This document shows positions 1-64,000 of a DNA stretch of 64,000 nt, one piece after another. The DNA lies in the NCBI RefSeq assembly GCF_949820605.1, contig NZ_CATKVU010000006.1:1782501-1846500 (forward strand), given 5' to 3'. Position 1 is the stretch's first letter. Every line of letters begins with the position of its first letter. The position numbers and the translations under genes were made by a program. Source of the stretch: Segatella copri. GTDB taxonomy: Bacteria; Bacteroidota; Bacteroidia; Bacteroidales; Bacteroidaceae. The notes under the pieces were generated by a model. That model was given only the letters and a program-made list of their open reading frames with translations, had not been told where the DNA came from and did not search any database.

Positions 1-478
1 AGCGACGCTTCTCTGTAGCTACGAGATGTCCATCCTCGCTCAAGGAATACTCCATGGTGAAGTCATCCTCTGGCTCATCAGTACAAGGGAACTTGTTTGC
101 CTCAGGACTCATATCGAAGTCCTTGCGCAATGGATAGCCCTGGAAATCGGTACGGAGGAAGAGACGACGCATGTCTGGGTGACCCAGGAACTTGATGCCG
201 ACAAAATCGAATACCTCACGCTCCAGGAGGTCAGCCACCTTCCAAAGGTTAATGACTGTAGGAATCACATCACTGCCATCCACCTTCTTGGCGATGGTCT
301 TTACTGAGCAGCACTCGTTGGTCTGAGTATTCTCGAGAATATAGATACATCCGAGACCTTCCTCACCGAAGTCTTCACCGATGATGGTAACAAGGTAGTC
401 GAAATGCTTCTCGTTCTTCAACTTCGCCATTTCTGAGGCGAAATTATCAAAACTCAATTCAATATTATTCAGTTTCAT
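1..478 (-). CDS. nuoC: NADH-quinone oxidoreductase subunit C, or N-terminal part of a NuoCD fusion (partial)
   Basis: Peripheral-arm subunit of respiratory complex I. The frame opens at an ATG (476-478) with MKLNNIELSFDNFASEM and runs off the left window edge, so only about 159 codons are visible. The NuoC signature is clear: EREVFDFVGIKFLGHPDMRR followed by LFLRTDFQGYPLRKDF. The last visible residues (MEYSLSEDGHLVATEKRR) look like the linker that joins NuoC to NuoD in fused Bacteroidetes proteins, so the full gene is probably nuoCD; this is inference because NuoD lies outside the window. It is the third gene of a nuoA-nuoB-nuoC unit, 19 bp after nuoB. No nuoE/F/G-type gene is visible on this side. 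Confidence 0.9.
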   Translation of the reverse strand, partial: MKLNNIELSFDNFASEMAKLKNEKHFDYLVTIIGEDFGEEGLGCIYILENTQTNECCSVKTIAKKVDGSDVIPTVINLWKVADLLEREVFDFVGIKFLGHPDMRRLFLRTDFQGYPLRKDFDMSPEANKFPCTDEPEDDFTMEYSLSEDGHLVATEKRR

Positions 479-497
479 GTTCTTATACCTTATTATA

Positions 498-1223
498 TTA
501 ATCAGTTAGACCTTTCTGAGGGTCGAAATCCTCAGGTACTTCAGTTACGATGATAGGCTCCTTGTGTCCGAGCTTCTCGCTGTCAGAGAGGTTCTCGTTG
601 CTCAAGCCGCGAAGGCCACCCTTGCTCATAGAGAGTTCCTTCTCATCCTGGGTCATCTTGTGGTTGGCACCACCGAAGAATTTCTCAACCTTTACCTTAC
701 GCTGCAACTGCATCATACCGTAAAGGATAGCCTCAGGGCGTGGAGGACATCCAGGAATGTAAACATCCACAGGAACCAACTCGCTGATACCACGAACCAC
801 GTTGTAGCTCTTCTTGAACGGACCGCCAGAGATGGTGCATCCACCTACAGCTACCACATACTTAGGCTCAGCCATTTCATCGTACAAACGTTTGAAAACA
901 GGTGCCATCTTATTGGTAATAGTACCGGCACACATGATCAAGTCTGCCTGACGTGGAGAGTTACGGGTTACCTCGAAACCGAAACGGGAGAAGTCGTAAC
1001 GCGCACAACCTACAGCCATGAACTCGATACCACAGCAAGAGGTACCGAAGGTCAAAGACCAGAGTGAGTTACTGCGTCCCCAGTTGATGGCAGCATCAAG
1101 GGAACCGACTACCACATTCGCACCACCCTCATTGAGCTCCTGCGCAATCTTTTCGAGGGTATCATTGTCCTTAAACTCGTCGTAAGGAATACTCTTGATA
1201 GAGGCTCTTTTGTTTACTTCCAT
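498..1223 (-). CDS. nuoB: NADH-quinone oxidoreductase subunit B
   Basis: Complex I subunit carrying the terminal 4Fe-4S cluster N2 that passes electrons to quinone. Cluster ligands are visible: the tandem Cys in TSCCGIEFMAVGCARYDF, the Cys of VAVGGCTISGG and that of PGCPPRPEAI. The C-terminal extension after the core (about 60 residues, charged) is longer than in E. coli NuoB. The start was set at the ATG at 1221-1223 because an AAAGGAG ribosome-binding site lies 7 bases upstream; a TTG start seven codons earlier (1244) would put that site inside the gene. The chosen start overlaps the nuoA stop by 10 bp, indicating translational coupling. Confidence 0.95.
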   Translation of the reverse strand: MEVNKRASIKSIPYDEFKDNDTLEKIAQELNEGGANVVVGSLDAAINWGRSNSLWSLTFGTSCCGIEFMAVGCARYDFSRFGFEVTRNSPRQADLIMCAGTITNKMAPVFKRLYDEMAEPKYVVAVGGCTISGGPFKKSYNVVRGISELVPVDVYIPGCPPRPEAILYGMMQLQRKVKVEKFFGGANHKMTQDEKELSMSKGGLRGLSNENLSDSEKLGHKEPIIVTEVPEDFDPQKGLTD

Positions 1224-1564
1224 TCCAATGCTCCTTTCCGCCAAGCGTATGCAAGGCCAAATACCAATACCAACAGGAAGAACCCGATGCTCACGAGAGC
1301 CATAGATCCAAACTGCTTAACTACGACTGCCCATGGGTAAAGCAATACTGTCTCGATGTCAAACATCAGGAAAAGGATGGCGAAGAGGTAGTAGCCGATG
1401 TGTGATGGCAACCATGAGCTGCCACGAGTCGGAATACCGCACTCAAAAGGTTCACCCTTTACCGGATTGTATGAACGAGGACCGATCAACTTCGCGATGA
1501 CATAAGCAGCCACCACCAAGGTTACAGCCGTCAGCAAAACGGTGATAAATAGTGTAAAGTTCAT
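1214..1564 (-). CDS. nuoA: NADH-quinone oxidoreductase subunit A
   Basis: Small membrane subunit of complex I, 116 aa, usual length. Three hydrophobic segments are visible (about residues 3-25, 58-80 and 85-107), with the conserved loop FECGIPTRGS and the acidic FDIETVLLYPWAVV motif typical of NuoA/ND3. It is the first gene of the operon. A Bacteroidetes promoter box lies about 45 bp upstream, and the 3' end overlaps nuoB. Confidence 0.95.
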   Translation of the reverse strand: MNFTLFITVLLTAVTLVVAAYVIAKLIGPRSYNPVKGEPFECGIPTRGSSWLPSHIGYYLFAILFLMFDIETVLLYPWAVVVKQFGSMALVSIGFFLLVLVFGLAYAWRKGALEWK

Positions 1565-1609
1565 AAATTTGTTATAACGTTATTTTATATAAATGCTTCT
1601 AAGCGGTTG

Positions 1610-1617
1610 CAAAGGTA
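1610..1617 (-). promoter_or_regulatory. -7 promoter box of the nuo operon
   Basis: Reads TACCTTTG on the minus strand, matching the Bacteroidetes TAnnTTTG box. It sits about 45 bp before the nuoA start. The -33 element is weak. Confidence 0.6.
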
Positions 1618-1770
1618 ACACTTTTTTCTGAAAGAGCACATTTTTTTATGGTTTAATTTGCATCCAAAGTGAAAAAATACAAAAAACTGCTTGATTTCAT
1701 CAGTTAACAGACAGTATTAACGAAGGTTCGGAAACAGCTAAAACGAGCGTATTTTGTAGCAAAAAGGAAC

Positions 1771-1953
1771 AGAACAGTAGGATTTTTTACCCAAAAAATC
1801 ATCCGCTTCGACATTGTTTCCGGCACAACTTTCATCGTCTCTCCTACCCTTCATAAAAAGGATGAGAAAGAGATTATCTATAATCTCAATGGCCAGCAAG
1901 TAGATAAGACTTCAGCCCAAGGCGGCATCTTCATCTCCCGCCAGAAAGGTTAG
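1771..1953 (+). pseudogene. Relic of a secreted-protein C-terminus
   Basis: An open plus-strand frame ends at TAG 1951-1953 with EIIYNLNGQQVDK, then AQGGIFISRQKG. This matches the C-terminal signature of the secreted protein at 18781-19764 in this window (VFNLAGQQVGKSFKGVVI...). Such YNLNGQ-V-GI tails close many Bacteroidetes extracellular proteins. No start codon, signal peptide or upstream domain remains, so this is read as the decayed 3' end of a lost gene. The frame stays open back to about 1771 without recognisable protein. Confidence 0.5.
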
Positions 1954-2006
1954 TTCTACAAAGCATCCGGCTCTTCCGGGGGAAGAAGATAGTTCGCTGG
2001 AGAATT

Positions 2007-2427
2007 CAGATGTTTGAATAAGCAGAAGATTATGATTGAATAAGCGTATTCAGATGTTTGAATAAGCGAAAGGATATGATTGAATAAGCGAAAGAAGACG
2101 TTTCTTTGGGTTAAAAGAGACGTCTCTTTTAGTTTTAGGAGACTGCTTCTCGAGTTGAAGGAGACTGCTTCTCGAAGGTTGCCACTAGGCTCAGCAGACC
2201 TGCTGAGCCTAGTCAGCAGCTCTGCCGACTGCAGTCAGCAGGTCTGCCGAGCCTAGTGACAACACCTTTTAATCGTACAACTACAACCCTTATAGTCGTA
2301 CAACCATACACCCTATAGTCGTACAACTATAAACCCTTTAGTTGTACAACTATAAACCCTTTAGTTGTACAACCATAAACCTTTTAGTTGTACAACCATA
2401 TACCTTTTAGCTGTACAACCATAAAAC
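2007..2427. repeat. Mosaic tandem array of nineteen 22/23-bp modules
   Basis: Non-coding array in the 938-bp dNK-nuoA spacer. It can be cut into 19 consecutive modules of 22 or 23 bp whose sequence changes along the array. 2007-2094 has four copies of a GATTGAATAAGCG-type unit. 2095-2183 has four GACGTCTC or GACTGCTTCTCG units. 2184-2271 has four GC-rich CTCAGCAG/GCCTAGT units. 2272-2427 has seven GTACAAC-type units. Many modules carry a dyad, for example AGTTGTACAACT and AGACGTCT, and 2184-2213 is a perfect 14-bp stem with a 2-nt loop. The 22-bp unit is not a multiple of three, so it is not coding. The rest of the spacer (1620-1770 and 1954-2006) shows nothing recognisable. Confidence 0.85.
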
Positions 2428-2471
2428 GCAACCCCGCCAGGCGTTCCTCCTTTGACGCCTAGCGGGGTTGC
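2428..2471 (-). terminator. Rho-independent terminator after the deoxynucleoside kinases
   Basis: A 10-bp stem (GCAACCCCGC with GCGGGGTTGC) extends inward by AGGCGT/ACGCCT across a single mismatch. A TTTT run follows on the minus strand and TTTTT on the plus strand, so it can act in both directions. Confidence 0.8.
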
Positions 2472-2501
2472 GCTTTTTACTTTTTTACCTTTAAAAGCCC
2501 T

Positions 2502-3128
2502 TTAAACTCCTTTTTCAGCAAACAGGCCGAAGAGCTCAGCATCTATCAGGTCTGTAACCTTTCGGAAGTCTTCCGGACTCTCTCCAAACTCCAGATTATC
2601 ACCATCGATGATGATGAGGCGACCTTTATAATCCTTGATCCAATCCTCATAACGCTTGTTCAAACCCTGGAGGTAATCGATACGGATGCTCTTCTCGAAA
2701 TCGCGGCCACGCTTCTCGATATGCTTTACGAGCGTAGGAATGCTGCTCTTGATATATATCATCAGGTCTGGGAGTTTCACCAGACTGATCATCAGATCGA
2801 AGAGATCGGTATAGTTTTTGAAATCCCTGTCGCTCATCATACCTATATCATGAAGATTAGGCGCAAAGATACGCGCATCCTCGAAGATGGTTCTATCCTG
2901 TACGATGGTCTGCTCAGAACGTGAAATCTCCACAACATCATGGAATCGCTTGTTCAGGAAGTAAATCTGAAGATTAAACGACCAACGTTCCATATCCTTG
3001 TAATAATCAGCCAGATATGGATTATTATCTACCGGCTCGAAATTAGCTTTCCAGCCATATCTCTTGGCAAGCATCTTGGTTAATGTTGTCTTGCCGCTAC
3101 CTATATTTCCTGCTATTGCTATATGCAT
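2502..3128 (-). CDS. Deoxynucleoside kinase, second of a tandem pair
   Basis: Phosphorylates salvaged deoxynucleosides in the cytoplasm. The 208-aa protein has the dNK/dCK-dGK fold signatures: P-loop GNIGSGKTT (7-15), EPV (31-33), the DRTIFE substrate/catalytic motif (78-83) and the lid KRGRDFE (139-145). It lies 26 bp after a close paralogue (3155-3772), and both start with nearly the same 20 residues. Tandem related dNKs with different base specificity that form heterodimers are known in Lactobacillus; whether this pair does so is inference. Specificity cannot be read from the sequence. Confidence 0.85.
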   Translation of the reverse strand: MHIAIAGNIGSGKTTLTKMLAKRYGWKANFEPVDNNPYLADYYKDMERWSFNLQIYFLNKRFHDVVEISRSEQTIVQDRTIFEDARIFAPNLHDIGMMSDRDFKNYTDLFDLMISLVKLPDLMIYIKSSIPTLVKHIEKRGRDFEKSIRIDYLQGLNKRYEDWIKDYKGRLIIIDGDNLEFGESPEDFRKVTDLIDAELFGLFAEKGV

Positions 3129-3154
3129 TTTTTTAACTTTTTACTTTTTTACCT

Positions 3155-3772
3155 TTAAGAGAACAGCCCGAAGAGCTTGGCATCTATCTTATCTACGATT
3201 TCACCAAACTGCTTGGGATTGTGCTCGAAATCGAGATTATCAACTTCTACGATAAGCACCTTGCCCTTATACTTGTTCATGATGAAATCTTCGTAAAGAT
3301 AGTTGATACCTTCCAGATAATCCAGAGGCATCTTCTGCTCATAATCACGACCACGCTTCTGGATATTCTTCACGAGGTGAGGAACAGAAGAACGGAGATA
3401 TATCATCAGTTCAGGCATCTCCACCACTTCCATCATCGACTCAAAGAGCTCCATATAAGTCTCGTAGTCGCGCTGGTCCATGTTGCCCATTTTCCGGTTG
3501 TTGGCCGCAAAGACATAAACACCCTCAAAGATGGTGCGGTCCTGGATGACCGTCTCTTTACTGTGTTGGATTTCCAGCAGATTCTTGAATCGCTGCTTCA
3601 GATAGAACACCTCCATATTGAGTGCCCATCGCGAGATATCCTTGTAATAGTCATCGATATAGGGATTTTCAGCCACGGGCTCCAAGTACTGTTTCCATCC
3701 ATAATGTTTAGACAGCATCTTGGTGAGTGTTGTCTTGCCACTACCGATATTTCCTGCTATTGCTATATACAT
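3155..3772 (-). CDS. Deoxynucleoside kinase, first of a tandem pair
   Basis: 205-aa paralogue of the downstream kinase, with P-loop GNIGSGKTT (7-15), EPV (31-33), DRTIFE (78-83) and lid KRGRDYE. It differs from its partner around the substrate pocket (AENPYIDDYYKDISRW versus DNNPYLADYYKDMERW), which fits divergence in base preference. It is the first gene of a two-gene unit with its own promoter (3849-3880). The 26-bp gap to the second kinase contains a simple CTTTTTAC-type repeat rather than a ribosome-binding site. Confidence 0.85.
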   Translation of the reverse strand: MYIAIAGNIGSGKTTLTKMLSKHYGWKQYLEPVAENPYIDDYYKDISRWALNMEVFYLKQRFKNLLEIQHSKETVIQDRTIFEGVYVFAANNRKMGNMDQRDYETYMELFESMMEVVEMPELMIYLRSSVPHLVKNIQKRGRDYEQKMPLDYLEGINYLYEDFIMNKYKGKVLIVEVDNLDFEHNPKQFGEIVDKIDAKLFGLFS

Positions 3773-3848
3773 TTATTTTTAATGTTTAATGTTTAATGTT
3801 GAATGTTGAATTTTTGATGCGATACCACCCTCAATTCCACATTGGCTG

Positions 3849-3880
3849 CAAAAGTACAATAAAAAATCGGGATAAACAAA
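3849..3880 (-). promoter_or_regulatory. Promoter of the deoxynucleoside kinase pair
   Basis: On the minus strand, TTTG (3880-3877), a 20-nt spacer and TACTTTTG (3856-3849). The -33 box overlaps the T-run of the preceding epimerase terminator, so the two units are packed tightly. Confidence 0.7.
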
Positions 3881-3916
3881 AAAATCCAAGCAAATATATG
3901 ATTTGCTTGGATTTTT
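3880..3916 (-). terminator. Terminator of the epimerase/mannan unit
   Basis: Perfect 16-bp inverted repeat AAAAATCCAAGCAAAT / ATTTGCTTGGATTTTT with a 5-nt loop, followed on the minus strand by a T-run. Confidence 0.85.
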
Positions 3917-3950
3917 GTTGTCTATTCCTGCCTTGCAGGGAATCTGTATG

Positions 3951-5132
3951 TTAATAGTCACGTTCGATGAGTTCGAGACACATACGGGAGTTGTGGTAAG
4001 GACATTTCCAGAAACCCGCCTTATCATCTTCCTTGTTCACCGTACCATCTTCCAGGATGGCCCAGTGCCACTCACCGTTCTTGGCATCCAGCAGATGCTT
4101 GGCTACATAGTTCCAGCAGGAGATGGCAACCAGAAGATTCTCTTCGGTACAGAAATACTGATAGAGATCGATATGTCCGATGATGTTCTCGCACTGCACC
4201 CACCACTGGCGCTGGAGATCATACTTATCTCCATCTTTCCAATGCTCATAAACCATACTGCCATCCGGACGTAAGCCTTCATCTGCAGCATCGGCTATAC
4301 GACGGATGATGCGCTCTATCTTATGCAGCAATATCTTATCGTCCAAAACCAGCGCGGTTTCGTGGAGCAGCCAGGACGCCTCAATATCATGACCATAGCT
4401 CTCGATGTTGCGCTTGCCCTCCCACTCGTCATTAAAGAAGAGGTCGAGATGATAAGTCTCCTTGTTCATAAGCTTATCGGTGAAGATATCGAGCAAATTG
4501 CGGATGCTCTTCTCCAGTTCCGGAGTCTTCCATACACGATAAAGATTGGTATATGGCTCGATGATATGCAGATGGGTATTCATCGTACGGGAACCATTCT
4601 CATCCTTATCAGAGAGACGCATGTCTGCAATCGGATTCCACTCACGGGTCAATGCCTCGATATATCCGTTGCTCTCGGCATCAAAGGCATGCTTCTCTAT
4701 GTCATGATACAGGGAGATAGCGATATCCAACGCCTCCTTGTCACCTGTTGCACGGGCATACTCCGAGAAACCATAGATGGCAAAGCCGATGGCGTAAGTC
4801 TGCTTCTTGGTATCGAGCGGATTACCCTGATAGTCAACACTCCAGTAGATGCCGCCATATTCCCTGTCGAGGAAATAATCGCGCACATACTCCTTGGCAC
4901 GGGTGGCAGCCTCAAGATACTCCGGCTTCTTCAAGACACGATAGGCTGCAGAAAACGCCCAGAGGATACGGGCATTCATCACCGCACCCTTCTCGGCTTC
5001 AGGATGTACCTGGTCGTTACCGTCTACACGTCCGTAAAAGCCACCGTTTTCTTCATCTTTCACTTTCGTTAGCCAATAGCTGAGGATGTTGTTCTCCAGA
5101 ACATCCCGCATCGTTTCTTTAAGATTTTCCAT
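3951..5132 (-). CDS. Cellobiose 2-epimerase (mannobiose epimerase, AGE family)
   Basis: Cytoplasmic epimerase converting the reducing-end mannose of beta-1,4-mannobiose to glucose, giving mannosylglucose. The 393-aa protein has the (alpha/alpha)6-barrel AGE-family layout. Catalytic-type motifs are visible: NTHLHI (His187 and His189), SYGHDIEASW (His248) and the CE-specific WKCPYHNSR near the C-terminus (His380). It is the last gene of the esterase-GH26-GH130-symporter-epimerase row, the same gene set as the Bacteroides fragilis mannan pathway, which supports mannobiose over GlcNAc as substrate. The 41-bp gap after the symporter suggests co-transcription. Confidence 0.85.
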   Translation of the reverse strand: MENLKETMRDVLENNILSYWLTKVKDEENGGFYGRVDGNDQVHPEAEKGAVMNARILWAFSAAYRVLKKPEYLEAATRAKEYVRDYFLDREYGGIYWSVDYQGNPLDTKKQTYAIGFAIYGFSEYARATGDKEALDIAISLYHDIEKHAFDAESNGYIEALTREWNPIADMRLSDKDENGSRTMNTHLHIIEPYTNLYRVWKTPELEKSIRNLLDIFTDKLMNKETYHLDLFFNDEWEGKRNIESYGHDIEASWLLHETALVLDDKILLHKIERIIRRIADAADEGLRPDGSMVYEHWKDGDKYDLQRQWWVQCENIIGHIDLYQYFCTEENLLVAISCWNYVAKHLLDAKNGEWHWAILEDGTVNKEDDKAGFWKCPYHNSRMCLELIERDY

Positions 5133-5173
5133 TTTTCCTTTCTTTATAGTGATTATTAGTTATGTTAAAACAA

Positions 5174-6517
5174 TTATTTGCGGATAGGGAACTTCCAGGC
5201 AAGCACCATCAGCAGGAAGGCGATGACGGCTGGGAAGAGTGAGAACAATGACCATACCATCGTAAGCACAGAGTCGGTAACACTGGCTGGGTCGATCATC
5301 GTATTACCCATCTTATCTGTTATCATGTTGGCACCTGCCCAGCCCAGGAAGAGGGCGATGAGAGAACCGGAAATGGCGGTACCAAACTTCTGGCTCATCG
5401 TACCGGAAGAGAAGATAAGACCTGTAGCGGATGTTCCGAAATGCTCGGTATGATAGTCGGCTACATCGGCATACATAGACCACATCAATGGCGAATAGAT
5501 ACCGATACCCATAGAGGTAAGGATAACGATGGCTATCATCACCCAGATATACGACGGATTCATCGGGATGAAGAAGAAGACAACCGAGAGAACCAGACAG
5601 AGTGCTGCAGCCCAGAAGAATGCCATGCGCTTGCTGCCTACCAGACGGGTGAACCAAGGAGATACACCACCGAAAATCATACAGGTTACTTCACCGAACG
5701 CCATGAAAACGGTATAGTTGATAATCAGTCCCTCGATGGTTACATTGCCATGCAGACAGTAATCAAACATATAGCCAGCTACGGCATAACGGAATCCGTT
5801 GAAGAAGTTGGTACACACGGCGATAGCTGTCATATAGAGCCAAGCCTTGTTGTGAACGAGGTCGGCAAACTGCTGGAAAGAGAACTTCTCAGCGCGCTTC
5901 GGCTTCAGACGTTCCTTGGTAAGGAGTCCGCAAGCCAATGTCATCACAGCTGCAATAATACCGAGCACGGCACCAATGACAGCATACTGATGTGCGGCTG
6001 TTCCACCTACCATCTTCTGTAGATAAGGGAAAGAGAGCAGGGTGACGAATCCCATGGCATAAGCACCCACCATACGGAAAGAAGAGAACTGGTTCTTCTC
6101 ATCATCATCCTCGGTCATCACACCGAGCAATGAGCCGTAAGGCACATTCACCATGGTATATACCGCCATCATCAGCAGATAGAGGGCGTAAGCATAGATT
6201 CGCTTGCCCACAGGACCGAAGTCTGGAGTATAGAGCAAGAAGGCGAATATCAATCCGAAAGGAATGGCACCATAGATGAGCCAAGGACGGTAGGTACCGA
6301 AACGGCTCTGGGTACGGTCGGCAAGAGTACCCATCAGCGGGTCAGTAACCACATCGAACATGCGGGCTACGAGCATCAGTACTGCCGCATCCGCAAAAGA
6401 GAGTCCGAAGACATTTGTAAAAAACAGAGGAAAAGCGATAGACATCACCTTCCATACAATACCACCCGCAGCGGCATCACCCAATGCATAAGCTATTTTT
6501 TCTTTTAAACGAGCCAT
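5174..6517 (-). CDS. GPH-family sugar:cation symporter (probable mannobiose importer)
   Basis: Inner-membrane transporter of 447 aa with about 12 hydrophobic helices. The family signature DPLMGTLADRTQSRFGTYRPW lies in the first cytoplasmic loop (about residues 58-78), and a charged central loop (TKERLKPKRAEKFS) separates the two halves. This is the glycoside-pentoside-hexuronide (GPH) branch of the MFS, usually Na+ or H+ coupled. Between GH130 and the epimerase it most likely imports mannobiose or short manno-oligosaccharides from the periplasm (inference from context). A (TTTGAAC)-type short repeat precedes the start codon. Confidence 0.85.
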   Translation of the reverse strand: MARLKEKIAYALGDAAAGGIVWKVMSIAFPLFFTNVFGLSFADAAVLMLVARMFDVVTDPLMGTLADRTQSRFGTYRPWLIYGAIPFGLIFAFLLYTPDFGPVGKRIYAYALYLLMMAVYTMVNVPYGSLLGVMTEDDDEKNQFSSFRMVGAYAMGFVTLLSFPYLQKMVGGTAAHQYAVIGAVLGIIAAVMTLACGLLTKERLKPKRAEKFSFQQFADLVHNKAWLYMTAIAVCTNFFNGFRYAVAGYMFDYCLHGNVTIEGLIINYTVFMAFGEVTCMIFGGVSPWFTRLVGSKRMAFFWAAALCLVLSVVFFFIPMNPSYIWVMIAIVILTSMGIGIYSPLMWSMYADVADYHTEHFGTSATGLIFSSGTMSQKFGTAISGSLIALFLGWAGANMITDKMGNTMIDPASVTDSVLTMVWSLFSLFPAVIAFLLMVLAWKFPIRK

Positions 6518-6605
6518 TGTTTTACTTTGAATTTTGAACTTTGAACTTTATGATTAGCAAAAACTATTGAATTCTTCGTTCTTCACTCTTCACTTATTAA
6601 TATTT

Positions 6606-6663
6606 AAAAAGGGATTCGCTCCCCATCTATATCTGATAATACGGATGAGGAGTACGAATCCCT
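6606..6663 (-). terminator. Internal terminator/attenuator between GH130 and the symporter
   Basis: On the minus strand AGGGATTCG pairs with CGAATCCCT, with further partial pairing inside (GATG-GG / CCCCATC), followed by TTTTT. It lies within the mannan row, so either read-through is partial or the symporter has its own start; no clear TAnnTTTG box was found here. Confidence 0.65.
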
Positions 6664-6682
6664 ACAATCTTAATACCTGAAA

Positions 6683-7855
6683 CTATTTACTTAAAGTCTG
6701 TTTATTTTTTGCTACCAAAGCCTTGATTTTCTCTACAGAGAACTGAGTACGATAATCATCCTTTGGTGTGTTCATGCAGTAATCTACCAATCGGTCGATG
6801 GTAGAAGTTGCCACATGCATGCGAGTATCAGAAGAAGCATAGTAGATGAATACCTTGCCATCCTCATCTGCAATCCAACCATTGGCAAAGACTACGTTCA
6901 TTACATCACCGATATACTCAGGACCTTCCGGTACGAGGAGATATCCACCTGGTTCAGCAATCACCTTAGTAGGATCCTCAAGAGAAGTCATGTACATATA
7001 GAGTACATAGCGGAGACCGCTGGCACAGCCACGAACACCGTGAGCCAGATGCAACCAGCCCTTATCAGTCTTGATAGGATGAGGACCCTCACCGTTCTTC
7101 ACCTCCTGGATGGTATGATAGTGACGGGCATTGATAATCTTCTCTTCCTTGATTTCGGCATGAGTGATATCATCAACAAGAGCCCAACCGATACCACCAC
7201 CAGAACCTGTATCGATGAAACCATCCTGTGGACGGGTATAGAAAGCATACTTGCCATCAACAAACTCCGGATGGAGAACCACATTGCGCTGCTGACTCTT
7301 GGTCTTCAGATCAGGAAGACGCTCCCAGTTTATCAGGTCCTTGGTACGGGCGATGGCTGCAGTAGCAGTAGCAGCACTGAGGTCGCCAGGCTGATCATCA
7401 TCATGACGCTCAGCACAGAACACGCCATAGATGTAACCATCCTCATGAGCTGTGAGTCGCATATCATAGATGTTGGTAGCAGGAACAACATCCTCCGGCA
7501 TGGTAATAGGCTCATCCCAGAAACGGAAGTTGTCAACACCATTAGGACTTTCTGCTACGGCAAAGAAGCTCTTGCGGTCAGCACCCTCAACACGAACAAC
7601 GAGGAGATACTTACCATTCCACTTGATGGCACCCGAATTGAGCGTAGCATTCATCATGATGCGCTGCATGAGATACGGATTGCTCTTCTCATCGAAGTCG
7701 TAACGCCACTCCAAGGGTGTATGTTCTGCGGTGAGGATTGGGTTCTTATACTTTTCGTAGATACCATTTCCCCACTCTACGGGTTCATTCTTACGGCTCA
7801 GCAATTCCTCATGATGAGCGCGAAGTGCTTTCACTTTGTCTTGAAATGTAGTCAT
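6683..7855 (-). CDS. GH130 4-O-beta-D-mannosyl-D-glucose phosphorylase
   Basis: Cytoplasmic phosphorylase splitting mannosylglucose with phosphate into alpha-mannose-1-phosphate and glucose, the step after cellobiose 2-epimerase. The 390-aa protein shows GH130 traits: NPILTAEHTPLEW near the N-terminus, NATLNSGAIKWNGKYLLVVRVEG (a long family signature), VLHPEFVDGKYAFYTRPQDG and WLHLAHGVRG. The start is placed at ATG 7853-7855 (MTTFQDKVKALRAHHEELL). The frame is open for 22 more codons, but that stretch only translates the ATGTTGA repeat and would put a repetitive tail on the enzyme. No signal peptide. Part of the mannan locus. Confidence 0.9.
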   Translation of the reverse strand: MTTFQDKVKALRAHHEELLSRKNEPVEWGNGIYEKYKNPILTAEHTPLEWRYDFDEKSNPYLMQRIMMNATLNSGAIKWNGKYLLVVRVEGADRKSFFAVAESPNGVDNFRFWDEPITMPEDVVPATNIYDMRLTAHEDGYIYGVFCAERHDDDQPGDLSAATATAAIARTKDLINWERLPDLKTKSQQRNVVLHPEFVDGKYAFYTRPQDGFIDTGSGGGIGWALVDDITHAEIKEEKIINARHYHTIQEVKNGEGPHPIKTDKGWLHLAHGVRGCASGLRYVLYMYMTSLEDPTKVIAEPGGYLLVPEGPEYIGDVMNVVFANGWIADEDGKVFIYYASSDTRMHVATSTIDRLVDYCMNTPKDDYRTQFSVEKIKALVAKNKQTLSK

Positions 7856-7867
7856 ATTTTGTTTTAT

Positions 7868-7967
7868 ATTAATGTTGAATGTTGAATGTTGAATGTTGAA
7901 TGTTGAGTATAAAATGCACATTGGACTAAAGCCAATTTAACATTCAACATTCAACATTCAACATTTA
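7868..7967. repeat. Heptamer-repeat inverted pair between mannanase and GH130
   Basis: Four copies of ATGTTGA (about 7871-7899) face three to four copies of the complementary AACATTC unit (about 7939-7964) across some 40 bp, giving a possible stem of about 25 bp in the intercistronic RNA. Related heptamer runs lie at 3781-3812, 6533-6553 and 29505-29528. Confidence 0.75.
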
Positions 7968-9125
7968 TTTAACCTTTACAATATCTTTGGCAAAGAGGAC
8001 TTTCTTTTCCTTCTTGAATGCCTTGAAGTCGTCAATGATGGCTCCATCGCCTACTCCAGGGAGATAGGCTTCCTCCTGAGGTTTATCCCAGGCATTACGC
8101 CAGAAGAGTACATAACTCAACTGATACTTCTGAAGTACAGGCCAAAGGGTTTGGGTAAACCAATCCTTCTTGCTGGCGATACCCCTGCAACCCGTTTCGG
8201 TGAGGGCTGGAATCTTGCCAACCTTCTTGGCTGCCTCCATCAGCACATCGAGCGTAGCAGCAAGGTTCTGCTGATAGTTGGCATCGCTGTTGTCGAACTC
8301 GTAGACGTCAACACCCAGCATATCCACATACTTTTCTCCCGGGAATCGCTCCAGAAATTTTTCTAGCGTCTTCTCGTCGCTGAGATTTGGTGACCAAGCC
8401 CAAACGATGTTATTGCACCCTGCTTTAGTAAGTATATTTAGGGTTTTTACGTATAATTGGTTATATTGTGCAGGTGTGCAACTGCTAGCTCCCCACCAGA
8501 ACCATCCGCCATTCATTTCATGCCATGGTCGGAAGATGACAGGAACCAGTTTACCATCGTTTGTCTTCAAAGAAAGGATGAAATCGGAAACCTTCTTGAG
8601 CCATCCGTCGAACTTCTGTTGCTGGGCGCCTCCATCCAGGACAGCAGCTACAGCATCACCTTTCGAATCCCAGGCATTCTCGCCTGTAACCGGATTCCAA
8701 GGATGCCAGCTCAATGTGACGATGCCTCCTCTCTCATTTTGGGCAATGATTTCTTTTCGCATACGATCGAAAGACACGCCGTCAAGGTTTTCCTTGCTGT
8801 CCAACTCTATTTTTCCAAGATCGAAACCCATCACAGCAGGATAATCACCTGTAGTGAGGAATACATCGCTCTTTCCTTCATCCCATTTCCAAGTAGTACC
8901 ATACACCGGATCATCCTGATGTCCGAGCATGATTCCCTTGTTCAGTAATTTCTGCAGTCTGACCTTCAGTTGCTCTGCCGGGGTATTGCAACATTGCTTT
9001 TTACCCTTGCAGCAGGAAGTATTGGCAGTCTGGACTGATGCGCCCGTAACGCCATCAACCTGTGCCATTGCTCCTTGCATCGCCATGAGGCAAGCTGCAC
9101 CAATCAAAATTCTTTTTCCTATCAT
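7965..9125 (-). CDS. GH26 endo-beta-1,4-mannanase, exported
   Basis: Cleaves internal beta-1,4-mannosidic bonds. 386 aa with a signal peptide ending about residue 21 (MQGAMA/QV) and no convincing lipobox, so probably periplasmic. The GH26 catalytic domain covers about residues 50-380, with acid/base Glu203 in RPWHEMNGGWFWWG and nucleophile Glu310 in ALTETGCRG. An unusual pair of adjacent cysteines, CC-x5-CC (38-46), sits between signal and domain. It follows the esterase by 4 bp and precedes GH130, matching the ManA position in the Bacteroides fragilis cluster. It probably trims imported oligosaccharides to mannobiose (inference). Confidence 0.9.
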   Translation of the reverse strand: MIGKRILIGAACLMAMQGAMAQVDGVTGASVQTANTSCCKGKKQCCNTPAEQLKVRLQKLLNKGIMLGHQDDPVYGTTWKWDEGKSDVFLTTGDYPAVMGFDLGKIELDSKENLDGVSFDRMRKEIIAQNERGGIVTLSWHPWNPVTGENAWDSKGDAVAAVLDGGAQQQKFDGWLKKVSDFILSLKTNDGKLVPVIFRPWHEMNGGWFWWGASSCTPAQYNQLYVKTLNILTKAGCNNIVWAWSPNLSDEKTLEKFLERFPGEKYVDMLGVDVYEFDNSDANYQQNLAATLDVLMEAAKKVGKIPALTETGCRGIASKKDWFTQTLWPVLQKYQLSYVLFWRNAWDKPQEEAYLPGVGDGAIIDDFKAFKKEKKVLFAKDIVKVK

Positions 9126-9129
9126 ATAT

Positions 9130-10470
9130 CTATTTCTTTAATTGCTGAATTATCCAAGCCTGCCATTCATCCCACTGCTCCTGATACCAGTAATGACCGG
9201 TCATCTGGTACAGACTCAATGTCTTTGGCGCTTTTACCGAATTATAAAGGCCGTAAGATGATGTTGGGGGAACCACCTCATCATTATAACCGAAACTGTA
9301 CCAGCCAGGAACGGTGATGCGACGGGCGAAGTTGACGCCATCATAATAGCGTGCACCTTCGAGTCTTGCTTTTTCCAAATCCGTAAGTTTCTGCTCTTTC
9401 CATGCAGCCCCCTGCGCCTTGTCTTCCTTATAGAAGTAGTGAGGCCAGCCGCCTGCAACTCCGTGAATCTCAGCTTCATAATCACACATGGCATCATGAA
9501 CAGGAGCCAGGAATGTGATTCGCTTATCGAGAGCTGCCACAGCGATGGAAAGGAATCCACCCTGTGATGAACCCGTTACACCGATAGTCTTTCCGTTCCA
9601 CTCAGGAAGAGAAGCGATATAATCCACACCACGAACAGCACCGGTTACTACCCGTCTGTAAGCATTGCGATAAGGATTCTCGAGATTGGTATCCCAGTAA
9701 CCTTTCAGCTCGCCATTGGCAAGATCATCATAAATTTTCTGCTGCATGGTAACAGGAACACCGTGAATACCGATTTCCAGTACGATGCACTCAGCAGGAG
9801 CCGTATAAGTATCGCCGGCATAAGGGCGTACACCCGCACCAGGCACACGGAGCAAAGCCGGATACTTACCTTCTTTTACCGGTACACTCAGGATGCCATA
9901 CATCTTAGAACCCCATCGGTTGTTGTTATAACTGATTTCATATACATTCTTATCCTTGGTACAACGCTCAGGCAGAAGCACCTTGGTAGGATTGAGGTCA
10001 TTCTGTCTTGCCTCATCCAGTGCCTTCTTCCAAAAAGCATCGAAATCCTTAGGTTCCTGTGCGAAAGGCTGGATCTTCTCTGGAGAGAACCCTGCCGTGC
10101 AAAGTCCTTCATATTTCTTGCCGTCAACATGAGCGATAACCTTGAGGCGGTAGAAGCCCGGTCTGTTCAGACTGCCGCACCATTTCATGGTTCCATCCTT
10201 GAGAGTGGTACTTTTCTTCACCTCCGGAAACATTGCCGGTCCGGCTTCGTAATCTACCTTCACCTGATTGAGTAGTGTACCGCTCTTTCTCACATTCACC
10301 GTGAAGTTAGCCTTCTCGTCTACCCGGTAATTCCAGTTCTGATGGTCAGGAGTTACCATTACCACAATGTTGTTTCCTCTGATTTGTGCGCTGAGGCTAG
10401 AAGTCCCCAGCACACTCATCAGAACACCTATAATTATTAACCTAAAAACATTTGCTATACGATGATTCAT
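9130..10470 (-). CDS. Exported acetyl esterase (CE7/AXE1-type alpha/beta hydrolase)
   Basis: 446 aa with a signal peptide (cleavage near SLSA/QI, residue 28), an N-terminal beta-rich domain (about 30-135) and an alpha/beta-hydrolase domain of the acetyl-xylan-esterase group (about 138-446). The catalytic triad is visible: Ser302 in GSSQGG, Asp397 in GYNDEVVPP and His426 in TGHYW. In a mannan locus the likely job is removing acetyl groups from acetylated mannan or glucomannan in the periplasm, which is inference; the family also acts on xylan and small acetyl esters. It is the first gene of its unit, directly behind the promoter/operator at 10517-10581. Confidence 0.85.
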   Translation of the reverse strand: MNHRIANVFRLIIIGVLMSVLGTSSLSAQIRGNNIVVMVTPDHQNWNYRVDEKANFTVNVRKSGTLLNQVKVDYEAGPAMFPEVKKSTTLKDGTMKWCGSLNRPGFYRLKVIAHVDGKKYEGLCTAGFSPEKIQPFAQEPKDFDAFWKKALDEARQNDLNPTKVLLPERCTKDKNVYEISYNNNRWGSKMYGILSVPVKEGKYPALLRVPGAGVRPYAGDTYTAPAECIVLEIGIHGVPVTMQQKIYDDLANGELKGYWDTNLENPYRNAYRRVVTGAVRGVDYIASLPEWNGKTIGVTGSSQGGFLSIAVAALDKRITFLAPVHDAMCDYEAEIHGVAGGWPHYFYKEDKAQGAAWKEQKLTDLEKARLEGARYYDGVNFARRITVPGWYSFGYNDEVVPPTSSYGLYNSVKAPKTLSLYQMTGHYWYQEQWDEWQAWIIQQLKK

Positions 10471-10516
10471 ATTGTCGTTGATAATCTTGTTAGTTAAACA
10501 TTCTGTTTTACGGTTG

Positions 10517-10581
10517 CAAAGTTAACACAAATCTTTCTATAACCCTTGTACTATTTTGCTAAATGATTACACTTTCTTTGC
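10517..10581 (-). promoter_or_regulatory. Promoter and shared operator of the esterase-GH26-GH130 unit
   Basis: The -7 box TAACTTTG lies at 10524-10517. Upstream of it (10542-10559) is an element with the plus-strand form TTGTACTATTTTGC, placed 17 bp from the -7 box exactly as in the SusC and 18781-19764 promoters. A second TTTCTTTGC copy ends at 10581, 22 bp further. Confidence 0.6.
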
Positions 10582-10634
10582 AAAGCACAAAAAAAATGCA
10601 TTATTCTATCTTTAAATTACCAAAAAGTAATCAC

Positions 10635-10676
10635 TAAAAAAGGTGGCAAGCCCCTTTTTTATGGGATTTGCCACCT
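10635..10676 (-). terminator. Terminator of the SusC-SusD-SGBP-GH26 unit
   Basis: Stem AGGTGGCAA / TTGCCACCT with an inner CCC/GGG, followed on the minus strand by TTTTTT. It separates the susCD unit from the esterase unit. Confidence 0.85.
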
Positions 10677-10711
10677 TAATTATATAATACCTGATTGATT
10701 CGTTCAAACTA

Positions 10712-12205
10712 TTATTTGAAACTTGGAACTTGATCACGTGTAATCACATTCTTGTTGTTGAAGAAATTCTTCATGAAAGTTGATGTATTGTATGCACTGT
10801 TGAAGTAATCAATACCATCGGCATCCTTACCACACCAAGGCATAATCCAACTCCACATCGCTCCATCGGTGAACATATTCTCGATAGAAGGAATGGCATC
10901 ACACTCGCCCATGGTAATCAGCTTCTTGCCATTGGTAATCTTGCGAAGTTCCTCATACTCCTGAACCAGAGATGAATGATATAAAGAATTCTGATTCTTG
11001 CAGTAGTAATCTCGTGCAATGATATCAACATACTCATCTCCAGGATACCAGTCCATATCATTGGTGATAGTATTGTCACTCTCATCCTGGTAGTAACCTT
11101 CAGAAGTCCACACCCAAATCAGGTTGTTCACACCCTTCTGCTTAAAGGTTTCGTACATCAGTTTCCAAAGTTTCTTGAACTGAACAGGACCATTGGATCC
11201 CCACCAGAACCAAGCTTTACCTGTATCGCCCCACTTGCCATAGTTACCACGAGCCTCGTGGAGAGGACGCCAGATAACAGGAATACCCTTCTCCTGCAGA
11301 GCCAGGAGATAATCGGCAATGACATTCAAGTCGCGCTTTACTCTCTCATTCTCCCAAGTGCCATTACGTGTTGCATTCTTAGCTGAGAAAGTGGTCTTGT
11401 CAGCTGAACATGTATATGAGCTGATGTCATCTAGCTGGTCCTTTGATGCAGGAACATTCCAGTGCCACATACACTCTACGATACCACCATTGTTGTACCA
11501 ATCCTCAACGACACTTGTGTTGGTGTAGTCAATCCAGTTGGCATTGCCAAGAGGCTTACTGTTGTTGAAATGAATGAAGTCGAAGCAGTTGAGCGCAGGA
11601 TACTTGCCTGTGAGTTCATACATCTTCTCCGCATTCTCCATATTCCAGTTTACATTAGCCATTGCACCTGTAATGGTTTTCTTTCCAAAATTCTCTACCA
11701 GATAAGCATAGAGTTTCTTGGCAGGATCAGTAGCATCAGGGTTCACCAGGCTCGGAGTGATATCAAACTGTTCAGCATCCCAGTTGTTGTAAGCACGGGT
11801 AGAGAAGTTGAACGTATACTCAGAAGCGAAATTATACGAACTGTCACGCACCGAAGGCTTCATTATCTGGATCTTATAGTTTGTGGCACCCTTTGCATGC
11901 AAAGGAATAATCAACTTATTACCCTCGGTATAAGAAAGGGTATCATCCACATAATAAAAGGTGGAGTCATCGGTATATACTTTAATTGTCGTGTTAGGAG
12001 CTGCATATACAGGCTCATCATATGTGACAACCACATTGACGAAGGTATCGAGTTCTGAAGTTCCATCTTCTGGCGACACAGACACCACCGATGGTGCCGT
12101 TGCATCGTCGAAATGACGAGGAGGCAAGTAATCGGTGTCGTTGTCAGAACATGCAGCAAAGGTCATAGCCAGCATCGCTGCACACAAAAATAATATCTTC
12201 TTCAT
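10712..12205 (-). CDS. Surface GH26 beta-mannanase lipoprotein
   Basis: 497-aa lipoprotein (lipobox TFAAC, Cys19) followed by an acidic SDND stretch of the kind that directs Bacteroidetes lipoproteins to the cell surface. An Ig-like Big_5 type domain covers about 36-137 (TAPSVVSVSPEDGTSELDTF...). The GH26 catalytic domain covers about 145-490, with Glu317 in WRPLHEARGN as acid/base and Glu434 in ITMGECDAIPS as nucleophile. It is the last gene of the susC-susD-SGBP row, 13 bp after the SGBP, so it is the likely outer enzyme that makes the first cuts in polymeric mannan. Confidence 0.9.
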   Translation of the reverse strand: MKKILFLCAAMLAMTFAACSDNDTDYLPPRHFDDATAPSVVSVSPEDGTSELDTFVNVVVTYDEPVYAAPNTTIKVYTDDSTFYYVDDTLSYTEGNKLIIPLHAKGATNYKIQIMKPSVRDSSYNFASEYTFNFSTRAYNNWDAEQFDITPSLVNPDATDPAKKLYAYLVENFGKKTITGAMANVNWNMENAEKMYELTGKYPALNCFDFIHFNNSKPLGNANWIDYTNTSVVEDWYNNGGIVECMWHWNVPASKDQLDDISSYTCSADKTTFSAKNATRNGTWENERVKRDLNVIADYLLALQEKGIPVIWRPLHEARGNYGKWGDTGKAWFWWGSNGPVQFKKLWKLMYETFKQKGVNNLIWVWTSEGYYQDESDNTITNDMDWYPGDEYVDIIARDYYCKNQNSLYHSSLVQEYEELRKITNGKKLITMGECDAIPSIENMFTDGAMWSWIMPWCGKDADGIDYFNSAYNTSTFMKNFFNNKNVITRDQVPSFK

Positions 12206-12218
12206 AATCTAAAAGTCT

Positions 12219-13460
12219 TTAATATTTCTTTGGTTCAATACGGAACTGACCGAAACAATGGTCTACATTCCAGGCATCAGCCGTATTAGGCTGCATTACG
12301 AATTCCAATGCTATAAACTGATCTGCCTCTGTAGGCAAACTGCCCCCCTTCAAGACATCAGTTAGAGGAATAGATACAGTTACCCATTTGCCATAGGTAT
12401 TGCTGATACCCATAGATACAGGGTCAAACTGGCATCTTCCTTCGCCACCAACCTGTAAGGTGAAGTTGTATCCACCATTCTTACTGCCGCTGGCACCATT
12501 GTCACCATAATTGTTAAATGGATTAGATGAGTTGGTGCAAACCTCAAACTTCAGCACATAGTTTTCTGGATGAGCAGAAGCATCAAACCATTTCCAGTTG
12601 CAACCGAAACCAGTACTGTTCCATGACCAGGCATCATAAGTACCCTTGACACGGAGAAAGCCGAAGCCGAGTGACTCAGGGTCACCACTCTTGGTACCAT
12701 CAGTAACAAGGCCCTTGCCCCAATCGTTCCACCAACCAAGGTCACCTTTGAAATCACCGAACATCAGCCGGTCTGTCATACGATAAGGAATCGTTGCAGT
12801 CTTATCACCGCTGATCTCATGCCATGAGAAATGAATCAACGAATTGTCTGGGCAATCCTCAGGAATCACGATGCTGGTGAATTGCTCTGAGCAGGAATCA
12901 CAATGGATTTCCTTTCTGTAACCAGCATCCACATTCTCGATGTATACCTTTGCAGGGCTTGTCTCTGTGGTATCATTGAAACCATAGAGGTCCATATACT
13001 CTGAAGTGATCTGAACCTGGTTGCCCTGCAGAGCAAACTCGTTCTTCAATCCCTCAATCTCCACAGTAGGAATTGAAACCGGAAAATACAATTTTGTTTT
13101 TCCCTTATCTGTCTCATAGACAAGGCTGTCGTTCTGCACACCAGGAATGGCACGTGGAATCTTGACCCACGCCTCATCGGTTGTTGCATAAACCTGACGA
13201 ACATCCACATCCACGTCGTTGAAGCGAATCTTCTTGGCATTAGCCAGGTTCTGTCCCTTGATGTGAATCATCTGGTTGAGCACACCGCCATTGAGCGGTG
13301 CCACAAAACCAGTATCCTGCACATCATAAATCTGGCTGATAGCAGGAGCTCCGCTGTTGGAGGTTCTATCTGGCACAGAGTAATCTACCACATCACTGCA
13401 AGATGCCAAAGCGATAATTGCCATCGCTGATAGACTGATATTTTTGATATTAATCTTCAT
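12219..13460 (-). CDS. Surface glycan-binding lipoprotein (SusE-position, IPT/TIG domain)
   Basis: 413-aa lipoprotein with lipobox ALASC (Cys21). Residues about 38-125 look like an IPT/TIG Ig fold (GGVLNQMIHIKGQNLANAKKI...), a second Ig-like part follows to about 215, and the C-terminal half (about 225-413) is an aromatic-rich jelly-roll type domain (WWNDWGKGLVTDG, WSWNSTGFGCNWKWF) that probably binds the polysaccharide. Its place straight after SusD and before the GH26 lipoprotein is standard for an SGBP. No catalytic motif is seen. Confidence 0.8.
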   Translation of the reverse strand: MKINIKNISLSAMAIIALASCSDVVDYSVPDRTSNSGAPAISQIYDVQDTGFVAPLNGGVLNQMIHIKGQNLANAKKIRFNDVDVDVRQVYATTDEAWVKIPRAIPGVQNDSLVYETDKGKTKLYFPVSIPTVEIEGLKNEFALQGNQVQITSEYMDLYGFNDTTETSPAKVYIENVDAGYRKEIHCDSCSEQFTSIVIPEDCPDNSLIHFSWHEISGDKTATIPYRMTDRLMFGDFKGDLGWWNDWGKGLVTDGTKSGDPESLGFGFLRVKGTYDAWSWNSTGFGCNWKWFDASAHPENYVLKFEVCTNSSNPFNNYGDNGASGSKNGGYNFTLQVGGEGRCQFDPVSMGISNTYGKWVTVSIPLTDVLKGGSLPTEADQFIALEFVMQPNTADAWNVDHCFGQFRIEPKKY

Positions 13461-13488
13461 AATTATCTTCTTTTAAAAGAATTACACA

Positions 13489-15249
13489 TTAATTCCAACC
13501 TGGGTTGTTGGCAGAGATACTATCATTTACATTGATTTCATCTGCTGGGATTGGATAAAGCAGGTTGCGTTCAGAACGAGCCTTGTTGATATTTGCCTCA
13601 TCACGACCTCCGATGGCATTCATAGCCTGGAGATAGATACCCCAACGGATAAGATCCCAACGGCGGTCACCCTCGCAGGCAAACTCCTTAGCACGCTCTT
13701 CCAGAATGCTGCTTCGCATACCGGTCTGGGTAGATACGGCACTCATCAATGTAGCATTCGAGCGCTTGCGAACTACATTGAGATACTTCATCGCCTCTTC
13801 CAGGTTACCCAACTCGGTTTCTGCCTCAGCATAAATCAGGAGAACATCGGCATAGCGCAGGAATGGCCAGTAGCTGTCTGGATACTCCAAAGCATCATTC
13901 TCACAATCATCATACTTGGTAGTGAATGCCAGACACTCGCTTCCCTGATTGTACTGGTATGCCATACCCGTATTCTTGTACTCAGCATCCGGTTCACGTA
14001 CATAGTTGCCGTAAACATCATAACCGGTAATCTTCTCACACCAGGACTGTGGATAATAGAAACATCCGTTATACTCTTCCTGATAATAATATCTCCATGT
14101 GTGACGTACTCCCTTCACAATACGCAAGTCCTGGTCGTCGAAAAGCTGATACCATGTATTGGTACATCCAATCCATCCACCAGAAGTAAGAAACTCGCTA
14201 CCAGAACTCTCCTTATAACCTGAATAGGTAGTGTGGATATTGGTACGATAGTTATCAGAAGCAGAAGAAATGGCAGAACGCACGCCCCACATCATCTCAG
14301 AATCAGTGCGATGGTTACGAGACCACAGATTGTTGTATGCACTCAACTCATATGGTCCGAACTCGCCATCAATCACCTTCTTTGCCCACTTAGCAGCCTC
14401 GGTGTAAAGCTCATGCGGATCCATATCCTGATATCCATCTACCTGAGTCTTTCTGAAAGTCTCGGTGGCAGGGGTACGGTAGAGTTTGTATTCCTTGCCG
14501 TTCACGGTTTCCGTGCGGAAAGGCTCACCGGTACGTACATTCACCTCGGTGCCTTCTGGCATAGCAGCAGAAGCCATCGTTGCATATACCTTAGCCAACA
14601 AACCGGCAGCTGAACCTGCATTGACATGACCCTCCTGATAATTGTTGTTATCACGATGGTACATCAGTTCAGAAGCCTTGGTCAGCAAATCGATGATGTG
14701 ACCGTAAATCTCCTTCACCGGACGGCGACTATTCATGAACTCACCACTGGCACTCACATCGGTGGCCATATACGGAATAGGTCCGTATGCTCTTACCAAG
14801 AGGAAATAAGCAAAAGCTTCCTGGAAGTAGCACTCGCCGAGGGCATTGTTCTTGTAATTCTCATCCACGTTGCTCATGACAGAGATATAGCGCACAGCAA
14901 TGTTAGCATCATTAATCAGATTGTAAGGACCCTTCCACATCTTGTCCAAAGCAGGCTCTGCCTGGAAGTTACCGGCACCTAGAGTACCAAACAGCCAGTC
15001 CGGACCGGAAATATAGTCGGCGTCGAGTTCCAATACTTTAGGGAACTCACCCCAACAGAACATATCGTTAAGCCAGTTGCTATAAACACCTGTCACCCAA
15101 GTATCAACAGCCACCTTTGAGTCACCGATATTATCAGGACCTATCATACTTTCAGGCTTTTCTGTCAGAAAATCATTGCAGGAAGTGGTTACCATGGTTC
15201 CGCATCCCAGCAACATAGCCGACAGTATATATTTATTAATTCTTTTCAT
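13489..15249 (-). CDS. SusD/RagB-family glycan-binding lipoprotein
   Basis: 586-aa outer-surface lipoprotein (lipobox VTTSC, Cys24). SusD traits: N-terminal NDFLTEKPES, TPR helices (ALGECYFQEAFAYFLLVRAYGPIPY, KEIYGHIIDLLTKAS) and the C-terminal LRYADVLLIYAEAETELG ... ILEERAKEFACEGDRRWDLIRW block ending YPIPADEINVN. It forms a lid on the SusC partner encoded 27 bp upstream and captures oligosaccharides; mannan specificity is inferred from neighbours. Confidence 0.95.
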   Translation of the reverse strand: MKRINKYILSAMLLGCGTMVTTSCNDFLTEKPESMIGPDNIGDSKVAVDTWVTGVYSNWLNDMFCWGEFPKVLELDADYISGPDWLFGTLGAGNFQAEPALDKMWKGPYNLINDANIAVRYISVMSNVDENYKNNALGECYFQEAFAYFLLVRAYGPIPYMATDVSASGEFMNSRRPVKEIYGHIIDLLTKASELMYHRDNNNYQEGHVNAGSAAGLLAKVYATMASAAMPEGTEVNVRTGEPFRTETVNGKEYKLYRTPATETFRKTQVDGYQDMDPHELYTEAAKWAKKVIDGEFGPYELSAYNNLWSRNHRTDSEMMWGVRSAISSASDNYRTNIHTTYSGYKESSGSEFLTSGGWIGCTNTWYQLFDDQDLRIVKGVRHTWRYYYQEEYNGCFYYPQSWCEKITGYDVYGNYVREPDAEYKNTGMAYQYNQGSECLAFTTKYDDCENDALEYPDSYWPFLRYADVLLIYAEAETELGNLEEAMKYLNVVRKRSNATLMSAVSTQTGMRSSILEERAKEFACEGDRRWDLIRWGIYLQAMNAIGGRDEANINKARSERNLLYPIPADEINVNDSISANNPGWN

Positions 15250-15276
15250 AATTCTATTTTTTTAATATGTGTATCT

Positions 15277-18200
15277 TTAGAATGTTGCATTGATACCAAA
15301 TGTGAATGTACGGGCTGATGGATATGAGTAGATATCCACACCACGACGGGATGAGTCGCTACCGAATGCATTTACATCTGGGTCATACCAACTGTAGTCT
15401 GTGATAGTGAATACGTTGGTGGCAGTAAAGCTAAACTGCAGGCGCTCCAGGCCTACACTCTTGAAAGGATGATTCCAGTTGTAGGTCAAGCTGATGTTCT
15501 TCAACTTGATATAGCTGCCATCCTCTACATAGCGGTTGCTTACCAGGAAGTTACGCTCGTAACCAGAAGAAGCCTTAGGCCACTTTGCGTTCTCGTAGCT
15601 ATCTGCCTGCCAGCGAGAATTGTATGCATCTACAGGGATGTTACCAATGTTACCCAACTTCACATCCTGCAAGTTGCCATTAAAGATGTCGTTACCATGA
15701 GAACCCTGAAGCATGAAGCTGAGAGACAAGTCCTTCCAGGTCAGGTTGTTGGTCAAACCCCATGTATAGTCTGGGTTGGTATCACCAATGATGGTACGGT
15801 CGGCCTCTGTTATCTTGCCATCATGATTAAGGTCAAGATAGCGGATTTCACCAATCTTCGACTTCACGGTAGCATCGCTTGCAAATGTATATTGCGGATC
15901 GGCACGTACGGCAGCCTCATTGTTATAGAAACCATCCTCCACATAGCCAAAAATGACACCGATAGGACAACCATTGCGCTGGATAAAGACATTATCAGCA
16001 CCATACCACAAGGTATTGGCATACTGGTCACCATTCAAACCGCCAATCTCATTCTTGTTGAATGCCAGGTTCGCATTGATGTTCCAATGCCAGTCGTGAC
16101 TGTCAATAGGAGTAATACCCAAGGTCAACTCAAGACCCTTGTTGGTTACATTACCCGAGTTGGTCAACTTATTAGAGAAACCTGTAGAAGGTGGTATCTT
16201 CACCTCCTGCAGCAAGTCGCGGGTCTTCTTGTAATAATAGTCGGCAGTAAAGGTCAGTCGGTTGTTAAACCATCCGAAGTCAACACCGAGGTTATACTGA
16301 GCAGTGGTCTCCCACTTGATATCAGCATCTACCGGACCGCGCCATGAAACCATAGCAGAACCGCTCTGAATGCTGCCGCTGAATGGATAGTTGGCAACAC
16401 CGAGCTGAGGCAAGGTGCGATAAGAACCAATACCTTGGTTACCGGTCTCACCATAAGAGAGACGGAACTTCAAGTTAGAGAAGATATTCAAGTCCTTGAT
16501 AAACTTCTCCTCAGAAGCACGCCAAGCGAAGGCACCAGAAAGGAAGGTAGCCCACTTGTTCTTGTCAGTAAACTTAGAAGAACCATCAGTACGAACACTG
16601 GCTGTGAACAGATACTTGTCCATCAGGGTGTAATTGATACGACCCAGGAAAGATGCCAGACGCTGATTACCCTTGTCACTGCTGAGAGTTGCCTTGTCGA
16701 GCGCACGGCTCAAGTCATTATCCTTTGTCAAGTCATCCGGGAAGTTGGATGCCAGGATAGAAGTATTGTCCCAAGACGCATTCTCTACAGTGAAACCTGC
16801 TACAGCGTTAAACTTGTGGACCTTAGCCAATGTATAGTCGAATGTGAGGAGCGACTCGGCAGTCAGACTCTTCCAGATATTGGTAGCACGGCTAGCCTTA
16901 CCATTTGTAGGAGCCTTACCCTCCTGGGTATGACGGTCGTAATAGCTTCCACGATGTGAGTCATTATAAGAAAGACCCAGGTTCTGGCGGAACTTCAGGA
17001 ATGGGAACAGCTTGATTTCAACAAAGGAACTGCTGAAATAGTTGATGCTATGCAACTCATCCTTTGCACTGTTTACATAAGCTGTAGGATTGGCTGCCAA
17101 CCAGTTGAGATCGTCCATCTGGGTTGTATCCGTGTTAGGACCATAGGTTGGAGGGAAGAGCAACGCAGAACGTACAACACCGGTGTTGTAGCTCAACGTG
17201 TTGGCAAAATTGGTAGTACTGTTGGTAAAGCTCTGGTTTGTACCTATTTCCAACCAACTGTAGATATGGCGTGCGATATTGGCACGAAGTGCATAACGCT
17301 CATATCCGGAATTCTTGATGGTACCATCCTGCTTGGCATAGTTGCCAGAGAATGAGTAGTAACCCTTGTCATCACCACCGCTCACGCTGAGGTTATAATC
17401 ATGCTGGAAAGCTGTCTGGAAGATTTCATCCTGCCAGTCAGCCACGTCAATCTGGGTAGCGTTTCCATACTCATCATAGTACCAGCCTGGGTGAGCATAG
17501 TCCTCAGGCTTACCAGTATACTTACCTGTATTATAATTAATGTGATTATCATTATAATACTGATAGCCCCATGTACCAGGATATGGCATATTAGTAGTAC
17601 GAGAGCCCAAATAATACTGGTCGTTAGTAACCTGCTCATTCTGATAACGGGCATAGGTTACAGGATCCAGCATATCAATCTTCTTAGAGATATGAGAGAA
17701 GCCCCAGTTGCCTGAGAACTCAACCTTAGGCTTACCCGCCTTACCACGCTTGGTAGTGATGATAACGACACCATTGGCACCACGTGATCCATAAATAGCC
17801 GTAGCAGAAGCATCCTTCAGGATTTCGATGTTCTCGATATCATGAGGGTTAATCATGCTCAGAGGGTTACTACCCTGCTCATTCTGAGTAGCACCATTAC
17901 TAGGAGTAGAACCGGTTTCAAAAGGAATACCATCTACGATATAAAGAGGCTGAGAAGAAGTTGAGAATGAGTTAGCACCACGTACCACGATACTCATACC
18001 ACCACCAGGGGCACCATCGCTCTGGTTAATCTGTACACCGGCAACCTTACCCTGCATACCATGAGCCAGGTCAAGAGCACCACCCTTCATCAGGTCTTCA
18101 CCCTTCAGAGAACTCAAGGCACCACTCAAGTCGCTCTTTTTCATCGTACCATAACCTACGACAACGACTTCATCCATCACCTTGGAATCTTCCTGCATCG

Positions 18201-18477
18201 TAATGATTATATTCGACTTATCGGCCACATTGATAACCTGAGTTTTCATACCCACACTCGACACCTTGATACGTGTCTTACCCTTAGGCAAAGTAATACT
18301 GAAGTTACCATCCATGTCGGAAACGCCTCCAGTACCAGTGCCTTCCACGATAACGCTTGCGCCAATCAGAGGCTCATTGTTCATGCTACCATCAAGGATG
18401 GTACCAGTCAATTTACTCTGGGCGAAAAGCTGGCAGCTCATAACGAGCGCCAAGAAAGCAAAAACTATTCTTTTCAT
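15277..18477 (-). CDS. SusC/RagA-family TonB-dependent oligosaccharide transporter
   Basis: 1066-aa outer-membrane receptor. Signal peptide 1-19 (MKRIVFAFLALVMSCQLFA/Q), carboxypeptidase-regulatory-like domain about 22-95, TonB-box region VVVVGYGTMKKSDLSGA, plug domain (GVQINQSDGAPGGGMSIVVRGANSF ... EILKDASATAIYGSRGANGVV) and a C-terminal beta-barrel ending TFGINATF. There is no N-terminal STN signalling domain, so it should not act through an anti-sigma factor. The start was moved to ATG 18475-18477; the 13 codons upstream (MIMTTITINNNYN) lie before the signal peptide and are probably leader. First gene of the susC-susD-SGBP-GH26 unit. Confidence 0.95.
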   Translation of the reverse strand: MKRIVFAFLALVMSCQLFAQSKLTGTILDGSMNNEPLIGASVIVEGTGTGGVSDMDGNFSITLPKGKTRIKVSSVGMKTQVINVADKSNIIITMQEDSKVMDEVVVVGYGTMKKSDLSGALSSLKGEDLMKGGALDLAHGMQGKVAGVQINQSDGAPGGGMSIVVRGANSFSTSSQPLYIVDGIPFETGSTPSNGATQNEQGSNPLSMINPHDIENIEILKDASATAIYGSRGANGVVIITTKRGKAGKPKVEFSGNWGFSHISKKIDMLDPVTYARYQNEQVTNDQYYLGSRTTNMPYPGTWGYQYYNDNHINYNTGKYTGKPEDYAHPGWYYDEYGNATQIDVADWQDEIFQTAFQHDYNLSVSGGDDKGYYSFSGNYAKQDGTIKNSGYERYALRANIARHIYSWLEIGTNQSFTNSTTNFANTLSYNTGVVRSALLFPPTYGPNTDTTQMDDLNWLAANPTAYVNSAKDELHSINYFSSSFVEIKLFPFLKFRQNLGLSYNDSHRGSYYDRHTQEGKAPTNGKASRATNIWKSLTAESLLTFDYTLAKVHKFNAVAGFTVENASWDNTSILASNFPDDLTKDNDLSRALDKATLSSDKGNQRLASFLGRINYTLMDKYLFTASVRTDGSSKFTDKNKWATFLSGAFAWRASEEKFIKDLNIFSNLKFRLSYGETGNQGIGSYRTLPQLGVANYPFSGSIQSGSAMVSWRGPVDADIKWETTAQYNLGVDFGWFNNRLTFTADYYYKKTRDLLQEVKIPPSTGFSNKLTNSGNVTNKGLELTLGITPIDSHDWHWNINANLAFNKNEIGGLNGDQYANTLWYGADNVFIQRNGCPIGVIFGYVEDGFYNNEAAVRADPQYTFASDATVKSKIGEIRYLDLNHDGKITEADRTIIGDTNPDYTWGLTNNLTWKDLSLSFMLQGSHGNDIFNGNLQDVKLGNIGNIPVDAYNSRWQADSYENAKWPKASSGYERNFLVSNRYVEDGSYIKLKNISLTYNWNHPFKSVGLERLQFSFTATNVFTITDYSWYDPDVNAFGSDSSRRGVDIYSYPSARTFTFGINATF

Positions 18478-18588
18478 ATTATAATTGTTGTTAATTGTAA
18501 TCGTTGTCATTATCATATTGTTTATTCATCAAAATCATACAGAAGTTTTATCATTTAGCCGATTGTCTTTATTTATCATTTTCGGTTG

Positions 18589-18652
18589 CAAAGTTAATAC
18601 TAATATTCAATACTATATGATATTATTTTGCCGATTACTAACATTTATTTGC
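18589..18652 (-). promoter_or_regulatory. Promoter and shared operator of the susC unit
   Basis: The -7 box TAACTTTG lies at 18596-18589. At 18614-18631 stands TATATGATATTATTTTGC (plus-strand form), 17 bp from the -7 box, nearly identical to 19863-19880. A second TTTATTTGC ends at 18652, 21 bp after the first TTTTGC. Confidence 0.65.
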
Positions 18653-18660
18653 TTTTAATA

Positions 18661-18700
18661 AAAAAAAGGTGATAAATCCACCTTAAATGAACTTATCACC
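18661..18700 (-). terminator. Terminator of the two-module secreted protein gene
   Basis: Stem GGTGATAA (18668-18675) / TTATCACC (18693-18700), followed on the minus strand by a seven-T run. A second small hairpin, ATTGCG / CGCAAT, lies at about 18734-18752. With the susC promoter these fill the 303-bp gap 18478-18780. Confidence 0.8.
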
Positions 18701-18780
18701 CTATATATATATGTATATTTATTAATTGTTTATCATTGCGCTTTAAACGCAATGCATTTTTTGTTTTCTTTTCACGCAGA

Positions 18781-19764
18781 TTACTGAACGTACTTCTTAC
18801 CGTTCTTGATAACAACACCCTTGAATGACTTGCCTACCTGCTGACCCGCGAGGTTGAAGACCTTTGAAGACTTAACTACAGGAACAGCAATAGCCTGAGA
18901 GATACCTGTTGCAACATAATCCTTCACACAAACGTAAGCGCTTTCCAATACATACTGAGCATCAGCAGGACCCTGAATATAAATCTGCTTTACTGAATTC
19001 TTTGCTGCAGCATCAAGAGGTACCTCTACAGATGTAGCACCCTCAGCGAATTCTGCCTCACCGTTAGAAGCTTCATTATACTCAACAACAACCTTACCAT
19101 TGGTAGCGGTAGGTGTAGCAAAATTGATAACTACCTTATCGAAATCACTATAATCAGCCTTTTCAAGCCACCAACCCTTACCAGACCAGTCATCACCAAT
19201 TGTCACTGTCTTTGTGGCTGCATCATAGGTAGAGTTACCCCAACCTGTTGGTAAATCACCAAGATTCAAATCTGACTTCTGAGGCTTGTTGGCAGCCAGC
19301 ATAGCCTTGTACTCCTCTTCTGTACCCACATACGCACCAGTTACAACAAGTTTACCTGTAGTCTTACTCTGAAGGTAATACTGTGCAAACTGATCGCTAT
19401 AATCTTCATTCAACTTAACACCCAAAACCAAAGTTCCTGCAACAGCGTCAATTTGAACAGGCTGATTATAATTTGTAGTATATTGAGTACACAATACAAA
19501 ATCACATGTAGTCTCGCTGAATGTTACCCAAAGATAATCATAGTCAGAGAAGTCTGTACACTTCTTTGGTTCTGTCTTACCATCGCCTGTAGTGAAATTT
19601 ACTCCAGCACCCTTCCATGCTTCAGTAAAGGTAAGAGTATTACCCTCTACAGTACATCCATCACCCCAAGAGCCAAAGGCTGTTGAAATCTGCTCAGAAG
19701 CGTTAGCGCAGAGCGCCATTGCCAAGCCACATACTAAAGTAAAAAACTTTTTCATAAGCTTCAT
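18781..19764 (-). CDS. Secreted protein with two tandem carbohydrate-binding-like modules
   Basis: 327 aa with a signal peptide (cleavage near CANA/SEQ, residue 22 or 23). The body is an internal duplication: module 1 (about 25-155) has LTFTEAWKGAGVNF then FSDYDYLWVTF; module 2 (about 165-290) has VTIGDDWSGKGWWLEK then YSDFDKVVINF. Each looks like a beta-sandwich of about 120 residues, as in carbohydrate-binding modules. The last 40 residues carry a YNLNGQ-type tail (VFNLAGQQVGKSFKGVV). No enzyme motif is seen. The promoter shares the mannan-locus operator, so a role in mannan binding is likely but unproven. Start could also be the second ATG, three codons later. Confidence 0.8.
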   Translation of the reverse strand: MKLMKKFFTLVCGLAMALCANASEQISTAFGSWGDGCTVEGNTLTFTEAWKGAGVNFTTGDGKTEPKKCTDFSDYDYLWVTFSETTCDFVLCTQYTTNYNQPVQIDAVAGTLVLGVKLNEDYSDQFAQYYLQSKTTGKLVVTGAYVGTEEEYKAMLAANKPQKSDLNLGDLPTGWGNSTYDAATKTVTIGDDWSGKGWWLEKADYSDFDKVVINFATPTATNGKVVVEYNEASNGEAEFAEGATSVEVPLDAAAKNSVKQIYIQGPADAQYVLESAYVCVKDYVATGISQAIAVPVVKSSKVFNLAGQQVGKSFKGVVIKNGKKYVQ

Positions 19765-19837
19765 TTTTAATAGGTTTAAAATTTATAATATTATTGTTTA
19801 TACTATTGCATGAATTGATCTCTCATATTCACAGTCG

Positions 19838-19902
19838 CAAAGTTACAACAAAACGCCGAGAATACATGATATTATCTTGCTCATTATCAATACTATTCTT
19901 TC
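19838..19902 (-). promoter_or_regulatory. Promoter and shared operator of the two-module secreted protein
   Basis: The -7 box TAACTTTG lies at 19845-19838. TACATGATATTATCTTGC stands at 19863-19880, again 17 bp from the -7 box, and a weaker repeat (TATTCTTTC) ends at 19902. Confidence 0.6.
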
Positions 19903-20090
19903 TACATGCCATTTTTTTTAGAATTTGATGCAATTTATCTAAACTAAACTTTCGCATGTGATTTAAGTACGGGCTGAAGGCCGTTTCTGTGTTGGCCTCA
20001 TGTTTGCCTTCAACTCTGCCTTCTTCCATACTTCCGGGAAAAGTTGCTGAAAAAGTTTTATGGTTGCATGCAAGCACATGAAGAAGAATA

Positions 20091-20376
20091 CTCAAGTGGT
20101 TCAGTCAGCTAACTCAAGTGGTTCAATCAAGCAACTCAAGTAGTTCAGTTAGCGAGTTCAGACGTCTCTGTTAGCTGATGCAGACGTCTCGATAAGCTTA
20201 CAGATACGTCTCCGTTAGCCTACGCAGCCATATTCGTAACCCGATGCTGCCATATTCGTAACCCAATGCTGCCATATCCGTAACCCGACGCTGCCATATT
20301 CGTAACCCTACGCAGCCATATTCGTAACCCTACGCAGCCGTATTTATAACCCGATGCAGCCGTATTCGTGAATAAG
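20091..20376. repeat. Mosaic tandem array of thirteen 22-bp modules
   Basis: Thirteen consecutive modules of exactly 22 bp. 20091-20156: three CTCAAGTGGTTCAGT-type units. 20157-20222: three AGACGTCTC...TTAGC-type units. 20223-20376: seven GCAGCCATATTCGTAACCC-type units. Neighbouring modules grade into each other while the period stays fixed. It shares the AGACGTCTC core with the array at 2007-2427. Not coding. Confidence 0.85.
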
Positions 20377-20395
20377 TTTTATGTAATCATCTATC

Positions 20396-20510
20396 ATCCA
20401 TCACGATTTGTGCTCCTAAGTTTCTTAACATACTAATATACAGACGTTTAAATAGCGTGATGGATACTTCAAAAACGGAAATATCCATCACGCTATCCAT
20501 CACGATTTGG
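20396..20510. repeat. Direct and inverted repeats around ATCCATCACGATTTG
   Basis: ATCCATCACGATTTG occurs at about 20396-20410 and 20496-20510. The second copy adjoins a 13-bp inverted repeat, AGCGTGATGGATA (20454-20466) / TATCCATCACGCT (20483-20495). Looks like a small mobile or palindromic repeat unit; nothing else is seen between 20377 and 20620. Confidence 0.6.
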
Positions 20511-20620
20511 GGTTATCCCTCACAATATTCTCACTACACATTACCAGATACTGCATATCATTGTTGAAACACTTGCGATAGTTCAAATGAGGCTCACTTG
20601 AATCTGGACAGGATGTATCC

Positions 20621-20708
20621 GAAATTACATCGCGACGTATCTGGCGCTGCGTCGTGACGCGTCTGTTATCACGTCGGGACGTACCAGATGCTACGTCGGG
20701 ACGCAATT
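20621..20708. repeat. Third 22-bp array, four ACGTC-NN-GACGT modules
   Basis: Four consecutive 22-bp modules (20621, 20643, 20665, 20687), each with a dyad core such as GCGTCGTGACGC or ACGTCGGGACGT. The period equals that of the array at 20091-20376. Confidence 0.75.
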
Positions 20709-20977
20709 TCGGGAACAGCATTGGAGATTATACGGGAAAAACAGCATCAAAAACAATAGGCATTGAACCGAAAAAACGCCTTTTTGCTCAATGCCTCCTG
20801 CCTTTTGCCTCAAAAACACCGCTAAAAATCACCAAAAACACCTAAGTATCGCTATTTTTATGGCAATATATGGCAGATTATGGCAATTAAAAAGCTATTG
20901 CAATATCGGTATCAACTAACAATCAGGCTGTTACCAGCTTATATGGCAATATGGCAATTCTTTTACGAAAAAAAATC
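20709..20977. other. Non-coding spacer with TATGGCAAT repeats
   Basis: Gene-free stretch before the AAA ATPase stop codon. It holds several scattered copies of ATGGCAAT or ATGGCAGAT (about 20860-20890 and 20941-20958). No promoter or gene is recognised. Confidence 0.4.
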
Positions 20978-22345
20978 CTACAGAAGTCTTTCACCACAAG
21001 AAAACAAGTTAGAAATAGCATAAAGAGGATTGACTAATATCTTCTTCCCTTTTGGGCTGACAAACTCCCCAAAGTTCTCCAAAGAACAGCGAATGGCATA
21101 CTTAATATGCTCTTTTTCCATAAAAACATAAAGACTCGCCATCGAACCTCGTAAACCAGACTTCACTTCCATCGGAACAATGTCAATGCCACGAGACAAG
21201 ACATAATCGACCTCCGAAACGGTTCCACGAGTCAAGTTTTGCCAATAGTATAAGTCATGGCGCTCATTAGGCGACATATACTTTAGTAATTCCAATCCTG
21301 CCACCATCTCCGTCAAACTACCCTTATCAACTAAGTCTGCAGCATTGTCAACCAATAGTTCTTTCACTATAGAATTAGTAGAGTCTCCTATTCCTAACAG
21401 ATTGAGGAGAAAGCCATGATCTATCAGATTATACTTCACAAACTTCGGATTAATCTCTGCACCAAGCGGAATGCCATTTGCCGCAGTATGCCATACAGGT
21501 ATAATGATACCAGCATCTCTAAGCATCTCCAAAGCATTCTTGACTTGCGCAGTCGTATATCCCCCTTCCACTTGGCTAAACACGAATTTACTCCCCACTT
21601 GATGAGCCACACTAAACAATGTTTGACGCAGCAAAACAGGATTGACCTTGGCTTTATATTTCACGAAATCATCTATATAAGTTTGCTTCAACTCACTAAG
21701 CACAGAGTCTACTTCCAAATAACTATTCGTATCAACGTACTTAGCCACAGCAGCAGGCATACCACCTATAAGCAAGAATGAACGAAACCTCTCCACTAAT
21801 CGCTCATAGAAGACATTCATCAATGGCTTTTGAGAGGTTGCATTCCGTTTCATACTTACCAATCCATCATCACCTAAAGCATAAAGGAATTCATCAAAAG
21901 ACATCGGATATACAAACATCGAACGGATACGCCCTACTCCATAAGCACCTAAATCCTTCAATGCAAATTCCAATAGCGATCCAGCCGCCACTACATGAAG
22001 TTCAGGATAATCTTCCTTGAAAAACCACAAGCTATGGATGGCATTAGGGCATGCCTGTATCTCATCTAAGAACAACAAGGTTTTGCCAGGAATAACGGGA
22101 ACTTTGAAATATGCCGACAATTGCTCCGAAATAAACTTCACGTTTAAATCGCCATCAAAGAATTCCTTGACAGTCTTATCACGCTCAAAGTTCACTTCCA
22201 AGAAATAAGGAAAGGACTCTCCCAAGTGTCTAATGGCACTTGACTTACCTACCTGCCTTGCTCCTCTCACAAGCAATGGTTTATGCTCTACAGAACTTTT
22301 CCACGCTTCAAACTCTTTATCTATTTGTCTTTTCAGATACTTCAT
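20978..22345 (-). CDS. AAA_14 / DUF4143 family ATPase
   Basis: 455-aa cytoplasmic protein of a family common and patchily distributed in Bacteroidetes. N-terminal P-loop ATPase with Walker A GARQVGKS (about 29-36), Walker B LLFLDEIQ (about 89-96) and a sensor VAAGSLLEFAL. The C-terminal DUF4143 domain has a PD-(D/E)xK-like core: SEVDYVLSRGIDIVPMEVKSG. The function is not established. It stands alone between repeat-rich spacers, and the tandem 66-bp repeats directly upstream carry promoter-like boxes, suggesting an independently acquired unit. Confidence 0.85.
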   Translation of the reverse strand: MKYLKRQIDKEFEAWKSSVEHKPLLVRGARQVGKSSAIRHLGESFPYFLEVNFERDKTVKEFFDGDLNVKFISEQLSAYFKVPVIPGKTLLFLDEIQACPNAIHSLWFFKEDYPELHVVAAGSLLEFALKDLGAYGVGRIRSMFVYPMSFDEFLYALGDDGLVSMKRNATSQKPLMNVFYERLVERFRSFLLIGGMPAAVAKYVDTNSYLEVDSVLSELKQTYIDDFVKYKAKVNPVLLRQTLFSVAHQVGSKFVFSQVEGGYTTAQVKNALEMLRDAGIIIPVWHTAANGIPLGAEINPKFVKYNLIDHGFLLNLLGIGDSTNSIVKELLVDNAADLVDKGSLTEMVAGLELLKYMSPNERHDLYYWQNLTRGTVSEVDYVLSRGIDIVPMEVKSGLRGSMASLYVFMEKEHIKYAIRCSLENFGEFVSPKGKKILVNPLYAISNLFSCGERLL

Positions 22346-22368
22346 ATCTCTATATTATTGATTTTCAA

Positions 22369-22511
22369 TGCAAAGATAATGCAAACGAGTGCAATGAAAG
22401 CTTGCTTTCTGATTGCCGAGTGCAGCTTATCTTATGCAAAGATAATGCAAACGAGCGCAATGAAAGCTTGCTTTCTGATTGCCGAGTGCAGCTTATTTTA
22501 TGCAAAGATAG
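22369..22511. repeat. Two tandem 66-bp repeats plus a partial third, with promoter boxes
   Basis: Units 22369-22434 and 22435-22500 differ at only two positions; a third starts at 22501. Each begins TGCAAAGATA, whose complement holds the -7 box TATCTTTG pointing at the AAA ATPase, and contains the dyad GAAAGCTTGCTTTC. So up to three promoter-like boxes are stacked at 22378, 22444 and 22510. Confidence 0.85.
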
Positions 22512-22551
22512 CACTTTTATCTGAATAAAAGCCAATCAATTAAGCTTTTTT

Positions 22552-22640
22552 ATAAAAAAGTCAGAGGTTATTTGAAGCTAAATTACAAAAAAGTCAGAGG
22601 TTTTTTGATGTTAAATTATAAAAAAGTCAGAGGTTTTTGT
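22552..22640. repeat. Three copies of a 33-bp repeat
   Basis: AAAAAAGTCAGAGGTT recurs with exact 33-bp spacing (TCAGAGG at 22561, 22594, 22627), with a TTAAATTA linker. No open frame. Fills the gap between the 66-bp repeats and the GH5 terminator. Confidence 0.75.
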
Positions 22641-22711
22641 CTTATACGTGAAAAAGTTGTCACCTTTAGCTGTAGCAGTTCCCCAAAGTGGACACGAAAA
22701 AGCCAGAAAAA

Positions 22712-22744
22712 AGAGGGTGCACCATGAACTGATGGTACACCCTC
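22712..22744 (-). terminator. Terminator of the GH5 mannanase gene
   Basis: GAGGGTGCACCAT (22713-22725) pairs with ATGGTACACCCTC (22732-22744) with one mismatch, followed by TTTTTT on the minus strand. Confidence 0.8.
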
Positions 22745-22771
22745 CTAAAACAACTAACAATTTCACTAAAC

Positions 22772-24058
22772 TTATAACTTACCAATCTTCTTCATTCTGT
22801 CTACCTGCGTCTTTACTACATCCAATGTAGATTTATCGGTAGAGAAAACGGAGTTCAGACCTTGCGCTTCCTGAGCAGGATCACCGGTGTAGTCATCACC
22901 TACCTGCCACTGCTCATGCTTAGGATTGGCAAAGCCGCCCCATCCCCAGAAGTTGCAACCGGCAAAGTAACCGCCAGATGCAGCATTGTCGCCAACAAGA
23001 CTGAACACATACTTATAATATCCATCACGTGCTTCTGTTGTAGAAGAAGTTGAAAAAGAGAAACCATCACGAGGATAGCCGAACTCCTCCATCACCAATG
23101 GCTTCCTGATACGTCCGCATACCTCAAGATGTTCATCAATATACTCCTTTGTGTTCTTGCAGGAGATTCCCAAATCTTCCTGCAAATGGTCTTTTCTCGC
23201 CCAATTCCAGTTGTATGGCCAAAGATGAATGTTGCAATAATCCACATTCTTGTCGGCACAGATCCGTTCCCAACAGTTCAGTTCACCTTCACATCCCCAT
23301 TTACCTTCGCTACCGATAGAAATCAGATGATTCTTATCGAGCGAACGAATCAGCTTGCTCGCTTCACCCAGCCATTTTTCGAAAGCAGGCAACTGCTCTT
23401 TGCTGAAAGCACGAGGCTCGTTACCTATCTGCCATGACATGATGGCCGGGTCGTCCTTATACTTCTTCTTTGTATATCTGTTGGTTCTCGTAAGTATGAA
23501 TTTCACATAATCATAGAATATCTGATGCGCCTTTTCGCAGGATGCATATTTGGCGACGAAGTTCATGAAGGCAGGATATCCATCTTCGTTAGGACGGGGA
23601 GCCTGGCCCAAACCAGCCTGCTCCAGGTAATAGCCATAACCACCACTCCATTCCCAGGAATTGTTCAGATAAAGCACGGCCAGCATCTTGCGTTTGCCCA
23701 TCTCCATCAGCAGATAGTCGAGACCGGCAAGAATTGTATCGTTATAAATGCCCGGAGCTTCCTGCAGCGTCGGCTCAACCTTGGTCTTCACTCCTCGCTT
23801 TCCATCAGAGCCCACCAGGATGCGGAGATTATCAATGCCCATCTCCTTCATCTTATCGAGTTCCCTACAGAGACGCTCACGGTTGCCGCCCTGTCCTTCT
23901 GAACCGAGGATTGCTCCATACCAGAAATTGGTACCTACATAATAATAAGGTTTACCATCACGAACAAAATGTCCGTCCTTCACCTGCACAAAGTTCGACT
24001 TCGCTGAGATATTGCATGTAGCCAATGCCATCATCAAAAAAACAAATATCTTCTTCAT
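22772..24058 (-). CDS. GH5 family (GH5_7-like) endo-beta-mannanase, exported
   Basis: 428-aa glycoside hydrolase. The N-terminal export signal ends near residue 20; the LATC at 12-15 could also serve as a weak lipobox, so membrane anchoring is open. The (beta/alpha)8 domain fills the protein: YYVGTNFWYGAILG and NLRILVGSDG near the start, acid/base Glu214 in WQIGNEPRAF and nucleophile Glu325 in VMEEFGYPRDG. The pattern fits subfamily 7 mannanases. It lies outside the main locus, with its own promoter and terminator, and lacks the shared operator. A third mannanase beside the two GH26 enzymes. Confidence 0.88.
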   Translation of the reverse strand: MKKIFVFLMMALATCNISAKSNFVQVKDGHFVRDGKPYYYVGTNFWYGAILGSEGQGGNRERLCRELDKMKEMGIDNLRILVGSDGKRGVKTKVEPTLQEAPGIYNDTILAGLDYLLMEMGKRKMLAVLYLNNSWEWSGGYGYYLEQAGLGQAPRPNEDGYPAFMNFVAKYASCEKAHQIFYDYVKFILTRTNRYTKKKYKDDPAIMSWQIGNEPRAFSKEQLPAFEKWLGEASKLIRSLDKNHLISIGSEGKWGCEGELNCWERICADKNVDYCNIHLWPYNWNWARKDHLQEDLGISCKNTKEYIDEHLEVCGRIRKPLVMEEFGYPRDGFSFSTSSTTEARDGYYKYVFSLVGDNAASGGYFAGCNFWGWGGFANPKHEQWQVGDDYTGDPAQEAQGLNSVFSTDKSTLDVVKTQVDRMKKIGKL

Positions 24059-24099
24059 TTATTATTTAAGTTTACAGTTTAAAGATTCATTTTCGGTTG

Positions 24100-24107
24100 C
24101 AAATTTA
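24100..24107 (-). promoter_or_regulatory. -7 box of the GH5 mannanase promoter
   Basis: TAAATTTG on the minus strand, about 42 bp before the GH5 start. The shared mannan operator is absent at the equivalent offset. Confidence 0.5.
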
Positions 24108-24254
24108 GATAAAATTTCTGAATTATAAGCCAGTATAATAAAAAACTTCAATGATTTCCCTCGAATTGTGCGAAATTAGCCTTGTTTTTCGAGAAATCAA
24201 GACCACAACTGCAAAAAATCCTACTAACGTGCTCTGAGTCACAAAAATATTTAT

Positions 24255-24262
24255 TATCTTTG
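24255..24262 (+). promoter_or_regulatory. -7 box before the IS110-family transposase
   Basis: TATCTTTG in TATTATCTTTG (24252-24262), about 47 bp before the transposase ATG. The same 11-mer recurs after the gene at 25487-25497. Confidence 0.5.
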
Positions 24263-24308
24263 AAGCAGTGTTCGTTAACTGATTTTTTAACTTCAAAAAT
24301 GTAGGCTT

Positions 24309-25460
24309 ATGAAAGCAGTATGTGGTCTTGACGTGCACAAAGATAGTATTTTTCTTTGTATTTTGCACAGTGATGGTGAATTATTTGAGCAAGTTTTCGG
24401 TGTTTTAACATTTCAGCTGGAAGAAATGCGGAAATTGCTCCAAAAGCATCATGTTTTTGAGGTTTGTATGGAGAGTACCAGTATCTATTGGATACCAATA
24501 TGGCGTGTGCTTTCTCCTCATTTTACTCTGCGTCTGGTAAATCCTTATTTCATCAAGCAACTTCCAGGTCATAAGAGTGATATCAAGGATGCCCAGTGGA
24601 TAGCAGAATGTACATTGAAGGAATTGGTTAGGGGAAGTTTCGTTCCTCCAGAGATTATTCAACAGCTTCGCCAGTACGATCGCCGAATCTTTGACCTCAA
24701 TGCGGAGATTGTCCGTAAGGTTTCCAAGGTGGACGGCGTACTCCAACGTTGCAATATCCGCTTGAGCAATTATGTATCCAACATCGAGTGTAAGAGTTAC
24801 CGCGATGTCGTGCGCAGGCTCTCGGAAGGTGTCACAAATCCAAACGAGCTGATGAAGCTTGTTCATGGTCGCATTATCAATCGTCATGGTGCGGAGACGA
24901 TATTAGCCTCATTGACAGGCGTTGTCTCCCAGGCAGAAATAGATGTACTGCGCCAACTCCATGAGGAGATTGGCATCGCCGAGAGCCACAGAAACGAATG
25001 TCAGCAGAGAATGTTGGAGATATGCGAGAAGCATTTTCCAGAGGAACTCGAACGCTTGCAGAAAATTCCCGGAATCAAGGAACGTGCCGCAACATCATTG
25101 ATCGCAGAGATCGGAACGGATATGAGTAAGTTCGAAACGGCAAACCACCTTGCTTCCTGGAGTGGACTGAGACCAAGAAATGACGAGTCCAACAAGAAAA
25201 TCAAGTCTCGTAAAATTACCCATGGCAATGTCTACCTCCGCAACACCATCATTCAATGTGCCTGGGCTGCCAGTCGTCAGAAAGACTGTTTCTTCAGTAG
25301 ATTCTCGTATCACCAAACAATTGTGAGAAGAAAGAACAAAATGAAGGTGATTGTTGCTGTGGCGAGAAAGTTACTTGTCGCCGTATGGCATGTCTTACAT
25401 GACAAGACAGACTATGTCGACTTCAAACCAGATCGTGAAGAATCCGCCAACAACGGATGA
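24309..25460 (+). CDS. IS110-family transposase
   Basis: 383-aa recombinase. The N-terminal DEDD/RuvC-like domain shows Asp8 in CGLDVHKDSI, Glu in VCMESTSIYW and Asp residues in GHKSDIKDAQW. A central coiled-coil region covers about 120-260. The C-terminal Transposase_20 domain has LQKIPGIKERAATSLIAEIG and ASWSGLRPRNDES, with the serine-type active-site region. IS110 elements insert without terminal inverted repeats and use a bridge RNA encoded in their own non-coding end. Frame intact, so possibly active. Exact ends of the element could not be fixed. It lies just upstream of the divergent GH5 mannanase. Confidence 0.9.
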   Translation: MKAVCGLDVHKDSIFLCILHSDGELFEQVFGVLTFQLEEMRKLLQKHHVFEVCMESTSIYWIPIWRVLSPHFTLRLVNPYFIKQLPGHKSDIKDAQWIAECTLKELVRGSFVPPEIIQQLRQYDRRIFDLNAEIVRKVSKVDGVLQRCNIRLSNYVSNIECKSYRDVVRRLSEGVTNPNELMKLVHGRIINRHGAETILASLTGVVSQAEIDVLRQLHEEIGIAESHRNECQQRMLEICEKHFPEELERLQKIPGIKERAATSLIAEIGTDMSKFETANHLASWSGLRPRNDESNKKIKSRKITHGNVYLRNTIIQCAWAASRQKDCFFSRFSYHQTIVRRKNKMKVIVAVARKLLVAVWHVLHDKTDYVDFKPDREESANNG

Positions 25461-25489
25461 CCATGATATACCTTCCATGATAAAGCTAT

Positions 25490-25756
25490 TATCTTTGTGA
25501 TGGGTTTAGACCTCGTTTGCAAATTAACTTAATGTCATGGGAGGCTATGGAAGTCAGTATGAGTAAAACTCGAAGAGGAAAGTATACTGATAATCGCATT
25601 TGCTATATAAGCAAGTGCAAGGGAGACATGCGCCTTTATTTACGAAGAAAAGGCAAACTCTCTTGTTTTAGTTACCTTGTGCGAGGGAAATCATTTTCGT
25701 TTTATAGAGGAAAGATACTAAATAAGGGCAAAAAAGCATGATACTTTTTTGCCCTT
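25490..25756 (+). ncRNA. Candidate structured RNA downstream of the IS110 transposase (possible bridge RNA)
   Basis: The region starts with a -7 box TATCTTTG (25490-25497), ends with a strong terminator hairpin (25724-25756) and contains no convincing gene. It holds a clear hairpin at about 25596-25619 (GCATTTGCT / AGCAAGTGC). Bridge RNAs of IS110 relatives come from the non-coding end beside the transposase, so this RNA is a candidate. The 24108-24308 side is the alternative. A basic 74-codon frame from TTG 25517 overlaps it but looks spurious. Confidence 0.35.
25724..25756 (+). terminator. Terminator downstream of the IS110 region
   Basis: Perfect 13-bp stem AAGGGCAAAAAAG / CTTTTTTGCCCTT with a 7-nt loop. 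Confidence 0.85.
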
Positions 25757-25787
25757 TCTACATATAAATCTAAACTATGCTTATTTA

Positions 25788-25949
25788 TTATTGCTTTTTC
25801 TGCTTTTTTCTAAGGTTTCGATTACCACCGGTAGCACGGACGGCATCGATAAACACCTGTTCGTATGCCAGGAGCCGGTCGGCAAACTCCTTGCTATCAG
25901 GAGCCAGCATGTCGCCTTGAACCTGCGGACTTGCGTATCTCCATAACGC
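25788..25949 (-). pseudogene. Fragment of a GH5-like glycoside hydrolase
   Basis: A minus-strand frame of about 53 codons between a TAG and TAA reads ALWRYASPQVQGDML, then KEFADRLLAYEQVFIDAVRATGG. The YEQVFIDAVRATGGN segment resembles the part of GH5 endoglucanases before their LVVQ strand. It then runs into a lysine-rich nonsense tail. No start, signal or catalytic Glu survives, so this is a relic, perhaps created by the rearrangements around the IS110 element. Family assignment is by eye. Confidence 0.45.
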
Positions 25950-25971
25950 CTAGCAGACTTGCAAAAATAGT

Positions 25972-26922
25972 TTAATTAACATGATATTTTATCAACCCCG
26001 GCATCGGAGCTTTCAATATCTGGGAAATCTTGAGATGAAACTCATCCTCCATCACATTTCTCAAAGGTGATTCAAAGTAATGAGCTATGCTTCCAACAAA
26101 ACCAAGCATCGGGATTTCTTCTTCCAAGGATGAATGCCATGCCTTCATGCCTGGCTCCAACTGGCTTATATCCTCGGTGCTCGCCTTGACATATTTAATA
26201 TAAGGTGTGAGATTCTTTGCGTAGAACTGATTGAAACTCTCCAATATCATACGATAGAGAGCCATCGCTTCATTCAGTTCATCAGTCCCGTTCTCATGTT
26301 TCTCACCTTCTGCTATCTGTTCTGAGATAAAAGGACAGATGGAAGCCAGAAAGCGATTGGCAAGCGGCTGTCTGTACACCTTATTAATAATAGTAGGATA
26401 ATCCAAACCCGACCAGGCAAGATATTTATTCTTTAGCGATACAGGCAATGTGCCCTTGAAGATACCATTGAGGAAAAGTTTTCCGATTACTGCCCCACTA
26501 CCCTCATCGCCCAGGATATATCCCAACGGAGGCGTGTTCATCACAATCTTCTCTCCATCGTAAAGACAACTGTTGGCACCGGTACCCAAAATACAGGCAA
26601 TACCCGGTTTCTTGCCAAAGAGGGCACGGGCTGCTCCCAGCATATCACCTTCTGCCTCAACCTTGGCTTCGGGAAAAGACTGCTGCAAGAGTGATTTCAT
26701 GCGAGACTTCATCGCCTCGGTTACTCCACTGCCATAAAAGAAAACCTCCTGAGGCTGCTCTGACAGAACAAGTTCCTTACACAATACATCCAATATCTCG
26801 GCATCACTCTGATGAATCGGACTGATGCCCTGCGTCTTACAGGTAACCATCACGTTACCCTGTTCATCAACCAGAGCCCAATCGGTCTTGGTACTGCCAC
26901 TATCTGCTATGAGTATCTTCAT
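25972..26922 (-). CDS. BadF/BadG-type ATPase family sugar kinase (N-acetylglucosamine kinase-like)
   Basis: 316 aa, cytoplasmic, actin-like ATPase fold. The phosphate-1 motif LIADSGSTKTDWALV opens the protein (about 4-18), ILGTGANSCLYDG (about 109-122) is the phosphate-2 region and LGYILGDEGSGAVIGK (about 132-147) is the family block. GlcNAc kinases of this type phosphorylate amino sugars or glucose. Substrate is uncertain; glucose released by the GH130 reaction would be one use, but the gene has its own promoter and is separated from the mannan locus by the IS110 region. Confidence 0.8.
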   Translation of the reverse strand: MKILIADSGSTKTDWALVDEQGNVMVTCKTQGISPIHQSDAEILDVLCKELVLSEQPQEVFFYGSGVTEAMKSRMKSLLQQSFPEAKVEAEGDMLGAARALFGKKPGIACILGTGANSCLYDGEKIVMNTPPLGYILGDEGSGAVIGKLFLNGIFKGTLPVSLKNKYLAWSGLDYPTIINKVYRQPLANRFLASICPFISEQIAEGEKHENGTDELNEAMALYRMILESFNQFYAKNLTPYIKYVKASTEDISQLEPGMKAWHSSLEEEIPMLGFVGSIAHYFESPLRNVMEDEFHLKISQILKAPMPGLIKYHVN

Positions 26923-26959
26923 ATTCTTATCTGATTAATTAACGTATCCTTTGACGTTG

Positions 26960-26991
26960 CAAATGTAATCAATTTATATGAAAAATGCAAA
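26960..26991 (-). promoter_or_regulatory. Promoter of the sugar kinase gene
   Basis: On the minus strand, TTTG (26991-26988), a 20-nt spacer and TACATTTG (26967-26960). Confidence 0.7.
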
Positions 26992-27049
26992 AGATAACCC
27001 TAAAAATCGAACGTAAAGGTGCTAATATATCAAAAAAGGCGATTTTCTC

Positions 27050-27080
27050 TTTGCTTTTTCACGAATTATTAATAACTTTG
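27050..27080 (+). promoter_or_regulatory. Promoter of the mscS-like gene
   Basis: TTTG (27050-27053), a 19-nt spacer and TAACTTTG (27073-27080). The transcript would start just before the ATG at 27099, which supports that start over the in-frame upstream ATG at 26985. Confidence 0.75.
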
Positions 27081-27098
27081 CAGTCAAATTTACCAAAT

Positions 27099-29459
27099 AT
27101 GAAGAAGAGACTATACATCATAATTCTGCTGATGGTGGCATTCGTACTGCCAAGCAACGCAGTGCTCAAGGAAGCCAACCTGGACACAACACTCTATATG
27201 CTGCGTACAGAATTGACCAACTATCACATAGACTTGGAGAAACAGAACCAAGCTGCCAAGGCTCAACAGTTGGCTGTGATTCAGGAACTCATCAGTATTG
27301 TGAAACAGGCTGACCAGAACTCCATCATGCTCTATTCGCAGCGCAATGGGTATATTTTCGACATGACGTATGCCTGTCATGAAGCTACAGAGCAGTTTAA
27401 GAAGTTTAAGTCGAAGGCTGTTCCTTTCCGCCAGATGATCAAGAAGAACAATGTTGAGGTGGCGCGTTTCGATTCACTCATCAACTATCTCTACGGCATG
27501 AACACCATGTTTCTCAGCGAAGAAGCACAGGTGAACCGAAACGTAGACCTGACTCTGGCTGTCAATATCCGCCGCCAGCTGGTAGAGAAACAGAAACAGT
27601 TGCAAGCCTATGTACAGGCTTACGACAGAACCGACCGTAAGCTACAGGCACTCAACGACTATGCCAACCGCAGATATGAAGATATCCAGAACAGCATCTT
27701 CAATAATGGAGGCGACAACTATCTGCGTATACTCCGCAATATCAGCATGAACTATAAGGAGGCGAAGACGTCTGTAACCGAGAAATACAAGCCCGTACCA
27801 GGCATGATGTCGCAATGGGATGTTCGTATCATCTTCATCCTCTTCGGTATCATCATCTTCTGGGGACTCATCTCCATCTTCCTCAATCTCTTTACCATCC
27901 GCATCGTGATTACCCAACTCATGAAGCATGGTATGTTCGAGAACAGAAAGGAAAGTTTTATGGCAAAACGACCATGCCTTATCATGGCGATGACGGTAGT
28001 AACCTTCGCATTCATCCTGGGTATCGTAAGAATGGCGGTTACCCAGAACTTCGTGATTATGGCAAGCCAGCTGCTGGTAGAATATTCCTGGCTGGTTGGC
28101 GTCATCCTGGTATCTATCCTGCTACGTGTAGACAACGATAAGATCAAGAATACCTTCCGTATCTATTCGCCATTGATGCTGGTAGGTTTCATCGTTATCG
28201 TGTTCCGTATCATCCTGATACCAAACGACCTGGTAAACCTTATCTTTCCACCAGTCCTCCTGCTCTGCGCTCTCTGGCAGTGGAATGTGATTGGCAGAAA
28301 GCACAATCAGGTATTGCGTACCGACAAGACATACGCATTCATATCGCTTGCCGTATTCGGAGTAAGTACCATTTTTGCCTGGACAGGTTTCACACTGCTT
28401 GCCGTCCAGCTTATCATCTGGTGGACCATGCAGCTTACCTGCGTGCTTACCATTACCTGCTGCGAGGGATGGCTCAGCGTATATGCCAAGCGTAAGAAGT
28501 TGGCAGACAAGGCGATTACCGACAAATGGCTGTATCGCTTTATCTATAAGGTATTGCTCCCTATTTCAGGCGTGCTCTCGTTCATCATCTCTATCTATTG
28601 GGCTGCAGATGTATTCAACATGAGTGATACGACATGGGAGATATTCAACAAGGATTACATCAAGACCAGCAACTTCACTGCATCGCTTTTCAGTATTTCA
28701 GTGGTAGCTTGTCTGTACTTCCTGTTCAACTACATCAACATTACTTCTGTAGATTTCATGCGTCATCACTTTGAGAAGGCAGACCCGAGGTCGGCTGCTT
28801 CAAAGATTGTGATGTTCAAGAACGTGATGCAGGTGATTATCTGGGGTATCTGGCTGATGATAGCCCTGAACGTGTTCCAGGTAGGAAAATCATGGCTGCT
28901 TGCTATCTTTGCCGGCTTATCAACCGGTCTGGGTTTTGCATCAAAGGATATTCTCGAGAACATCTACTACGGCATCTCTCTGATGATGGGCCGTGTGAAG
29001 GTGGGTGATTATATCATCTGTGACGGCACCCGTGGTAAGGTGAGCAGTATCAGTTATACCTCTACGATGCTGGAGGCTACCGACGGTTCGGTCATAGCCT
29101 TCCAGAACTCGCAACTCTTCTCGAAGAACTACAAGAACATGACCAAGAATCATGGTTATGAGCTGGATATTCTGGAGGTAGGTATTGCTTATGGCAGTAA
29201 TGTGAAGGAAGTGAAACAGATTCTGATTGATGCCCTCATGAAACTGGACTGTATCTATCAGGACAAAGGGGTGAAGGTGTTACTGAAGAGTTTCGATGAC
29301 AGCTGCATCACCCTCAAGATTGTTGTATGGGTCAACGTGCTTACCCAAGCCATCGACGATGCCACCATCATGGAGTGCATCTACGATACGCTCAACGATC
29401 ACAACATCGAGATTCCATTCCCACAGCGTGAAATTACAATTAAACAAGTTAATAATTAA
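27099..29459 (+). CDS. MscS-family mechanosensitive channel with large N-terminal extension
   Basis: Inner-membrane channel that releases solutes on osmotic downshock. With the chosen start it has 786 aa and a signal peptide (MKKRLYIIILLMVAFVLPSNA). A periplasmic coiled-coil domain (about 22-230) follows, then about nine to eleven membrane helices, then the MscS core: pore helix region LLAIFAGLSTGLGFASKDILEN, the beta domain VKVGDYIICDGTRGKVSSI and the C-terminal PFPQREI. Much longer than E. coli MscS, more like the MscK/YnaI class. A 38-codon upstream extension is rejected because the promoter lies inside it. Confidence 0.88.
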   Translation: MKKRLYIIILLMVAFVLPSNAVLKEANLDTTLYMLRTELTNYHIDLEKQNQAAKAQQLAVIQELISIVKQADQNSIMLYSQRNGYIFDMTYACHEATEQFKKFKSKAVPFRQMIKKNNVEVARFDSLINYLYGMNTMFLSEEAQVNRNVDLTLAVNIRRQLVEKQKQLQAYVQAYDRTDRKLQALNDYANRRYEDIQNSIFNNGGDNYLRILRNISMNYKEAKTSVTEKYKPVPGMMSQWDVRIIFILFGIIIFWGLISIFLNLFTIRIVITQLMKHGMFENRKESFMAKRPCLIMAMTVVTFAFILGIVRMAVTQNFVIMASQLLVEYSWLVGVILVSILLRVDNDKIKNTFRIYSPLMLVGFIVIVFRIILIPNDLVNLIFPPVLLLCALWQWNVIGRKHNQVLRTDKTYAFISLAVFGVSTIFAWTGFTLLAVQLIIWWTMQLTCVLTITCCEGWLSVYAKRKKLADKAITDKWLYRFIYKVLLPISGVLSFIISIYWAADVFNMSDTTWEIFNKDYIKTSNFTASLFSISVVACLYFLFNYINITSVDFMRHHFEKADPRSAASKIVMFKNVMQVIIWGIWLMIALNVFQVGKSWLLAIFAGLSTGLGFASKDILENIYYGISLMMGRVKVGDYIICDGTRGKVSSISYTSTMLEATDGSVIAFQNSQLFSKNYKNMTKNHGYELDILEVGIAYGSNVKEVKQILIDALMKLDCIYQDKGVKVLLKSFDDSCITLKIVVWVNVLTQAIDDATIMECIYDTLNDHNIEIPFPQREITIKQVNN

Positions 29460-29464
29460 CAATT

Positions 29465-29530
29465 TATAGTTTACAGTTAATAGCAGGTTTACTCCCTATT
29501 AACTGTAAACTATAAACTATAAACTATAAA
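29465..29530. repeat. 19-bp inverted repeat followed by AACTATA heptamers before kdsA
   Basis: TATAGTTTACAGTTAATAG (29465-29483) and its exact complement (29496-29514) with a 12-nt loop, followed by further AACTATA copies up to the kdsA start. It may end the mscS transcript or lie in the leader of kdsA. Confidence 0.8.
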
Positions 29531-29533
29531 AAT

Positions 29534-30283
29534 ATGGCAACATTCATAGCAGGTCCTTGCGTCATCGAGTCAATGGAACTATTGGAAACAGTAGCTCAGG
29601 AACTCGTCCGCATCAACGAAAAGTTAGGAACCCAAATCATATTCAAGGCTTCATTCGACAAAGCCAACCGCACCAGCATCCACTCTTTCCGTGGTCCAGG
29701 ACTGGAGAAAGGACTCCAGATGCTGGGAGATATCAGGGAGAAGTACAACCTTCAGGTTACAACAGATATTCATGAGAGTTATCAGGCTTCAGCAGCAGGC
29801 GAAGTTTGTGATATTCTCCAGATTCCAGCCTTCCTCTGCCGACAGACCGACCTTCTGGTTTCTGCAGCCAAGACTGGTAAAACTGTCAACATCAAGAAGG
29901 CACAGTTCCTGAGCGGTAGAGATATGAAATATCCTGTAGAAAAAGCTTTGGAGAGCGGTGCCAAGGAAGTTTGGCTCACAGAACGCGGCAACTGTTTCGG
30001 CTATAACAATCTCGTAGTAGATTTCAGAAACATCCCTGACATGAAGGAGATTGTGCAAAATGTCATTATGGACTGTACCCATAGCGTTCAGCGACCGAGT
30101 GCAGGTGACGGCAAGACGGTAGGCGACCGTAAGTTCGTTCCAGCAATGGCAAAGGCGGCTAAAGCTTTCGGAGCTACCGGCTACTTCTTTGAAGTACATC
30201 CAGACCCAGACCAGGGCAAGAGCGATGCTGCCAATATGCTGGAATTAAACAAGTTGGAATCACTTATAGAAGAACTCCTGTAA
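29534..30283 (+). CDS. kdsA: 3-deoxy-8-phosphooctulonate synthase
   Basis: Condenses arabinose-5-phosphate with phosphoenolpyruvate to Kdo-8-phosphate for lipopolysaccharide inner core. 249 aa; DAHP/KDO8P synthase barrel with FIAGPCVIES (N-terminal strand), FKASFDKANRTS, the FRGPGLEKGL loop, TDIHE and THSVQRPSAGDGKTVGDR. It is followed 61 bp later by the arabinose-5-phosphate isomerase that supplies its substrate. Confidence 0.95.
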   Translation: MATFIAGPCVIESMELLETVAQELVRINEKLGTQIIFKASFDKANRTSIHSFRGPGLEKGLQMLGDIREKYNLQVTTDIHESYQASAAGEVCDILQIPAFLCRQTDLLVSAAKTGKTVNIKKAQFLSGRDMKYPVEKALESGAKEVWLTERGNCFGYNNLVVDFRNIPDMKEIVQNVIMDCTHSVQRPSAGDGKTVGDRKFVPAMAKAAKAFGATGYFFEVHPDPDQGKSDAANMLELNKLESLIEELL

Positions 30284-30344
30284 GTGAAGAACGAAGAAAC
30301 AACGTTCGGCGTCCGAAGGGAAAGCCAATTCAAATGATTTAGAA

Positions 30345-31325
30345 ATGACCGATAAAAATAACAATATAGATGATAAGATTGTTCGCGGTTATGGCGAACA
30401 GGCTCTTAGAGACGAGGCGCAAGCCATCCTCGACCAGATACCTTATCTGGACGACAACTTTGAGAAAGCTGTAGACATGATGTATCATTGCCAAGGCAAG
30501 ATTATCGTTACAGGTGTGGGCAAGAGTGGACACGTAGGTGCCAAGATTGCCGCTACACTTGCCTCTACAGGCACACCAGCCTTCTATATCAATCCACTGG
30601 ATGTCTATCACGGCGACTTAGGTGTAATGACCGACAAGGATGTGGTTCTGGCACTGAGTAACAGCGGTCAGACCGATGAACTGCTTCGTTTCATCCCGAT
30701 GGTACTCCACATGAATGTTCCTATCATTTCCATCACCGGAAATCCAGATTCCCTGCTGGCAAAATACTCCAACCATCATATCACCGTAAAGGTTAAGAAG
30801 GAGGCTTGCCCGCTGAACCTCGCCCCTACCAGCAGTACTACTGCAGCATTGGCTATGGGTGATGCACTGGCTATCGCCCTGATGCAGGTACGCCACTTCA
30901 AGCCTCGTGACTTTGCACAGTTCCATCCTGGTGGAGAATTAGGCAAACGACTGCTGACCACAGCAGAAGATGTGATGCGCACCGATGATATGCCTATCAT
31001 TCCTAAGGAAATGCATCTGGGCGAGGCTATCATCCACGTAAGCAAGGGCAAACTGGGATTGGGTATCTCATTAGATGAAGACAACCACGTTATCGGACTT
31101 ATTACTGATGGTGATATCCGACGCGCCATGGAGAAATGGCAGGCAGAATTCTTCAACAAGACTGTAAGCGACATCATGACCACCACTCCGAAAACGGTGA
31201 CTCCGAAGACGAAGATTTCGGAGATTCAGCGCATCATGCACAAGTATAAGGTGCATACGGTACTGGTTGTAGACAAGGATAACCATCTGAAGGGCATCGT
31301 AGATCACTATGCCTGCATGGTATAA
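30345..31325 (+). CDS. kdsD: Arabinose-5-phosphate isomerase
   Basis: Interconverts ribulose-5-phosphate and arabinose-5-phosphate, the first step of Kdo synthesis. 326 aa: SIS domain (about 45-180) with TGVGKSGHVGAKIAATLAST and ALSNSGQTDELLRF, then two CBS domains (about 207-326). Directly after kdsA, so the two genes form a Kdo supply unit. Confidence 0.93.
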   Translation: MTDKNNNIDDKIVRGYGEQALRDEAQAILDQIPYLDDNFEKAVDMMYHCQGKIIVTGVGKSGHVGAKIAATLASTGTPAFYINPLDVYHGDLGVMTDKDVVLALSNSGQTDELLRFIPMVLHMNVPIISITGNPDSLLAKYSNHHITVKVKKEACPLNLAPTSSTTAALAMGDALAIALMQVRHFKPRDFAQFHPGGELGKRLLTTAEDVMRTDDMPIIPKEMHLGEAIIHVSKGKLGLGISLDEDNHVIGLITDGDIRRAMEKWQAEFFNKTVSDIMTTTPKTVTPKTKISEIQRIMHKYKVHTVLVVDKDNHLKGIVDHYACMV

Positions 31326-31376
31326 TTTTTTAGGCACGGATTACACGGATTTATAGATAACACGGTTATAGATAAG

Positions 31377-32642
31377 ATGAGATTTTTTTTATTAATAGCG
31401 ACATTATGGCTGTCTTGTTCGCTGTGTAGCGCACAGACCAGCGATTCACTGATCGTAAATCAGCTTCGTGGGAAAGGGGTGAGTTTTTCTCACGATAATT
31501 CAGTAACCCTACTGATGAACGGTCAGGAAAAGTTTGATGATATGTTCCAGGCAATCCGACAGGCTAAACATAGTGTACACCTGGAATACTTCAACTTTCG
31601 CAACGACAGCATTGCCTCCCTTCTCTTTGATATTCTTGCACAGAAGGCAAAGGAGGGTGTAAAGGTGAGAGCCTTATATGATGGTTTCGGAAACTCTTCC
31701 AACAATAAGCCTCTGCGAAAGAAACATCTCAAGAAAATCCGTGCCAACGGCATAGAGATTTATGAATATAAGCCCCTGAAGTTTCCATGGGTACATGCAA
31801 TCTTCAACCGTGATCACCGTAAAATCGTTGTCATCGACGGGCAGATAGCCTATACGGGCGGTATGAACGTAGCCGATTACTATATAAAAGGTACGAAGGT
31901 TGTTGGAGAATGGCACGATATGCACTGCCGCATCGATGGCAGTGAGGTAAATACCCTGCAGAAGATATTCCTCAAGATGTGGAACAAGGTGAGCGGACAG
32001 CATGTTGCTGGCGAAGAGTACTACCGCAAGGAAAAAGAAGACTATCTGGTAGAGAATCTCAAGCCAGACACAACAGCAACTGCCTACAGAAAGATGGTCG
32101 GCATCATCAACCGCGAACCGCATATTACAAAGGATATCATCCGATATTTTTATGTGAATGCCATCAATGATGCACAGGACAGCATCAAGATTATCAGCCC
32201 CTACTTTACCTTGAGTCATAAACTCAAAAAGGCATTGAAGAATGCTGTGAAAAGAGGAGTAAAGGTAGAAATCATGCTCTCAACCAAGAGCGACATTCCT
32301 CTGACTCCTGACTGCGGTTTCTATAATGCGCACAAACTGATGAAGGCAGGATGCAATGTTTGGATGTATACGCCGGGTTTCCACCATACCAAGATTATCA
32401 TGATAGACGGCAAGTTCTGTACCGTTGGCAGTGCCAATCTCAATGCCCGAAGCCTGCGCTGGGACTATGAAGAGAATGCAGTGATTGTGGATTCCTGTAC
32501 TACACAACAACTGGTACAGCTCTTTGATAGGGAAAAGAAAGACAGTTTCTTACTCAATGAGAAGAACTGGAGAGAGTGGCGTACGGGCTGGCAAAGATTC
32601 AAAGGATGGTTTGCGGCAAAGGTACTCACTCCATTCTTATAA
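31377..32642 (+). CDS. Exported phospholipase-D/cardiolipin synthase-like protein
   Basis: 421 aa. A signal peptide (MRFFLLIATLWLSCSLCSA/Q) replaces the two membrane helices usual in cardiolipin synthases. Two complete HKD motifs are seen: HRKIVVIDGQIAYTGGMNV (about 154-173) and HTKIIMIDGKFCTVGSANL (about 337-357). Such proteins join phosphatidylglycerols to cardiolipin or hydrolyse phosphodiesters; the export signal places the active site outside the cytoplasm. 51 bp after kdsD, so it may share its transcript. Confidence 0.8.
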   Translation: MRFFLLIATLWLSCSLCSAQTSDSLIVNQLRGKGVSFSHDNSVTLLMNGQEKFDDMFQAIRQAKHSVHLEYFNFRNDSIASLLFDILAQKAKEGVKVRALYDGFGNSSNNKPLRKKHLKKIRANGIEIYEYKPLKFPWVHAIFNRDHRKIVVIDGQIAYTGGMNVADYYIKGTKVVGEWHDMHCRIDGSEVNTLQKIFLKMWNKVSGQHVAGEEYYRKEKEDYLVENLKPDTTATAYRKMVGIINREPHITKDIIRYFYVNAINDAQDSIKIISPYFTLSHKLKKALKNAVKRGVKVEIMLSTKSDIPLTPDCGFYNAHKLMKAGCNVWMYTPGFHHTKIIMIDGKFCTVGSANLNARSLRWDYEENAVIVDSCTTQQLVQLFDREKKDSFLLNEKNWREWRTGWQRFKGWFAAKVLTPFL

Positions 32643-32695
32643 AACAAGATATAAGTATAACCCAACTTTCACTAGCAGAAGTAAAATAAACAGAG

Positions 32696-33325
32696 ATGAA
32701 TGAAGAAATGATGAAAGCCATGACTGGCAAACAGATGCCGGAAATGGCAATAGTAGAGAGCAATACACTCGCCGCAATGGGACTCAGACAACTGCTTGAG
32801 TCGGTGATGCCCATGATGAAAATCTCGACCTTCGGTTCGTTCCGTCAGTACGAGGCAAACAATCCAGACCACTTTGTTCATAGCTTTGTATCTATGCACA
32901 TTGTATTGGAACACCGTTACTTCTTCACACAGGGCAACAGGAACCGCCACGTCATCGTTCTGACACCCAGCAACGATCCCAATTCGCAACTTGCCGAATT
33001 TCATTGTCTCTGCGTCAATGTACCAGAAGGATACCTGATAAAAGAGCTTCTCAACCTGCAGCATTCCGGTCATCCTCATGGCGAACATATCCCTGCCATG
33101 CCTCCTGTCACTCAGGAAAAAGTTCTGTCGGATAGAGAAATAGAGGTATTATCTATGGTAGCACAAGGGAAAATCAACAAAGAGATAGCCGACCAACTCT
33201 GTATCGGACTTACTACCGTAATTACCCATCGCAAGAATATACAGGAAAAACTGGGATTAAAAAGTGTGTCTTCACTCACCATTTATGCTGTGATGCATGG
33301 TTTTGTTGACATCAATATGATCTAG
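32696..33325 (+). CDS. LuxR-type regulator with a degenerate receiver-like domain
   Basis: 209 aa. The N-terminal part (about 15-115) resembles a response-regulator fold (EMAIVESNTLAAMGLRQLLESV) but lacks the phospho-acceptor Asp at the end of strand 3, so it may be a pseudo-receiver. The C-terminal LuxR/NarL HTH (about 142-200) reads LSDREIEVLSMVAQGKINKE, then VITHRKNIQEKLGL. This HTH is closely similar to that of the convergent hemerythrin-LuxR protein, including the TIYAV...VDI ending, so the two look like paralogous partners. Target genes unknown. Confidence 0.8.
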   Translation: MNEEMMKAMTGKQMPEMAIVESNTLAAMGLRQLLESVMPMMKISTFGSFRQYEANNPDHFVHSFVSMHIVLEHRYFFTQGNRNRHVIVLTPSNDPNSQLAEFHCLCVNVPEGYLIKELLNLQHSGHPHGEHIPAMPPVTQEKVLSDREIEVLSMVAQGKINKEIADQLCIGLTTVITHRKNIQEKLGLKSVSSLTIYAVMHGFVDINMI

Positions 33326-33370
33326 CCTTCACCATAAATAGTGATGCAGAATCATCACATACCTAAATAT

Positions 33371-33414
33371 AATGATAGCGCCTTCCCCTCATGTGAGAGG
33401 AAGGCGCTATCATT
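33371..33414. terminator. Bidirectional terminator between convergent LuxR genes
   Basis: Perfect 16-bp stem AATGATAGCGCCTTCC / GGAAGGCGCTATCATT with a 12-nt loop, serving both convergent genes. Confidence 0.85.
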
Positions 33415-33457
33415 TTAGAAAAAATAACATTATTTAAACTGATATTCCACAGATAAA

Positions 33458-34414
33458 CTACAGCTTTACAGAAGAAATATCAACCAAATTGTTCACGATG
33501 GCATAAATTGTAAGACCTGCAGGAGAGTGAATCTGAAGCTTTCGGGCTATGTTTCTGCGATGCGTAATGACCGTATTGATAGAGATAAACAGGTGGTCAG
33601 CAATCTCCTTATTGGTCATTCCCTGAACCAAAGCAACAATCACATCTTTCTCACGGTCGCTCAACTGTTCATCGCTCATAGGAGTCTGATTAATCATGCT
33701 CGAAATCTTGGCACTCACATCGTTCTGTTTCAGTTTACGCTCTGCATTTCTTACTGCAGGAATAAAGATTTCTTCCTCAACCTCAGAATGATGTTTCAGC
33801 CATTCCTCATTATTATATATATCATAAAGAGTGGCGCTGAGCTGATTGTTATGCAAGCCATCAGAAGGTAAATACTTGATAATGATACTCTTGAGTTCCT
33901 TTAACTTCAGATCTACCTGAGCATGGTGCTTCGAGAAGGTTTCTATATCAAAGCTAGCATTGGCATTACCATCTATAAGTGCCTGAACATAAGGGAATAC
34001 CATCTTTTCTTCATACCGCATATGATTGGTTATACTATGGGCATAATCATCATAAAGTTTGAGGATAAGACGAGCCAGATTATCCTTTTCATCCAGCGCT
34101 TCAACCAGTTCCTTACGGATAAACGGCAACTGGAAATCTATGTAATAGGCATGCGAAGCCTTGAGATAGTGCAATAGGGTCGGCAGCGACAGGCGGTCAG
34201 CATTGTCATACTCCTTGTAACCATTAATCGTCAAGTTTACCACGGACAGGAAAGTATAAGTATCCACCTTCTGCTCGTCGCAAACCTCACACACAGTCTT
34301 GTCGCCAAAGCCCAGGTTTATGCCGAAGCTGCCGAGGCTCTGTAAAATGTTATAATTGTCTCTAATGATGCTGATCATCTTGTCATCAGCTTCATACATC
34401 TTCTGATTTTTCAT
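33458..34414 (-). CDS. Hemerythrin-domain LuxR regulator (ScdA_N-like + HHE + HTH)
   Basis: 318-aa fusion. The N-terminal part (about 12-60) has a Cys pair CEVCDE beside LGSFGINLGFGDKTV, like the ScdA_N domain of the YtfE/RIC iron-repair family. The hemerythrin domain (about 80-225) carries diiron-ligand motifs HAYYIDFQLPFI, HMRYEEKMVFPY, HHAQVDLKLKEL and HSEVEEEIFIP. The C-terminal LuxR HTH (about 253-318) has LSDREKDVIVALVQGMTNKE and VITHRRNIARKLQI. So a probable diiron sensor of O2, NO or iron is joined directly to a DNA-binding domain. It is transcribed away from the porin-imelysin unit across a symmetric operator and probably controls it (inference). Confidence 0.85.
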   Translation of the reverse strand: MKNQKMYEADDKMISIIRDNYNILQSLGSFGINLGFGDKTVCEVCDEQKVDTYTFLSVVNLTINGYKEYDNADRLSLPTLLHYLKASHAYYIDFQLPFIRKELVEALDEKDNLARLILKLYDDYAHSITNHMRYEEKMVFPYVQALIDGNANASFDIETFSKHHAQVDLKLKELKSIIIKYLPSDGLHNNQLSATLYDIYNNEEWLKHHSEVEEEIFIPAVRNAERKLKQNDVSAKISSMINQTPMSDEQLSDREKDVIVALVQGMTNKEIADHLFISINTVITHRRNIARKLQIHSPAGLTIYAIVNNLVDISSVKL

Positions 34415-34479
34415 CTTTCTTTATCTTAAATGAAAACATCCTTGTATCAAGAACATTCATAATGTTTCTATTTCGGCTG

Positions 34480-34510
34480 CAAATATACAAAAAAGTTTCG
34501 AAACTCACAA
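34480..34510 (-). promoter_or_regulatory. Promoter of the hemerythrin-LuxR gene
   Basis: On the minus strand, TTG (34510-34508), a 20-nt spacer and TATATTTG (34487-34480). The -33 box lies inside the left arm of the inverted repeat 34508-34555. Confidence 0.7.
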
Positions 34511-34555
34511 TACCTAAAAATGGGGATGCCGTAGTTTACCGATTTTTAGGTATTG
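34508..34555. promoter_or_regulatory. Symmetric divergent operator
   Basis: Perfect 13-bp arms CAATACCTAAAAA (34508-34520) and TTTTTAGGTATTG (34543-34555). Each arm contains the GTATTG -33 box of one of the two divergent promoters. The TACCTAA half-site resembles heptamers bound by NarL-type HTH proteins, fitting the LuxR-type regulator next door. Confidence 0.7.
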
Positions 34556-34583
34556 CAAGATATTTTAAAACTCCGTACCTTTG
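34553..34583 (+). promoter_or_regulatory. Promoter of the porin-imelysin leader
   Basis: TTG (34553-34555), a 20-nt spacer and TACCTTTG (34576-34583). Confidence 0.7.
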
Positions 34584-34589
34584 CACCCG

Positions 34590-34730
34590 AAATCGAGAAA
34601 GAGCGCGGTGATGATTGCCATTCCCGAGCGGCAGAGCTGCGTAATTCCTTATCATGCCTCATGGCTTTAAGGAGATACTAGGCCTCTAAAGTGTCGAGAC
34701 CGCAAACAGACATCTGCGCTCTTTTCTTTA
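34590..34730 (+). ncRNA. Structured leader RNA of unknown class upstream of the porin-imelysin unit
   Basis: Starting just after the promoter, the RNA can be closed by a 9- to 10-bp helix, GAAAGAGCGC (34597-34606) with GCGCTCTTTT (34716-34725), whose 3' strand runs into a U-rich tract, so it could double as a terminator. Inside are TGCC/GGCA (34616-34633) and a longer arm, TTCCTTA / TAAGGAG with GCC/GGC (34646-34674). It matches no riboswitch class I could recognise by eye. The coding region starts 45 bp later. It could be a cis-regulatory element or a separate small RNA. Confidence 0.5.
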
Positions 34731-34775
34731 TTATACTAAGGATAGTACGATAACAATAATTTCAAAATATTAAAG

Positions 34776-36077
34776 ATGAACAGTTTAAGAATTGGATTGA
34801 TGTCAGCTGCCCTCGTTGCCGGTTTGGCAACGGCAAGTGCACAAACTGTGGCTGCTGACAGCGTGATGCAGCACGTGAATGGCAAGCGCCTCAGCGTGGG
34901 TGGTTATGGCGAGGTTGCCATGAGTCGCAACTTCTATAGCGACCACGTAAGCCGTTACAGTTTGGCTGACGAGCACAAGAATGACCCTAGCCATGGTCGT
35001 TTCGACATTCCTCATGCAGTAATTTACCTGGGTTACGACTTCGGAAAGGGTTGGACTATGGGTACCGAGATTGAGTTTGAGCATGGTGGCGTAGGAATGG
35101 CCTATGAGAAAGAAGACGAAGAAGGTGGCGAATGGGAACAGGAAGTTGAAAAAGGCGGTGAAGTCGAACTCGAACAGTTCTGGATTCAGAAGTCATTCGG
35201 TCATTGGGCAAACATCAAGGCTGGTCACATTGTAGTGCCTGTAGGTTTGAACAACGCTTACCATGAGCCATTGAATTTCTTCACTGTTTATCGTCCTGAA
35301 GGTGAGAATACGATTCTTCCAAGCACCTGGCATCAGACAGGTGTCAGTTTTTGGGGACGTACCAAGGGTTGGAGATATGAATTGCAATTCCTGGCAGGCC
35401 TGAACTCAGACAACTTTACCAATACAGGTTGGATCAAAAAGGGACCAGGCACTCCTACCGAAGGTGAAATTGCAACAAAATATGGTACAGCCCTCCGTAT
35501 CGACAACTACTGCATAAAGGGCTTACGCATCGGTCTAAGCGGATACTATGGTCATGCCATCGGCAACTCTTATCCAAACAACAAGGATGGAGCAGAATCT
35601 AAGTACAAAGGTGTGGTAGCTATCGGAGCCATCGACTTCACATACAATAATTATAACTGGATTGTACGCGGTCAGGCAGACTATGGTTACCTGAGTGATG
35701 CAAAACAGCTGAAGTACTTCACCAACCGTCTGAATGGTCTCTCTCCATTCCATCACTCTGCATTTGTCAGCAAGAATGCTTTTGCATACGGAATCGAGGC
35801 AGGATATAATATCTTCTCACAAATTGAGAAACTCCGTCAGGACAACCAGAAATTGTATCTCTTTGGCCGTTATGAGCACTATAATCCATACGCTTCCAAG
35901 ACCAAGAATACTTCATACGATTACACCAACGTACAGCGCATGGCATTTGGTATCAATTACTATCCTGTGAAACAGATTGTAGTAAAGGCAGAATATTCAC
36001 ATCGCTTCCTGAAGAGCCAGTACAACAATGAGCCAGCCATCAACATCGGTGTGGCTTATGAAGGATGGTTTCTCTAA
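34776..36077 (+). CDS. Outer-membrane porin-like beta-barrel protein
   Basis: 433 aa with a signal peptide (cleavage near ATASA/QT, residue 22). The rest has the alternating pattern and frequent aromatic girdle residues of a beta-barrel (GKRLSVGGYGEVAMSRNFY ... AINIGVAYEGWFL, ending in an aromatic-Leu pair), similar to phosphate-selective-porin-like proteins. An acidic loop (YEKEDEEGGEWEQEVEKGGE, about 111-130) could bind cations. It heads a row with an imelysin and a dihaem lipoprotein, so uptake of iron or another metal is a reasonable guess, not shown by the sequence. Confidence 0.75.
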   Translation: MNSLRIGLMSAALVAGLATASAQTVAADSVMQHVNGKRLSVGGYGEVAMSRNFYSDHVSRYSLADEHKNDPSHGRFDIPHAVIYLGYDFGKGWTMGTEIEFEHGGVGMAYEKEDEEGGEWEQEVEKGGEVELEQFWIQKSFGHWANIKAGHIVVPVGLNNAYHEPLNFFTVYRPEGENTILPSTWHQTGVSFWGRTKGWRYELQFLAGLNSDNFTNTGWIKKGPGTPTEGEIATKYGTALRIDNYCIKGLRIGLSGYYGHAIGNSYPNNKDGAESKYKGVVAIGAIDFTYNNYNWIVRGQADYGYLSDAKQLKYFTNRLNGLSPFHHSAFVSKNAFAYGIEAGYNIFSQIEKLRQDNQKLYLFGRYEHYNPYASKTKNTSYDYTNVQRMAFGINYYPVKQIVVKAEYSHRFLKSQYNNEPAINIGVAYEGWFL

Positions 36078-36149
36078 AGATTCTCACAGAAGAACTTAAT
36101 ATAAAGTGATTGAAACAAACATATAAATAACAAAATACTTATATTAAAA

Positions 36150-37403
36150 ATGAAAAAGGTTTTTAAAAGTGCAGTAATGCTCATGGCAGCCTTCATGTTG
36201 CCATTAGGTTTCACATCATGCAGCAGCGATGATGATCCTGTAGCGAACAACGACTTTACAAACAAGGCATATGGCCAGGATGCTATGGATGCCTGCGATG
36301 AACTTTGCAATGCGCTCCGTGCAGCTTACAGCAAAGTAAACGACGCACATTTGAGCGCAGATCAGGAAACATACCTGAAGAATGTATGTGCTAACGCTGT
36401 AGACAATACCATCCAGCCAACCTACAAGTCATTGGCTGATGCAGTAGAGAAGTTGCACACAGCTCTTCCTAAGAGTGTAGATACCAACAACCTGACTCAG
36501 GAGAACATCAACAATGCCTGCGCAGCTTTCAAGGACGCACGTGCATTGTGGGAGAAGAGCGAGGCTTTCCTCGGTGGTGCAGCATCAGACTTTGATATTG
36601 ACCCACACATCGACTCATGGCCATTGAACCGTACACTCCTCCACAGCTACTTTGCTACAGGTAAGTTTAGTGATGCTGCGATTGAGGATGCTTCTATCCT
36701 TGGTTTCCACGCACTTGAGTTCATCCTCTTCCGTGATGGACAGCCACGTAAGGTTGCTGAGTTCAAGGGTAACGATACCTACAAAGGCTTCACAGACGTA
36801 AAGGGTTCTGAGGAATTGAAGTATGCCGAGGCAGTGATCGAGGACTTAGTAAACCGCGTATATGAGTTGGAGGTTGCATGGTCTGAGAATCCTAACGCTA
36901 CCCGCCTCGCAGCAGTGAAGGCAGCAGGTCTTGAGTACCAGACAGACAAAGGTCAGTCATACGCTGCCAACATGAAGTATGCAGGCAACAAATCTATCAG
37001 TAAGTACACTTCTTTGAAGGCAGCCGTCCAGCAGCTTCTCTCTATGGAGGAAGGTTCTTGCTTTGCTATCTCTAACGAGGTAGGTACAACCAAGATTGCC
37101 AACCCATTCCAGAATGGTGATATCAGCTACGTAGAGTCTCCATATAGCTACAACTCTATCACCGACTTCCAGAACAACATCCGTTCTATCGAGAACTTGT
37201 GGTATGGTGGAACTAATGGTACAAGCTCTAATGCTAAGTATAGCTTCCATCAGTTCTTCAAGGATAATGCATCTGCAGAAGGTCAGCGTGTAGAGACAGC
37301 TATCGCTAATGCTATCAGCAAGATTGGTGGTATGCCTTACCCATTCGTTAAGTATGTAAGTACCGTTTGGGGCAAGAAATTTGACGAAGTAAACCCAAAA
37401 TAA
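36150..37403 (+). CDS. Imelysin-family lipoprotein
   Basis: 417-aa lipoprotein (lipobox GFTSC, Cys24, followed by SSDDD). Imelysin (peptidase M75/IrpA-like) helical bundle with the family GxHxxE motif in GFHALEFILFRDG (about residue 190). Imelysin proteins are linked to iron uptake; the peptidase name is historical and the GxHxxE motif is thought to bind metal. 72 bp after the porin gene and before a dihaem lipoprotein. Confidence 0.88.
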   Translation: MKKVFKSAVMLMAAFMLPLGFTSCSSDDDPVANNDFTNKAYGQDAMDACDELCNALRAAYSKVNDAHLSADQETYLKNVCANAVDNTIQPTYKSLADAVEKLHTALPKSVDTNNLTQENINNACAAFKDARALWEKSEAFLGGAASDFDIDPHIDSWPLNRTLLHSYFATGKFSDAAIEDASILGFHALEFILFRDGQPRKVAEFKGNDTYKGFTDVKGSEELKYAEAVIEDLVNRVYELEVAWSENPNATRLAAVKAAGLEYQTDKGQSYAANMKYAGNKSISKYTSLKAAVQQLLSMEEGSCFAISNEVGTTKIANPFQNGDISYVESPYSYNSITDFQNNIRSIENLWYGGTNGTSSNAKYSFHQFFKDNASAEGQRVETAIANAISKIGGMPYPFVKYVSTVWGKKFDEVNPK

Positions 37404-37427
37404 TCTTGGGTAAACAAACATACAGGA

Positions 37428-37460
37428 AGCATCTCACCATACGCTTTTTGGTGAGATGCT
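37428..37460 (+). other. Intercistronic hairpin
   Basis: AGCATCTCACC (37428-37438) pairs exactly with GGTGAGATGCT (37450-37460). No T-run follows, so it is more likely an RNA-stabilising or processing hairpin than a full terminator. Confidence 0.6.
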
Positions 37461-37508
37461 ATTCTGCGTAAAACAAGAATATAAAACATTATAAAACAGA
37501 ATAACATT

Positions 37509-39278
37509 ATGGTTTATCAAAGAATTAGCAAAATGTTATTGCTCGGCTTGCTCGTATTGCCATTGGCATCCTGCTCTGACGATAACAGTGTTGTAAACAA
37601 TGACAAGTTAAATGGTGACTCTCAGTTTGGTAAGGCAAACGATGTTTTTGAGGCCTCAGAATGGTATCCAGGTGGTGAACTTGGTACAGACGAAGGCATG
37701 AGCTATTCGGCAGAAACTCCAGCTACCACCAACCAGGGATTGTCAAACAGTTTCAACAAAGGTGAGGATTTCTTCGAGCACCTTTACACTATCACAGAGG
37801 CTCCACGTAAGGGTCTTGGCCCAGCATGGGTTCGCAGCAGTTGTATCCACTGCCATCCTAACTATGGTCATGGTAAATTCCAGAACCAGTATCAGGCAGA
37901 CCAGTTTGGTAACGGCTATCTGCTCGTAGTTTATCACCCTACAGCAGGTACTACCGCTGACGGAAAGCCTTACGCAGCAAACAGCTACATATCTGAGGTT
38001 ACAGGTATGCCACAGACCAAGGCAATGACTCCATTCTCTGCTCCTATCGACGAGAAGCAGATTAACATCCAGTGGAATGAGGTTACAACCATGCCTAGCG
38101 GTTTGGCTATGAAGTTCCCTAAGGATGGCGAGGCTTTTGCTTTGCAGTATCCAGAGGTTACCATCCCTCAGTCTGCATTCAATACCAATCCTAAGCCAAA
38201 CAACTATGAAGTACGTTTGGAATCAACCATCGGTATCTATGGTACAGGCTTGCTTGATGCCATCGACCAGGATGATATGAAGAAGGTTTATCAGGATGAG
38301 GCGAAATACGGGGTAAAGCTGAACCCTGCCATGTGGGACAAGACTGCTAACGATTGGGCTTCAAGTGCCTGGTACACGTTGGCAGATGGAACCAAGAAGG
38401 TGAAGAAGTTTACCTATGCCATGACCCGTGCCTCCCTGCAGGATGGTCCAGGTGCTAACGCCATCTGGAACATTACCAACGTAACACGTTCCGATCGTCA
38501 TTACCTCTATACCACTCCAGCCTGGGCAAAGTATCAGAGCGAAGACCCAGAAGTAATCAGTTATATCAAGAAGCATGGTGCTGACGAGTCTTCTGTACTC
38601 CACCCATACTATGCAGATGGAACTGACGAAGGTATCAAGGAGAGAGTAAACGAGATTCTGAGCTGTAACAAAGGACCTAAAGATGGCAAAGAAAATGCCT
38701 TTGAGAAGTACCTCCTCAAGGGAGCTCCTTACAATGGCGAGGAAGAGATGAACAACAAGGATTACTATGACTTCATGGTATGGCACCGTGGTCTAGCTGT
38801 TCCTGCTGCCCGTAACCTCGACAACGCACAGGTTCAGGAAGGTAAGAAGCTCTTCACTCAGTGGGGATGCACTCATTGCCACAAGCCATCATGGAAAACA
38901 GGTGCTGACAACTATTGGGTAGATAATGCTATCAAGGCTTACGCCAAGAGCATAGGTCAGGATCCTAACACCATGTTGCCAAAGTATCCAAACCAGACTA
39001 TTTATCCATACACCGACTTGGTACAGCACCGTCTGTACATGGCTAACGACATCCGCACAGGATGGTGCCGCACTACTCCACTCTGGGGACGTGGTTTGTC
39101 AAGCATGCTGACTGGTCGAAGCGACCGTTTGCACGACTGCCGTGCCCGCAACGTAGTAGAGGCTATCATGTGGCACTGCTATGATAAGCGCAGCGATGCA
39201 TACAAACCAGCACTCAACTTCTACAATGCAACCAAGGAAGAGCGTGATGCTGTAGTAGCATTCATCAATGCTATCTAA
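37509..39278 (+). CDS. Dihaem oxidoreductase-like lipoprotein (DUF1111 family)
   Basis: 589-aa lipoprotein (lipobox PLASC, Cys22). Two c-type haem motifs: CIHCH (112-116) and CTHCH (454-458), resembling the cytochrome c peroxidase/thiol-oxidoreductase-like family. Extensive conserved tracts include ATTNQGLSNSFNKGEDFFEH and TTPLWGRGLSSMLTGRSDRL. In other bacteria such proteins accompany imelysins in iron uptake clusters. It requires covalent haem attachment, which the ResB/CcsA gene next door provides. Confidence 0.85.
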   Translation: MVYQRISKMLLLGLLVLPLASCSDDNSVVNNDKLNGDSQFGKANDVFEASEWYPGGELGTDEGMSYSAETPATTNQGLSNSFNKGEDFFEHLYTITEAPRKGLGPAWVRSSCIHCHPNYGHGKFQNQYQADQFGNGYLLVVYHPTAGTTADGKPYAANSYISEVTGMPQTKAMTPFSAPIDEKQINIQWNEVTTMPSGLAMKFPKDGEAFALQYPEVTIPQSAFNTNPKPNNYEVRLESTIGIYGTGLLDAIDQDDMKKVYQDEAKYGVKLNPAMWDKTANDWASSAWYTLADGTKKVKKFTYAMTRASLQDGPGANAIWNITNVTRSDRHYLYTTPAWAKYQSEDPEVISYIKKHGADESSVLHPYYADGTDEGIKERVNEILSCNKGPKDGKENAFEKYLLKGAPYNGEEEMNNKDYYDFMVWHRGLAVPAARNLDNAQVQEGKKLFTQWGCTHCHKPSWKTGADNYWVDNAIKAYAKSIGQDPNTMLPKYPNQTIYPYTDLVQHRLYMANDIRTGWCRTTPLWGRGLSSMLTGRSDRLHDCRARNVVEAIMWHCYDKRSDAYKPALNFYNATKEERDAVVAFINAI

Positions 39279-39305
39279 GTCTTTATATGAAGAAACAAAA
39301 ATAAG

Positions 39306-39347
39306 AAAAGCTGCCAGGCTATCAAAAGCATTTGGCAGCTTTTTTTA
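39306..39347 (+). terminator. Terminator of the porin-imelysin-dihaem unit
   Basis: AAAAGCTGCCA / TGGCAGCTTTT stem followed by a T-run. Confidence 0.85.
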
Positions 39348-39376
39348 TAAGAATCTACAAATATACGGATTATCTC

Positions 39377-39407
39377 TTGCTCGTTTCCGAATAATATCGT
39401 ATTTTTG
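39377..39407 (+). promoter_or_regulatory. Promoter of the ResB/CcsA gene
   Basis: TTG (39377-39379), a 20-nt spacer and TATTTTTG (39400-39407). Confidence 0.7.
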
Positions 39408-39439
39408 CAACGGAAATTCTATCAAGATTCCAACTAAGT

Positions 39440-41704
39440 ATGGTTAAAAAGATTATATTCATTCTTTACATCCTTGTGCTCGTATGCATGGCAGCCGCCA
39501 CCATCGTGGAGAAAAGCCAGGGCACGGATTATGCCCATGCCCACTACTATGGGGCATGGTGGTTCATTCTTATCTGGGCAGTACTTGCTGCCCTCGGTGC
39601 TTTCTACATCATCAAAAGAAAAGTGAAGTGCGCTTCTACATTGGCACTCCATCTCTCCTTCATCATCATCCTTGCCGGGGCATTGCTCACACATATATCG
39701 GCTAAACGGGGCATGATTCATCTGCGCATCGGTCAGCCTACAGATACTTATATGGCTCAAGATGAAGAGCAGGGCATGAAGGAAGAGAAACTGCCTTTCT
39801 CGCTCTGCCTGAAGAAGTTTGAAGCGAAAATGCACGATGGTACCAACGCCGTGGCTGACTATTCTTCAAAATTCACCGTAATAGACGGAGATGATAAGAG
39901 CGAAGGCGAAGTTTCGATGAACAACATCTATTCCCACCGGTCTTACCGTCTTTATCAGTCATCTTACGATGAAGACGGCAAGGGAAGCGTGCTCGCTATC
40001 AATGCCGATCCATACGGCATACCAGTCACCTATACTGGCTATGCACTGCTCTTCATCTCCCTCGTATGGATGCTCTTCGACCCTAAGGGTGGTTATCGCA
40101 AACTACTGAAGAGTCCTTTGCTCAAGAAGGGAGCCTTGATAACAGCCCTCATCCTCAGCATGGGCAATATACAGACACTGCATGCAGAACCTGCAACAGG
40201 CAATCTCCAAAATGCTGTATTGACAAAGGAAACTGCAGAGAAGTTTGGCGAGCTTCATATTCTCTACAACGACCGCATCTGTCCGGTACAGACCTTTGCC
40301 CTCGATTTCTGCAAGAAGATATATGGAGCCAGGAGCTATCAGGGATTGACTGCAGAACAGGTGCTCTCTGGTTGGGTATTCTATGGAAATACTTGGGCAA
40401 ACGAGCCTTTCATCAAGATCAAGAGCGGAGAAATGAAAACTGCGATGAATCTGCCTGACTATGCTTCGCTCAATACTTTCTTCAATCGTGAGATGGGTGG
40501 CTATACCATCGGACAGTATGTTCAGGAATACTACAATGGTCAGCAGGACAAGTTCCATCAGCAAGCCGCTGATATCGATGGCAAGATACAAATCATCATG
40601 GAGTTGCGAGAAGGTATCTCATTGAAAGTTCTTCCTTACACCTTCACCAGGAATGTGAAGGCTACCAAGGATCATTCATTCATCAAGGCTGGCACTACCA
40701 CGTGGTTTTCACCTGTAGATAAGTTGCCACAGGCCGTGGAGCACCAGCATGCGCTCTATATCAGGAATGTATTCTCTCTGCTGAATGGTGATGTAAAGGC
40801 AGGCAATACAAGCCGTGTAAACGAGTTCTTCGTCAAGATGAAGAAATATCAGGAGGTTAGTAGCGGTAATTCGCTGCCAACAGCTACACAGTATAAGGCA
40901 GAACGCATCAATAATGCCTTTCCTTTTGCAACCATTCTCTTCATGGCAAACCTCACACTGGGCTTCATTGCCCTCTTCTACACCATCTATCGCATGACGA
41001 AGAAGAGAGAAATCAAGGCATTGAACATCGCTTTGCCTATCCTGCTTGGCGTATCCTTCCTTGCCTTAACCTTCGGATTGGCATTGAGATGGATTATCAG
41101 CGGCAACATACCTATGTCTAACGGATATGAAAGTATGCTGACTGTAGCCTGGTTCGTGATGCTTATCAGTATTCTGATGCAGTTGCGCATCCGCATCGTC
41201 ATGGTATTCGGCTTCCTGATTTCAGGATTCTTCCTTCTGGTAAGCCATATCAACCAGATGGATCCAGCTATCGGACAGATGATGCCGGTATTGAACAGTC
41301 CGTTACTCAGCATCCATGTCAGCATCATTATGATGAGCTATGCACTGCTATCCTTGACTTTCATCTGCGGCATCATGGGCATCTGCATGCGCTCTCATGG
41401 CGACGAACTGCGGGATTTAAGCCGTCTCTTCCTCTACCCTGCCCTCACCACGATGGGGTTCGGCATCTTCATCGGAGCCATCTGGGCTAACGTGAGCTGG
41501 GGTAATTACTGGAGTTGGGATAGCAAGGAGACGTGGGCGCTCATCACCTTTATGATTTATGCAGTAGTAGTGCATACGCAGAGTCTGCCGGTCTTCCGCA
41601 AGCCGCTGGTGTATCACATCTACATCACCCTTGCCTTCCTGAGTATCGCCATGACCTACTTCGGTGTGAACTATTTCCTCACGGGCATGCACTCGTATGC
41701 ATAA
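39440..41704 (+). CDS. Fused ResB/CcsA cytochrome c maturation (haem lyase) protein
   Basis: 754-aa membrane protein of system II cytochrome c biogenesis. The N-terminal half has three to four helices and a periplasmic ResB-like domain (about 100-205); the C-terminal half is CcsA-like with six to eight helices and the haem-handling WWD motif in VSWGNYWSWDSKETWAL (about 690). It exports haem and ligates it to CxxCH proteins outside the cytoplasm; the dihaem lipoprotein upstream is an obvious client. It has its own promoter. Confidence 0.88.
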   Translation: MVKKIIFILYILVLVCMAAATIVEKSQGTDYAHAHYYGAWWFILIWAVLAALGAFYIIKRKVKCASTLALHLSFIIILAGALLTHISAKRGMIHLRIGQPTDTYMAQDEEQGMKEEKLPFSLCLKKFEAKMHDGTNAVADYSSKFTVIDGDDKSEGEVSMNNIYSHRSYRLYQSSYDEDGKGSVLAINADPYGIPVTYTGYALLFISLVWMLFDPKGGYRKLLKSPLLKKGALITALILSMGNIQTLHAEPATGNLQNAVLTKETAEKFGELHILYNDRICPVQTFALDFCKKIYGARSYQGLTAEQVLSGWVFYGNTWANEPFIKIKSGEMKTAMNLPDYASLNTFFNREMGGYTIGQYVQEYYNGQQDKFHQQAADIDGKIQIIMELREGISLKVLPYTFTRNVKATKDHSFIKAGTTTWFSPVDKLPQAVEHQHALYIRNVFSLLNGDVKAGNTSRVNEFFVKMKKYQEVSSGNSLPTATQYKAERINNAFPFATILFMANLTLGFIALFYTIYRMTKKREIKALNIALPILLGVSFLALTFGLALRWIISGNIPMSNGYESMLTVAWFVMLISILMQLRIRIVMVFGFLISGFFLLVSHINQMDPAIGQMMPVLNSPLLSIHVSIIMMSYALLSLTFICGIMGICMRSHGDELRDLSRLFLYPALTTMGFGIFIGAIWANVSWGNYWSWDSKETWALITFMIYAVVVHTQSLPVFRKPLVYHIYITLAFLSIAMTYFGVNYFLTGMHSYA

Positions 41705-41770
41705 CCCATCAGAAGACAGAATATATTTAGTCTTAAGGCAAAATTTATTTTCCCTTAAGGATAAATATAT

Positions 41771-41795
41771 GATGGTGTTGACATCAATCTAATCA
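41771..41795 (+). other. 25-bp relic identical to the 3' part of the Rpn pseudogene
   Basis: This stretch is identical to 46558-46582, encoding DGVDINLI of a Rpn-family tail. No rest of the gene is present. It lies in the 274-bp gap before hcp, near a CTTAAGG inverted pair (41734-41758). Confidence 0.6.
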
Positions 41796-41854
41796 TCATG
41801 CTCTTCAAGAAGGGAGAAATCCATTCCCCCACACTCTTTTTATGTTTTTTTAAT

Positions 41855-41884
41855 ATCCTACGGTCACAATTGTTACCGTAGGAT
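41855..41884. promoter_or_regulatory. 30-bp palindromic operator upstream of hcp
   Basis: Perfect 10-bp arms ATCCTACGGT / ACCGTAGGAT around CACAATTGTT, itself nearly symmetric (AC-AATT-GT). It ends 14 bp before the -7 box, overlapping the -33 region. A Crp/Fnr-type dimer is the likely binder (inference); the Crp/Fnr gene at 45510-46178 is a candidate. Confidence 0.75.
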
Positions 41885-41898
41885 TATTTTTAAAGCCG

Positions 41899-41906
41899 TA
41901 ATTTTG
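41899..41906 (+). promoter_or_regulatory. -7 box of the hcp promoter
   Basis: TAATTTTG, 72 bp before the hcp ATG, directly behind the palindrome. Confidence 0.6.
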
Positions 41907-41978
41907 CAGCCGGAAACCAGGAATGGCAGATTGCCGCCTGGAAGAAAACATTAAAATAACTCATTAATTGATAGCAAT

Positions 41979-43622
41979 ATGGCAGAAAACAAGATGTTCT
42001 GTTTCCAGTGTCAGGAAACAGCTAAGGGTACAGGCTGTACCATCAAGGGTGTTTGCGGTAAGGAGGCTACAACTTCCAAGTGGCAGGATCTGCTGCTCAG
42101 CGTGGTTCGTGGCATAGGAACCATACAGCATAGCATAGGCGAAGAGCCGACACCAGAGGTAACTCGTTTCCTCACGGATGCACTCTTCACCACCATTACC
42201 AACGCCAACTTCAACGACCAGGATATCCTGCAAAAGGTAGATAAGGGCATCGTACTGAAGAAACAGCTGCTGCAAAAGGCAGCAAGCATGAATATCCACC
42301 TCCCTGCCTATCAGGAGGTAACCTGGGGTGGCGAGAAGACAGACTATGAGGCAGAGGGCGCCCGTGAATCCGTGCTCCGCCACGAGAATGCAGATATCCG
42401 CTCGCTCAAGGAACTCACCATGCTCGGTCTGAAGGGTATGGCAGCATACTACGAGCACGCAGCCCATCTGGGAGAAGAGAACAGCGAGATTATCAGCTTC
42501 ATCTGCCGTGCTCTCGCCACCATCAGCAACCCTGATGCTGATATGAACACGCTGCTGGGCGTGGTGCTCGAAACTGGAAAGTACGGCGTGGATGTGATGG
42601 CACTCCTCGACAAGGCCAACACCCAGGCATACGGTAATCCGGAACTCACCCGGGTGAACATCGGCACAGGCAGCAATCCGGGCATCCTCATCTCCGGTCA
42701 CGACCTGAAGGATATCGAAGATCTCCTCATCCAGACCGAAGGCACGGGCATCGACGTCTATACCCATGGCGAGATGCTTCCTGCCCACTACTATCCGCAG
42801 CTCAAGAAGTACAAGCATCTGGTGGGCAACTACGGCAATGCGTGGTGGAAACAGAAGGAGGAATTCGAGAGCTTCAACGGTCCTGTAGTCTTCACCACCA
42901 ACTGCATCGTGCCGCCATCGCCATCGGCAGGCTACAGGAACCGCGTCTTCACCACCAACTCTACCGGTTTCCCTGGCTGGAAGCATATCCAGGCGGGTGC
43001 CGACGGCCACAAGGACTTCTCCGAGGTGATTGCGCTTGCCAAGACCTGCCAGCCACCTAGGGAGATAGAGACAGGCGAGATCATCGGCGGTTTTGCGCAT
43101 GCCCAGGTCTTTGCCCTGGCAGACAAGATAGTAGAGGCTGTGAAGAGCGGAGCCATCCGCAAGTTTGTGGTGATGAGTGGCTGCGATGGCAGAATGAAGA
43201 GCCGCAACTACTACGAGGAGTTTGCCAAGGCGCTGCCTCAGGATGTAGTGATACTCACCAGCGGCTGTGCCAAGTTCAAGTACAACAAGCTCAATCTGGG
43301 TGACATTAACGGCATTCCCCGTGTGCTGGATGCCGGTCAGTGCAACGACTCCTATTCCTGGGCGGTTGTGGCATTGAAGCTGAAGGAGATCTTTGGAGCC
43401 AGCGACATCAATGACCTTCCTATCTTCTTCAATATTGCCTGGTACGAGCAGAAGGCAGTCATCGTACTTCTTGCCCTGCTGCATCTGGGCGTAAAGAACA
43501 TCCATCTGGGTCCTACGCTCCCAGCCTTCTGTTCACCAGCCGTACTGAAGGTTCTGGTAGATACCTTTGGCATTGCCGGAAACGGAACGGTAGAAGAGGA
43601 CATCAAAAAATATATAGGATAA
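41979..43622 (+). CDS. hcp: Hydroxylamine reductase / hybrid cluster protein
   Basis: 547 aa, cytoplasmic. The N-terminal Cys group (Cys8, 11, 20 and 26 in [20 protein letters not shown] and the following residues) holds the cubane Fe-S cluster. C-terminal conserved blocks ([44 protein letters not shown]) hold ligands of the hybrid Fe-S-O cluster. Hcp reduces NO and hydroxylamine and is induced by nitrosative stress in anaerobes. It forms a unit with the following hemerythrin protein. Confidence 0.95.
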
Positions 43623-43655
43623 AAGGAATTTAATAATTTTATATTACAATAGGAT

Positions 43656-44183
43656 ATGAGAGCATCAAAATATCAATTCGAGGAGTGGCCAACCGATCTG
43701 CTGATCGATTATGCCCTCAAGATTCATCACCGTGGAATCCGTGAGAAGGGTCCGGAAATCCTCAGTCTCATCCACTCGATGATGGGTGAGAATCAGTTAA
43801 TGGCAGAAATAGAGAGTCTCTTCAGCGAGTGCATGCTTGACCTGGAGAACCATCTGCAGAAGGAAGAGCAGGTTCTCTTTCCGTTCACCTATCAACTGAT
43901 GGAATCGCAGCTTACGGGTCAACCTGCAGCGCCGATACATTGCGGCTCTGTAGCCATGCCTATTCACGTGATGATACTGGAACATGATAATGAGACCAAG
44001 CGCCAGCAGCGCCTCAGAAAGCTCACAAACAACTACACCCCGGCAGCTGATGCCAGCGGAGATTATAAGTTGCTACTGAGTCTGCTGAAGAATTTCGCAG
44101 AAGATCTGAACGAGCATGTCTATATAGAGAATGAGATCATCTTCCCTCGCAGTCAGCTGCTGGAACAGCAGCTACTAAGTTAA
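43656..44183 (+). CDS. Hemerythrin-domain protein (YtfE/RIC-like, without ScdA_N)
   Basis: 175 aa, four-helix hemerythrin fold with diiron-ligand-like residues: His24/His25 in KIHHRGIREKG, ENHLQKEEQVLFPF, PIHVMILEHDNE and NEHVYIENEIIFPR. Similar to the C-terminal part of the di-iron repair protein YtfE/RIC, which mends Fe-S clusters damaged by NO. It lacks the N-terminal Cys-bearing ScdA domain. 33 bp after hcp, so co-transcribed with it. Confidence 0.85.
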   Translation: MRASKYQFEEWPTDLLIDYALKIHHRGIREKGPEILSLIHSMMGENQLMAEIESLFSECMLDLENHLQKEEQVLFPFTYQLMESQLTGQPAAPIHCGSVAMPIHVMILEHDNETKRQQRLRKLTNNYTPAADASGDYKLLLSLLKNFAEDLNEHVYIENEIIFPRSQLLEQQLLS

Positions 44184-44232
44184 GGGAGAATTTGCAGCCG
44201 TTAGACAACGTCCATGCCGAGCATACAACAAT

Positions 44233-44263
44233 AAAGGGAGATTTCTTGGCGAAATCTCCCTTT
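44233..44263 (+). terminator. Terminator of the hcp-hemerythrin unit
   Basis: Perfect 13-bp stem AAAGGGAGATTTC / GAAATCTCCCTTT with a 5-nt loop. Confidence 0.85.
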
Positions 44264-44281
44264 ATCTATTGCAAAAAGCAG

Positions 44282-45298
44282 CTATAATTTCTTGATTTCA
44301 TCTAATGACAACTGGGTTGCTGCTGCCACTTGCTCGGCAGACAAGCCCATTGCAAGAAGACGACGGGCTGTGGCCTTCTTCTCATCTTGGGCTCCTTCGG
44401 CACGACCTTCTTCTCGTCCTTCTTCTCGTCCTTCAGCTCGTCCTTCAGCTCGTCCTTCAGCACGTCCTTCAGCTCGTCCTTCAGCACGACCTTCTTCTCG
44501 TCCTTCTTCTCGACCATCGGCAAGACCTTTCTGCCAGCCATCATCATACCCCGTCTTGATAACGCTGCGCTGATAGCGCAGATTCTCCATGTGACGGACA
44601 TAATCATTCTTTTCCGCTACGGTCAACTTATCTATATCCAGGCATTTGCGGGCATCTGCCAAACCTGGGGCCTGGGCTGCCTCGCTGATCTCGCCGGTCT
44701 TGAGAAACTCGATCCATTCATCCAGATTGTTCACCGCCAGCTTGTCAAAGTTGTTCACGCAGAGCAGATAATACTCCGGGAATATGTCTCCGGCTTCGCG
44801 ATTAGTCTTGCGCCCCTGAGGGATTTCATCACCGAAGAAGAGTTCACTCTGTCGGTTGGAGAGTTTCAGGATATCATTCGGCTGATGCAGTCCCTGGAAC
44901 ATCGTCTTGCCATGATATACATAATCCTTAGCCTGTCCCAATGTGAAATACACGATATTGATAGAATATACCTTGCGCACTTTGTCGTAATCATCGCCCA
45001 GACTGATATTGTCTGTGATGACCTTGGAAACTCCATAGAGCATACGGTGGAAATAGGTATGTTCACGGGTATTCTGTATTTCGAAGATGATGAATTCTCC
45101 CTTCTCATTTTCTGCCAGGATATCCACTCTGTTGAATTTATCATTCTCGGTCTGCTGATTGCTCTCACTATCCAGGAATCGGTTGATCTTGAATTTCTCG
45201 TTCAGCAGCGAACACATAAAGCCTTCCAGCACGGCATAGTTTGCCTTGTTGCGAAGCAGGCGCTTCATCGCCCAGTCAAATCTGATATAATTTGCCAT
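44282..45298 (-). CDS. Rpn-family nuclease / PD-(D/E)XK transposase-like protein
   Basis: 338 aa from ATG 45296-45298 (MANYIRFDWAMKRLLRNKAN). The nuclease-like core is visible as FNRVDILAENEKGEFIIFEIQN (Asp, Glu and Gln of a PD-(D/E)xK site). A tail of ten GREE/GRAE tetrapeptides follows at about 275-315, then RRLLAMGLSAEQVAAATQLS, the helix-turn end typical of Rpn proteins. Rpn proteins promote recombination in E. coli; the role here is unknown. An 11-codon upstream extension is less likely because the promoter (45329-45336) sits at its edge. Confidence 0.8.
   Translation of the reverse strand: MANYIRFDWAMKRLLRNKANYAVLEGFMCSLLNEKFKINRFLDSESNQQTENDKFNRVDILAENEKGEFIIFEIQNTREHTYFHRMLYGVSKVITDNISLGDDYDKVRKVYSINIVYFTLGQAKDYVYHGKTMFQGLHQPNDILKLSNRQSELFFGDEIPQGRKTNREAGDIFPEYYLLCVNNFDKLAVNNLDEWIEFLKTGEISEAAQAPGLADARKCLDIDKLTVAEKNDYVRHMENLRYQRSVIKTGYDDGWQKGLADGREEGREEGRAEGRAEGRAEGRAEGRAEGREEGREEGRAEGAQDEKKATARRLLAMGLSAEQVAAATQLSLDEIKKL
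44399..44518. repeat. In-frame 12-bp tandem repeat within the Rpn-family gene
   Basis: About ten copies of a 12-bp unit (CGTCCTTCAGCT / CGTCCTTCTTCT) encode (GRAE/GREE)n. Unit length keeps the frame, so copy number can vary without breaking the gene. Confidence 0.85.
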
Positions 45299-45328
45299 AT
45301 TCTTCCTCCATTTATTAATATTCAGCTG

Positions 45329-45359
45329 CAAAGTTACGACTTTATTTTAAGACACCAAA
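45329..45359 (-). promoter_or_regulatory. Promoter of the Rpn-family gene
   Basis: On the minus strand, TTTG (45359-45356), a 19-nt spacer and TAACTTTG (45336-45329). Confidence 0.7.
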
Positions 45360-45509
45360 GTTTTTTCGTATTTTTCTTGCTTATTACCAGAACTTTAGCT
45401 AGTAAGATTCCACTCTTATAGGGCGTGTGGAGATTCTGCCTTCAAGATTCTAAATGGAGCAAACAATAAATCGGGGGAAAATGCGTTATTGAATATAAAA
45501 CTTAAATGT

Positions 45510-46178
45510 ATGAAAGAATCAATATTCGTTACCTTGCAGAAATGCACGGTGTTTGAGGGGTTTACTCCAGAGGAAATCAGAGAGGCACTGTCGATGGTAA
45601 GCTACCGGATGGTGGAGCTTGCTGCCAGGGAAACCTATGTGCTGGCAGGAATGCCCTGCAGATATGCCGACATCATTGTCGAGGGGGAGATGATAGCCCG
45701 CATGTCGGGATTGTCGGGCAAGCAGGCTCAGATAGATAGGCTGGGAGAATCGATGCTGATTGCCCCTGCCTATATATTCGCACATAATAACGAGATGCCC
45801 GTAAGCGTGGAGACAAGTAGGAAGACTACCCTCCTGCGCATGAGGCCTTCTGAACTGAAACTGCTGATAGATACTGATGAGCGCATACGCTGGAACTTCA
45901 TCCAGCACCTGTCAAGGATAGATATCTTCCTTTCGCAGAAAATGCGCATGCTCTCCCTTTTCTCCGTCAAGGAGAAGGTGGCGCAATACCTCATCAAGAT
46001 GGCCACCGAACAGCAGAGCAGAACCATCCGACTGGATGTCAGCCGACAGGAAATGGCGGATATCTTCGGTATCCAGAAGTTCTCGCTCCTCCGCTGCCTC
46101 TCCGAATTCGAGGAGAAGGGTGCCATCAGGATTGAGGGCAAGACCATCACCATACTCAACTCGGATGAAATGAAATAA
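45510..46178 (+). CDS. Crp/Fnr-family regulator, possible HcpR-type nitrosative-stress regulator
   Basis: 222 aa from ATG 45510. The N-terminal cyclic-nucleotide-binding-like beta-roll (about 10-120; ETYVLAGMPCRYADIIVEGE) leads to a long dimer helix (LSRIDIFLSQKMRMLSLFSV) and a C-terminal winged HTH (VSRQEMADIFGIQKFSLLRC). No Fe-S cysteine cluster of the Fnr type is seen. HcpR, a Crp/Fnr protein, controls hcp in related Bacteroidetes; this gene lies 1.9 kb after the hcp unit, so it is the natural candidate. No clear TAnnTTTG promoter was found; a TTG start at 45489 would add seven residues. Confidence 0.78.
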   Translation: MKESIFVTLQKCTVFEGFTPEEIREALSMVSYRMVELAARETYVLAGMPCRYADIIVEGEMIARMSGLSGKQAQIDRLGESMLIAPAYIFAHNNEMPVSVETSRKTTLLRMRPSELKLLIDTDERIRWNFIQHLSRIDIFLSQKMRMLSLFSVKEKVAQYLIKMATEQQSRTIRLDVSRQEMADIFGIQKFSLLRCLSEFEEKGAIRIEGKTITILNSDEMK

Positions 46179-46243
46179 GAAGCAGGAATGAATATTCAAT
46201 CATTTTTTAACAGTTTATTAAGAGTTTTTTGGAAAAAAAAGCG

Positions 46244-46251
46244 TAATTTTG
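46244..46251 (+). promoter_or_regulatory. -7 box upstream of the Rpn pseudogene
   Basis: TAATTTTG about 36 bp before ATG 46287; no canonical -33 box. Confidence 0.45.
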
Positions 46252-46286
46252 CAGTGAAACTAGATGTTGAACTAAACGAATGGCGT

Positions 46287-46629
46287 ATGAAACAGGTAGA
46301 AGAAAGATACATCAGCTTGCTGACCGACTTCGGCTTCAAGCGAATATTCGGAACGGCAATGAACAAGGATTTGCTCATCTGCTTCCTCAACAGCTTGTTT
46401 AATGGCAGACAGGTTGTGAAGGACGTGTCGTATCTGAATCCAGAGCACGTAGGAGGCAAGTAAGATGGCATATCGTGATATCAAAAACTCTATTGATACG
46501 GCAAAGCAAGAAGGTAAGAATGAGAAAGCCTTGGAAATTGCCAAGAACATGCTTGCCGATGGTGTTGACATCAATCTAATCAAGAAGTATTCCGGACTAA
46601 CCCAGGAACAGATAGAAAAAATGAAATAA
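46287..46629 (+). pseudogene. Rpn-family gene with a large internal deletion
   Basis: The N-terminal part (46287-46463, 58 codons) reads MKQVEERYISLLTDFGFKRI, then MNKDLLICFLNSLF, the classic start of PD-(D/E)XK transposase/Rpn proteins, and stops after YLNPEHVGGK. A C-terminal part follows in another frame (46465-46629): MAYRDIKNSIDTAKQEGKNE ... MLADGVDINLIKKYSGL, the usual Rpn end. The middle, including the nuclease core, is missing. Not functional as a full protein; the downstream piece could still be translated from its own ATG. Confidence 0.75.
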
Positions 46630-46916
46630 CTAATAGAATAAAAAATGAAGAAAAAAATCAAGTTGGTAGGCTGGAGCATCTTGGGAATCCTGCTCATAGC
46701 GGTAGCAACATTACTGTTGGCACGCTTTGTTTTCAATAAACAAGTGGAAGCTTATCTTTGCAATTCGCTGAAGAATGAAATGGTAGAAAAATTAAAAGAC
46801 GCTGGCAAATATGTACCAGATACTACGTCCTATCATTTTGCATATCAGAAAGATTGAGAGTGTAAACTAAACTGTGTCAAGCTACAATAAAAGTAGTTTA
46901 ACACAGTTTTTATATT

Positions 46917-48122
46917 ATGGACAACTTAGAAATTGATTACAAGAAAGCAGCTCAGCAGTTGCGTAGTGGTGAAGCCTTATTTGGCAAGGACGGAGCATTA
47001 GCTCCATTGTTAGAGCGTATTCTCAACTCAGCTCTCGAAGGTGAGATGGACGCTCATTTAAGTGACGAGGAACGCTCTTCCGGCAATCGTCGTAATGGTA
47101 AGATGAGTAAGAAGGTTCAAACAAAATATGGTGAGGTCACTATAGAGACTCCTCGTGACCGAGACGGAACTTTCCAACCTGAGACCGTAAAGAAGCGTGA
47201 GACTATTCTTGCCAATGGCATGGCAGACCAGATTATTGAGATGTACGCCATGGGCACCAGCACACGTGACATCAGCAGCTACTTTGAGCGTGAGTTCAAC
47301 ACAACTCTATCAGCCGATACTATCAGCTCTATAACAGACCGTGTATTACCCGAAATCACCGCCTGGAAGTCTCGCATGCTCGATCCTGTATATGCCATTT
47401 GCTGGCTTGATGCTATCCATTATAAGGTAAAGGATGAGAATGGCAGAGCTGTCACACGAGCCATTTACAACATTCTTGGCATCAACAAGGAAGGCCAAAA
47501 AGAACTGTTAGGTATGTATGTGTCTAAGAGTGAAGGAGCTAACTTCTGGCTAGAAGTTCTTACGGATCTTCAGAACCGTGGTGTTCGAGACATCTTGATT
47601 TGTTGTATTGATGGTCTCAAAGGCTTCCCGGATGCCATCCAAAGCGTATTTCCTGAGAGTTCTGTGCAGCTCTGTATTGTCCATCAGATACGCAATTCTA
47701 TCAAGTATGTTGGCAGTAAGCATCAAAAGGAGTTTATCAAGGATTTAAGAACAGTATATGGTGCAGTAAACAAAGACTCCGCTGCTGCTAATTTAGACCT
47801 GTTAGAGTCTAAGTGGGGAGAGATGTACCCAATTGTCATCAAGTCATGGCGTGACAATTGGGAACGTCTGACAGAATATTTCCAATATACTCCAGCCATC
47901 CGTAAACTCATTTATACGACCAATACGGTTGAGGGGTATCACAGACAGGTAAGAAAGGTCACAAAGACTAAAGGGGTCTTTCCTACGGATAATTCTTTGG
48001 AGAAGCTTGTGTACTTAGCTTATCGCAACATCCGTAAGAAATGGACTATGTCACTGGCAAATTGGGGACAAATTTCTCAACAATTGGCAATAAAATTTGG
48101 AGATAGATTTAAAATTATGTAA
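46917..48122 (+). CDS. IS256 (Mutator)-family transposase
   Basis: 401-aa DDE transposase, apparently intact. N-terminal DNA-binding region with EMDAHLSDEERSSGNRRNGK and TIETPRDRDGTF. Catalytic Asp in CWLDAIHYKVKDE, second Asp in ICCIDGLKGFPDAI with the following CIVHQIRNSIKYV block, and Glu in TTNTVEGYHRQVRKV. Full family length, so the element may be mobile. Confidence 0.95.
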   Translation: MDNLEIDYKKAAQQLRSGEALFGKDGALAPLLERILNSALEGEMDAHLSDEERSSGNRRNGKMSKKVQTKYGEVTIETPRDRDGTFQPETVKKRETILANGMADQIIEMYAMGTSTRDISSYFEREFNTTLSADTISSITDRVLPEITAWKSRMLDPVYAICWLDAIHYKVKDENGRAVTRAIYNILGINKEGQKELLGMYVSKSEGANFWLEVLTDLQNRGVRDILICCIDGLKGFPDAIQSVFPESSVQLCIVHQIRNSIKYVGSKHQKEFIKDLRTVYGAVNKDSAAANLDLLESKWGEMYPIVIKSWRDNWERLTEYFQYTPAIRKLIYTTNTVEGYHRQVRKVTKTKGVFPTDNSLEKLVYLAYRNIRKKWTMSLANWGQISQQLAIKFGDRFKIM

Positions 48123-48170
48123 CTTTGCAGCCGAAAAGGCTTCCCTGCTGGGGGCATGCCCCCAGCAGGG
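48120..48170 (+). promoter_or_regulatory. Outward promoter box and perfect palindrome at the IS256 right end
   Basis: TAACTTTG (48120-48127), overlapping the transposase stop, stands 20 nt after a TTTG, giving an outward promoter. It is followed by a perfect 28-bp palindrome (48143-48170; half-site CCCTGCTGGGGGCA). No T-run follows the palindrome, so it may impede rather than stop read-out. Confidence 0.6.
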
Positions 48171-48961
48171 AGTGGGAATGAAAGTTAAGAACAAGCCTTG
48201 ACACAGTTTAAATTACACCCCCGAAAGATTCTGTCCAATCACAAAAAATCCGTGAATATTTCAAACTCGATACAGTTGTATCTTCCACAATGCCAACATG
48301 GGACAAGGCCATTTCACTGGCACGTTTTGTAGCGGAAAACATTCCTCATGCCAATCAAAAGATTAATCCTAAGAGACGTAATGCTATAGATCTCTGGAAA
48401 TACACTCGAACGATAGAGCCTGCATTCAACTGTCGATTACACTCCATCCTCTTACACGAACTATTGCTGTCTGAGGGTATTGTAAACCGCTTTGTAACTT
48501 GTCATCCCGCAGATTCCGAGGATTCCGACTGCCATGTTGTTAACCTGGTGTGGCTACCAGAATTACAGAAATGGGCTATGCTAGACTCGGATATGAAAGC
48601 ATGGGCAGAAGATGAAAAAGGCACTCCACTTTCTCTTACAGAAATGCGTGAGCGATATATTGACGGCAGAGAAATCGTTTACCGTCCTCTCTTGAATTCA
48701 GATAATGATTTTGTTTATTACAGGGCATATTGGGCAAAAAACTTATATTGGTTTGATACTTGGGAGACAACAGGCTATGGTCGCGAAGATAATAATCCTG
48801 CTTATCGAAACAATAATCGCCATATCGTGCTTGTTCCTTCAGGATTCAAAGGTTTTGAAACTTCCCGACCATTCAGTACTGACAACAGATGCTTCACGTT
48901 TCTGGGCAGCTCCCCAAAATTAGTAACTGCCATTTACTAGATCTACCCAAGGAACAAATAC

Positions 48962-49045
48962 AATAGGCTTCGATGGCAAATGAAGCCTATTTCATTGGCT
49001 AACGAAAGTAGTTTCATGCGCCCATGAAACTACTTTCGTTTTTTA
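48962..49045. terminator. Two hairpins between the transglutaminase and TtcA-like genes
   Basis: First: AATAGGCTTC / GAAGCCTATT (48962-48991). Second: a perfect 18-bp stem (49001-49018 with 49023-49040; outer AACGAAAGTAG) followed by T-run, a strong terminator at the convergent junction. Confidence 0.85.
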
Positions 49046-49064
49046 TTGCTTTTTCTACTATATT

Positions 49065-49763
49065 TTATACCATAAAAACGGAGCGCCAAAGACTGTAGCG
49101 CGCTTCGGGGTTCAACTGCTCCAAATGCTGGAAGACGGCTTGCATATCCGAACGGCGGGTAGTCTCTTCGTAAGGACACAACGCCTTCTGCTTAGTGAAA
49201 TGCGACTCTTCTGCCACCTTACGGATATCCGCCTCATGCACCAGACAAAGGGGGCGGATAATGGTGAGCGGATAATGTTTTAAAGGAAGACTGGGCTGCA
49301 TGGTGGAATGAGAACCCTCGAAGGTGATATTCATCAGCAGGGTAACGAGGATATCATCCATATGATGGCCCAAGGCTATCTTGTTAAAACCATTATTTAC
49401 CGCAAACTCGAAGAGCGTCTTACGTCGGTTCCAGGCACAGAGGAAGCAACGGGTCTTATGGGGATCGGTGGATTCATCAAACGAACTATGAAGGATATGG
49501 AGCTTGATGCCATTCTCTGCACAGAAATCCTGCAGATAAGAACGGTCGGTCTCGTAAGGAATGTTATCCATGATGATATGAGCCGCCTCCACTTCGATAT
49601 GCGGTTTATAGATACGGGCACGCTGAGCCAGCAAACGGACAAGTTCCAATGAATCCTTGCCTCCACTCAAGGCAATAAGAATACGGTCCCCATCCTCCAA
49701 AAGATGATAGTCAACACATCCTTTATTGAATCGCTTTAATACTTTCTGTTCTGCTTTCATCAT
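49065..49763 (-). CDS. TtcA-like tRNA 2-thiolation ATPase (PP-loop family)
   Basis: 232 aa, cytoplasmic. PP-loop ATP-binding motif ALSGGKDSLELVRLL (about 31-45), the CxxC of RCFLCAWNRRK (about 105-115), GHHMDDILVTLLMN and a further Cys in KALCPYEETTRR. These are traits of the TtcA/TtuA group, which thiolates tRNA with an Fe-S cluster. It is shorter than E. coli TtcA (about 310 aa), so the precise substrate is open. It lies after rny, behind a terminator. Confidence 0.75.
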   Translation of the reverse strand: MMKAEQKVLKRFNKGCVDYHLLEDGDRILIALSGGKDSLELVRLLAQRARIYKPHIEVEAAHIIMDNIPYETDRSYLQDFCAENGIKLHILHSSFDESTDPHKTRCFLCAWNRRKTLFEFAVNNGFNKIALGHHMDDILVTLLMNITFEGSHSTMQPSLPLKHYPLTIIRPLCLVHEADIRKVAEESHFTKQKALCPYEETTRRSDMQAVFQHLEQLNPEARYSLWRSVFMV

Positions 49764-49782
49764 ATTCTGAAAAGGGAAAAGA

Positions 49783-49814
49783 AAAGCCGCACCCTATAAA
49801 CAGAGTACGGCTTT
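49783..49814 (-). terminator. Terminator of the rny unit
   Basis: AAAGCCG / CGGCTTT stem followed on the minus strand by TTTTCTTTT. Confidence 0.65.
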
Positions 49815-49880
49815 ATCAAGATACATCTCTCTACCTTGCAGAAGAGAAACGACAATTTAAACTTCAAATATAATTCTATT

Positions 49881-51416
49881 TTACTTAGCGTAAGCTACAC
49901 TGCGAGTCTCACGAATCACGGTAATCTTTACCTGACCCGGATAGGTCATCTCGTTCTGAATCTTGGTTGCAATCTCGTCAGAGAGCTTGATACTCTGCTC
50001 ATCGCTCATCTTGTCAGCACCCACAATGACACGAAGCTCACGACCTGCCTGGATGGCATAGGTCTTGGTAACGCCAGGATAACTCATGGCGATAGCTTCA
50101 AGATCGTTCAAACGCTTGATATAAGCCTCTACAATCTCACGACGGGCACCAGGACGAGCACCAGAGATAGCATCACAAACCTGTACGATAGGAGCCAATA
50201 ATGTGTTCATCTCCATCTCATCATGGTGAGCACCGATGGCATTGCAGATATCAGGTTTTTCCTTATACTTCTCTGCAATCTTGGCACCATACAATGCGTG
50301 TGGCAATTCACTCTCCTCATCAGGCACCTTACCAATATCGTGCAAAAGACCGGCACGCTTAGCCTTCTTAGGATTCAATCCCAATTCAGAAGCCATAACC
50401 GCACAGAGGTTAGCGGTTTCACGGGCATGCTGCAAGAGGTTCTGACCATAAGAAGAACGGTACTTCATCTTACCGATGATACGAATCAACTCTGGGTGCA
50501 GACCATGAATACCGAGGTCGATAGCTGTACGCTTACCCGTCTCGATAATTTCATTATCCAACTGTTTCTTCACCTTGGCTACCACCTCCTCGATACGGGC
50601 TGGGTGAATACGTCCGTCAGCTACCAACTGGTGGAGAGCCAGACGGCAAACCTCACGACGAACAGGGTCGAAGGCTGAGATAACGATTGCCTCAGGAGTA
50701 TCATCCACAACGATTTCTACACCAGTTGCTGCTTCCAGAGCACGGATATTGCGGCCTTCACGACCGATAATACGCCCCTTCACCTCATCATTATCGATAT
50801 GGAAAACGCTGACAGAGTTCTCAATGGCTGTTTCTGTAGCAACACGCTGGATAGTCTGAATCACAATCTTCTTAGCCTGCTGGTTAGCATTGAGTTTGGC
50901 ATCGTCCATAATCTCGTTCACATAGCTTGCAGCATCGAGTTTAGCCTGATCTTTCAGACTCTCAATCAATCTCTGCTTAGCCTCTTCAGCACTCAGACCA
51001 GAAAGTTCTTCCAGTTTAGCCTGCTCCTGTTTCTGCATCTTATCAAGTTCCTGCTGCTTGACAGACAAGAGTTTCTTCTCATTGTCAACACGCTGCTGAT
51101 ACTGATCAATCTCCATCTTGCGTCGACCGAGGTCTTCCTGACGCTGATTGAGAGAAATCTCGCGCTGCTTCAACTTATTCTCATTCTGCTGGATGCGAGA
51201 ATTACGCTGCTGCACTTCTTTTTCGAGTTCCGCCTTCTTGTTGAGGAATTTCTCCTTCACTTCCAAAAGCTTCTTCTCTTTTACTACTTCTGCCTCTTTG
51301 TTGGCAGCTTCTATCATTTCATTATATTTTCCCTTAATGACATAACGGAAAATGAAATACCCAGCAGCACCGCCGATAACAAGCGCCACCAAGGCTGCTA
51401 TAATAGTTACTATCAT
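49881..51416 (-). CDS. rny: Ribonuclease Y
   Basis: Membrane-anchored endoribonuclease that starts mRNA decay. 511 aa: N-terminal membrane helix ([20 protein letters not shown]), long coiled coil (about 30-200), KH domain with [20 protein letters not shown] (about 210-275) and HD domain with [13 protein letters not shown] and [11 protein letters not shown] (about 335-430). Full length. Third gene of the zapB-like, zapA, rny unit; 28 bp after zapA. Confidence 0.97.
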
Positions 51417-51444
51417 TATATTATATATATGTTTATTAATATTC

Positions 51445-51744
51445 TTATTTCAAAGCGTCTTCAATCTCGGAGGTAAGCTTCTCAAGAATATCATCATAAG
51501 GTTTCGTATCATTCCGATCCGATTCCTTCTCATATCTCAATGCCACATCAATGAGCGCCATATACAGGATTTCCTTATCGCTCTTTCTGCCTTTGAAAAT
51601 CTTGGTATATGAGTTTACAATATCATCTATCAGTTTGGCTGATTTACGATAATACTCCTCATCTTCCCTAGGTATTCTTACCGAAAGATCTGTATCATAG
51701 ACGTGTAATCGTATGAGTAATTTATCTTGTTCTTGTTCTGCCAT
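51445..51744 (-). CDS. zapA: Cell division protein ZapA
   Basis: 99-aa FtsZ-associated protein that bundles FtsZ filaments. Traits: [28 protein letters not shown] at the N-terminal globular part, then [13 protein letters not shown] and the helical C-terminus. It lies 11 bp after a small coiled-coil gene and is followed by rny. Confidence 0.88.
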
Positions 51745-51755
51745 CGTTCCGATTT

Positions 51756-52049
51756 TTACTTTTCACCCAATAGTGTGATACACTTATTGATATCTCTTAT
51801 GAGCTTGGCGATGCGCTTCTGAGTAGCTTCCATATCATTGTCAGAAATCGTCATCATCTTCGCCATCTTCAAGCTGTTGTAATCACTCTGCGCTTGAGCC
51901 AACTTTTCCTCCAATGCCTTGATTTTGGCATCGCGCTCATCCACCATCGCATAGAGTTCAGCATTCTCCTGCTTGACCTCGTCAAACTTGAGAATCATCT
52001 GCCTTACTCTTGTGGCAAACGTATTAATTGTTTTCTCATTTGCACTCAT
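51756..52049 (-). CDS. Small coiled-coil protein, probable ZapB-like partner
   Basis: 97 aa, predicted almost entirely helical; residues 20-75 (DEVKQENAELYAMVDERDAK ... KIKALEEKLAQAQSDYNSL) show heptad spacing. It is the first gene of the unit with zapA and rny, a position occupied by a ZapB-like protein in many Bacteroidetes. Assignment rests on context and shape, not on a clear family motif. Confidence 0.65.
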   Translation of the reverse strand: MSANEKTINTFATRVRQMILKFDEVKQENAELYAMVDERDAKIKALEEKLAQAQSDYNSLKMAKMMTISDNDMEATQKRIAKLIRDINKCITLLGEK

Positions 52050-52067
52050 GACTATTATTTTTGGCTA

Positions 52068-52099
52068 CAAATTTAAGAGAATTATTTGAATAAAACAAA
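52068..52099 (-). promoter_or_regulatory. Promoter of the zap-rny unit
   Basis: On the minus strand, TTTG (52099-52096), a 20-nt spacer and TAAATTTG (52075-52068). Confidence 0.7.
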
Positions 52100-52137
52100 T
52101 ATTCTGCTATTTTTTTTCATTTTGGGCGCAACATTTG

Positions 52138-52788
52138 TTACTTTCCCATCTTCTGCTTTGCCTTTTCTACGTCTTCATCTGATGGACGTGGCTCTTTTTT
52201 GGCAAGCATCAATACCTGGAAGGTAAAGTCGGTTACCCATTGCTGGCTGAATGCCAAGCGCTTGTTGAACTGGCGCAACTGAAGCACGGTTTTCAGCACA
52301 CTGGCATCAGAGAAATCATTCTTAGTGAAGATATCTTCTACAGTTTTAGCAGTCAGCTTGTAAAGCGAATTCTTCATGAAGCTAGGCAAACGGAGCTTAA
52401 ACTTCATCAAGTTGCCCATCAGCATCATCAGATCCTGCGTAAAGTTCTGGAACTGGATGAGATATACATTGACATCCTGCAGTTTGTGGCAGTTCTTACG
52501 GATACTGGAATCTATTTCCTTGAAGAAGGCATCATCCGTATCATAGATATTCTTCATCATTTTCTTCACCTGTGCCTTTTCGCCAATACCCAGACGGTTA
52601 TTGACCGTCGGAACATGCAGACTTGTCTTGAAGACACGCAAGTCTGGCAACATAGCCAAATTGGTGATACCTAACTGAGAAGCAAGTGCAGCCTGAAAGT
52701 ATACACGGACCAAGGTCATGTAATCTTCCATTCCACCTACCTTTTTATCGTCGTCTTTACGACCGAATAGTTTAGCAAAAATTCCCAT
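52138..52788 (-). CDS. Conserved hypothetical protein
   Basis: 216 aa, no signal peptide, no membrane helix. It begins MGIFAKLFGRKDDDKK and is rich in helices with basic/aromatic patches (FFKEIDSSIRKNCHKLQDV, FQNFTQDLMMLMGNLMKFKL). No domain recognised. It has its own promoter and lies upstream of the zap-rny unit on the same strand, so it is not part of the divergent rmlA unit. Confidence 0.75.
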   Translation of the reverse strand: MGIFAKLFGRKDDDKKVGGMEDYMTLVRVYFQAALASQLGITNLAMLPDLRVFKTSLHVPTVNNRLGIGEKAQVKKMMKNIYDTDDAFFKEIDSSIRKNCHKLQDVNVYLIQFQNFTQDLMMLMGNLMKFKLRLPSFMKNSLYKLTAKTVEDIFTKNDFSDASVLKTVLQLRQFNKRLAFSQQWVTDFTFQVLMLAKKEPRPSDEDVEKAKQKMGK

Positions 52789-52829
52789 TCCTTTATTTTT
52801 TATTTTCTATATCTATTTAAATTGTTCTG

Positions 52830-52861
52830 CAAAAATACAATAAAATCAGTAAATACCCAAA
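52830..52861 (-). promoter_or_regulatory. Promoter of the conserved hypothetical gene
   Basis: On the minus strand, TTTG (52861-52858), a 20-nt spacer and TATTTTTG (52837-52830). Confidence 0.7.
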
Positions 52862-52952
52862 TCAAAGCGACGTTTTTTATCTAAAAAGGTGCTTTTTTTA
52901 TCAAAAAATGCATTTTTATGGCTTATGATTTCACGCATTCAACTTTTTTTAG

Positions 52953-52960
52953 TAACTTTG
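52953..52960 (+). promoter_or_regulatory. -7 box of the rmlA promoter
   Basis: TAACTTTG, 55 bp before the rmlA start; -33 element weak. Confidence 0.55.
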
Positions 52961-53014
52961 CCGCGTTTTTAAGATAAGACTATTCAACTTTATTGTATTA
53001 GAAATAGAGAAGAT

Positions 53015-53890
53015 ATGAAAGGTATCGTATTAGCGGGAGGTTCGGGTACAAGACTTTACCCTATTACCAAAGGTATCAGTAAGCAATTGATACCAATTTT
53101 TGATAAGCCAATGATATACTACCCTGTTTCCGTGCTAATGTTAGCAGGAATCAAGGAGATTTTGATTATATCTACCCCATTCGACTTGCCTGGTTTCAAA
53201 CGTCTGTTAGGTGACGGCAGCGAATTGGGGGTACACTTCGAATATGCAGAACAGCCATCACCCGACGGTCTGGCTCAAGCCTTCATCATTGGCGAGAAGT
53301 TTATCGGTAATGATACAGCCTGTCTGGTTTTGGGTGACAACATTTTCTATGGAGCCGGTTTTACGGGTTTACTCAAGGAAAGCGTAAAAGCTGCAGAAGA
53401 AGGACTGGCAAGCGTATTTGGCTATTATGTCAACGATCCGGAAAGATATGGTGTGGCAGAGTTTGATGAAAACGGCAACTGCCTGAGCATAGAAGAAAAA
53501 CCAGAAATGCCTAAGAGCAACTATGCGGTTGTAGGACTCTATTTCTATCCAAACAGCGTGGTGCATGTGGCTAAGAACATCAAGCCTAGCGCAAGAGGTG
53601 AGTTGGAAATAACAACAGTAAACCAGCACTATCTGACAGAAAAGACTCTGAAGGTAAGAACCTTACAGCGCGGTTTCGCCTGGCTTGACACCGGTACCCA
53701 CGATAGCCTTTCGGAAGCCAGTACCTTTATAGAAGTCATCGAAAAGAGACAGGGTCTGAAAGTGGCATGTCTTGAAGAAATCGCATTCAAACAAGGATGG
53801 ATTGACCAAGAACAGTTGCTGAAACTTGCCCAACCGATGCTCAAAAACGGTTATGGACAGTATCTGAAAGAACTAGCGGCTAGCAGATAG
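53015..53890 (+). CDS. rmlA: Glucose-1-phosphate thymidylyltransferase
   Basis: Makes dTDP-glucose, first step to dTDP-rhamnose and other dTDP-sugars. 291 aa, full length, with the nucleotidyltransferase signature [18 protein letters not shown] (about 8-25), [26 protein letters not shown] and [19 protein letters not shown]. No rmlB/C/D follow; instead a BY-kinase for polysaccharide export comes 65 bp later, so the pair probably serves exopolysaccharide synthesis. Confidence 0.95.
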
Positions 53891-53955
53891 TACAGATTCT
53901 ATCATTTATCTTTTACGAATATAAAAAAGGTGTAAACACAATAGAATATAAAATA

Positions 53956-56499
53956 ATGGAAGAAACAAAGAACTTTGATTTGGGACGTGATCAAGAGCAG
54001 GAAGAGAAGTCATCTATTGACTTCCAGTTGATTTATTCTACTCTTATCCTCAACTGGAAATGGTTCGTTCTATCACTCATTGTATGTTTGGGATTGGGAT
54101 ATCTCTACATACGCCATGCAAGACCGCAATACCAGGCAACCGCTAAGGTACTGATAAAGGATGACGACCAGAGAAAGAACAGAGGAATGGGTAACAGCAT
54201 GATTCAAAATGCTGCAAACCTCGGTTTTATTTCAAACTCAAATGGTATAGACAATGAGATTGAAATTCTTTCGGCTCAAGACTTGGCTAACCAGGCTGTA
54301 GTAGACATGAAATGCTACGTGAACTATTACCATAAAGGAGCCCTCAGGGATCAGTTAGTCTATAAAGAGCAGGAAGTCAGCGTTGACTTAGACCTCGCTC
54401 ATCTCAAGAAGCTGAATGCTCCGATCAAGCTTCTTATAGAGAAAACTGGCAGCCAGTATCAGGTAACAGGTTCATACTACATACCTGTAGATGCCTTTTC
54501 CTATCAGAAGGATCCTGTAAAGATTGAAAAGACTTTAGCTGGTCTGCCAGCAAGCATCAATACACGTGTAGGAACCCTCCACTTCACTCAGAACGGCAAA
54601 TACGCATTAAAAGACGGTGAGAGCCTGAAGGTGATTATCGTGTCACCAGAAATGGCGGCTAAGGGCTATACAAAAGCACTGACTGTCAGCCAGACTTCAA
54701 AGACTACAACCATAGCCGAACTGGTGATGAAAGATGAAGATCCTCAGCGCTGCATAGACTATCTGAGAACTCTGGTAAATGTTTATAACCGCCAGGCCAA
54801 CGAGGACAAGAATGAAATTTCTTTCCGCACAGAACAGTTCATCAACCAGCGTCTGGAGAAGATCAACAACGAACTGGGCAATACAGAAGGCCAGCTCGAA
54901 AGCTACAAGAAGCGTAACAATGTTGTAGAGATGAAGCTCAACGCAACAGCTGCCATCGCTAACTCAGACACATACGCCCAGAAACTCCAGGAGGCTAACA
55001 CACAGGTTGAACTTCTGAATGAGCTTGGCAAATACATGAACGAACCTGGCAACAGATATCAGCCTATCCCATCAAACGTAGGTCTGACTGATGAAAGTTC
55101 AACAGAGTTGATTAACGAATACAACAAGATAGCTCTGAACCGCAACCAGATGTTGCATTCTGCCAGTGAGAATTCTCCAACCGTTACACCTTTGTCAGCC
55201 CAGTTGGATGACCTTACAAAATCTATCAAGCGTGCCATGCGCCAGGCTAAGCTGGGTATGGAAATCCAGCGTAACAGCATTGCCAAACAAGCTGCCATGT
55301 ATGCCAATCAGATAGGTAACTCGCCAGAGCAAGAGCGAGTTCTTACACAGATTGGTCGCCAGCAGGAAGTAAAATCTGGTCTTTACCTGATGCTTCTTCA
55401 GAAACGTGAGGAAAACTCCATTTCGCTAGCAGCAACGGCAGACAAGGGTAAGGTTATCGATGCTCCTTCATTGGAAGGAAAGGTTAGTCCTAAGAGTCCT
55501 ATCATTATGCTGATTGCCCTGGTACTGGGTATTGCAATCCCTGCCGGCATCCTCTTCCTGAGAGAATTCTTCAAGTACAAGATTGAGGGACATGAAGACG
55601 TGATGAAACTCACTCAGATACCTGTCATTGCCGATATTCCTGTAGCCAGCGACGCTGCCAAGAAGGAAGGAAAGGCTGACATTGTGGTTCACCAGAATGT
55701 AAACAACCTGATGGAGGAGATTTTCCGTGGCCTGCGTACCAATATTCAGTTTATGCTGAAAGAAGGTGAGAAGGTGATGATGTTTACCTCTTCTACATCA
55801 GGTGAAGGTAAAACATTCGTGGCATCCAATATCGGTATCTCGCTCGCCTTGCTGGGCAAGAAGGTTATCATGGTTGGTCTGGATATCCGCAAGCCACGTC
55901 TGGCAGAGCTCTTCGAGATTGACAACCACCATAATGGTATCACCAATCTGATTGTACACGACCATAATACATGGGATGACATTCAGAAACAGATTCTCTC
56001 TTCGGGTGTCAACAGTAAACTCGACCTCCTTATGGCTGGCCCTGTTCCTCCTAATCCAGGAGAGTTAGTAACCAGAGCAAGCCTTGACGACATTATCAGC
56101 CAGTTGAAGGAACATTACGACTATGTTATCCTCGATACGGCTCCTGTAGGTCTTGTAAACGACAGTTTGCAGCTTGGACGTCTGGCTAATCTCTGTGTAT
56201 ACGTCTGCCGCGCAGATTATACTCCAAAGGCTAGTTTCGGCATGATCAATGGTTTGAAAGCCGAGAATAAATTGCCTAACATGTGCTTAGTACTCAATGG
56301 CGTCGACCTCTCTAAGAAGAAGCACAGCTTCTATTATGGTGTTGGTAAGTACGGCAAATATGGTAAATATGGCAACTATGGTTCTTATGGATCATATGGC
56401 AAATATGGCAAATATGGAACTTATGGCCAGTATGGCAGCTATGGCAACTATAGCAACAGCCACTATGGCAATGCCAACGACAACAGTATCAAGAAGTAA
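53956..56499 (+). CDS. Wzc-like polysaccharide co-polymerase / tyrosine autokinase with Gly-Tyr-rich tail
   Basis: 847-aa inner-membrane protein controlling capsule/exopolysaccharide polymerisation and export. N-terminal Wzz domain with first helix at about 37-53 (WFVLSLIVCLGLGYLYI), long periplasmic coiled-coil region and second helix at about 515-535. The cytoplasmic BY-kinase has Walker A STSGEGKTFVASNIG, Walker A' VGLDIRKPRLAEL and Walker B YDYVILDTAP. The last 55 residues hold 15 tyrosines in near-regular YGx repeats (KYGKYGNYGSYGSYG...), far more than the usual short Tyr cluster. These are the expected autophosphorylation sites. Confidence 0.92.
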   Translation: MEETKNFDLGRDQEQEEKSSIDFQLIYSTLILNWKWFVLSLIVCLGLGYLYIRHARPQYQATAKVLIKDDDQRKNRGMGNSMIQNAANLGFISNSNGIDNEIEILSAQDLANQAVVDMKCYVNYYHKGALRDQLVYKEQEVSVDLDLAHLKKLNAPIKLLIEKTGSQYQVTGSYYIPVDAFSYQKDPVKIEKTLAGLPASINTRVGTLHFTQNGKYALKDGESLKVIIVSPEMAAKGYTKALTVSQTSKTTTIAELVMKDEDPQRCIDYLRTLVNVYNRQANEDKNEISFRTEQFINQRLEKINNELGNTEGQLESYKKRNNVVEMKLNATAAIANSDTYAQKLQEANTQVELLNELGKYMNEPGNRYQPIPSNVGLTDESSTELINEYNKIALNRNQMLHSASENSPTVTPLSAQLDDLTKSIKRAMRQAKLGMEIQRNSIAKQAAMYANQIGNSPEQERVLTQIGRQQEVKSGLYLMLLQKREENSISLAATADKGKVIDAPSLEGKVSPKSPIIMLIALVLGIAIPAGILFLREFFKYKIEGHEDVMKLTQIPVIADIPVASDAAKKEGKADIVVHQNVNNLMEEIFRGLRTNIQFMLKEGEKVMMFTSSTSGEGKTFVASNIGISLALLGKKVIMVGLDIRKPRLAELFEIDNHHNGITNLIVHDHNTWDDIQKQILSSGVNSKLDLLMAGPVPPNPGELVTRASLDDIISQLKEHYDYVILDTAPVGLVNDSLQLGRLANLCVYVCRADYTPKASFGMINGLKAENKLPNMCLVLNGVDLSKKKHSFYYGVGKYGKYGKYGNYGSYGSYGKYGKYGTYGQYGSYGNYSNSHYGNANDNSIKK

Positions 56500-56522
56500 T
56501 TAAGAACATACATACAACAAAG

Positions 56523-56558
56523 AAAAGAGTCTTTCTATCCAGATAGGAAGACTCTTTT
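56523..56558 (+). terminator. Terminator after the BY-kinase gene
   Basis: AAAAGAGTCTT / AAGACTCTTTT with an inner CTATC/GATAG pair. Confidence 0.85.
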
Positions 56559-56582
56559 AGATTTTAAAAACATTAAGACTAT

Positions 56583-57011
56583 ATGGCAACAATTGCAGTA
56601 GATTTTGATGGTACAATCGTAACCCACGAGTACCCGAAGATTGGTACAGAGCTACCTTTCGCCACAGAAACATTAAAGATGTTAATTAGAGACCACCACA
56701 AGCTTATTCTCTGGAGCGTACGCGAAGGAAAGCTCCTGGACGAGGCAGTAGAATGGTGTAGAGAAAGAGGAGTTGAATTCTGGGCTGTAAATAAAGATTA
56801 TCCTGAAGAGAGTCTGGAGAACAATAACCACTTCTCCCGCAAGCTCAAAGCTGACTGGTTCATTGACGACCGAGGTATCGGCGGTTTGCCTGATTGGGGG
56901 GAGATTTATCAGATTATCACCAACCATACCAGTTATCGCAGAGTACTGAAACAGAAGTTCGGCGAACAGCAGGAAGCTCCCAAAAAGAAACATTGGTGGA
57001 GCCGCGGATAA
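56583..57011 (+). CDS. HAD-superfamily hydrolase-like protein
   Basis: 142 aa, cytoplasmic. HAD motif I VDFDGTIV (residues 6-13), motif II-type LILWSVREGKLLDEAVEW (Ser in place of Thr) and an acidic motif FIDDRGIGG (about 93-101). Small, cap-less; likely a phosphatase, but the substrate is unknown. A terminator separates it from the BY-kinase gene. Confidence 0.75.
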   Translation: MATIAVDFDGTIVTHEYPKIGTELPFATETLKMLIRDHHKLILWSVREGKLLDEAVEWCRERGVEFWAVNKDYPEESLENNNHFSRKLKADWFIDDRGIGGLPDWGEIYQIITNHTSYRRVLKQKFGEQQEAPKKKHWWSRG

Positions 57012-57053
57012 AAATGCTTCTCCAAAAGATATTCTTGCAGATACGATAAAAGA

Positions 57054-57117
57054 TATCCCAATAAATAAAAAAGGTGTATTGCTCATTGGCAATACACCTT
57101 TTTTATTTATTGGGATA
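57054..57117. terminator. 29-bp perfect inverted repeat, bidirectional terminator
   Basis: 57054-57082 is the exact complement of 57089-57117 with a 6-nt loop. The core GGTGTATTGC / GCAATACACC is flanked by A6 and T6 runs, so it terminates both convergent genes. The perfect pairing extends nine to thirteen bases beyond what termination needs. Confidence 0.9.
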
Positions 57118-57133
57118 AATCTAAGAGTCTGAA

Positions 57134-59284
57134 TTAGAAGAACAAGTAGCGGTTATCTACTACATGAGCGTTCAGATAAAGCTCGTTCATGAAGTTACCT
57201 GCATACTGCATAGCCTTCTGGCGGCACTTCTGCTCGTATGTCTTGTCATCGAACTTAACAGGACGGTTAGTCTTGTTAGTAACCTGGAAGAGATACACAC
57301 CAGCGTTACCCTTCACAGCATGAGCAGAGAAAGCACCCTTCTTAGTACCTGCAACAGCACCAGAGAGAGCTGGTTCGCTAGCGCCAGTAGCTGCGATGAA
57401 TACAGGAGCAGCGAAAGTAATCTGGTTTACAGAAGAAACCTTACCACCCTTAGCCTTAGCAGCTGCAATATTCTTAACACCATTCAACTTAGCCTCAATC
57501 ATCTCAGCCTTCTTATCCTTGAGCACCTCTGCCTTAACAGTCTCCTTGACAACTGCATCATCCAAATCCCGATAACCGACATGATGAATCTTATCAAGAA
57601 CCACAACCAACAGGTGGTTGTTGTCACCACACTCATAGAGAGGTGAAACCTCACCCTCCTTGCTATCGAAGATCCACTTCAAAGCCTCGCGTGTAGAATG
57701 GATGTTTGCTACATAGTGAACAGAAGTTGTAATATCCTTCAAGTCCTGAACCTTGTAACCTTCCTTAGCTGCATTCTTCAAGAGATCCTCTGACTTAGGA
57801 TTAGCACTTACGAAACTAGAGAACTTGTTGTAAGCTGTACGATATGTACCCTGCGAGAAGTCGATAGGCTTCTTAATAACGGCAGCGGTATACTTGCTGA
57901 CCATTGCCTTGCGGTCAAGAACCTGAAGAACTACATATCCCTGACCCAACTGAAGCTGGTTCAAAGAGTTAACTGCTGCAGTATTCAATGTATTGATGAA
58001 TGTCTTGTTGTCCTTATCCATAGACTGGGCATACTCATACTGCTTGGTAGTCATCCAAGCCTTGTCACCAGTCTGACCATACTTCTTAGCGATAGCCTCG
58101 AAATCAGCACCACCGGCAATAGCGCCCTGAATAGAATCTGCCTTAGTCTTAGCCTCAGCTACTGAGTTAGCAGCAACTTGGATAACACGATACTGTACTG
58201 AATCAGGCAATTCCTGCTTAGCTACCAACTTAACGATGTTCAATGTATTGTCACCAGCATTAGCCTTAACAGCAGAAGTAGAACCTACAGCCATAGAATC
58301 AAGCTGAGCAGCAATATCACGTGGAAAAGCATCCTTTGAAACAGGAATACCAAGGTAAGCTACTGTAGAAGCTGACTTACGTACAACCTCTGTAGGATCT
58401 GCAGCAGCGGCAAGCTGCGTATGATAACCTGCAAACTCCTTGTTAAGAGCAGCACGGTCTGCTTTAGAAGCCTGCACCTCGATATCAACGAACTTGATGT
58501 CACGGCTCTCAACAGGCTGTTTGAAGCGTGCCTTGATCTCATCATACTTAGCCTTCAGATCGCTTTCAGAAATCTTTACCTTATCATCCTGGATGTCAGA
58601 GTAAGGGAAAGCAGCCAACTGAATCTGGCTCTCTTCATTCTCCTCCTTGAAAGCCATCTTTGCCTCTACAGGATTTGACAGGAAGCAACCGGCGAGAAGA
58701 GCCTGATACTTCTGAGCCAAAGTCTGCTGGCGAAGAGTCTTCTCGATGAATGACCAGTAGTTGTAAATCTTGGTATACTGATCCATCATCTGTGCGTTAG
58801 CAGATGGGTTAGCCTTCTGTGCCTTGTAGTCTGCCAAGAACTTCTGGAGAGAAGATGCGTCGAAACGACCAGTCTGCTGATTAACAAAAGGAGTCTGCTG
58901 AAGCATAGGGTTAGTACCTGTCTTCAAGATGTCCTGAAGTTCAGCGTCGGTTACAGTAAGACCCAACTTGCTAGCTTCCTTAGCGATAATCCGGTTCTGG
59001 ATGTATGTATTCCATACCATATCCTTCACCTGATTCATCTGCTCTTCAGGAAGATTTTCCTGACCCTGTTGCATTTTAATAACTTCTGAATACTCATCAA
59101 CGAGCTTCTGGAAATCCTGCACGCTGATTTTTTCGCCCAAAACCTCACCAATCTGCTGGCGCTCATTATTCTTTGCTGAATCGCAAGAGCGGAAAGCTTC
59201 CTCGGCAATAAAGGCGAAAAGGCCGAAACTGATGATACAAACCAGTATCACGCCTCTTTTTCTAATTGTTCCTAATGCTGCCAT
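57134..59284 (-). CDS. PpiD/SurA-like periplasmic folding factor
   Basis: 716 aa. One N-terminal membrane helix (about 12-29, VILVCIISFGLFAFIAEE), then a SurA_N-like chaperone region (about 40-240; IGEVLGEKISVQDFQKLVDE) and one or two parvulin-like domains (about 345-460 and 520-610), both with weak active-site conservation. Membrane-anchored with a periplasmic body, as in E. coli PpiD. Function: helps fold envelope proteins; isomerase activity may be lost. Confidence 0.85.
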   Translation of the reverse strand: MAALGTIRKRGVILVCIISFGLFAFIAEEAFRSCDSAKNNERQQIGEVLGEKISVQDFQKLVDEYSEVIKMQQGQENLPEEQMNQVKDMVWNTYIQNRIIAKEASKLGLTVTDAELQDILKTGTNPMLQQTPFVNQQTGRFDASSLQKFLADYKAQKANPSANAQMMDQYTKIYNYWSFIEKTLRQQTLAQKYQALLAGCFLSNPVEAKMAFKEENEESQIQLAAFPYSDIQDDKVKISESDLKAKYDEIKARFKQPVESRDIKFVDIEVQASKADRAALNKEFAGYHTQLAAAADPTEVVRKSASTVAYLGIPVSKDAFPRDIAAQLDSMAVGSTSAVKANAGDNTLNIVKLVAKQELPDSVQYRVIQVAANSVAEAKTKADSIQGAIAGGADFEAIAKKYGQTGDKAWMTTKQYEYAQSMDKDNKTFINTLNTAAVNSLNQLQLGQGYVVLQVLDRKAMVSKYTAAVIKKPIDFSQGTYRTAYNKFSSFVSANPKSEDLLKNAAKEGYKVQDLKDITTSVHYVANIHSTREALKWIFDSKEGEVSPLYECGDNNHLLVVVLDKIHHVGYRDLDDAVVKETVKAEVLKDKKAEMIEAKLNGVKNIAAAKAKGGKVSSVNQITFAAPVFIAATGASEPALSGAVAGTKKGAFSAHAVKGNAGVYLFQVTNKTNRPVKFDDKTYEQKCRQKAMQYAGNFMNELYLNAHVVDNRYLFF

Positions 59285-59365
59285 TACGTTTTAATTATTA
59301 TTATTATTTTTATTTTTTCCTAAGTTTAGATTGAACCACTTTTAATGCTAGTAGCCAATTGTCTG

Positions 59366-59373
59366 CAAAAATA
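59366..59373 (-). promoter_or_regulatory. -7 box of the ppiD-like gene
   Basis: TATTTTTG on the minus strand, 82 bp before the start codon; no canonical -33 box. Confidence 0.5.
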
Positions 59374-59388
59374 CAAAAATAATACGAG

Positions 59389-59451
59389 AAAAGGGAATTT
59401 TTTGCTATCTTTTTTGACTCTTACCTCAAAAAAAGCAAAAAATTCCCTTTT
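59389..59451 (-). terminator. Terminator of the GldE/CorC-like gene
   Basis: 18-bp exact inverted repeat AAAAGGGAATTTTTTGCT (59389-59406) and its complement (59434-59451). Confidence 0.75.
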
Positions 59452-59460
59452 CCCGCTCAG

Positions 59461-60732
59461 CTATTTGATGATGTGGAGTTTAACAAGCTCTATTTTACGG
59501 GATGTTGACTTGATAATCTTGAACTCGAAGTTATCAAACTTTATCACCTCGTTGAGTTTAGGAAAACTCTGATATTCATGCAGAATCAAACCACTCAAGG
59601 TCATATATTCATCACTTTCCGGCAGTTCAAGACCAAACATATCGTTCACCTTGTCAATCTCCAGTCGCGCAGAAAGGAGATAATCACCATCATCGGTTTT
59701 CTTGGCCACATACTTGGCAGCATCGTGCTCATCTTCAATATCTCCGAAGATTTCCTCAACGATATCTTCCAGACTCACCAAACCGCTAGTACCTCCAAAC
59801 TCATCTACAACGATACCCAAGGACTTTTTCTGCTGCAAAAAAGTCTGCATCAGTTTCTGTGCCTGCATCGTTTCCGGCACAAAAGGAAGTGAACGGATAT
59901 GATCCTGCCAACGTGAAGGATGATGGAATAGTTCGGAACTGTGAATATATCCCGCAATATGGTCTATATCCTCTTCATATACAATGATTTTCGAATTACC
60001 GCTCTCTATGAATTTCTGCTGCAGGTCTTCGAGAGAAGTATCCATTTCAACAGCCTGAATCTCAGTACGGGGCACCATACAGTCGCGTACTTTAGTATCG
60101 GAGAAATCAAGGGCATTCTGGAATATCTTCACCTCATCATTAATTTCATCTTCATTGGTAGCATTATCGATACTTGACTGCACAAGATAATCAAGGTCTA
60201 CCTTAGAAAAGCCTTCATCCGCCCCCTCAGTATCCATCTTCATACCTATCAGACGCAGCAGGCACTTACTCAAGAAAGTACTGAACTTGCTGATAGGCCA
60301 CAATACCACATAGCACAGATAAGCTATCGGACTGAAGATAGAAAGCAAGCGGTTCGGATTAGACTTGAAAAGCGTCTTTGGCAGAAACTCACCTGTAAAG
60401 AGTACTATCAGCGTAGACAGAATGGTATCTGCAGGCACCTTAAAGGCTGCATCAAAACCTGCGAAAATCGTATTGTCGAAAAGACGGGCTATCAGGATAC
60501 CATAAACTACAAGGGCTATATTGTTGCCCACGAGCATGGTACTGACAAAGCCATTCGGATGATTATAAAACAAAGATAACAGTCGTTGCGTAAGGCCGTT
60601 TTTCTCCTTATCCATCTCCGCCAACATACGGTTGGAAGAGACGAAGGCAATCTCCATTCCGCTGAAGAATGCAGAAAAGACCATCGTAATGAGAATGCCT
60701 ACTACTAAACTCATATCCACCTGTTCATTCAT
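59461..60732 (-). CDS. CNNM/CorC-HlyC family membrane protein (GldE-like)
   Basis: 423 aa. The N-terminal DUF21/CNNM membrane domain (about 8-190, four helices; FFSGMEIAFVSSNR is the family start) is followed by two CBS domains (about 215-335; MVPRTEIQAVEMDTSLEDLQ) and a C-terminal CorC/HlyC domain (about 345-423). Members transport Mg2+ or Co2+; in gliding Bacteroidetes GldE supports GldD. Here it stands between lptC and the PpiD-like gene, a common Bacteroidales order. Confidence 0.85.
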   Translation of the reverse strand: MNEQVDMSLVVGILITMVFSAFFSGMEIAFVSSNRMLAEMDKEKNGLTQRLLSLFYNHPNGFVSTMLVGNNIALVVYGILIARLFDNTIFAGFDAAFKVPADTILSTLIVLFTGEFLPKTLFKSNPNRLLSIFSPIAYLCYVVLWPISKFSTFLSKCLLRLIGMKMDTEGADEGFSKVDLDYLVQSSIDNATNEDEINDEVKIFQNALDFSDTKVRDCMVPRTEIQAVEMDTSLEDLQQKFIESGNSKIIVYEEDIDHIAGYIHSSELFHHPSRWQDHIRSLPFVPETMQAQKLMQTFLQQKKSLGIVVDEFGGTSGLVSLEDIVEEIFGDIEDEHDAAKYVAKKTDDGDYLLSARLEIDKVNDMFGLELPESDEYMTLSGLILHEYQSFPKLNEVIKFDNFEFKIIKSTSRKIELVKLHIIK

Positions 60733-60751
60733 TATATCTTTTTCTTTTTAA

Positions 60752-61417
60752 TTAGTGCATGATAGGAATCGTAGTAGCTCTGACTGGTGTAGCCGGCTGA
60801 CGGAAGTTATTCTTGACAGAATCAGGCTGGCTGCTCAAAGTATCGGCAGCACCACCACCTCCTGTCAGGTCTCCCTTTTCAAAGCTACCCTTCGAATTGC
60901 TCACATAATAGCGCGTCATCTTTTCATCACTCCAGAAATGAGAACCCTGTAGCGTTCTTTCAGGAGTAACAAGTTTACTGAATACGTTACTTGACAATTC
61001 GTGCTTATTCTGGTCCCAGGTAAGTTGCTCACTATTGAAGCGCAAACCATCTTTGGTCAGGATGCTCACCCTACCATAAAGTTTCCATATCTTCTGCTGA
61101 TCATAATAATAAGCTGTATCACACTGGATATAACTATTAATATGGAATTTCTCATCAAACTGTTCCAGCAAAAGTCCCTTATCAAAGATCCACAAAGATG
61201 GATTCTTACTGGTATTCACCTCCCACCGTTCTGTTACGATGCGATATTTCATAACTCCCGAGTCGCTTACCAATGTATTTACACCATACGACGTCATCAT
61301 CGCCACCGAGTCTTGCGGACGGATGGCGGGCGCAGTATGTTCTACCTGGTTCTGGCAACCAGCCAAAATCAGGAACATCAGGATACCGACAACATAAGAG
61401 CCTTTTATTCTATACAT
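60752..61417 (-). CDS. lptC: LPS export periplasmic component LptC (lipoprotein)
   Basis: 221 aa. Lipobox ILAGC near residue 21, then an LptC-type beta-jellyroll (about 45-190: SDSGVMKYRIVTERWEV, DKGLLLEQFDEKF, RFNSEQLTWDQNKHELSSN). LptC passes LPS from the LptBFG pump to LptA. In E. coli it has a membrane helix rather than a lipid anchor. A glycine run and a Ser/Pro-rich tail end the protein. 19 bp upstream of the GldE-like gene. Confidence 0.82.
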   Translation of the reverse strand: MYRIKGSYVVGILMFLILAGCQNQVEHTAPAIRPQDSVAMMTSYGVNTLVSDSGVMKYRIVTERWEVNTSKNPSLWIFDKGLLLEQFDEKFHINSYIQCDTAYYYDQQKIWKLYGRVSILTKDGLRFNSEQLTWDQNKHELSSNVFSKLVTPERTLQGSHFWSDEKMTRYYVSNSKGSFEKGDLTGGGGAADTLSSQPDSVKNNFRQPATPVRATTIPIMH

Positions 61418-61451
61418 TATTATATATAGATTCTATACATTATTATATATA
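61409..61451. repeat. 21-bp direct duplication over the lptC start
   Basis: TTCTATACATTATTATATAT plus one base occurs twice (61409-61429, 61431-61451). The upstream copy also has an ATG, followed in frame by a stop after six codons. Confidence 0.75.
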
Positions 61452-61460
61452 AGCGGAAGA

Positions 61461-62741
61461 TTAATCCATCTTCCACTTCTTAAACCAATCCTCGTTGAAT
61501 GTGAATCCGATATTGATACGGAAAGAATTTTCCTTAATCAGATCCTTAGCCGAACTCTTCACCCACTGACCGCTGATATTCAGCATGGAGCGGTTGTTGT
61601 AAGAGTTCATGATAGGAATACCGAAACCGGCACTTACAGAGATTTCCTTCGGACCATCAACACCATTCATCTTATAATAAGGTGTGGCATAGCTGGCACC
61701 TACACGATACTGAACACGCTTGAAGAAAGCACGGCTACGCTCTCCATAGCAATACTGGGCACCGAGATTAAACTTGCTTCTATCTTTGTAGATGCCACCC
61801 TGCAAAGTGTAATTGGTACCATCAAAACTAGGATAACCCAAGCTACCCCACTTCTGCAGACTGTAATCAAAGCCAACCTTCCACTGGTTGTTATGATTCC
61901 ACATCACACCCGCACCAATCATGGTAGGCAACTTGTAAGCCTTGCCGATAGAGTAAGCGGTGGTATCGGTAACACCGTTCTGGGTATCATTAGAAATGAT
62001 TTTCATATCAGCAGAAGCGCCCAAACCATGTCCTGGTGAGAAGGTGACACCCACGGTAGCCCAATCTTTCTTTGAGAACTGATGGGTATACTGTACACCG
62101 AAATCAACCTTATAGCTGTTCACCTGCATAGAATAGTAGCGGGTGAGGGTCTTGTAATAAGAATTGCTGTAGCTGTTTGATACACTTCTGTCTATACTAC
62201 CCCAGAGATATGAGAAGTTGGCACCTACGGACAAGCCCTTGACCGGTTCCCAACCCGCACCGATGTATGCCTGATGCAAACCACCATCGCCGGAATAAGT
62301 ATTAGTATAGTAAGCTTCCTTGTCAGCATTCACCCAGTCTGATGCAGAATAATTATAGCCAACATTGGTAAAAGGAATGATACCGAAGCTCATACCTACA
62401 TGTGGCAGCAAGCGGAAACCTGCAACAACATACTCAAAATTTGAGTTGTTGGCATTCTTCTTCACACCATTCTCTTCAAAATTTGTCACCTGACCAGAGA
62501 TACCGGCATCAAGGATGAAAGTCATCGAATCAATTGAAGCATAAGATGCAGGGTTGAGATAGTTTACCTGATTATGCTCATGAAAGCCAAGACCGACTCC
62601 ATTCATACCGCGATTAAAACCAGAAGTCTGGTCCGACAAGATGCCAAGACCATACTGGCTGTATGGCGAATTAGTACCACTTTGGGCATTAACCATAAGG
62701 GCTGACCCCAACAATAGGGTTGCTAAAAAAAGCTTTCTCAT
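61461..62741 (-). CDS. Outer-membrane beta-barrel protein of unknown function
   Basis: 426 aa with a signal peptide (MRKLFLATLLLGSALMVNA/Q). The mature part starts SGTNSPYSQYGLGILSDQTS, a phrase typical of a Bacteroidetes outer-membrane family encoded next to lptC, and shows FadL/porin-like alternation of aromatic and polar residues. It may assist lipid or envelope transport (inference from the neighbour). First gene of the omp-lptC-gldE-like row. Confidence 0.75.
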   Translation of the reverse strand: MRKLFLATLLLGSALMVNAQSGTNSPYSQYGLGILSDQTSGFNRGMNGVGLGFHEHNQVNYLNPASYASIDSMTFILDAGISGQVTNFEENGVKKNANNSNFEYVVAGFRLLPHVGMSFGIIPFTNVGYNYSASDWVNADKEAYYTNTYSGDGGLHQAYIGAGWEPVKGLSVGANFSYLWGSIDRSVSNSYSNSYYKTLTRYYSMQVNSYKVDFGVQYTHQFSKKDWATVGVTFSPGHGLGASADMKIISNDTQNGVTDTTAYSIGKAYKLPTMIGAGVMWNHNNQWKVGFDYSLQKWGSLGYPSFDGTNYTLQGGIYKDRSKFNLGAQYCYGERSRAFFKRVQYRVGASYATPYYKMNGVDGPKEISVSAGFGIPIMNSYNNRSMLNISGQWVKSSAKDLIKENSFRINIGFTFNEDWFKKWKMD

Positions 62742-62775
62742 TCTTTAATAATCATTCAAAATTATATTCAGAGTG

Positions 62776-62783
62776 CAAAAGTA
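62776..62783 (-). promoter_or_regulatory. -7 box of the omp-lptC unit
   Basis: TACTTTTG on the minus strand, 35 bp before the outer-membrane protein start. Confidence 0.55.
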
Positions 62784-62828
62784 TTAAAAAAAATCTAGAA
62801 AAAAGAAGGATAATTGAAAATAATAAGG

Positions 62829-62836
62829 TATTTTTG
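62829..62836 (+). promoter_or_regulatory. -7 box of the DUF4105 gene
   Basis: TATTTTTG, ending only 4 bp before the GTG start codon. Confidence 0.55.
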
Positions 62837-62840
62837 CATC

Positions 62841-64000
62841 GTGAAACGTTTTAAGCATATTTTTAGTGCCATTTTAGCAGTAATTTTAATCAATTTAACT
62901 ACTGAAGTGGCTGCACAGGATTTTTCAAGAGACAAAGACTCTGATATTTCTGTGCAGAACAGTCGTGTCAATGAAGAAGCTACTGCGTGGCTCGATTCTG
63001 TTGACATTTCTCTCCTGACTTGCGGACCAGGTCAGGAGGTGTGGTCGTATTATGGACATACCGCTCTACGCATCCAGAACAAAGCTATGGGAACTGATGT
63101 TGCCGTCAACTGGGGTATGTTTAGTTTTAACCAAAGTTGCTTCATACTCCGTTTTGTTTTCGGACTCACCGATTACCAGATCGGCATCTACCCTATGAGC
63201 GACTTCATTGCCGAATATGCACGTGAAGGCAGATGGGTAAGACAGCAACGCCTCCGCCTCTCCCGTACAGAGAAACTGGAAATTCTGAGAAGCATCGACA
63301 AGAATGCACAGCCGGAGAACCGCGTATACCGCTACAATTTCTTCTATGACAACTGTACGACCCGGGCACGCGAGATGATTCTCTCCAACATTGGGAACCA
63401 GAGTACCAACTTTAAAGATATCCCTACCACTTCTACCTACAGGGAAGAGATTCACAAACTCAACGCACAGCACCGCTGGGCAAGATTCGGCAATGACCTT
63501 CTTTTGGGTTGTCAGGCAGACCGCCCTATCACACAAAGAGAATGGGAATTCTTGCCAGACAATCTGAGCAAAGACTTTGCCACAGAAGGAAGAACCGACT
63601 TTATTGATGCATCTCAGACTGCAGACGGCAAAACCAATACAACAAGTGCCAGCGGCTATATCACCCTGGTAGATGAAACATCCGATATTATCCCAGCCCA
63701 GGCACAAATAACAGACGATGCTCCTGTTACACCACGAATGATAGCCATAGCCCTGGCAATCATCATCATAGGAACAACGGTAAGAGAATGTGTAAAAAAG
63801 AAAAACTACTGGTGGTTTGATGCCATTCTGCTTGTTCTGACAGGATTACCGGGACTGATTCTCTTTGCCATGATCTTCTCGCAGCATCCTACCGTCCAGA
63901 TAAATTTCCAGATTCTGATACTGAATCCGCTCAACCTCATCTTTGCCTGGAAGACTGTCAAGAGGATGAAAGCAGGTCGTCAGTATTGGTATTTCGAACT
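62841..64000 (+). CDS. DUF4105-domain membrane protein (partial)
   Basis: Open from GTG 62841 to the right window edge, at least 386 codons. There is no ATG near the start; an in-frame stop at 62814-62816 limits the start to this GTG, and the signal peptide (MKRFKHIFSAILAVILINLT..EVAA/Q) begins exactly there. The DUF4105 domain (about 50-200) has ISLLTCGPGQEVWSYYGHTA, GMFSFNQSCFILRFVFGLTD and NFFYDNCTTRAREMI with conserved Cys and His, suggesting a periplasmic cysteine-type enzyme fold. Membrane helices follow from about 300. Function unknown. Confidence 0.85.
   Translation, partial: MKRFKHIFSAILAVILINLTTEVAAQDFSRDKDSDISVQNSRVNEEATAWLDSVDISLLTCGPGQEVWSYYGHTALRIQNKAMGTDVAVNWGMFSFNQSCFILRFVFGLTDYQIGIYPMSDFIAEYAREGRWVRQQRLRLSRTEKLEILRSIDKNAQPENRVYRYNFFYDNCTTRAREMILSNIGNQSTNFKDIPTTSTYREEIHKLNAQHRWARFGNDLLLGCQADRPITQREWEFLPDNLSKDFATEGRTDFIDASQTADGKTNTTSASGYITLVDETSDIIPAQAQITDDAPVTPRMIAIALAIIIIGTTVRECVKKKNYWWFDAILLVLTGLPGLILFAMIFSQHPTVQINFQILILNPLNLIFAWKTVKRMKAGRQYWYFE

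Follow-up and report, generated by a model that had tools for sequence, protein, structure and literature searches.

The stretch of DNA analysed here, referred to below as the window, comprises 64,000 nucleotides of a Segatella copri contig and carries three tandem arrays with a repeat unit of about 22 bp (Table 1). The spacer between a deoxynucleoside kinase gene and nuoA holds array 1, which an earlier sequence-only reading had divided into 19 modules of constant length and changing sequence. The modular register and the change of sequence along it are both confirmed, with four unit types in succession, but the number is not, as we count about 18 modules (4+4+3 at ~22 bp and 7 at 23 bp). Two further arrays noted by that reading are also real, and one of them, array 2, has the AGACGTCTC core in common with array 1.

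Table 1. Arrays of the window, their component blocks and the genes next to array 1 (positions are those of the window)
Feature	Position	Strand	Description
Array 1	about 2004-2430		Four block types in register, ~18 modules
Array 1, block 1	2012-2099		GAATAAGC-type 22-bp units x4, counted by eye
Array 1, block 2	2090-2175		AGACGTCT / GAGA.....TCTC dyad units x4, counted by eye
Array 1, block 3	2179-2262		Three TCAGCAGnnCTGCTGA dyads at 22 bp (2191-2256), TCAGCAG-type
Array 1, block 4	2270-2430		TAGTYGTACRACTA dyad (GTYGTACRAC), 23-bp units x7
Inverted repeat followed by T run	2427-2472		End of array 1; predicted terminator-like element
Array 2	20090-20376		22-bp units: CAAGTGGTTCA, three AGACGTCTC, about seven GCAGCCATATTCGTAACC
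Array 3	20619-20712		Four TRCGTCSSGACGYA dyads at 22 bp (20621-20708)
Deoxynucleoside kinase (PF01712)	2502-3128	-	Neighbor of array 1
NADH dehydrogenase chain 3, nuoA (PF00507)	1214-1564	-	Neighbor of array 1

Block 2 of array 1 is built of AGACGTCTC-type units spaced at 22-23 bp. The dyads of block 3 are enclosed by a 12-bp outer inverted repeat (2179-2190 / 2251-2262), and this block type occurs six times in 2 Mb of the nearest relative compared (G001), five times with three units and once with four. Array 3 consists of four TRCGTC..GACGYA dyads in 88 bp within an outer inverted repeat, CCGAAATT/AATTTCGG; its dyad is found in 12 matching chains in 2 Mb of G001, six of them with four units. 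Array 3 is a quartet, and array 1 is a composite of such blocks that also behaves as a variable-number tandem repeat (VNTR). The lag-22 segment scores of arrays 1, 2, and 3 are 81, 152, and 21, compared to a simulated maximum of 18.5 (mean 10.1) in 300 first-order Markov runs covering all noncoding DNA of the window. A related segment scorer returned six window segments at lag 22, one each at lags 21 and 23, and none at lags 17-20 and 24-27.

Several other features of the window were observed. Just before array 1, at 1860-1960, lies a short open stretch that, by a visual translation, ends in GGIFISRQKG and might be left over from the C-terminus of a secreted protein. A 66-bp tandem repeat at 22368-22510 (97% matches, 2.2 copies), followed by a 33-bp repeat at 22550-22639, is located directly upstream of an AAA_14/DUF4143 ATPase gene (20978-22345, minus strand). 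An intergenic stretch of ~40 bp at 19940-19982 matches the 2 Mb of G001 at more than 15 places. Heptamer repeats (AATGTTG, ATTCAAC, TTTAATG) are present at 7871-7965 and 3778-3819 and may partly account for the excess at 7, 14, and 21 bp in G001.

Of the 31-mers sampled from the window, 26% are also present in G001, and the window kinase is 100% identical to its counterpart there and 97% identical to that of a named Segatella copri genome. Relative to the window, array 1 in G001 has one GTAC unit more (eight vs seven) and one GAATAAGC unit fewer, and array 2 has one unit more. The alignments cover window blocks of about 34 kb and contain seven indels of at least 8 bp between the two genomes; three of them amount to one repeat unit each (22, 23, and 22 bp), and the other four measure 16, 31, 12, and 9 bp. 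Differences that break the alignments, such as ~200 extra bases between the kinase and array 1 in G001, lie outside this count. Because of these single-unit indels, arrays 1 and 2 count as ordinary VNTRs as well, with a unit copy number that differs between strains; array 3 contains no indel of 8 bp or more. The possibility of ordinary VNTRs raised by the sequence-only reading thus applies to the first two arrays. Its proposal that new modules are templated from old ones is supported in S. copri only as ordinary local unit copying, consisting of one-unit gains and losses and local homogenisation.

Presence of the arrays also varies. An array of this kind is missing from the kinase-nuoA spacer of S. 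copri Indica (L133), and P. denticola has ~560 more bases, including an array, between two aligned stretches that in P. veroralis and P. vespertina are separated by 13-14 bases, a difference that either insertion or loss would fit. Near-identical GTACGAC arrays were also seen on two S. copri DSM 18205 plasmid records (3001-3109 in both L031 and L032), where they adjoin an amidase / smalltalk / HU gene cassette.

The sequence-only reading had staked its case on an excess of 22-bp periodicity in other spacers, and such an excess is present in G001 and most Prevotella samples. Noncoding tandem arrays detected by TRF in 2 Mb of G001 number 17, 56, and 10 at periods of 21, 22, and 23 bp, with 2, 3, 4, and 5 at periods 17-20 and 4, 2, and 1 at periods 24-26; periods 7-10 and 14 are likewise common, and S. 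copri arrays also occur at 21 and 23 bp. Arrays classed as coding, which lie within ORFs of at least 100 aa, mostly have periods that are multiples of three and show no peak at 21 bp, although seven are found at 22 bp vs two each at 20 and 23 bp. Perfect two-copy noncoding duplications in G001 number 13 at 22 bp vs 0-4 at 17-21 and 23-30 bp.

Pairs of identical 7-mers in noncoding DNA recovered the same period. Given as the number at lag 22 over that at the median lag, the counts are 1054/80 in G001, 140/7 in Prevotella F0039, 72/3 in P. nigrescens, 54/3 in P. vespertina (G004), 46/3 in G011, 40/4 in G017, 24/1 in five oral Prevotella loci (one overlapping G004), and 21/2 in Phocaeicola. Parabacteroides plus Bacteroides yielded 9/2, with a higher count at lag 23 (15), and rumen Bacteroidales contigs 76/12, with higher counts at lags 52, 34, and 21. 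No peak was evident in Prevotella G010 (12/11), in 50 kb of S. copri DSM 18205 plasmid (3/1, with no 22-bp array by TRF), or in 100 kb of E. coli (1/0, with zero segments by the segment scorer). G010 instead shows a strong 14/21/28-bp periodicity in which 14 and 21 dominate. The segment scorer returned 38 segments at lag 22 in F0039 vs 0-1 at ten other lags (17-21, 23-27), 17 vs 0-2 in P. nigrescens, and 8 vs 0-5 in nine other Prevotella loci; G001 had 67 at lag 22, 42 at 21, 19 at 18, and at most 14 elsewhere, and G010 had 2 at lag 22 vs 13 at 21. The 22-bp arrays are genome-wide in G001, form a real, sharply phased intergenic class in most Prevotella samples, and are represented by a few arrays in other Bacteroidales; the three arrays of the window belong to this class.

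The structure of these arrays is clearest in F0039, sampled as seven 50-kb pieces (350 kb) of NC_022111.1, where an iterated position weight matrix (PWM) identified 148 units with the consensus TAAAAGCA.TGCTTTTA. The spacings among 202 noncoding PWM hits are 22 bp (109), 44 bp (71), 66 bp (38), and 88 bp (6), and the remaining distances up to 100 bp together account for 27. The matrix was trained on units that have a neighbor at 22 bp, and independent spacing controls therefore weigh more. A pair of F0039-type dyads at 22 bp occurs in 10 of 119 genomes (213 and 53 in the relatives G056 and G013, 9 in G062, 5 in G015, and one each in six others), compared to 0, 0, 1, and 0 pairs at 21 bp in G056, G013, G062, and F0039 and none at 23 bp in the same four. 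The GTYGTACRAC pair at 23 bp has 41 occurrences in G001, and two further genomes of the 119 have one each. The P. nigrescens pair was found 12 times in its own record, five times in G056, and once each in G013 and F0039, and was absent from the remaining 8 of the 12 searched; from its five occurrences, G056 seems to possess a second dyad type. Among the G056 matches printed, the dyad is fixed and the linkers are variable and mostly GC-rich. Linker identity in F0039 is 0.39 between adjacent units, 0.36 between non-adjacent units, and 0.35 between chains; since linkers within a chain are hardly more alike than those of different chains, no templating of modules is visible there. The dyad sequence is clade-specific while the 22-bp spacing is kept.

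Similarity among the S. copri units is limited. Within a set of 30 units, 11 pairs share at least 14 of 22 positions, vs 3.6 +- 2.0 in shuffles, a weak excess on which a common ancestry of the unit families was not retained. The dyads that the sequence-only reading had seen in many modules are present in some blocks but are not general: in a test of 62 non-redundant 22-bp unit consensuses, most from G001, eight were significant at p<=0.05 vs 7 of 70 in control periods, and a dyad was accordingly rejected as the common denominator of all 22-bp units. A search for helical phasing inside units found no W/S frequency below p 0.05, and 1 of 11 R/Y frequencies reached p 0.02.

The number of sites per array is often four. 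Exactly four units are present in 29 of 39 F0039 chains, with two units in four chains, three in three, and five in three. A rerun gave 31/38 and looser rules gave 27/55 or 25/63, so that the four-unit share depends on the rule while the mode remains four. Within the four-unit chains, the four slots average PWM scores of +16 to +18 and the flanking slots about -15 to -18, where the chain rule itself forces a score only below +5. In P. vespertina/veroralis (AAGAGAGGCCTCTCTT-like units), four were counted in 13/17 chains (one place counted twice) or in 10/27. S. copri family C (GCACAACAGCTGTTGTGC) has four in 6/6 or, under a stricter rule, 4/6, and family B3 has four in 7/16, or 5/9 with the window included. 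Two P. denticola, two Phocaeicola, and one Parabacteroides arrays have about four units by eye. Other families differ: five units are present in nine of 16 G017 chains and four in six, G011 has 3, 4, and 5 units in 4, 3, and 3 cases, P. nigrescens has four in 7/19, the S. copri TCAGCAG type has three in 5/6 chains, and the GAGACGTCTC families of array 2 reach up to 14. A motif-free unit counter gave mostly 5-8 units per array without a peak at four, and was judged to overcount by chance runs. Four is the mode in several families and is not universal.

The median distance of F0039 chains is 58 bp to an ORF end and 200 bp to an ORF start. Set against the spacers of at least 88 bp, the chains number 14 for 60 (++), 10 for 37 (--), 8 for 26 (convergent), and 6 for 23 (divergent), and show no orientation preference. 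Arrays in S. copri were found in 17/79 convergent vs 8/124 divergent spacers of at least 200 bp, and in 10/130 and 15/103 of the two tandem kinds.

The arrays might instead be minisatellite-bearing elements resembling the MITE BrickBuilt, which would spread non-autonomously, multiply their units by slippage, and carry a 22-bp period that is inherited or mechanically favoured. We consider this unlikely. Copies of S. copri families A, B, and C are found at several loci in the same order and with the same flanks, units change in number by one between strains, and the absence of the kinase-nuoA array from S. copri Indica and the ~560-base excess of P. denticola over P. veroralis and P. vespertina would fit mobile elements; the available part of the BrickBuilt report (PMC4596501) provides a precedent in a Bacteroidales species. 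Families A2 and B3, which include window arrays, have outer inverted repeats in common when compared by eye. Against this reading, F0039 chains possess neither common linkers nor an outer inverted repeat, and the period is common to unrelated unit sequences in most Prevotella samples. In-frame coding duplications also lack a 21-bp peak, notwithstanding the excess of coding arrays at 22 bp. No outer inverted repeat was detected in F0039 or P. vespertina with exact edges, and little in a rough-edge scan, so it was discarded as a general feature.

Alternatively, the arrays could function as RNA, forming hairpins in 3' untranslated regions that act as terminators, mRNA stabilisers, or RNase III substrates; this appears to us quite improbable. 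The arrays do lie closer to gene ends, and on both strands the folds of four elements (the quartet at 20612-20718, the block at 2164-2270, one Phocaeicola element, and one Parabacteroides element) are much stronger than those of shuffles, with z from -4.0 to -10.1 (-8.0 and -10.1 for the block), but arrays of palindromes are expected to fold in this way in any case. Watson-Crick pairing at the seven mirrored positions of the F0039 dyad was never significantly above that of shuffled partners (lowest p 0.08). The flanking Y/R bases (T-A 56, T-G 39, C-A 25, C-G 8; Fisher p 0.10) show no association in the direction of pairing. As changes in one arm are not compensated in the other, hairpins are unlikely in F0039, and the uncompensated arms together with unconserved linkers favour double-stranded DNA read half-site by half-site. 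Whole-element symmetry is absent from the linkers and flanks of F0039 and P. vespertina, and at gathering thresholds no Rfam family matched the window. In some B3 elements of S. copri, linkers 1 and 3 resemble reverse complements of each other when judged by eye. In five quartets the linker 1/3 identity is 0.47 vs 0.17 for linkers 1/2, and is not above that of exchanged same-family pairs (0.46), a weak null for related copies. Such elements may be long MITE-like palindromes.

Clade-specific, intergenic, high-copy palindromes would also suit REP-like selfish elements moved by a Y1 transposase (RAYT/TnpA-REP), and RAYT subclass 2.6, according to the available part of PMC6006769, is found mostly in Bacteroidetes, flanked by atypical structures that are copied elsewhere in the genome. 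We regard this origin as very doubtful. The transposase domain PF01797 is present in 5 of 14 genomes or records (G001, G010, G011, G015, and G017). No match was found in F0039 (a 1.77-Mb record), G056 (81% complete), G013, G004, G062, or four smaller records, these being single records that may lack replicons, and the RAYT link is thus unsupported for the five quartet-bearing genomes without the domain. The uncompensated arms of F0039 also speak against it. Both the simple minisatellite and the REP/RAYT readings fail tests in the large families. An enzyme producing 22-bp tandem duplications whatever the sequence, as the peak of perfect two-copy noncoding duplications in G001 might indicate, is highly improbable, given the missing 21-bp peak in in-frame coding duplications and the fact that the units of F0039 quartets are not recent duplicates.

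Taken together, we give an even chance to the 22-bp arrays being phased sites, most often four dyads in 88 bp, for a putative oligomeric DNA-binding protein. Of the two ideas put forward by the sequence-only reading, module templating and a phased protein-binding or nucleoid element, the second, which stays putative, is the better supported, by the two-turn spacing, the conserved dyads, the unconserved linkers, the uncorrelated arm changes, and the stop at four sites in several families. What is observed is the spacing itself, four as the commonest count in several families, conserved dyads with unconserved linkers and uncompensated arms in F0039, a clade-specific sequence, and an intergenic placement away from gene starts. 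Each dyad would be bound by one protein dimer, and approximately four dimers on one face of the helix could form one unit, e.g., an octamer with DNA wrapped around it or lining it. Such a unit might organise the nucleoid, insulate, or act as a roadblock. In S. copri, several such families would have been turned into dispersed composites whose units also expand and contract as VNTRs, and array 1 of the window would be one of those composites.

A number of observations stand against phased sites. Most S. copri consensuses lack a significant dyad, arrays 1 and 2 are VNTR-like, and S. copri arrays also exist at 21 and 23 bp. Four units are not universal and chain length is rule-dependent. F0039 chains have no orientation preference, and G010 and the S. 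copri plasmid piece lack a 22 peak. Long hairpins in several S. copri, Phocaeicola, and Parabacteroides elements would be superfluous for DNA sites.

More tentatively, the phased-site model could be extended to a chromosome organiser across the Bacteroidales, in which a putative fast-evolving multimeric protein would dock on 88-bp elements of four dyads, the geometry being kept as protein and sites change together. F0039 has about one quartet per 9 kb, located between genes. The sampled species have the spacing in common, and several families the site number as well, whereas the sequence of the sites changes from clade to clade. Repeats like these, lying between genes, are readily dismissed as minisatellites. 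If they are read by a protein, dominant bacteria of the gut and mouth would possess a DNA-binding system working at genome scale, and its sites and specificity would be a clear example of co-evolution. Quartets of dyads spaced at 22 bp provide an in silico test that can be applied to any genome.

The titles and abstract openings returned by searches of open-licence literature, BrickBuilt and REP papers among them, yielded no description of 22-bp quartets in Prevotella. Known systems offer partial likenesses. Lrp/AsnC octamers are tetramers of dimers that wrap DNA, and a protein of this architecture would account for four equally spaced dyads. The AsnC/Lrp domain PF01037 has matches in 7 of 9 genomes or records and none in the single records of F0039 (NC_022111.1) and P. 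nigrescens, for which another replicon may exist; the F0039 record thus lends no support to Lrp as the binder. Plasmid iterons and cooperative operator clusters are likewise binding sites repeated at about two helical turns; unlike these, the arrays described here occupy many chromosomal loci per genome. A dyad followed by a 4-8-bp linker differs from the repeat-spacer layout of CRISPR. REP/BIME elements and their RAYTs share the intergenic, clade-specific, high-copy palindromes, as far as the available parts of PMC3733652 and PMC6006769 describe them, while the present arrays differ in their fixed 22-bp spacing, usually several sites, uncompensated arms (in F0039), and the lack of a Y1 match in F0039 and G056. 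The nearest published likeness found is BrickBuilt of Porphyromonas gingivalis, which the available part of PMC4596501 describes as a 23-nt minisatellite in an intergenic MITE, with 41-, 23-, and 22-nt repeats mentioned for P. gingivalis W83. Like the arrays studied here, it belongs to the Bacteroidales, is intergenic, and has tandem units of about two helical turns, many copies, and a variable unit number (PMC4596501, same part). According to that account, BrickBuilt is a single element with a leader, a tail, terminal inverted repeats, and 1 to 22.8 units; unlike it, the arrays described here comprise many unrelated dyads, have a mode of four units in several families, and share no outer repeats in F0039.
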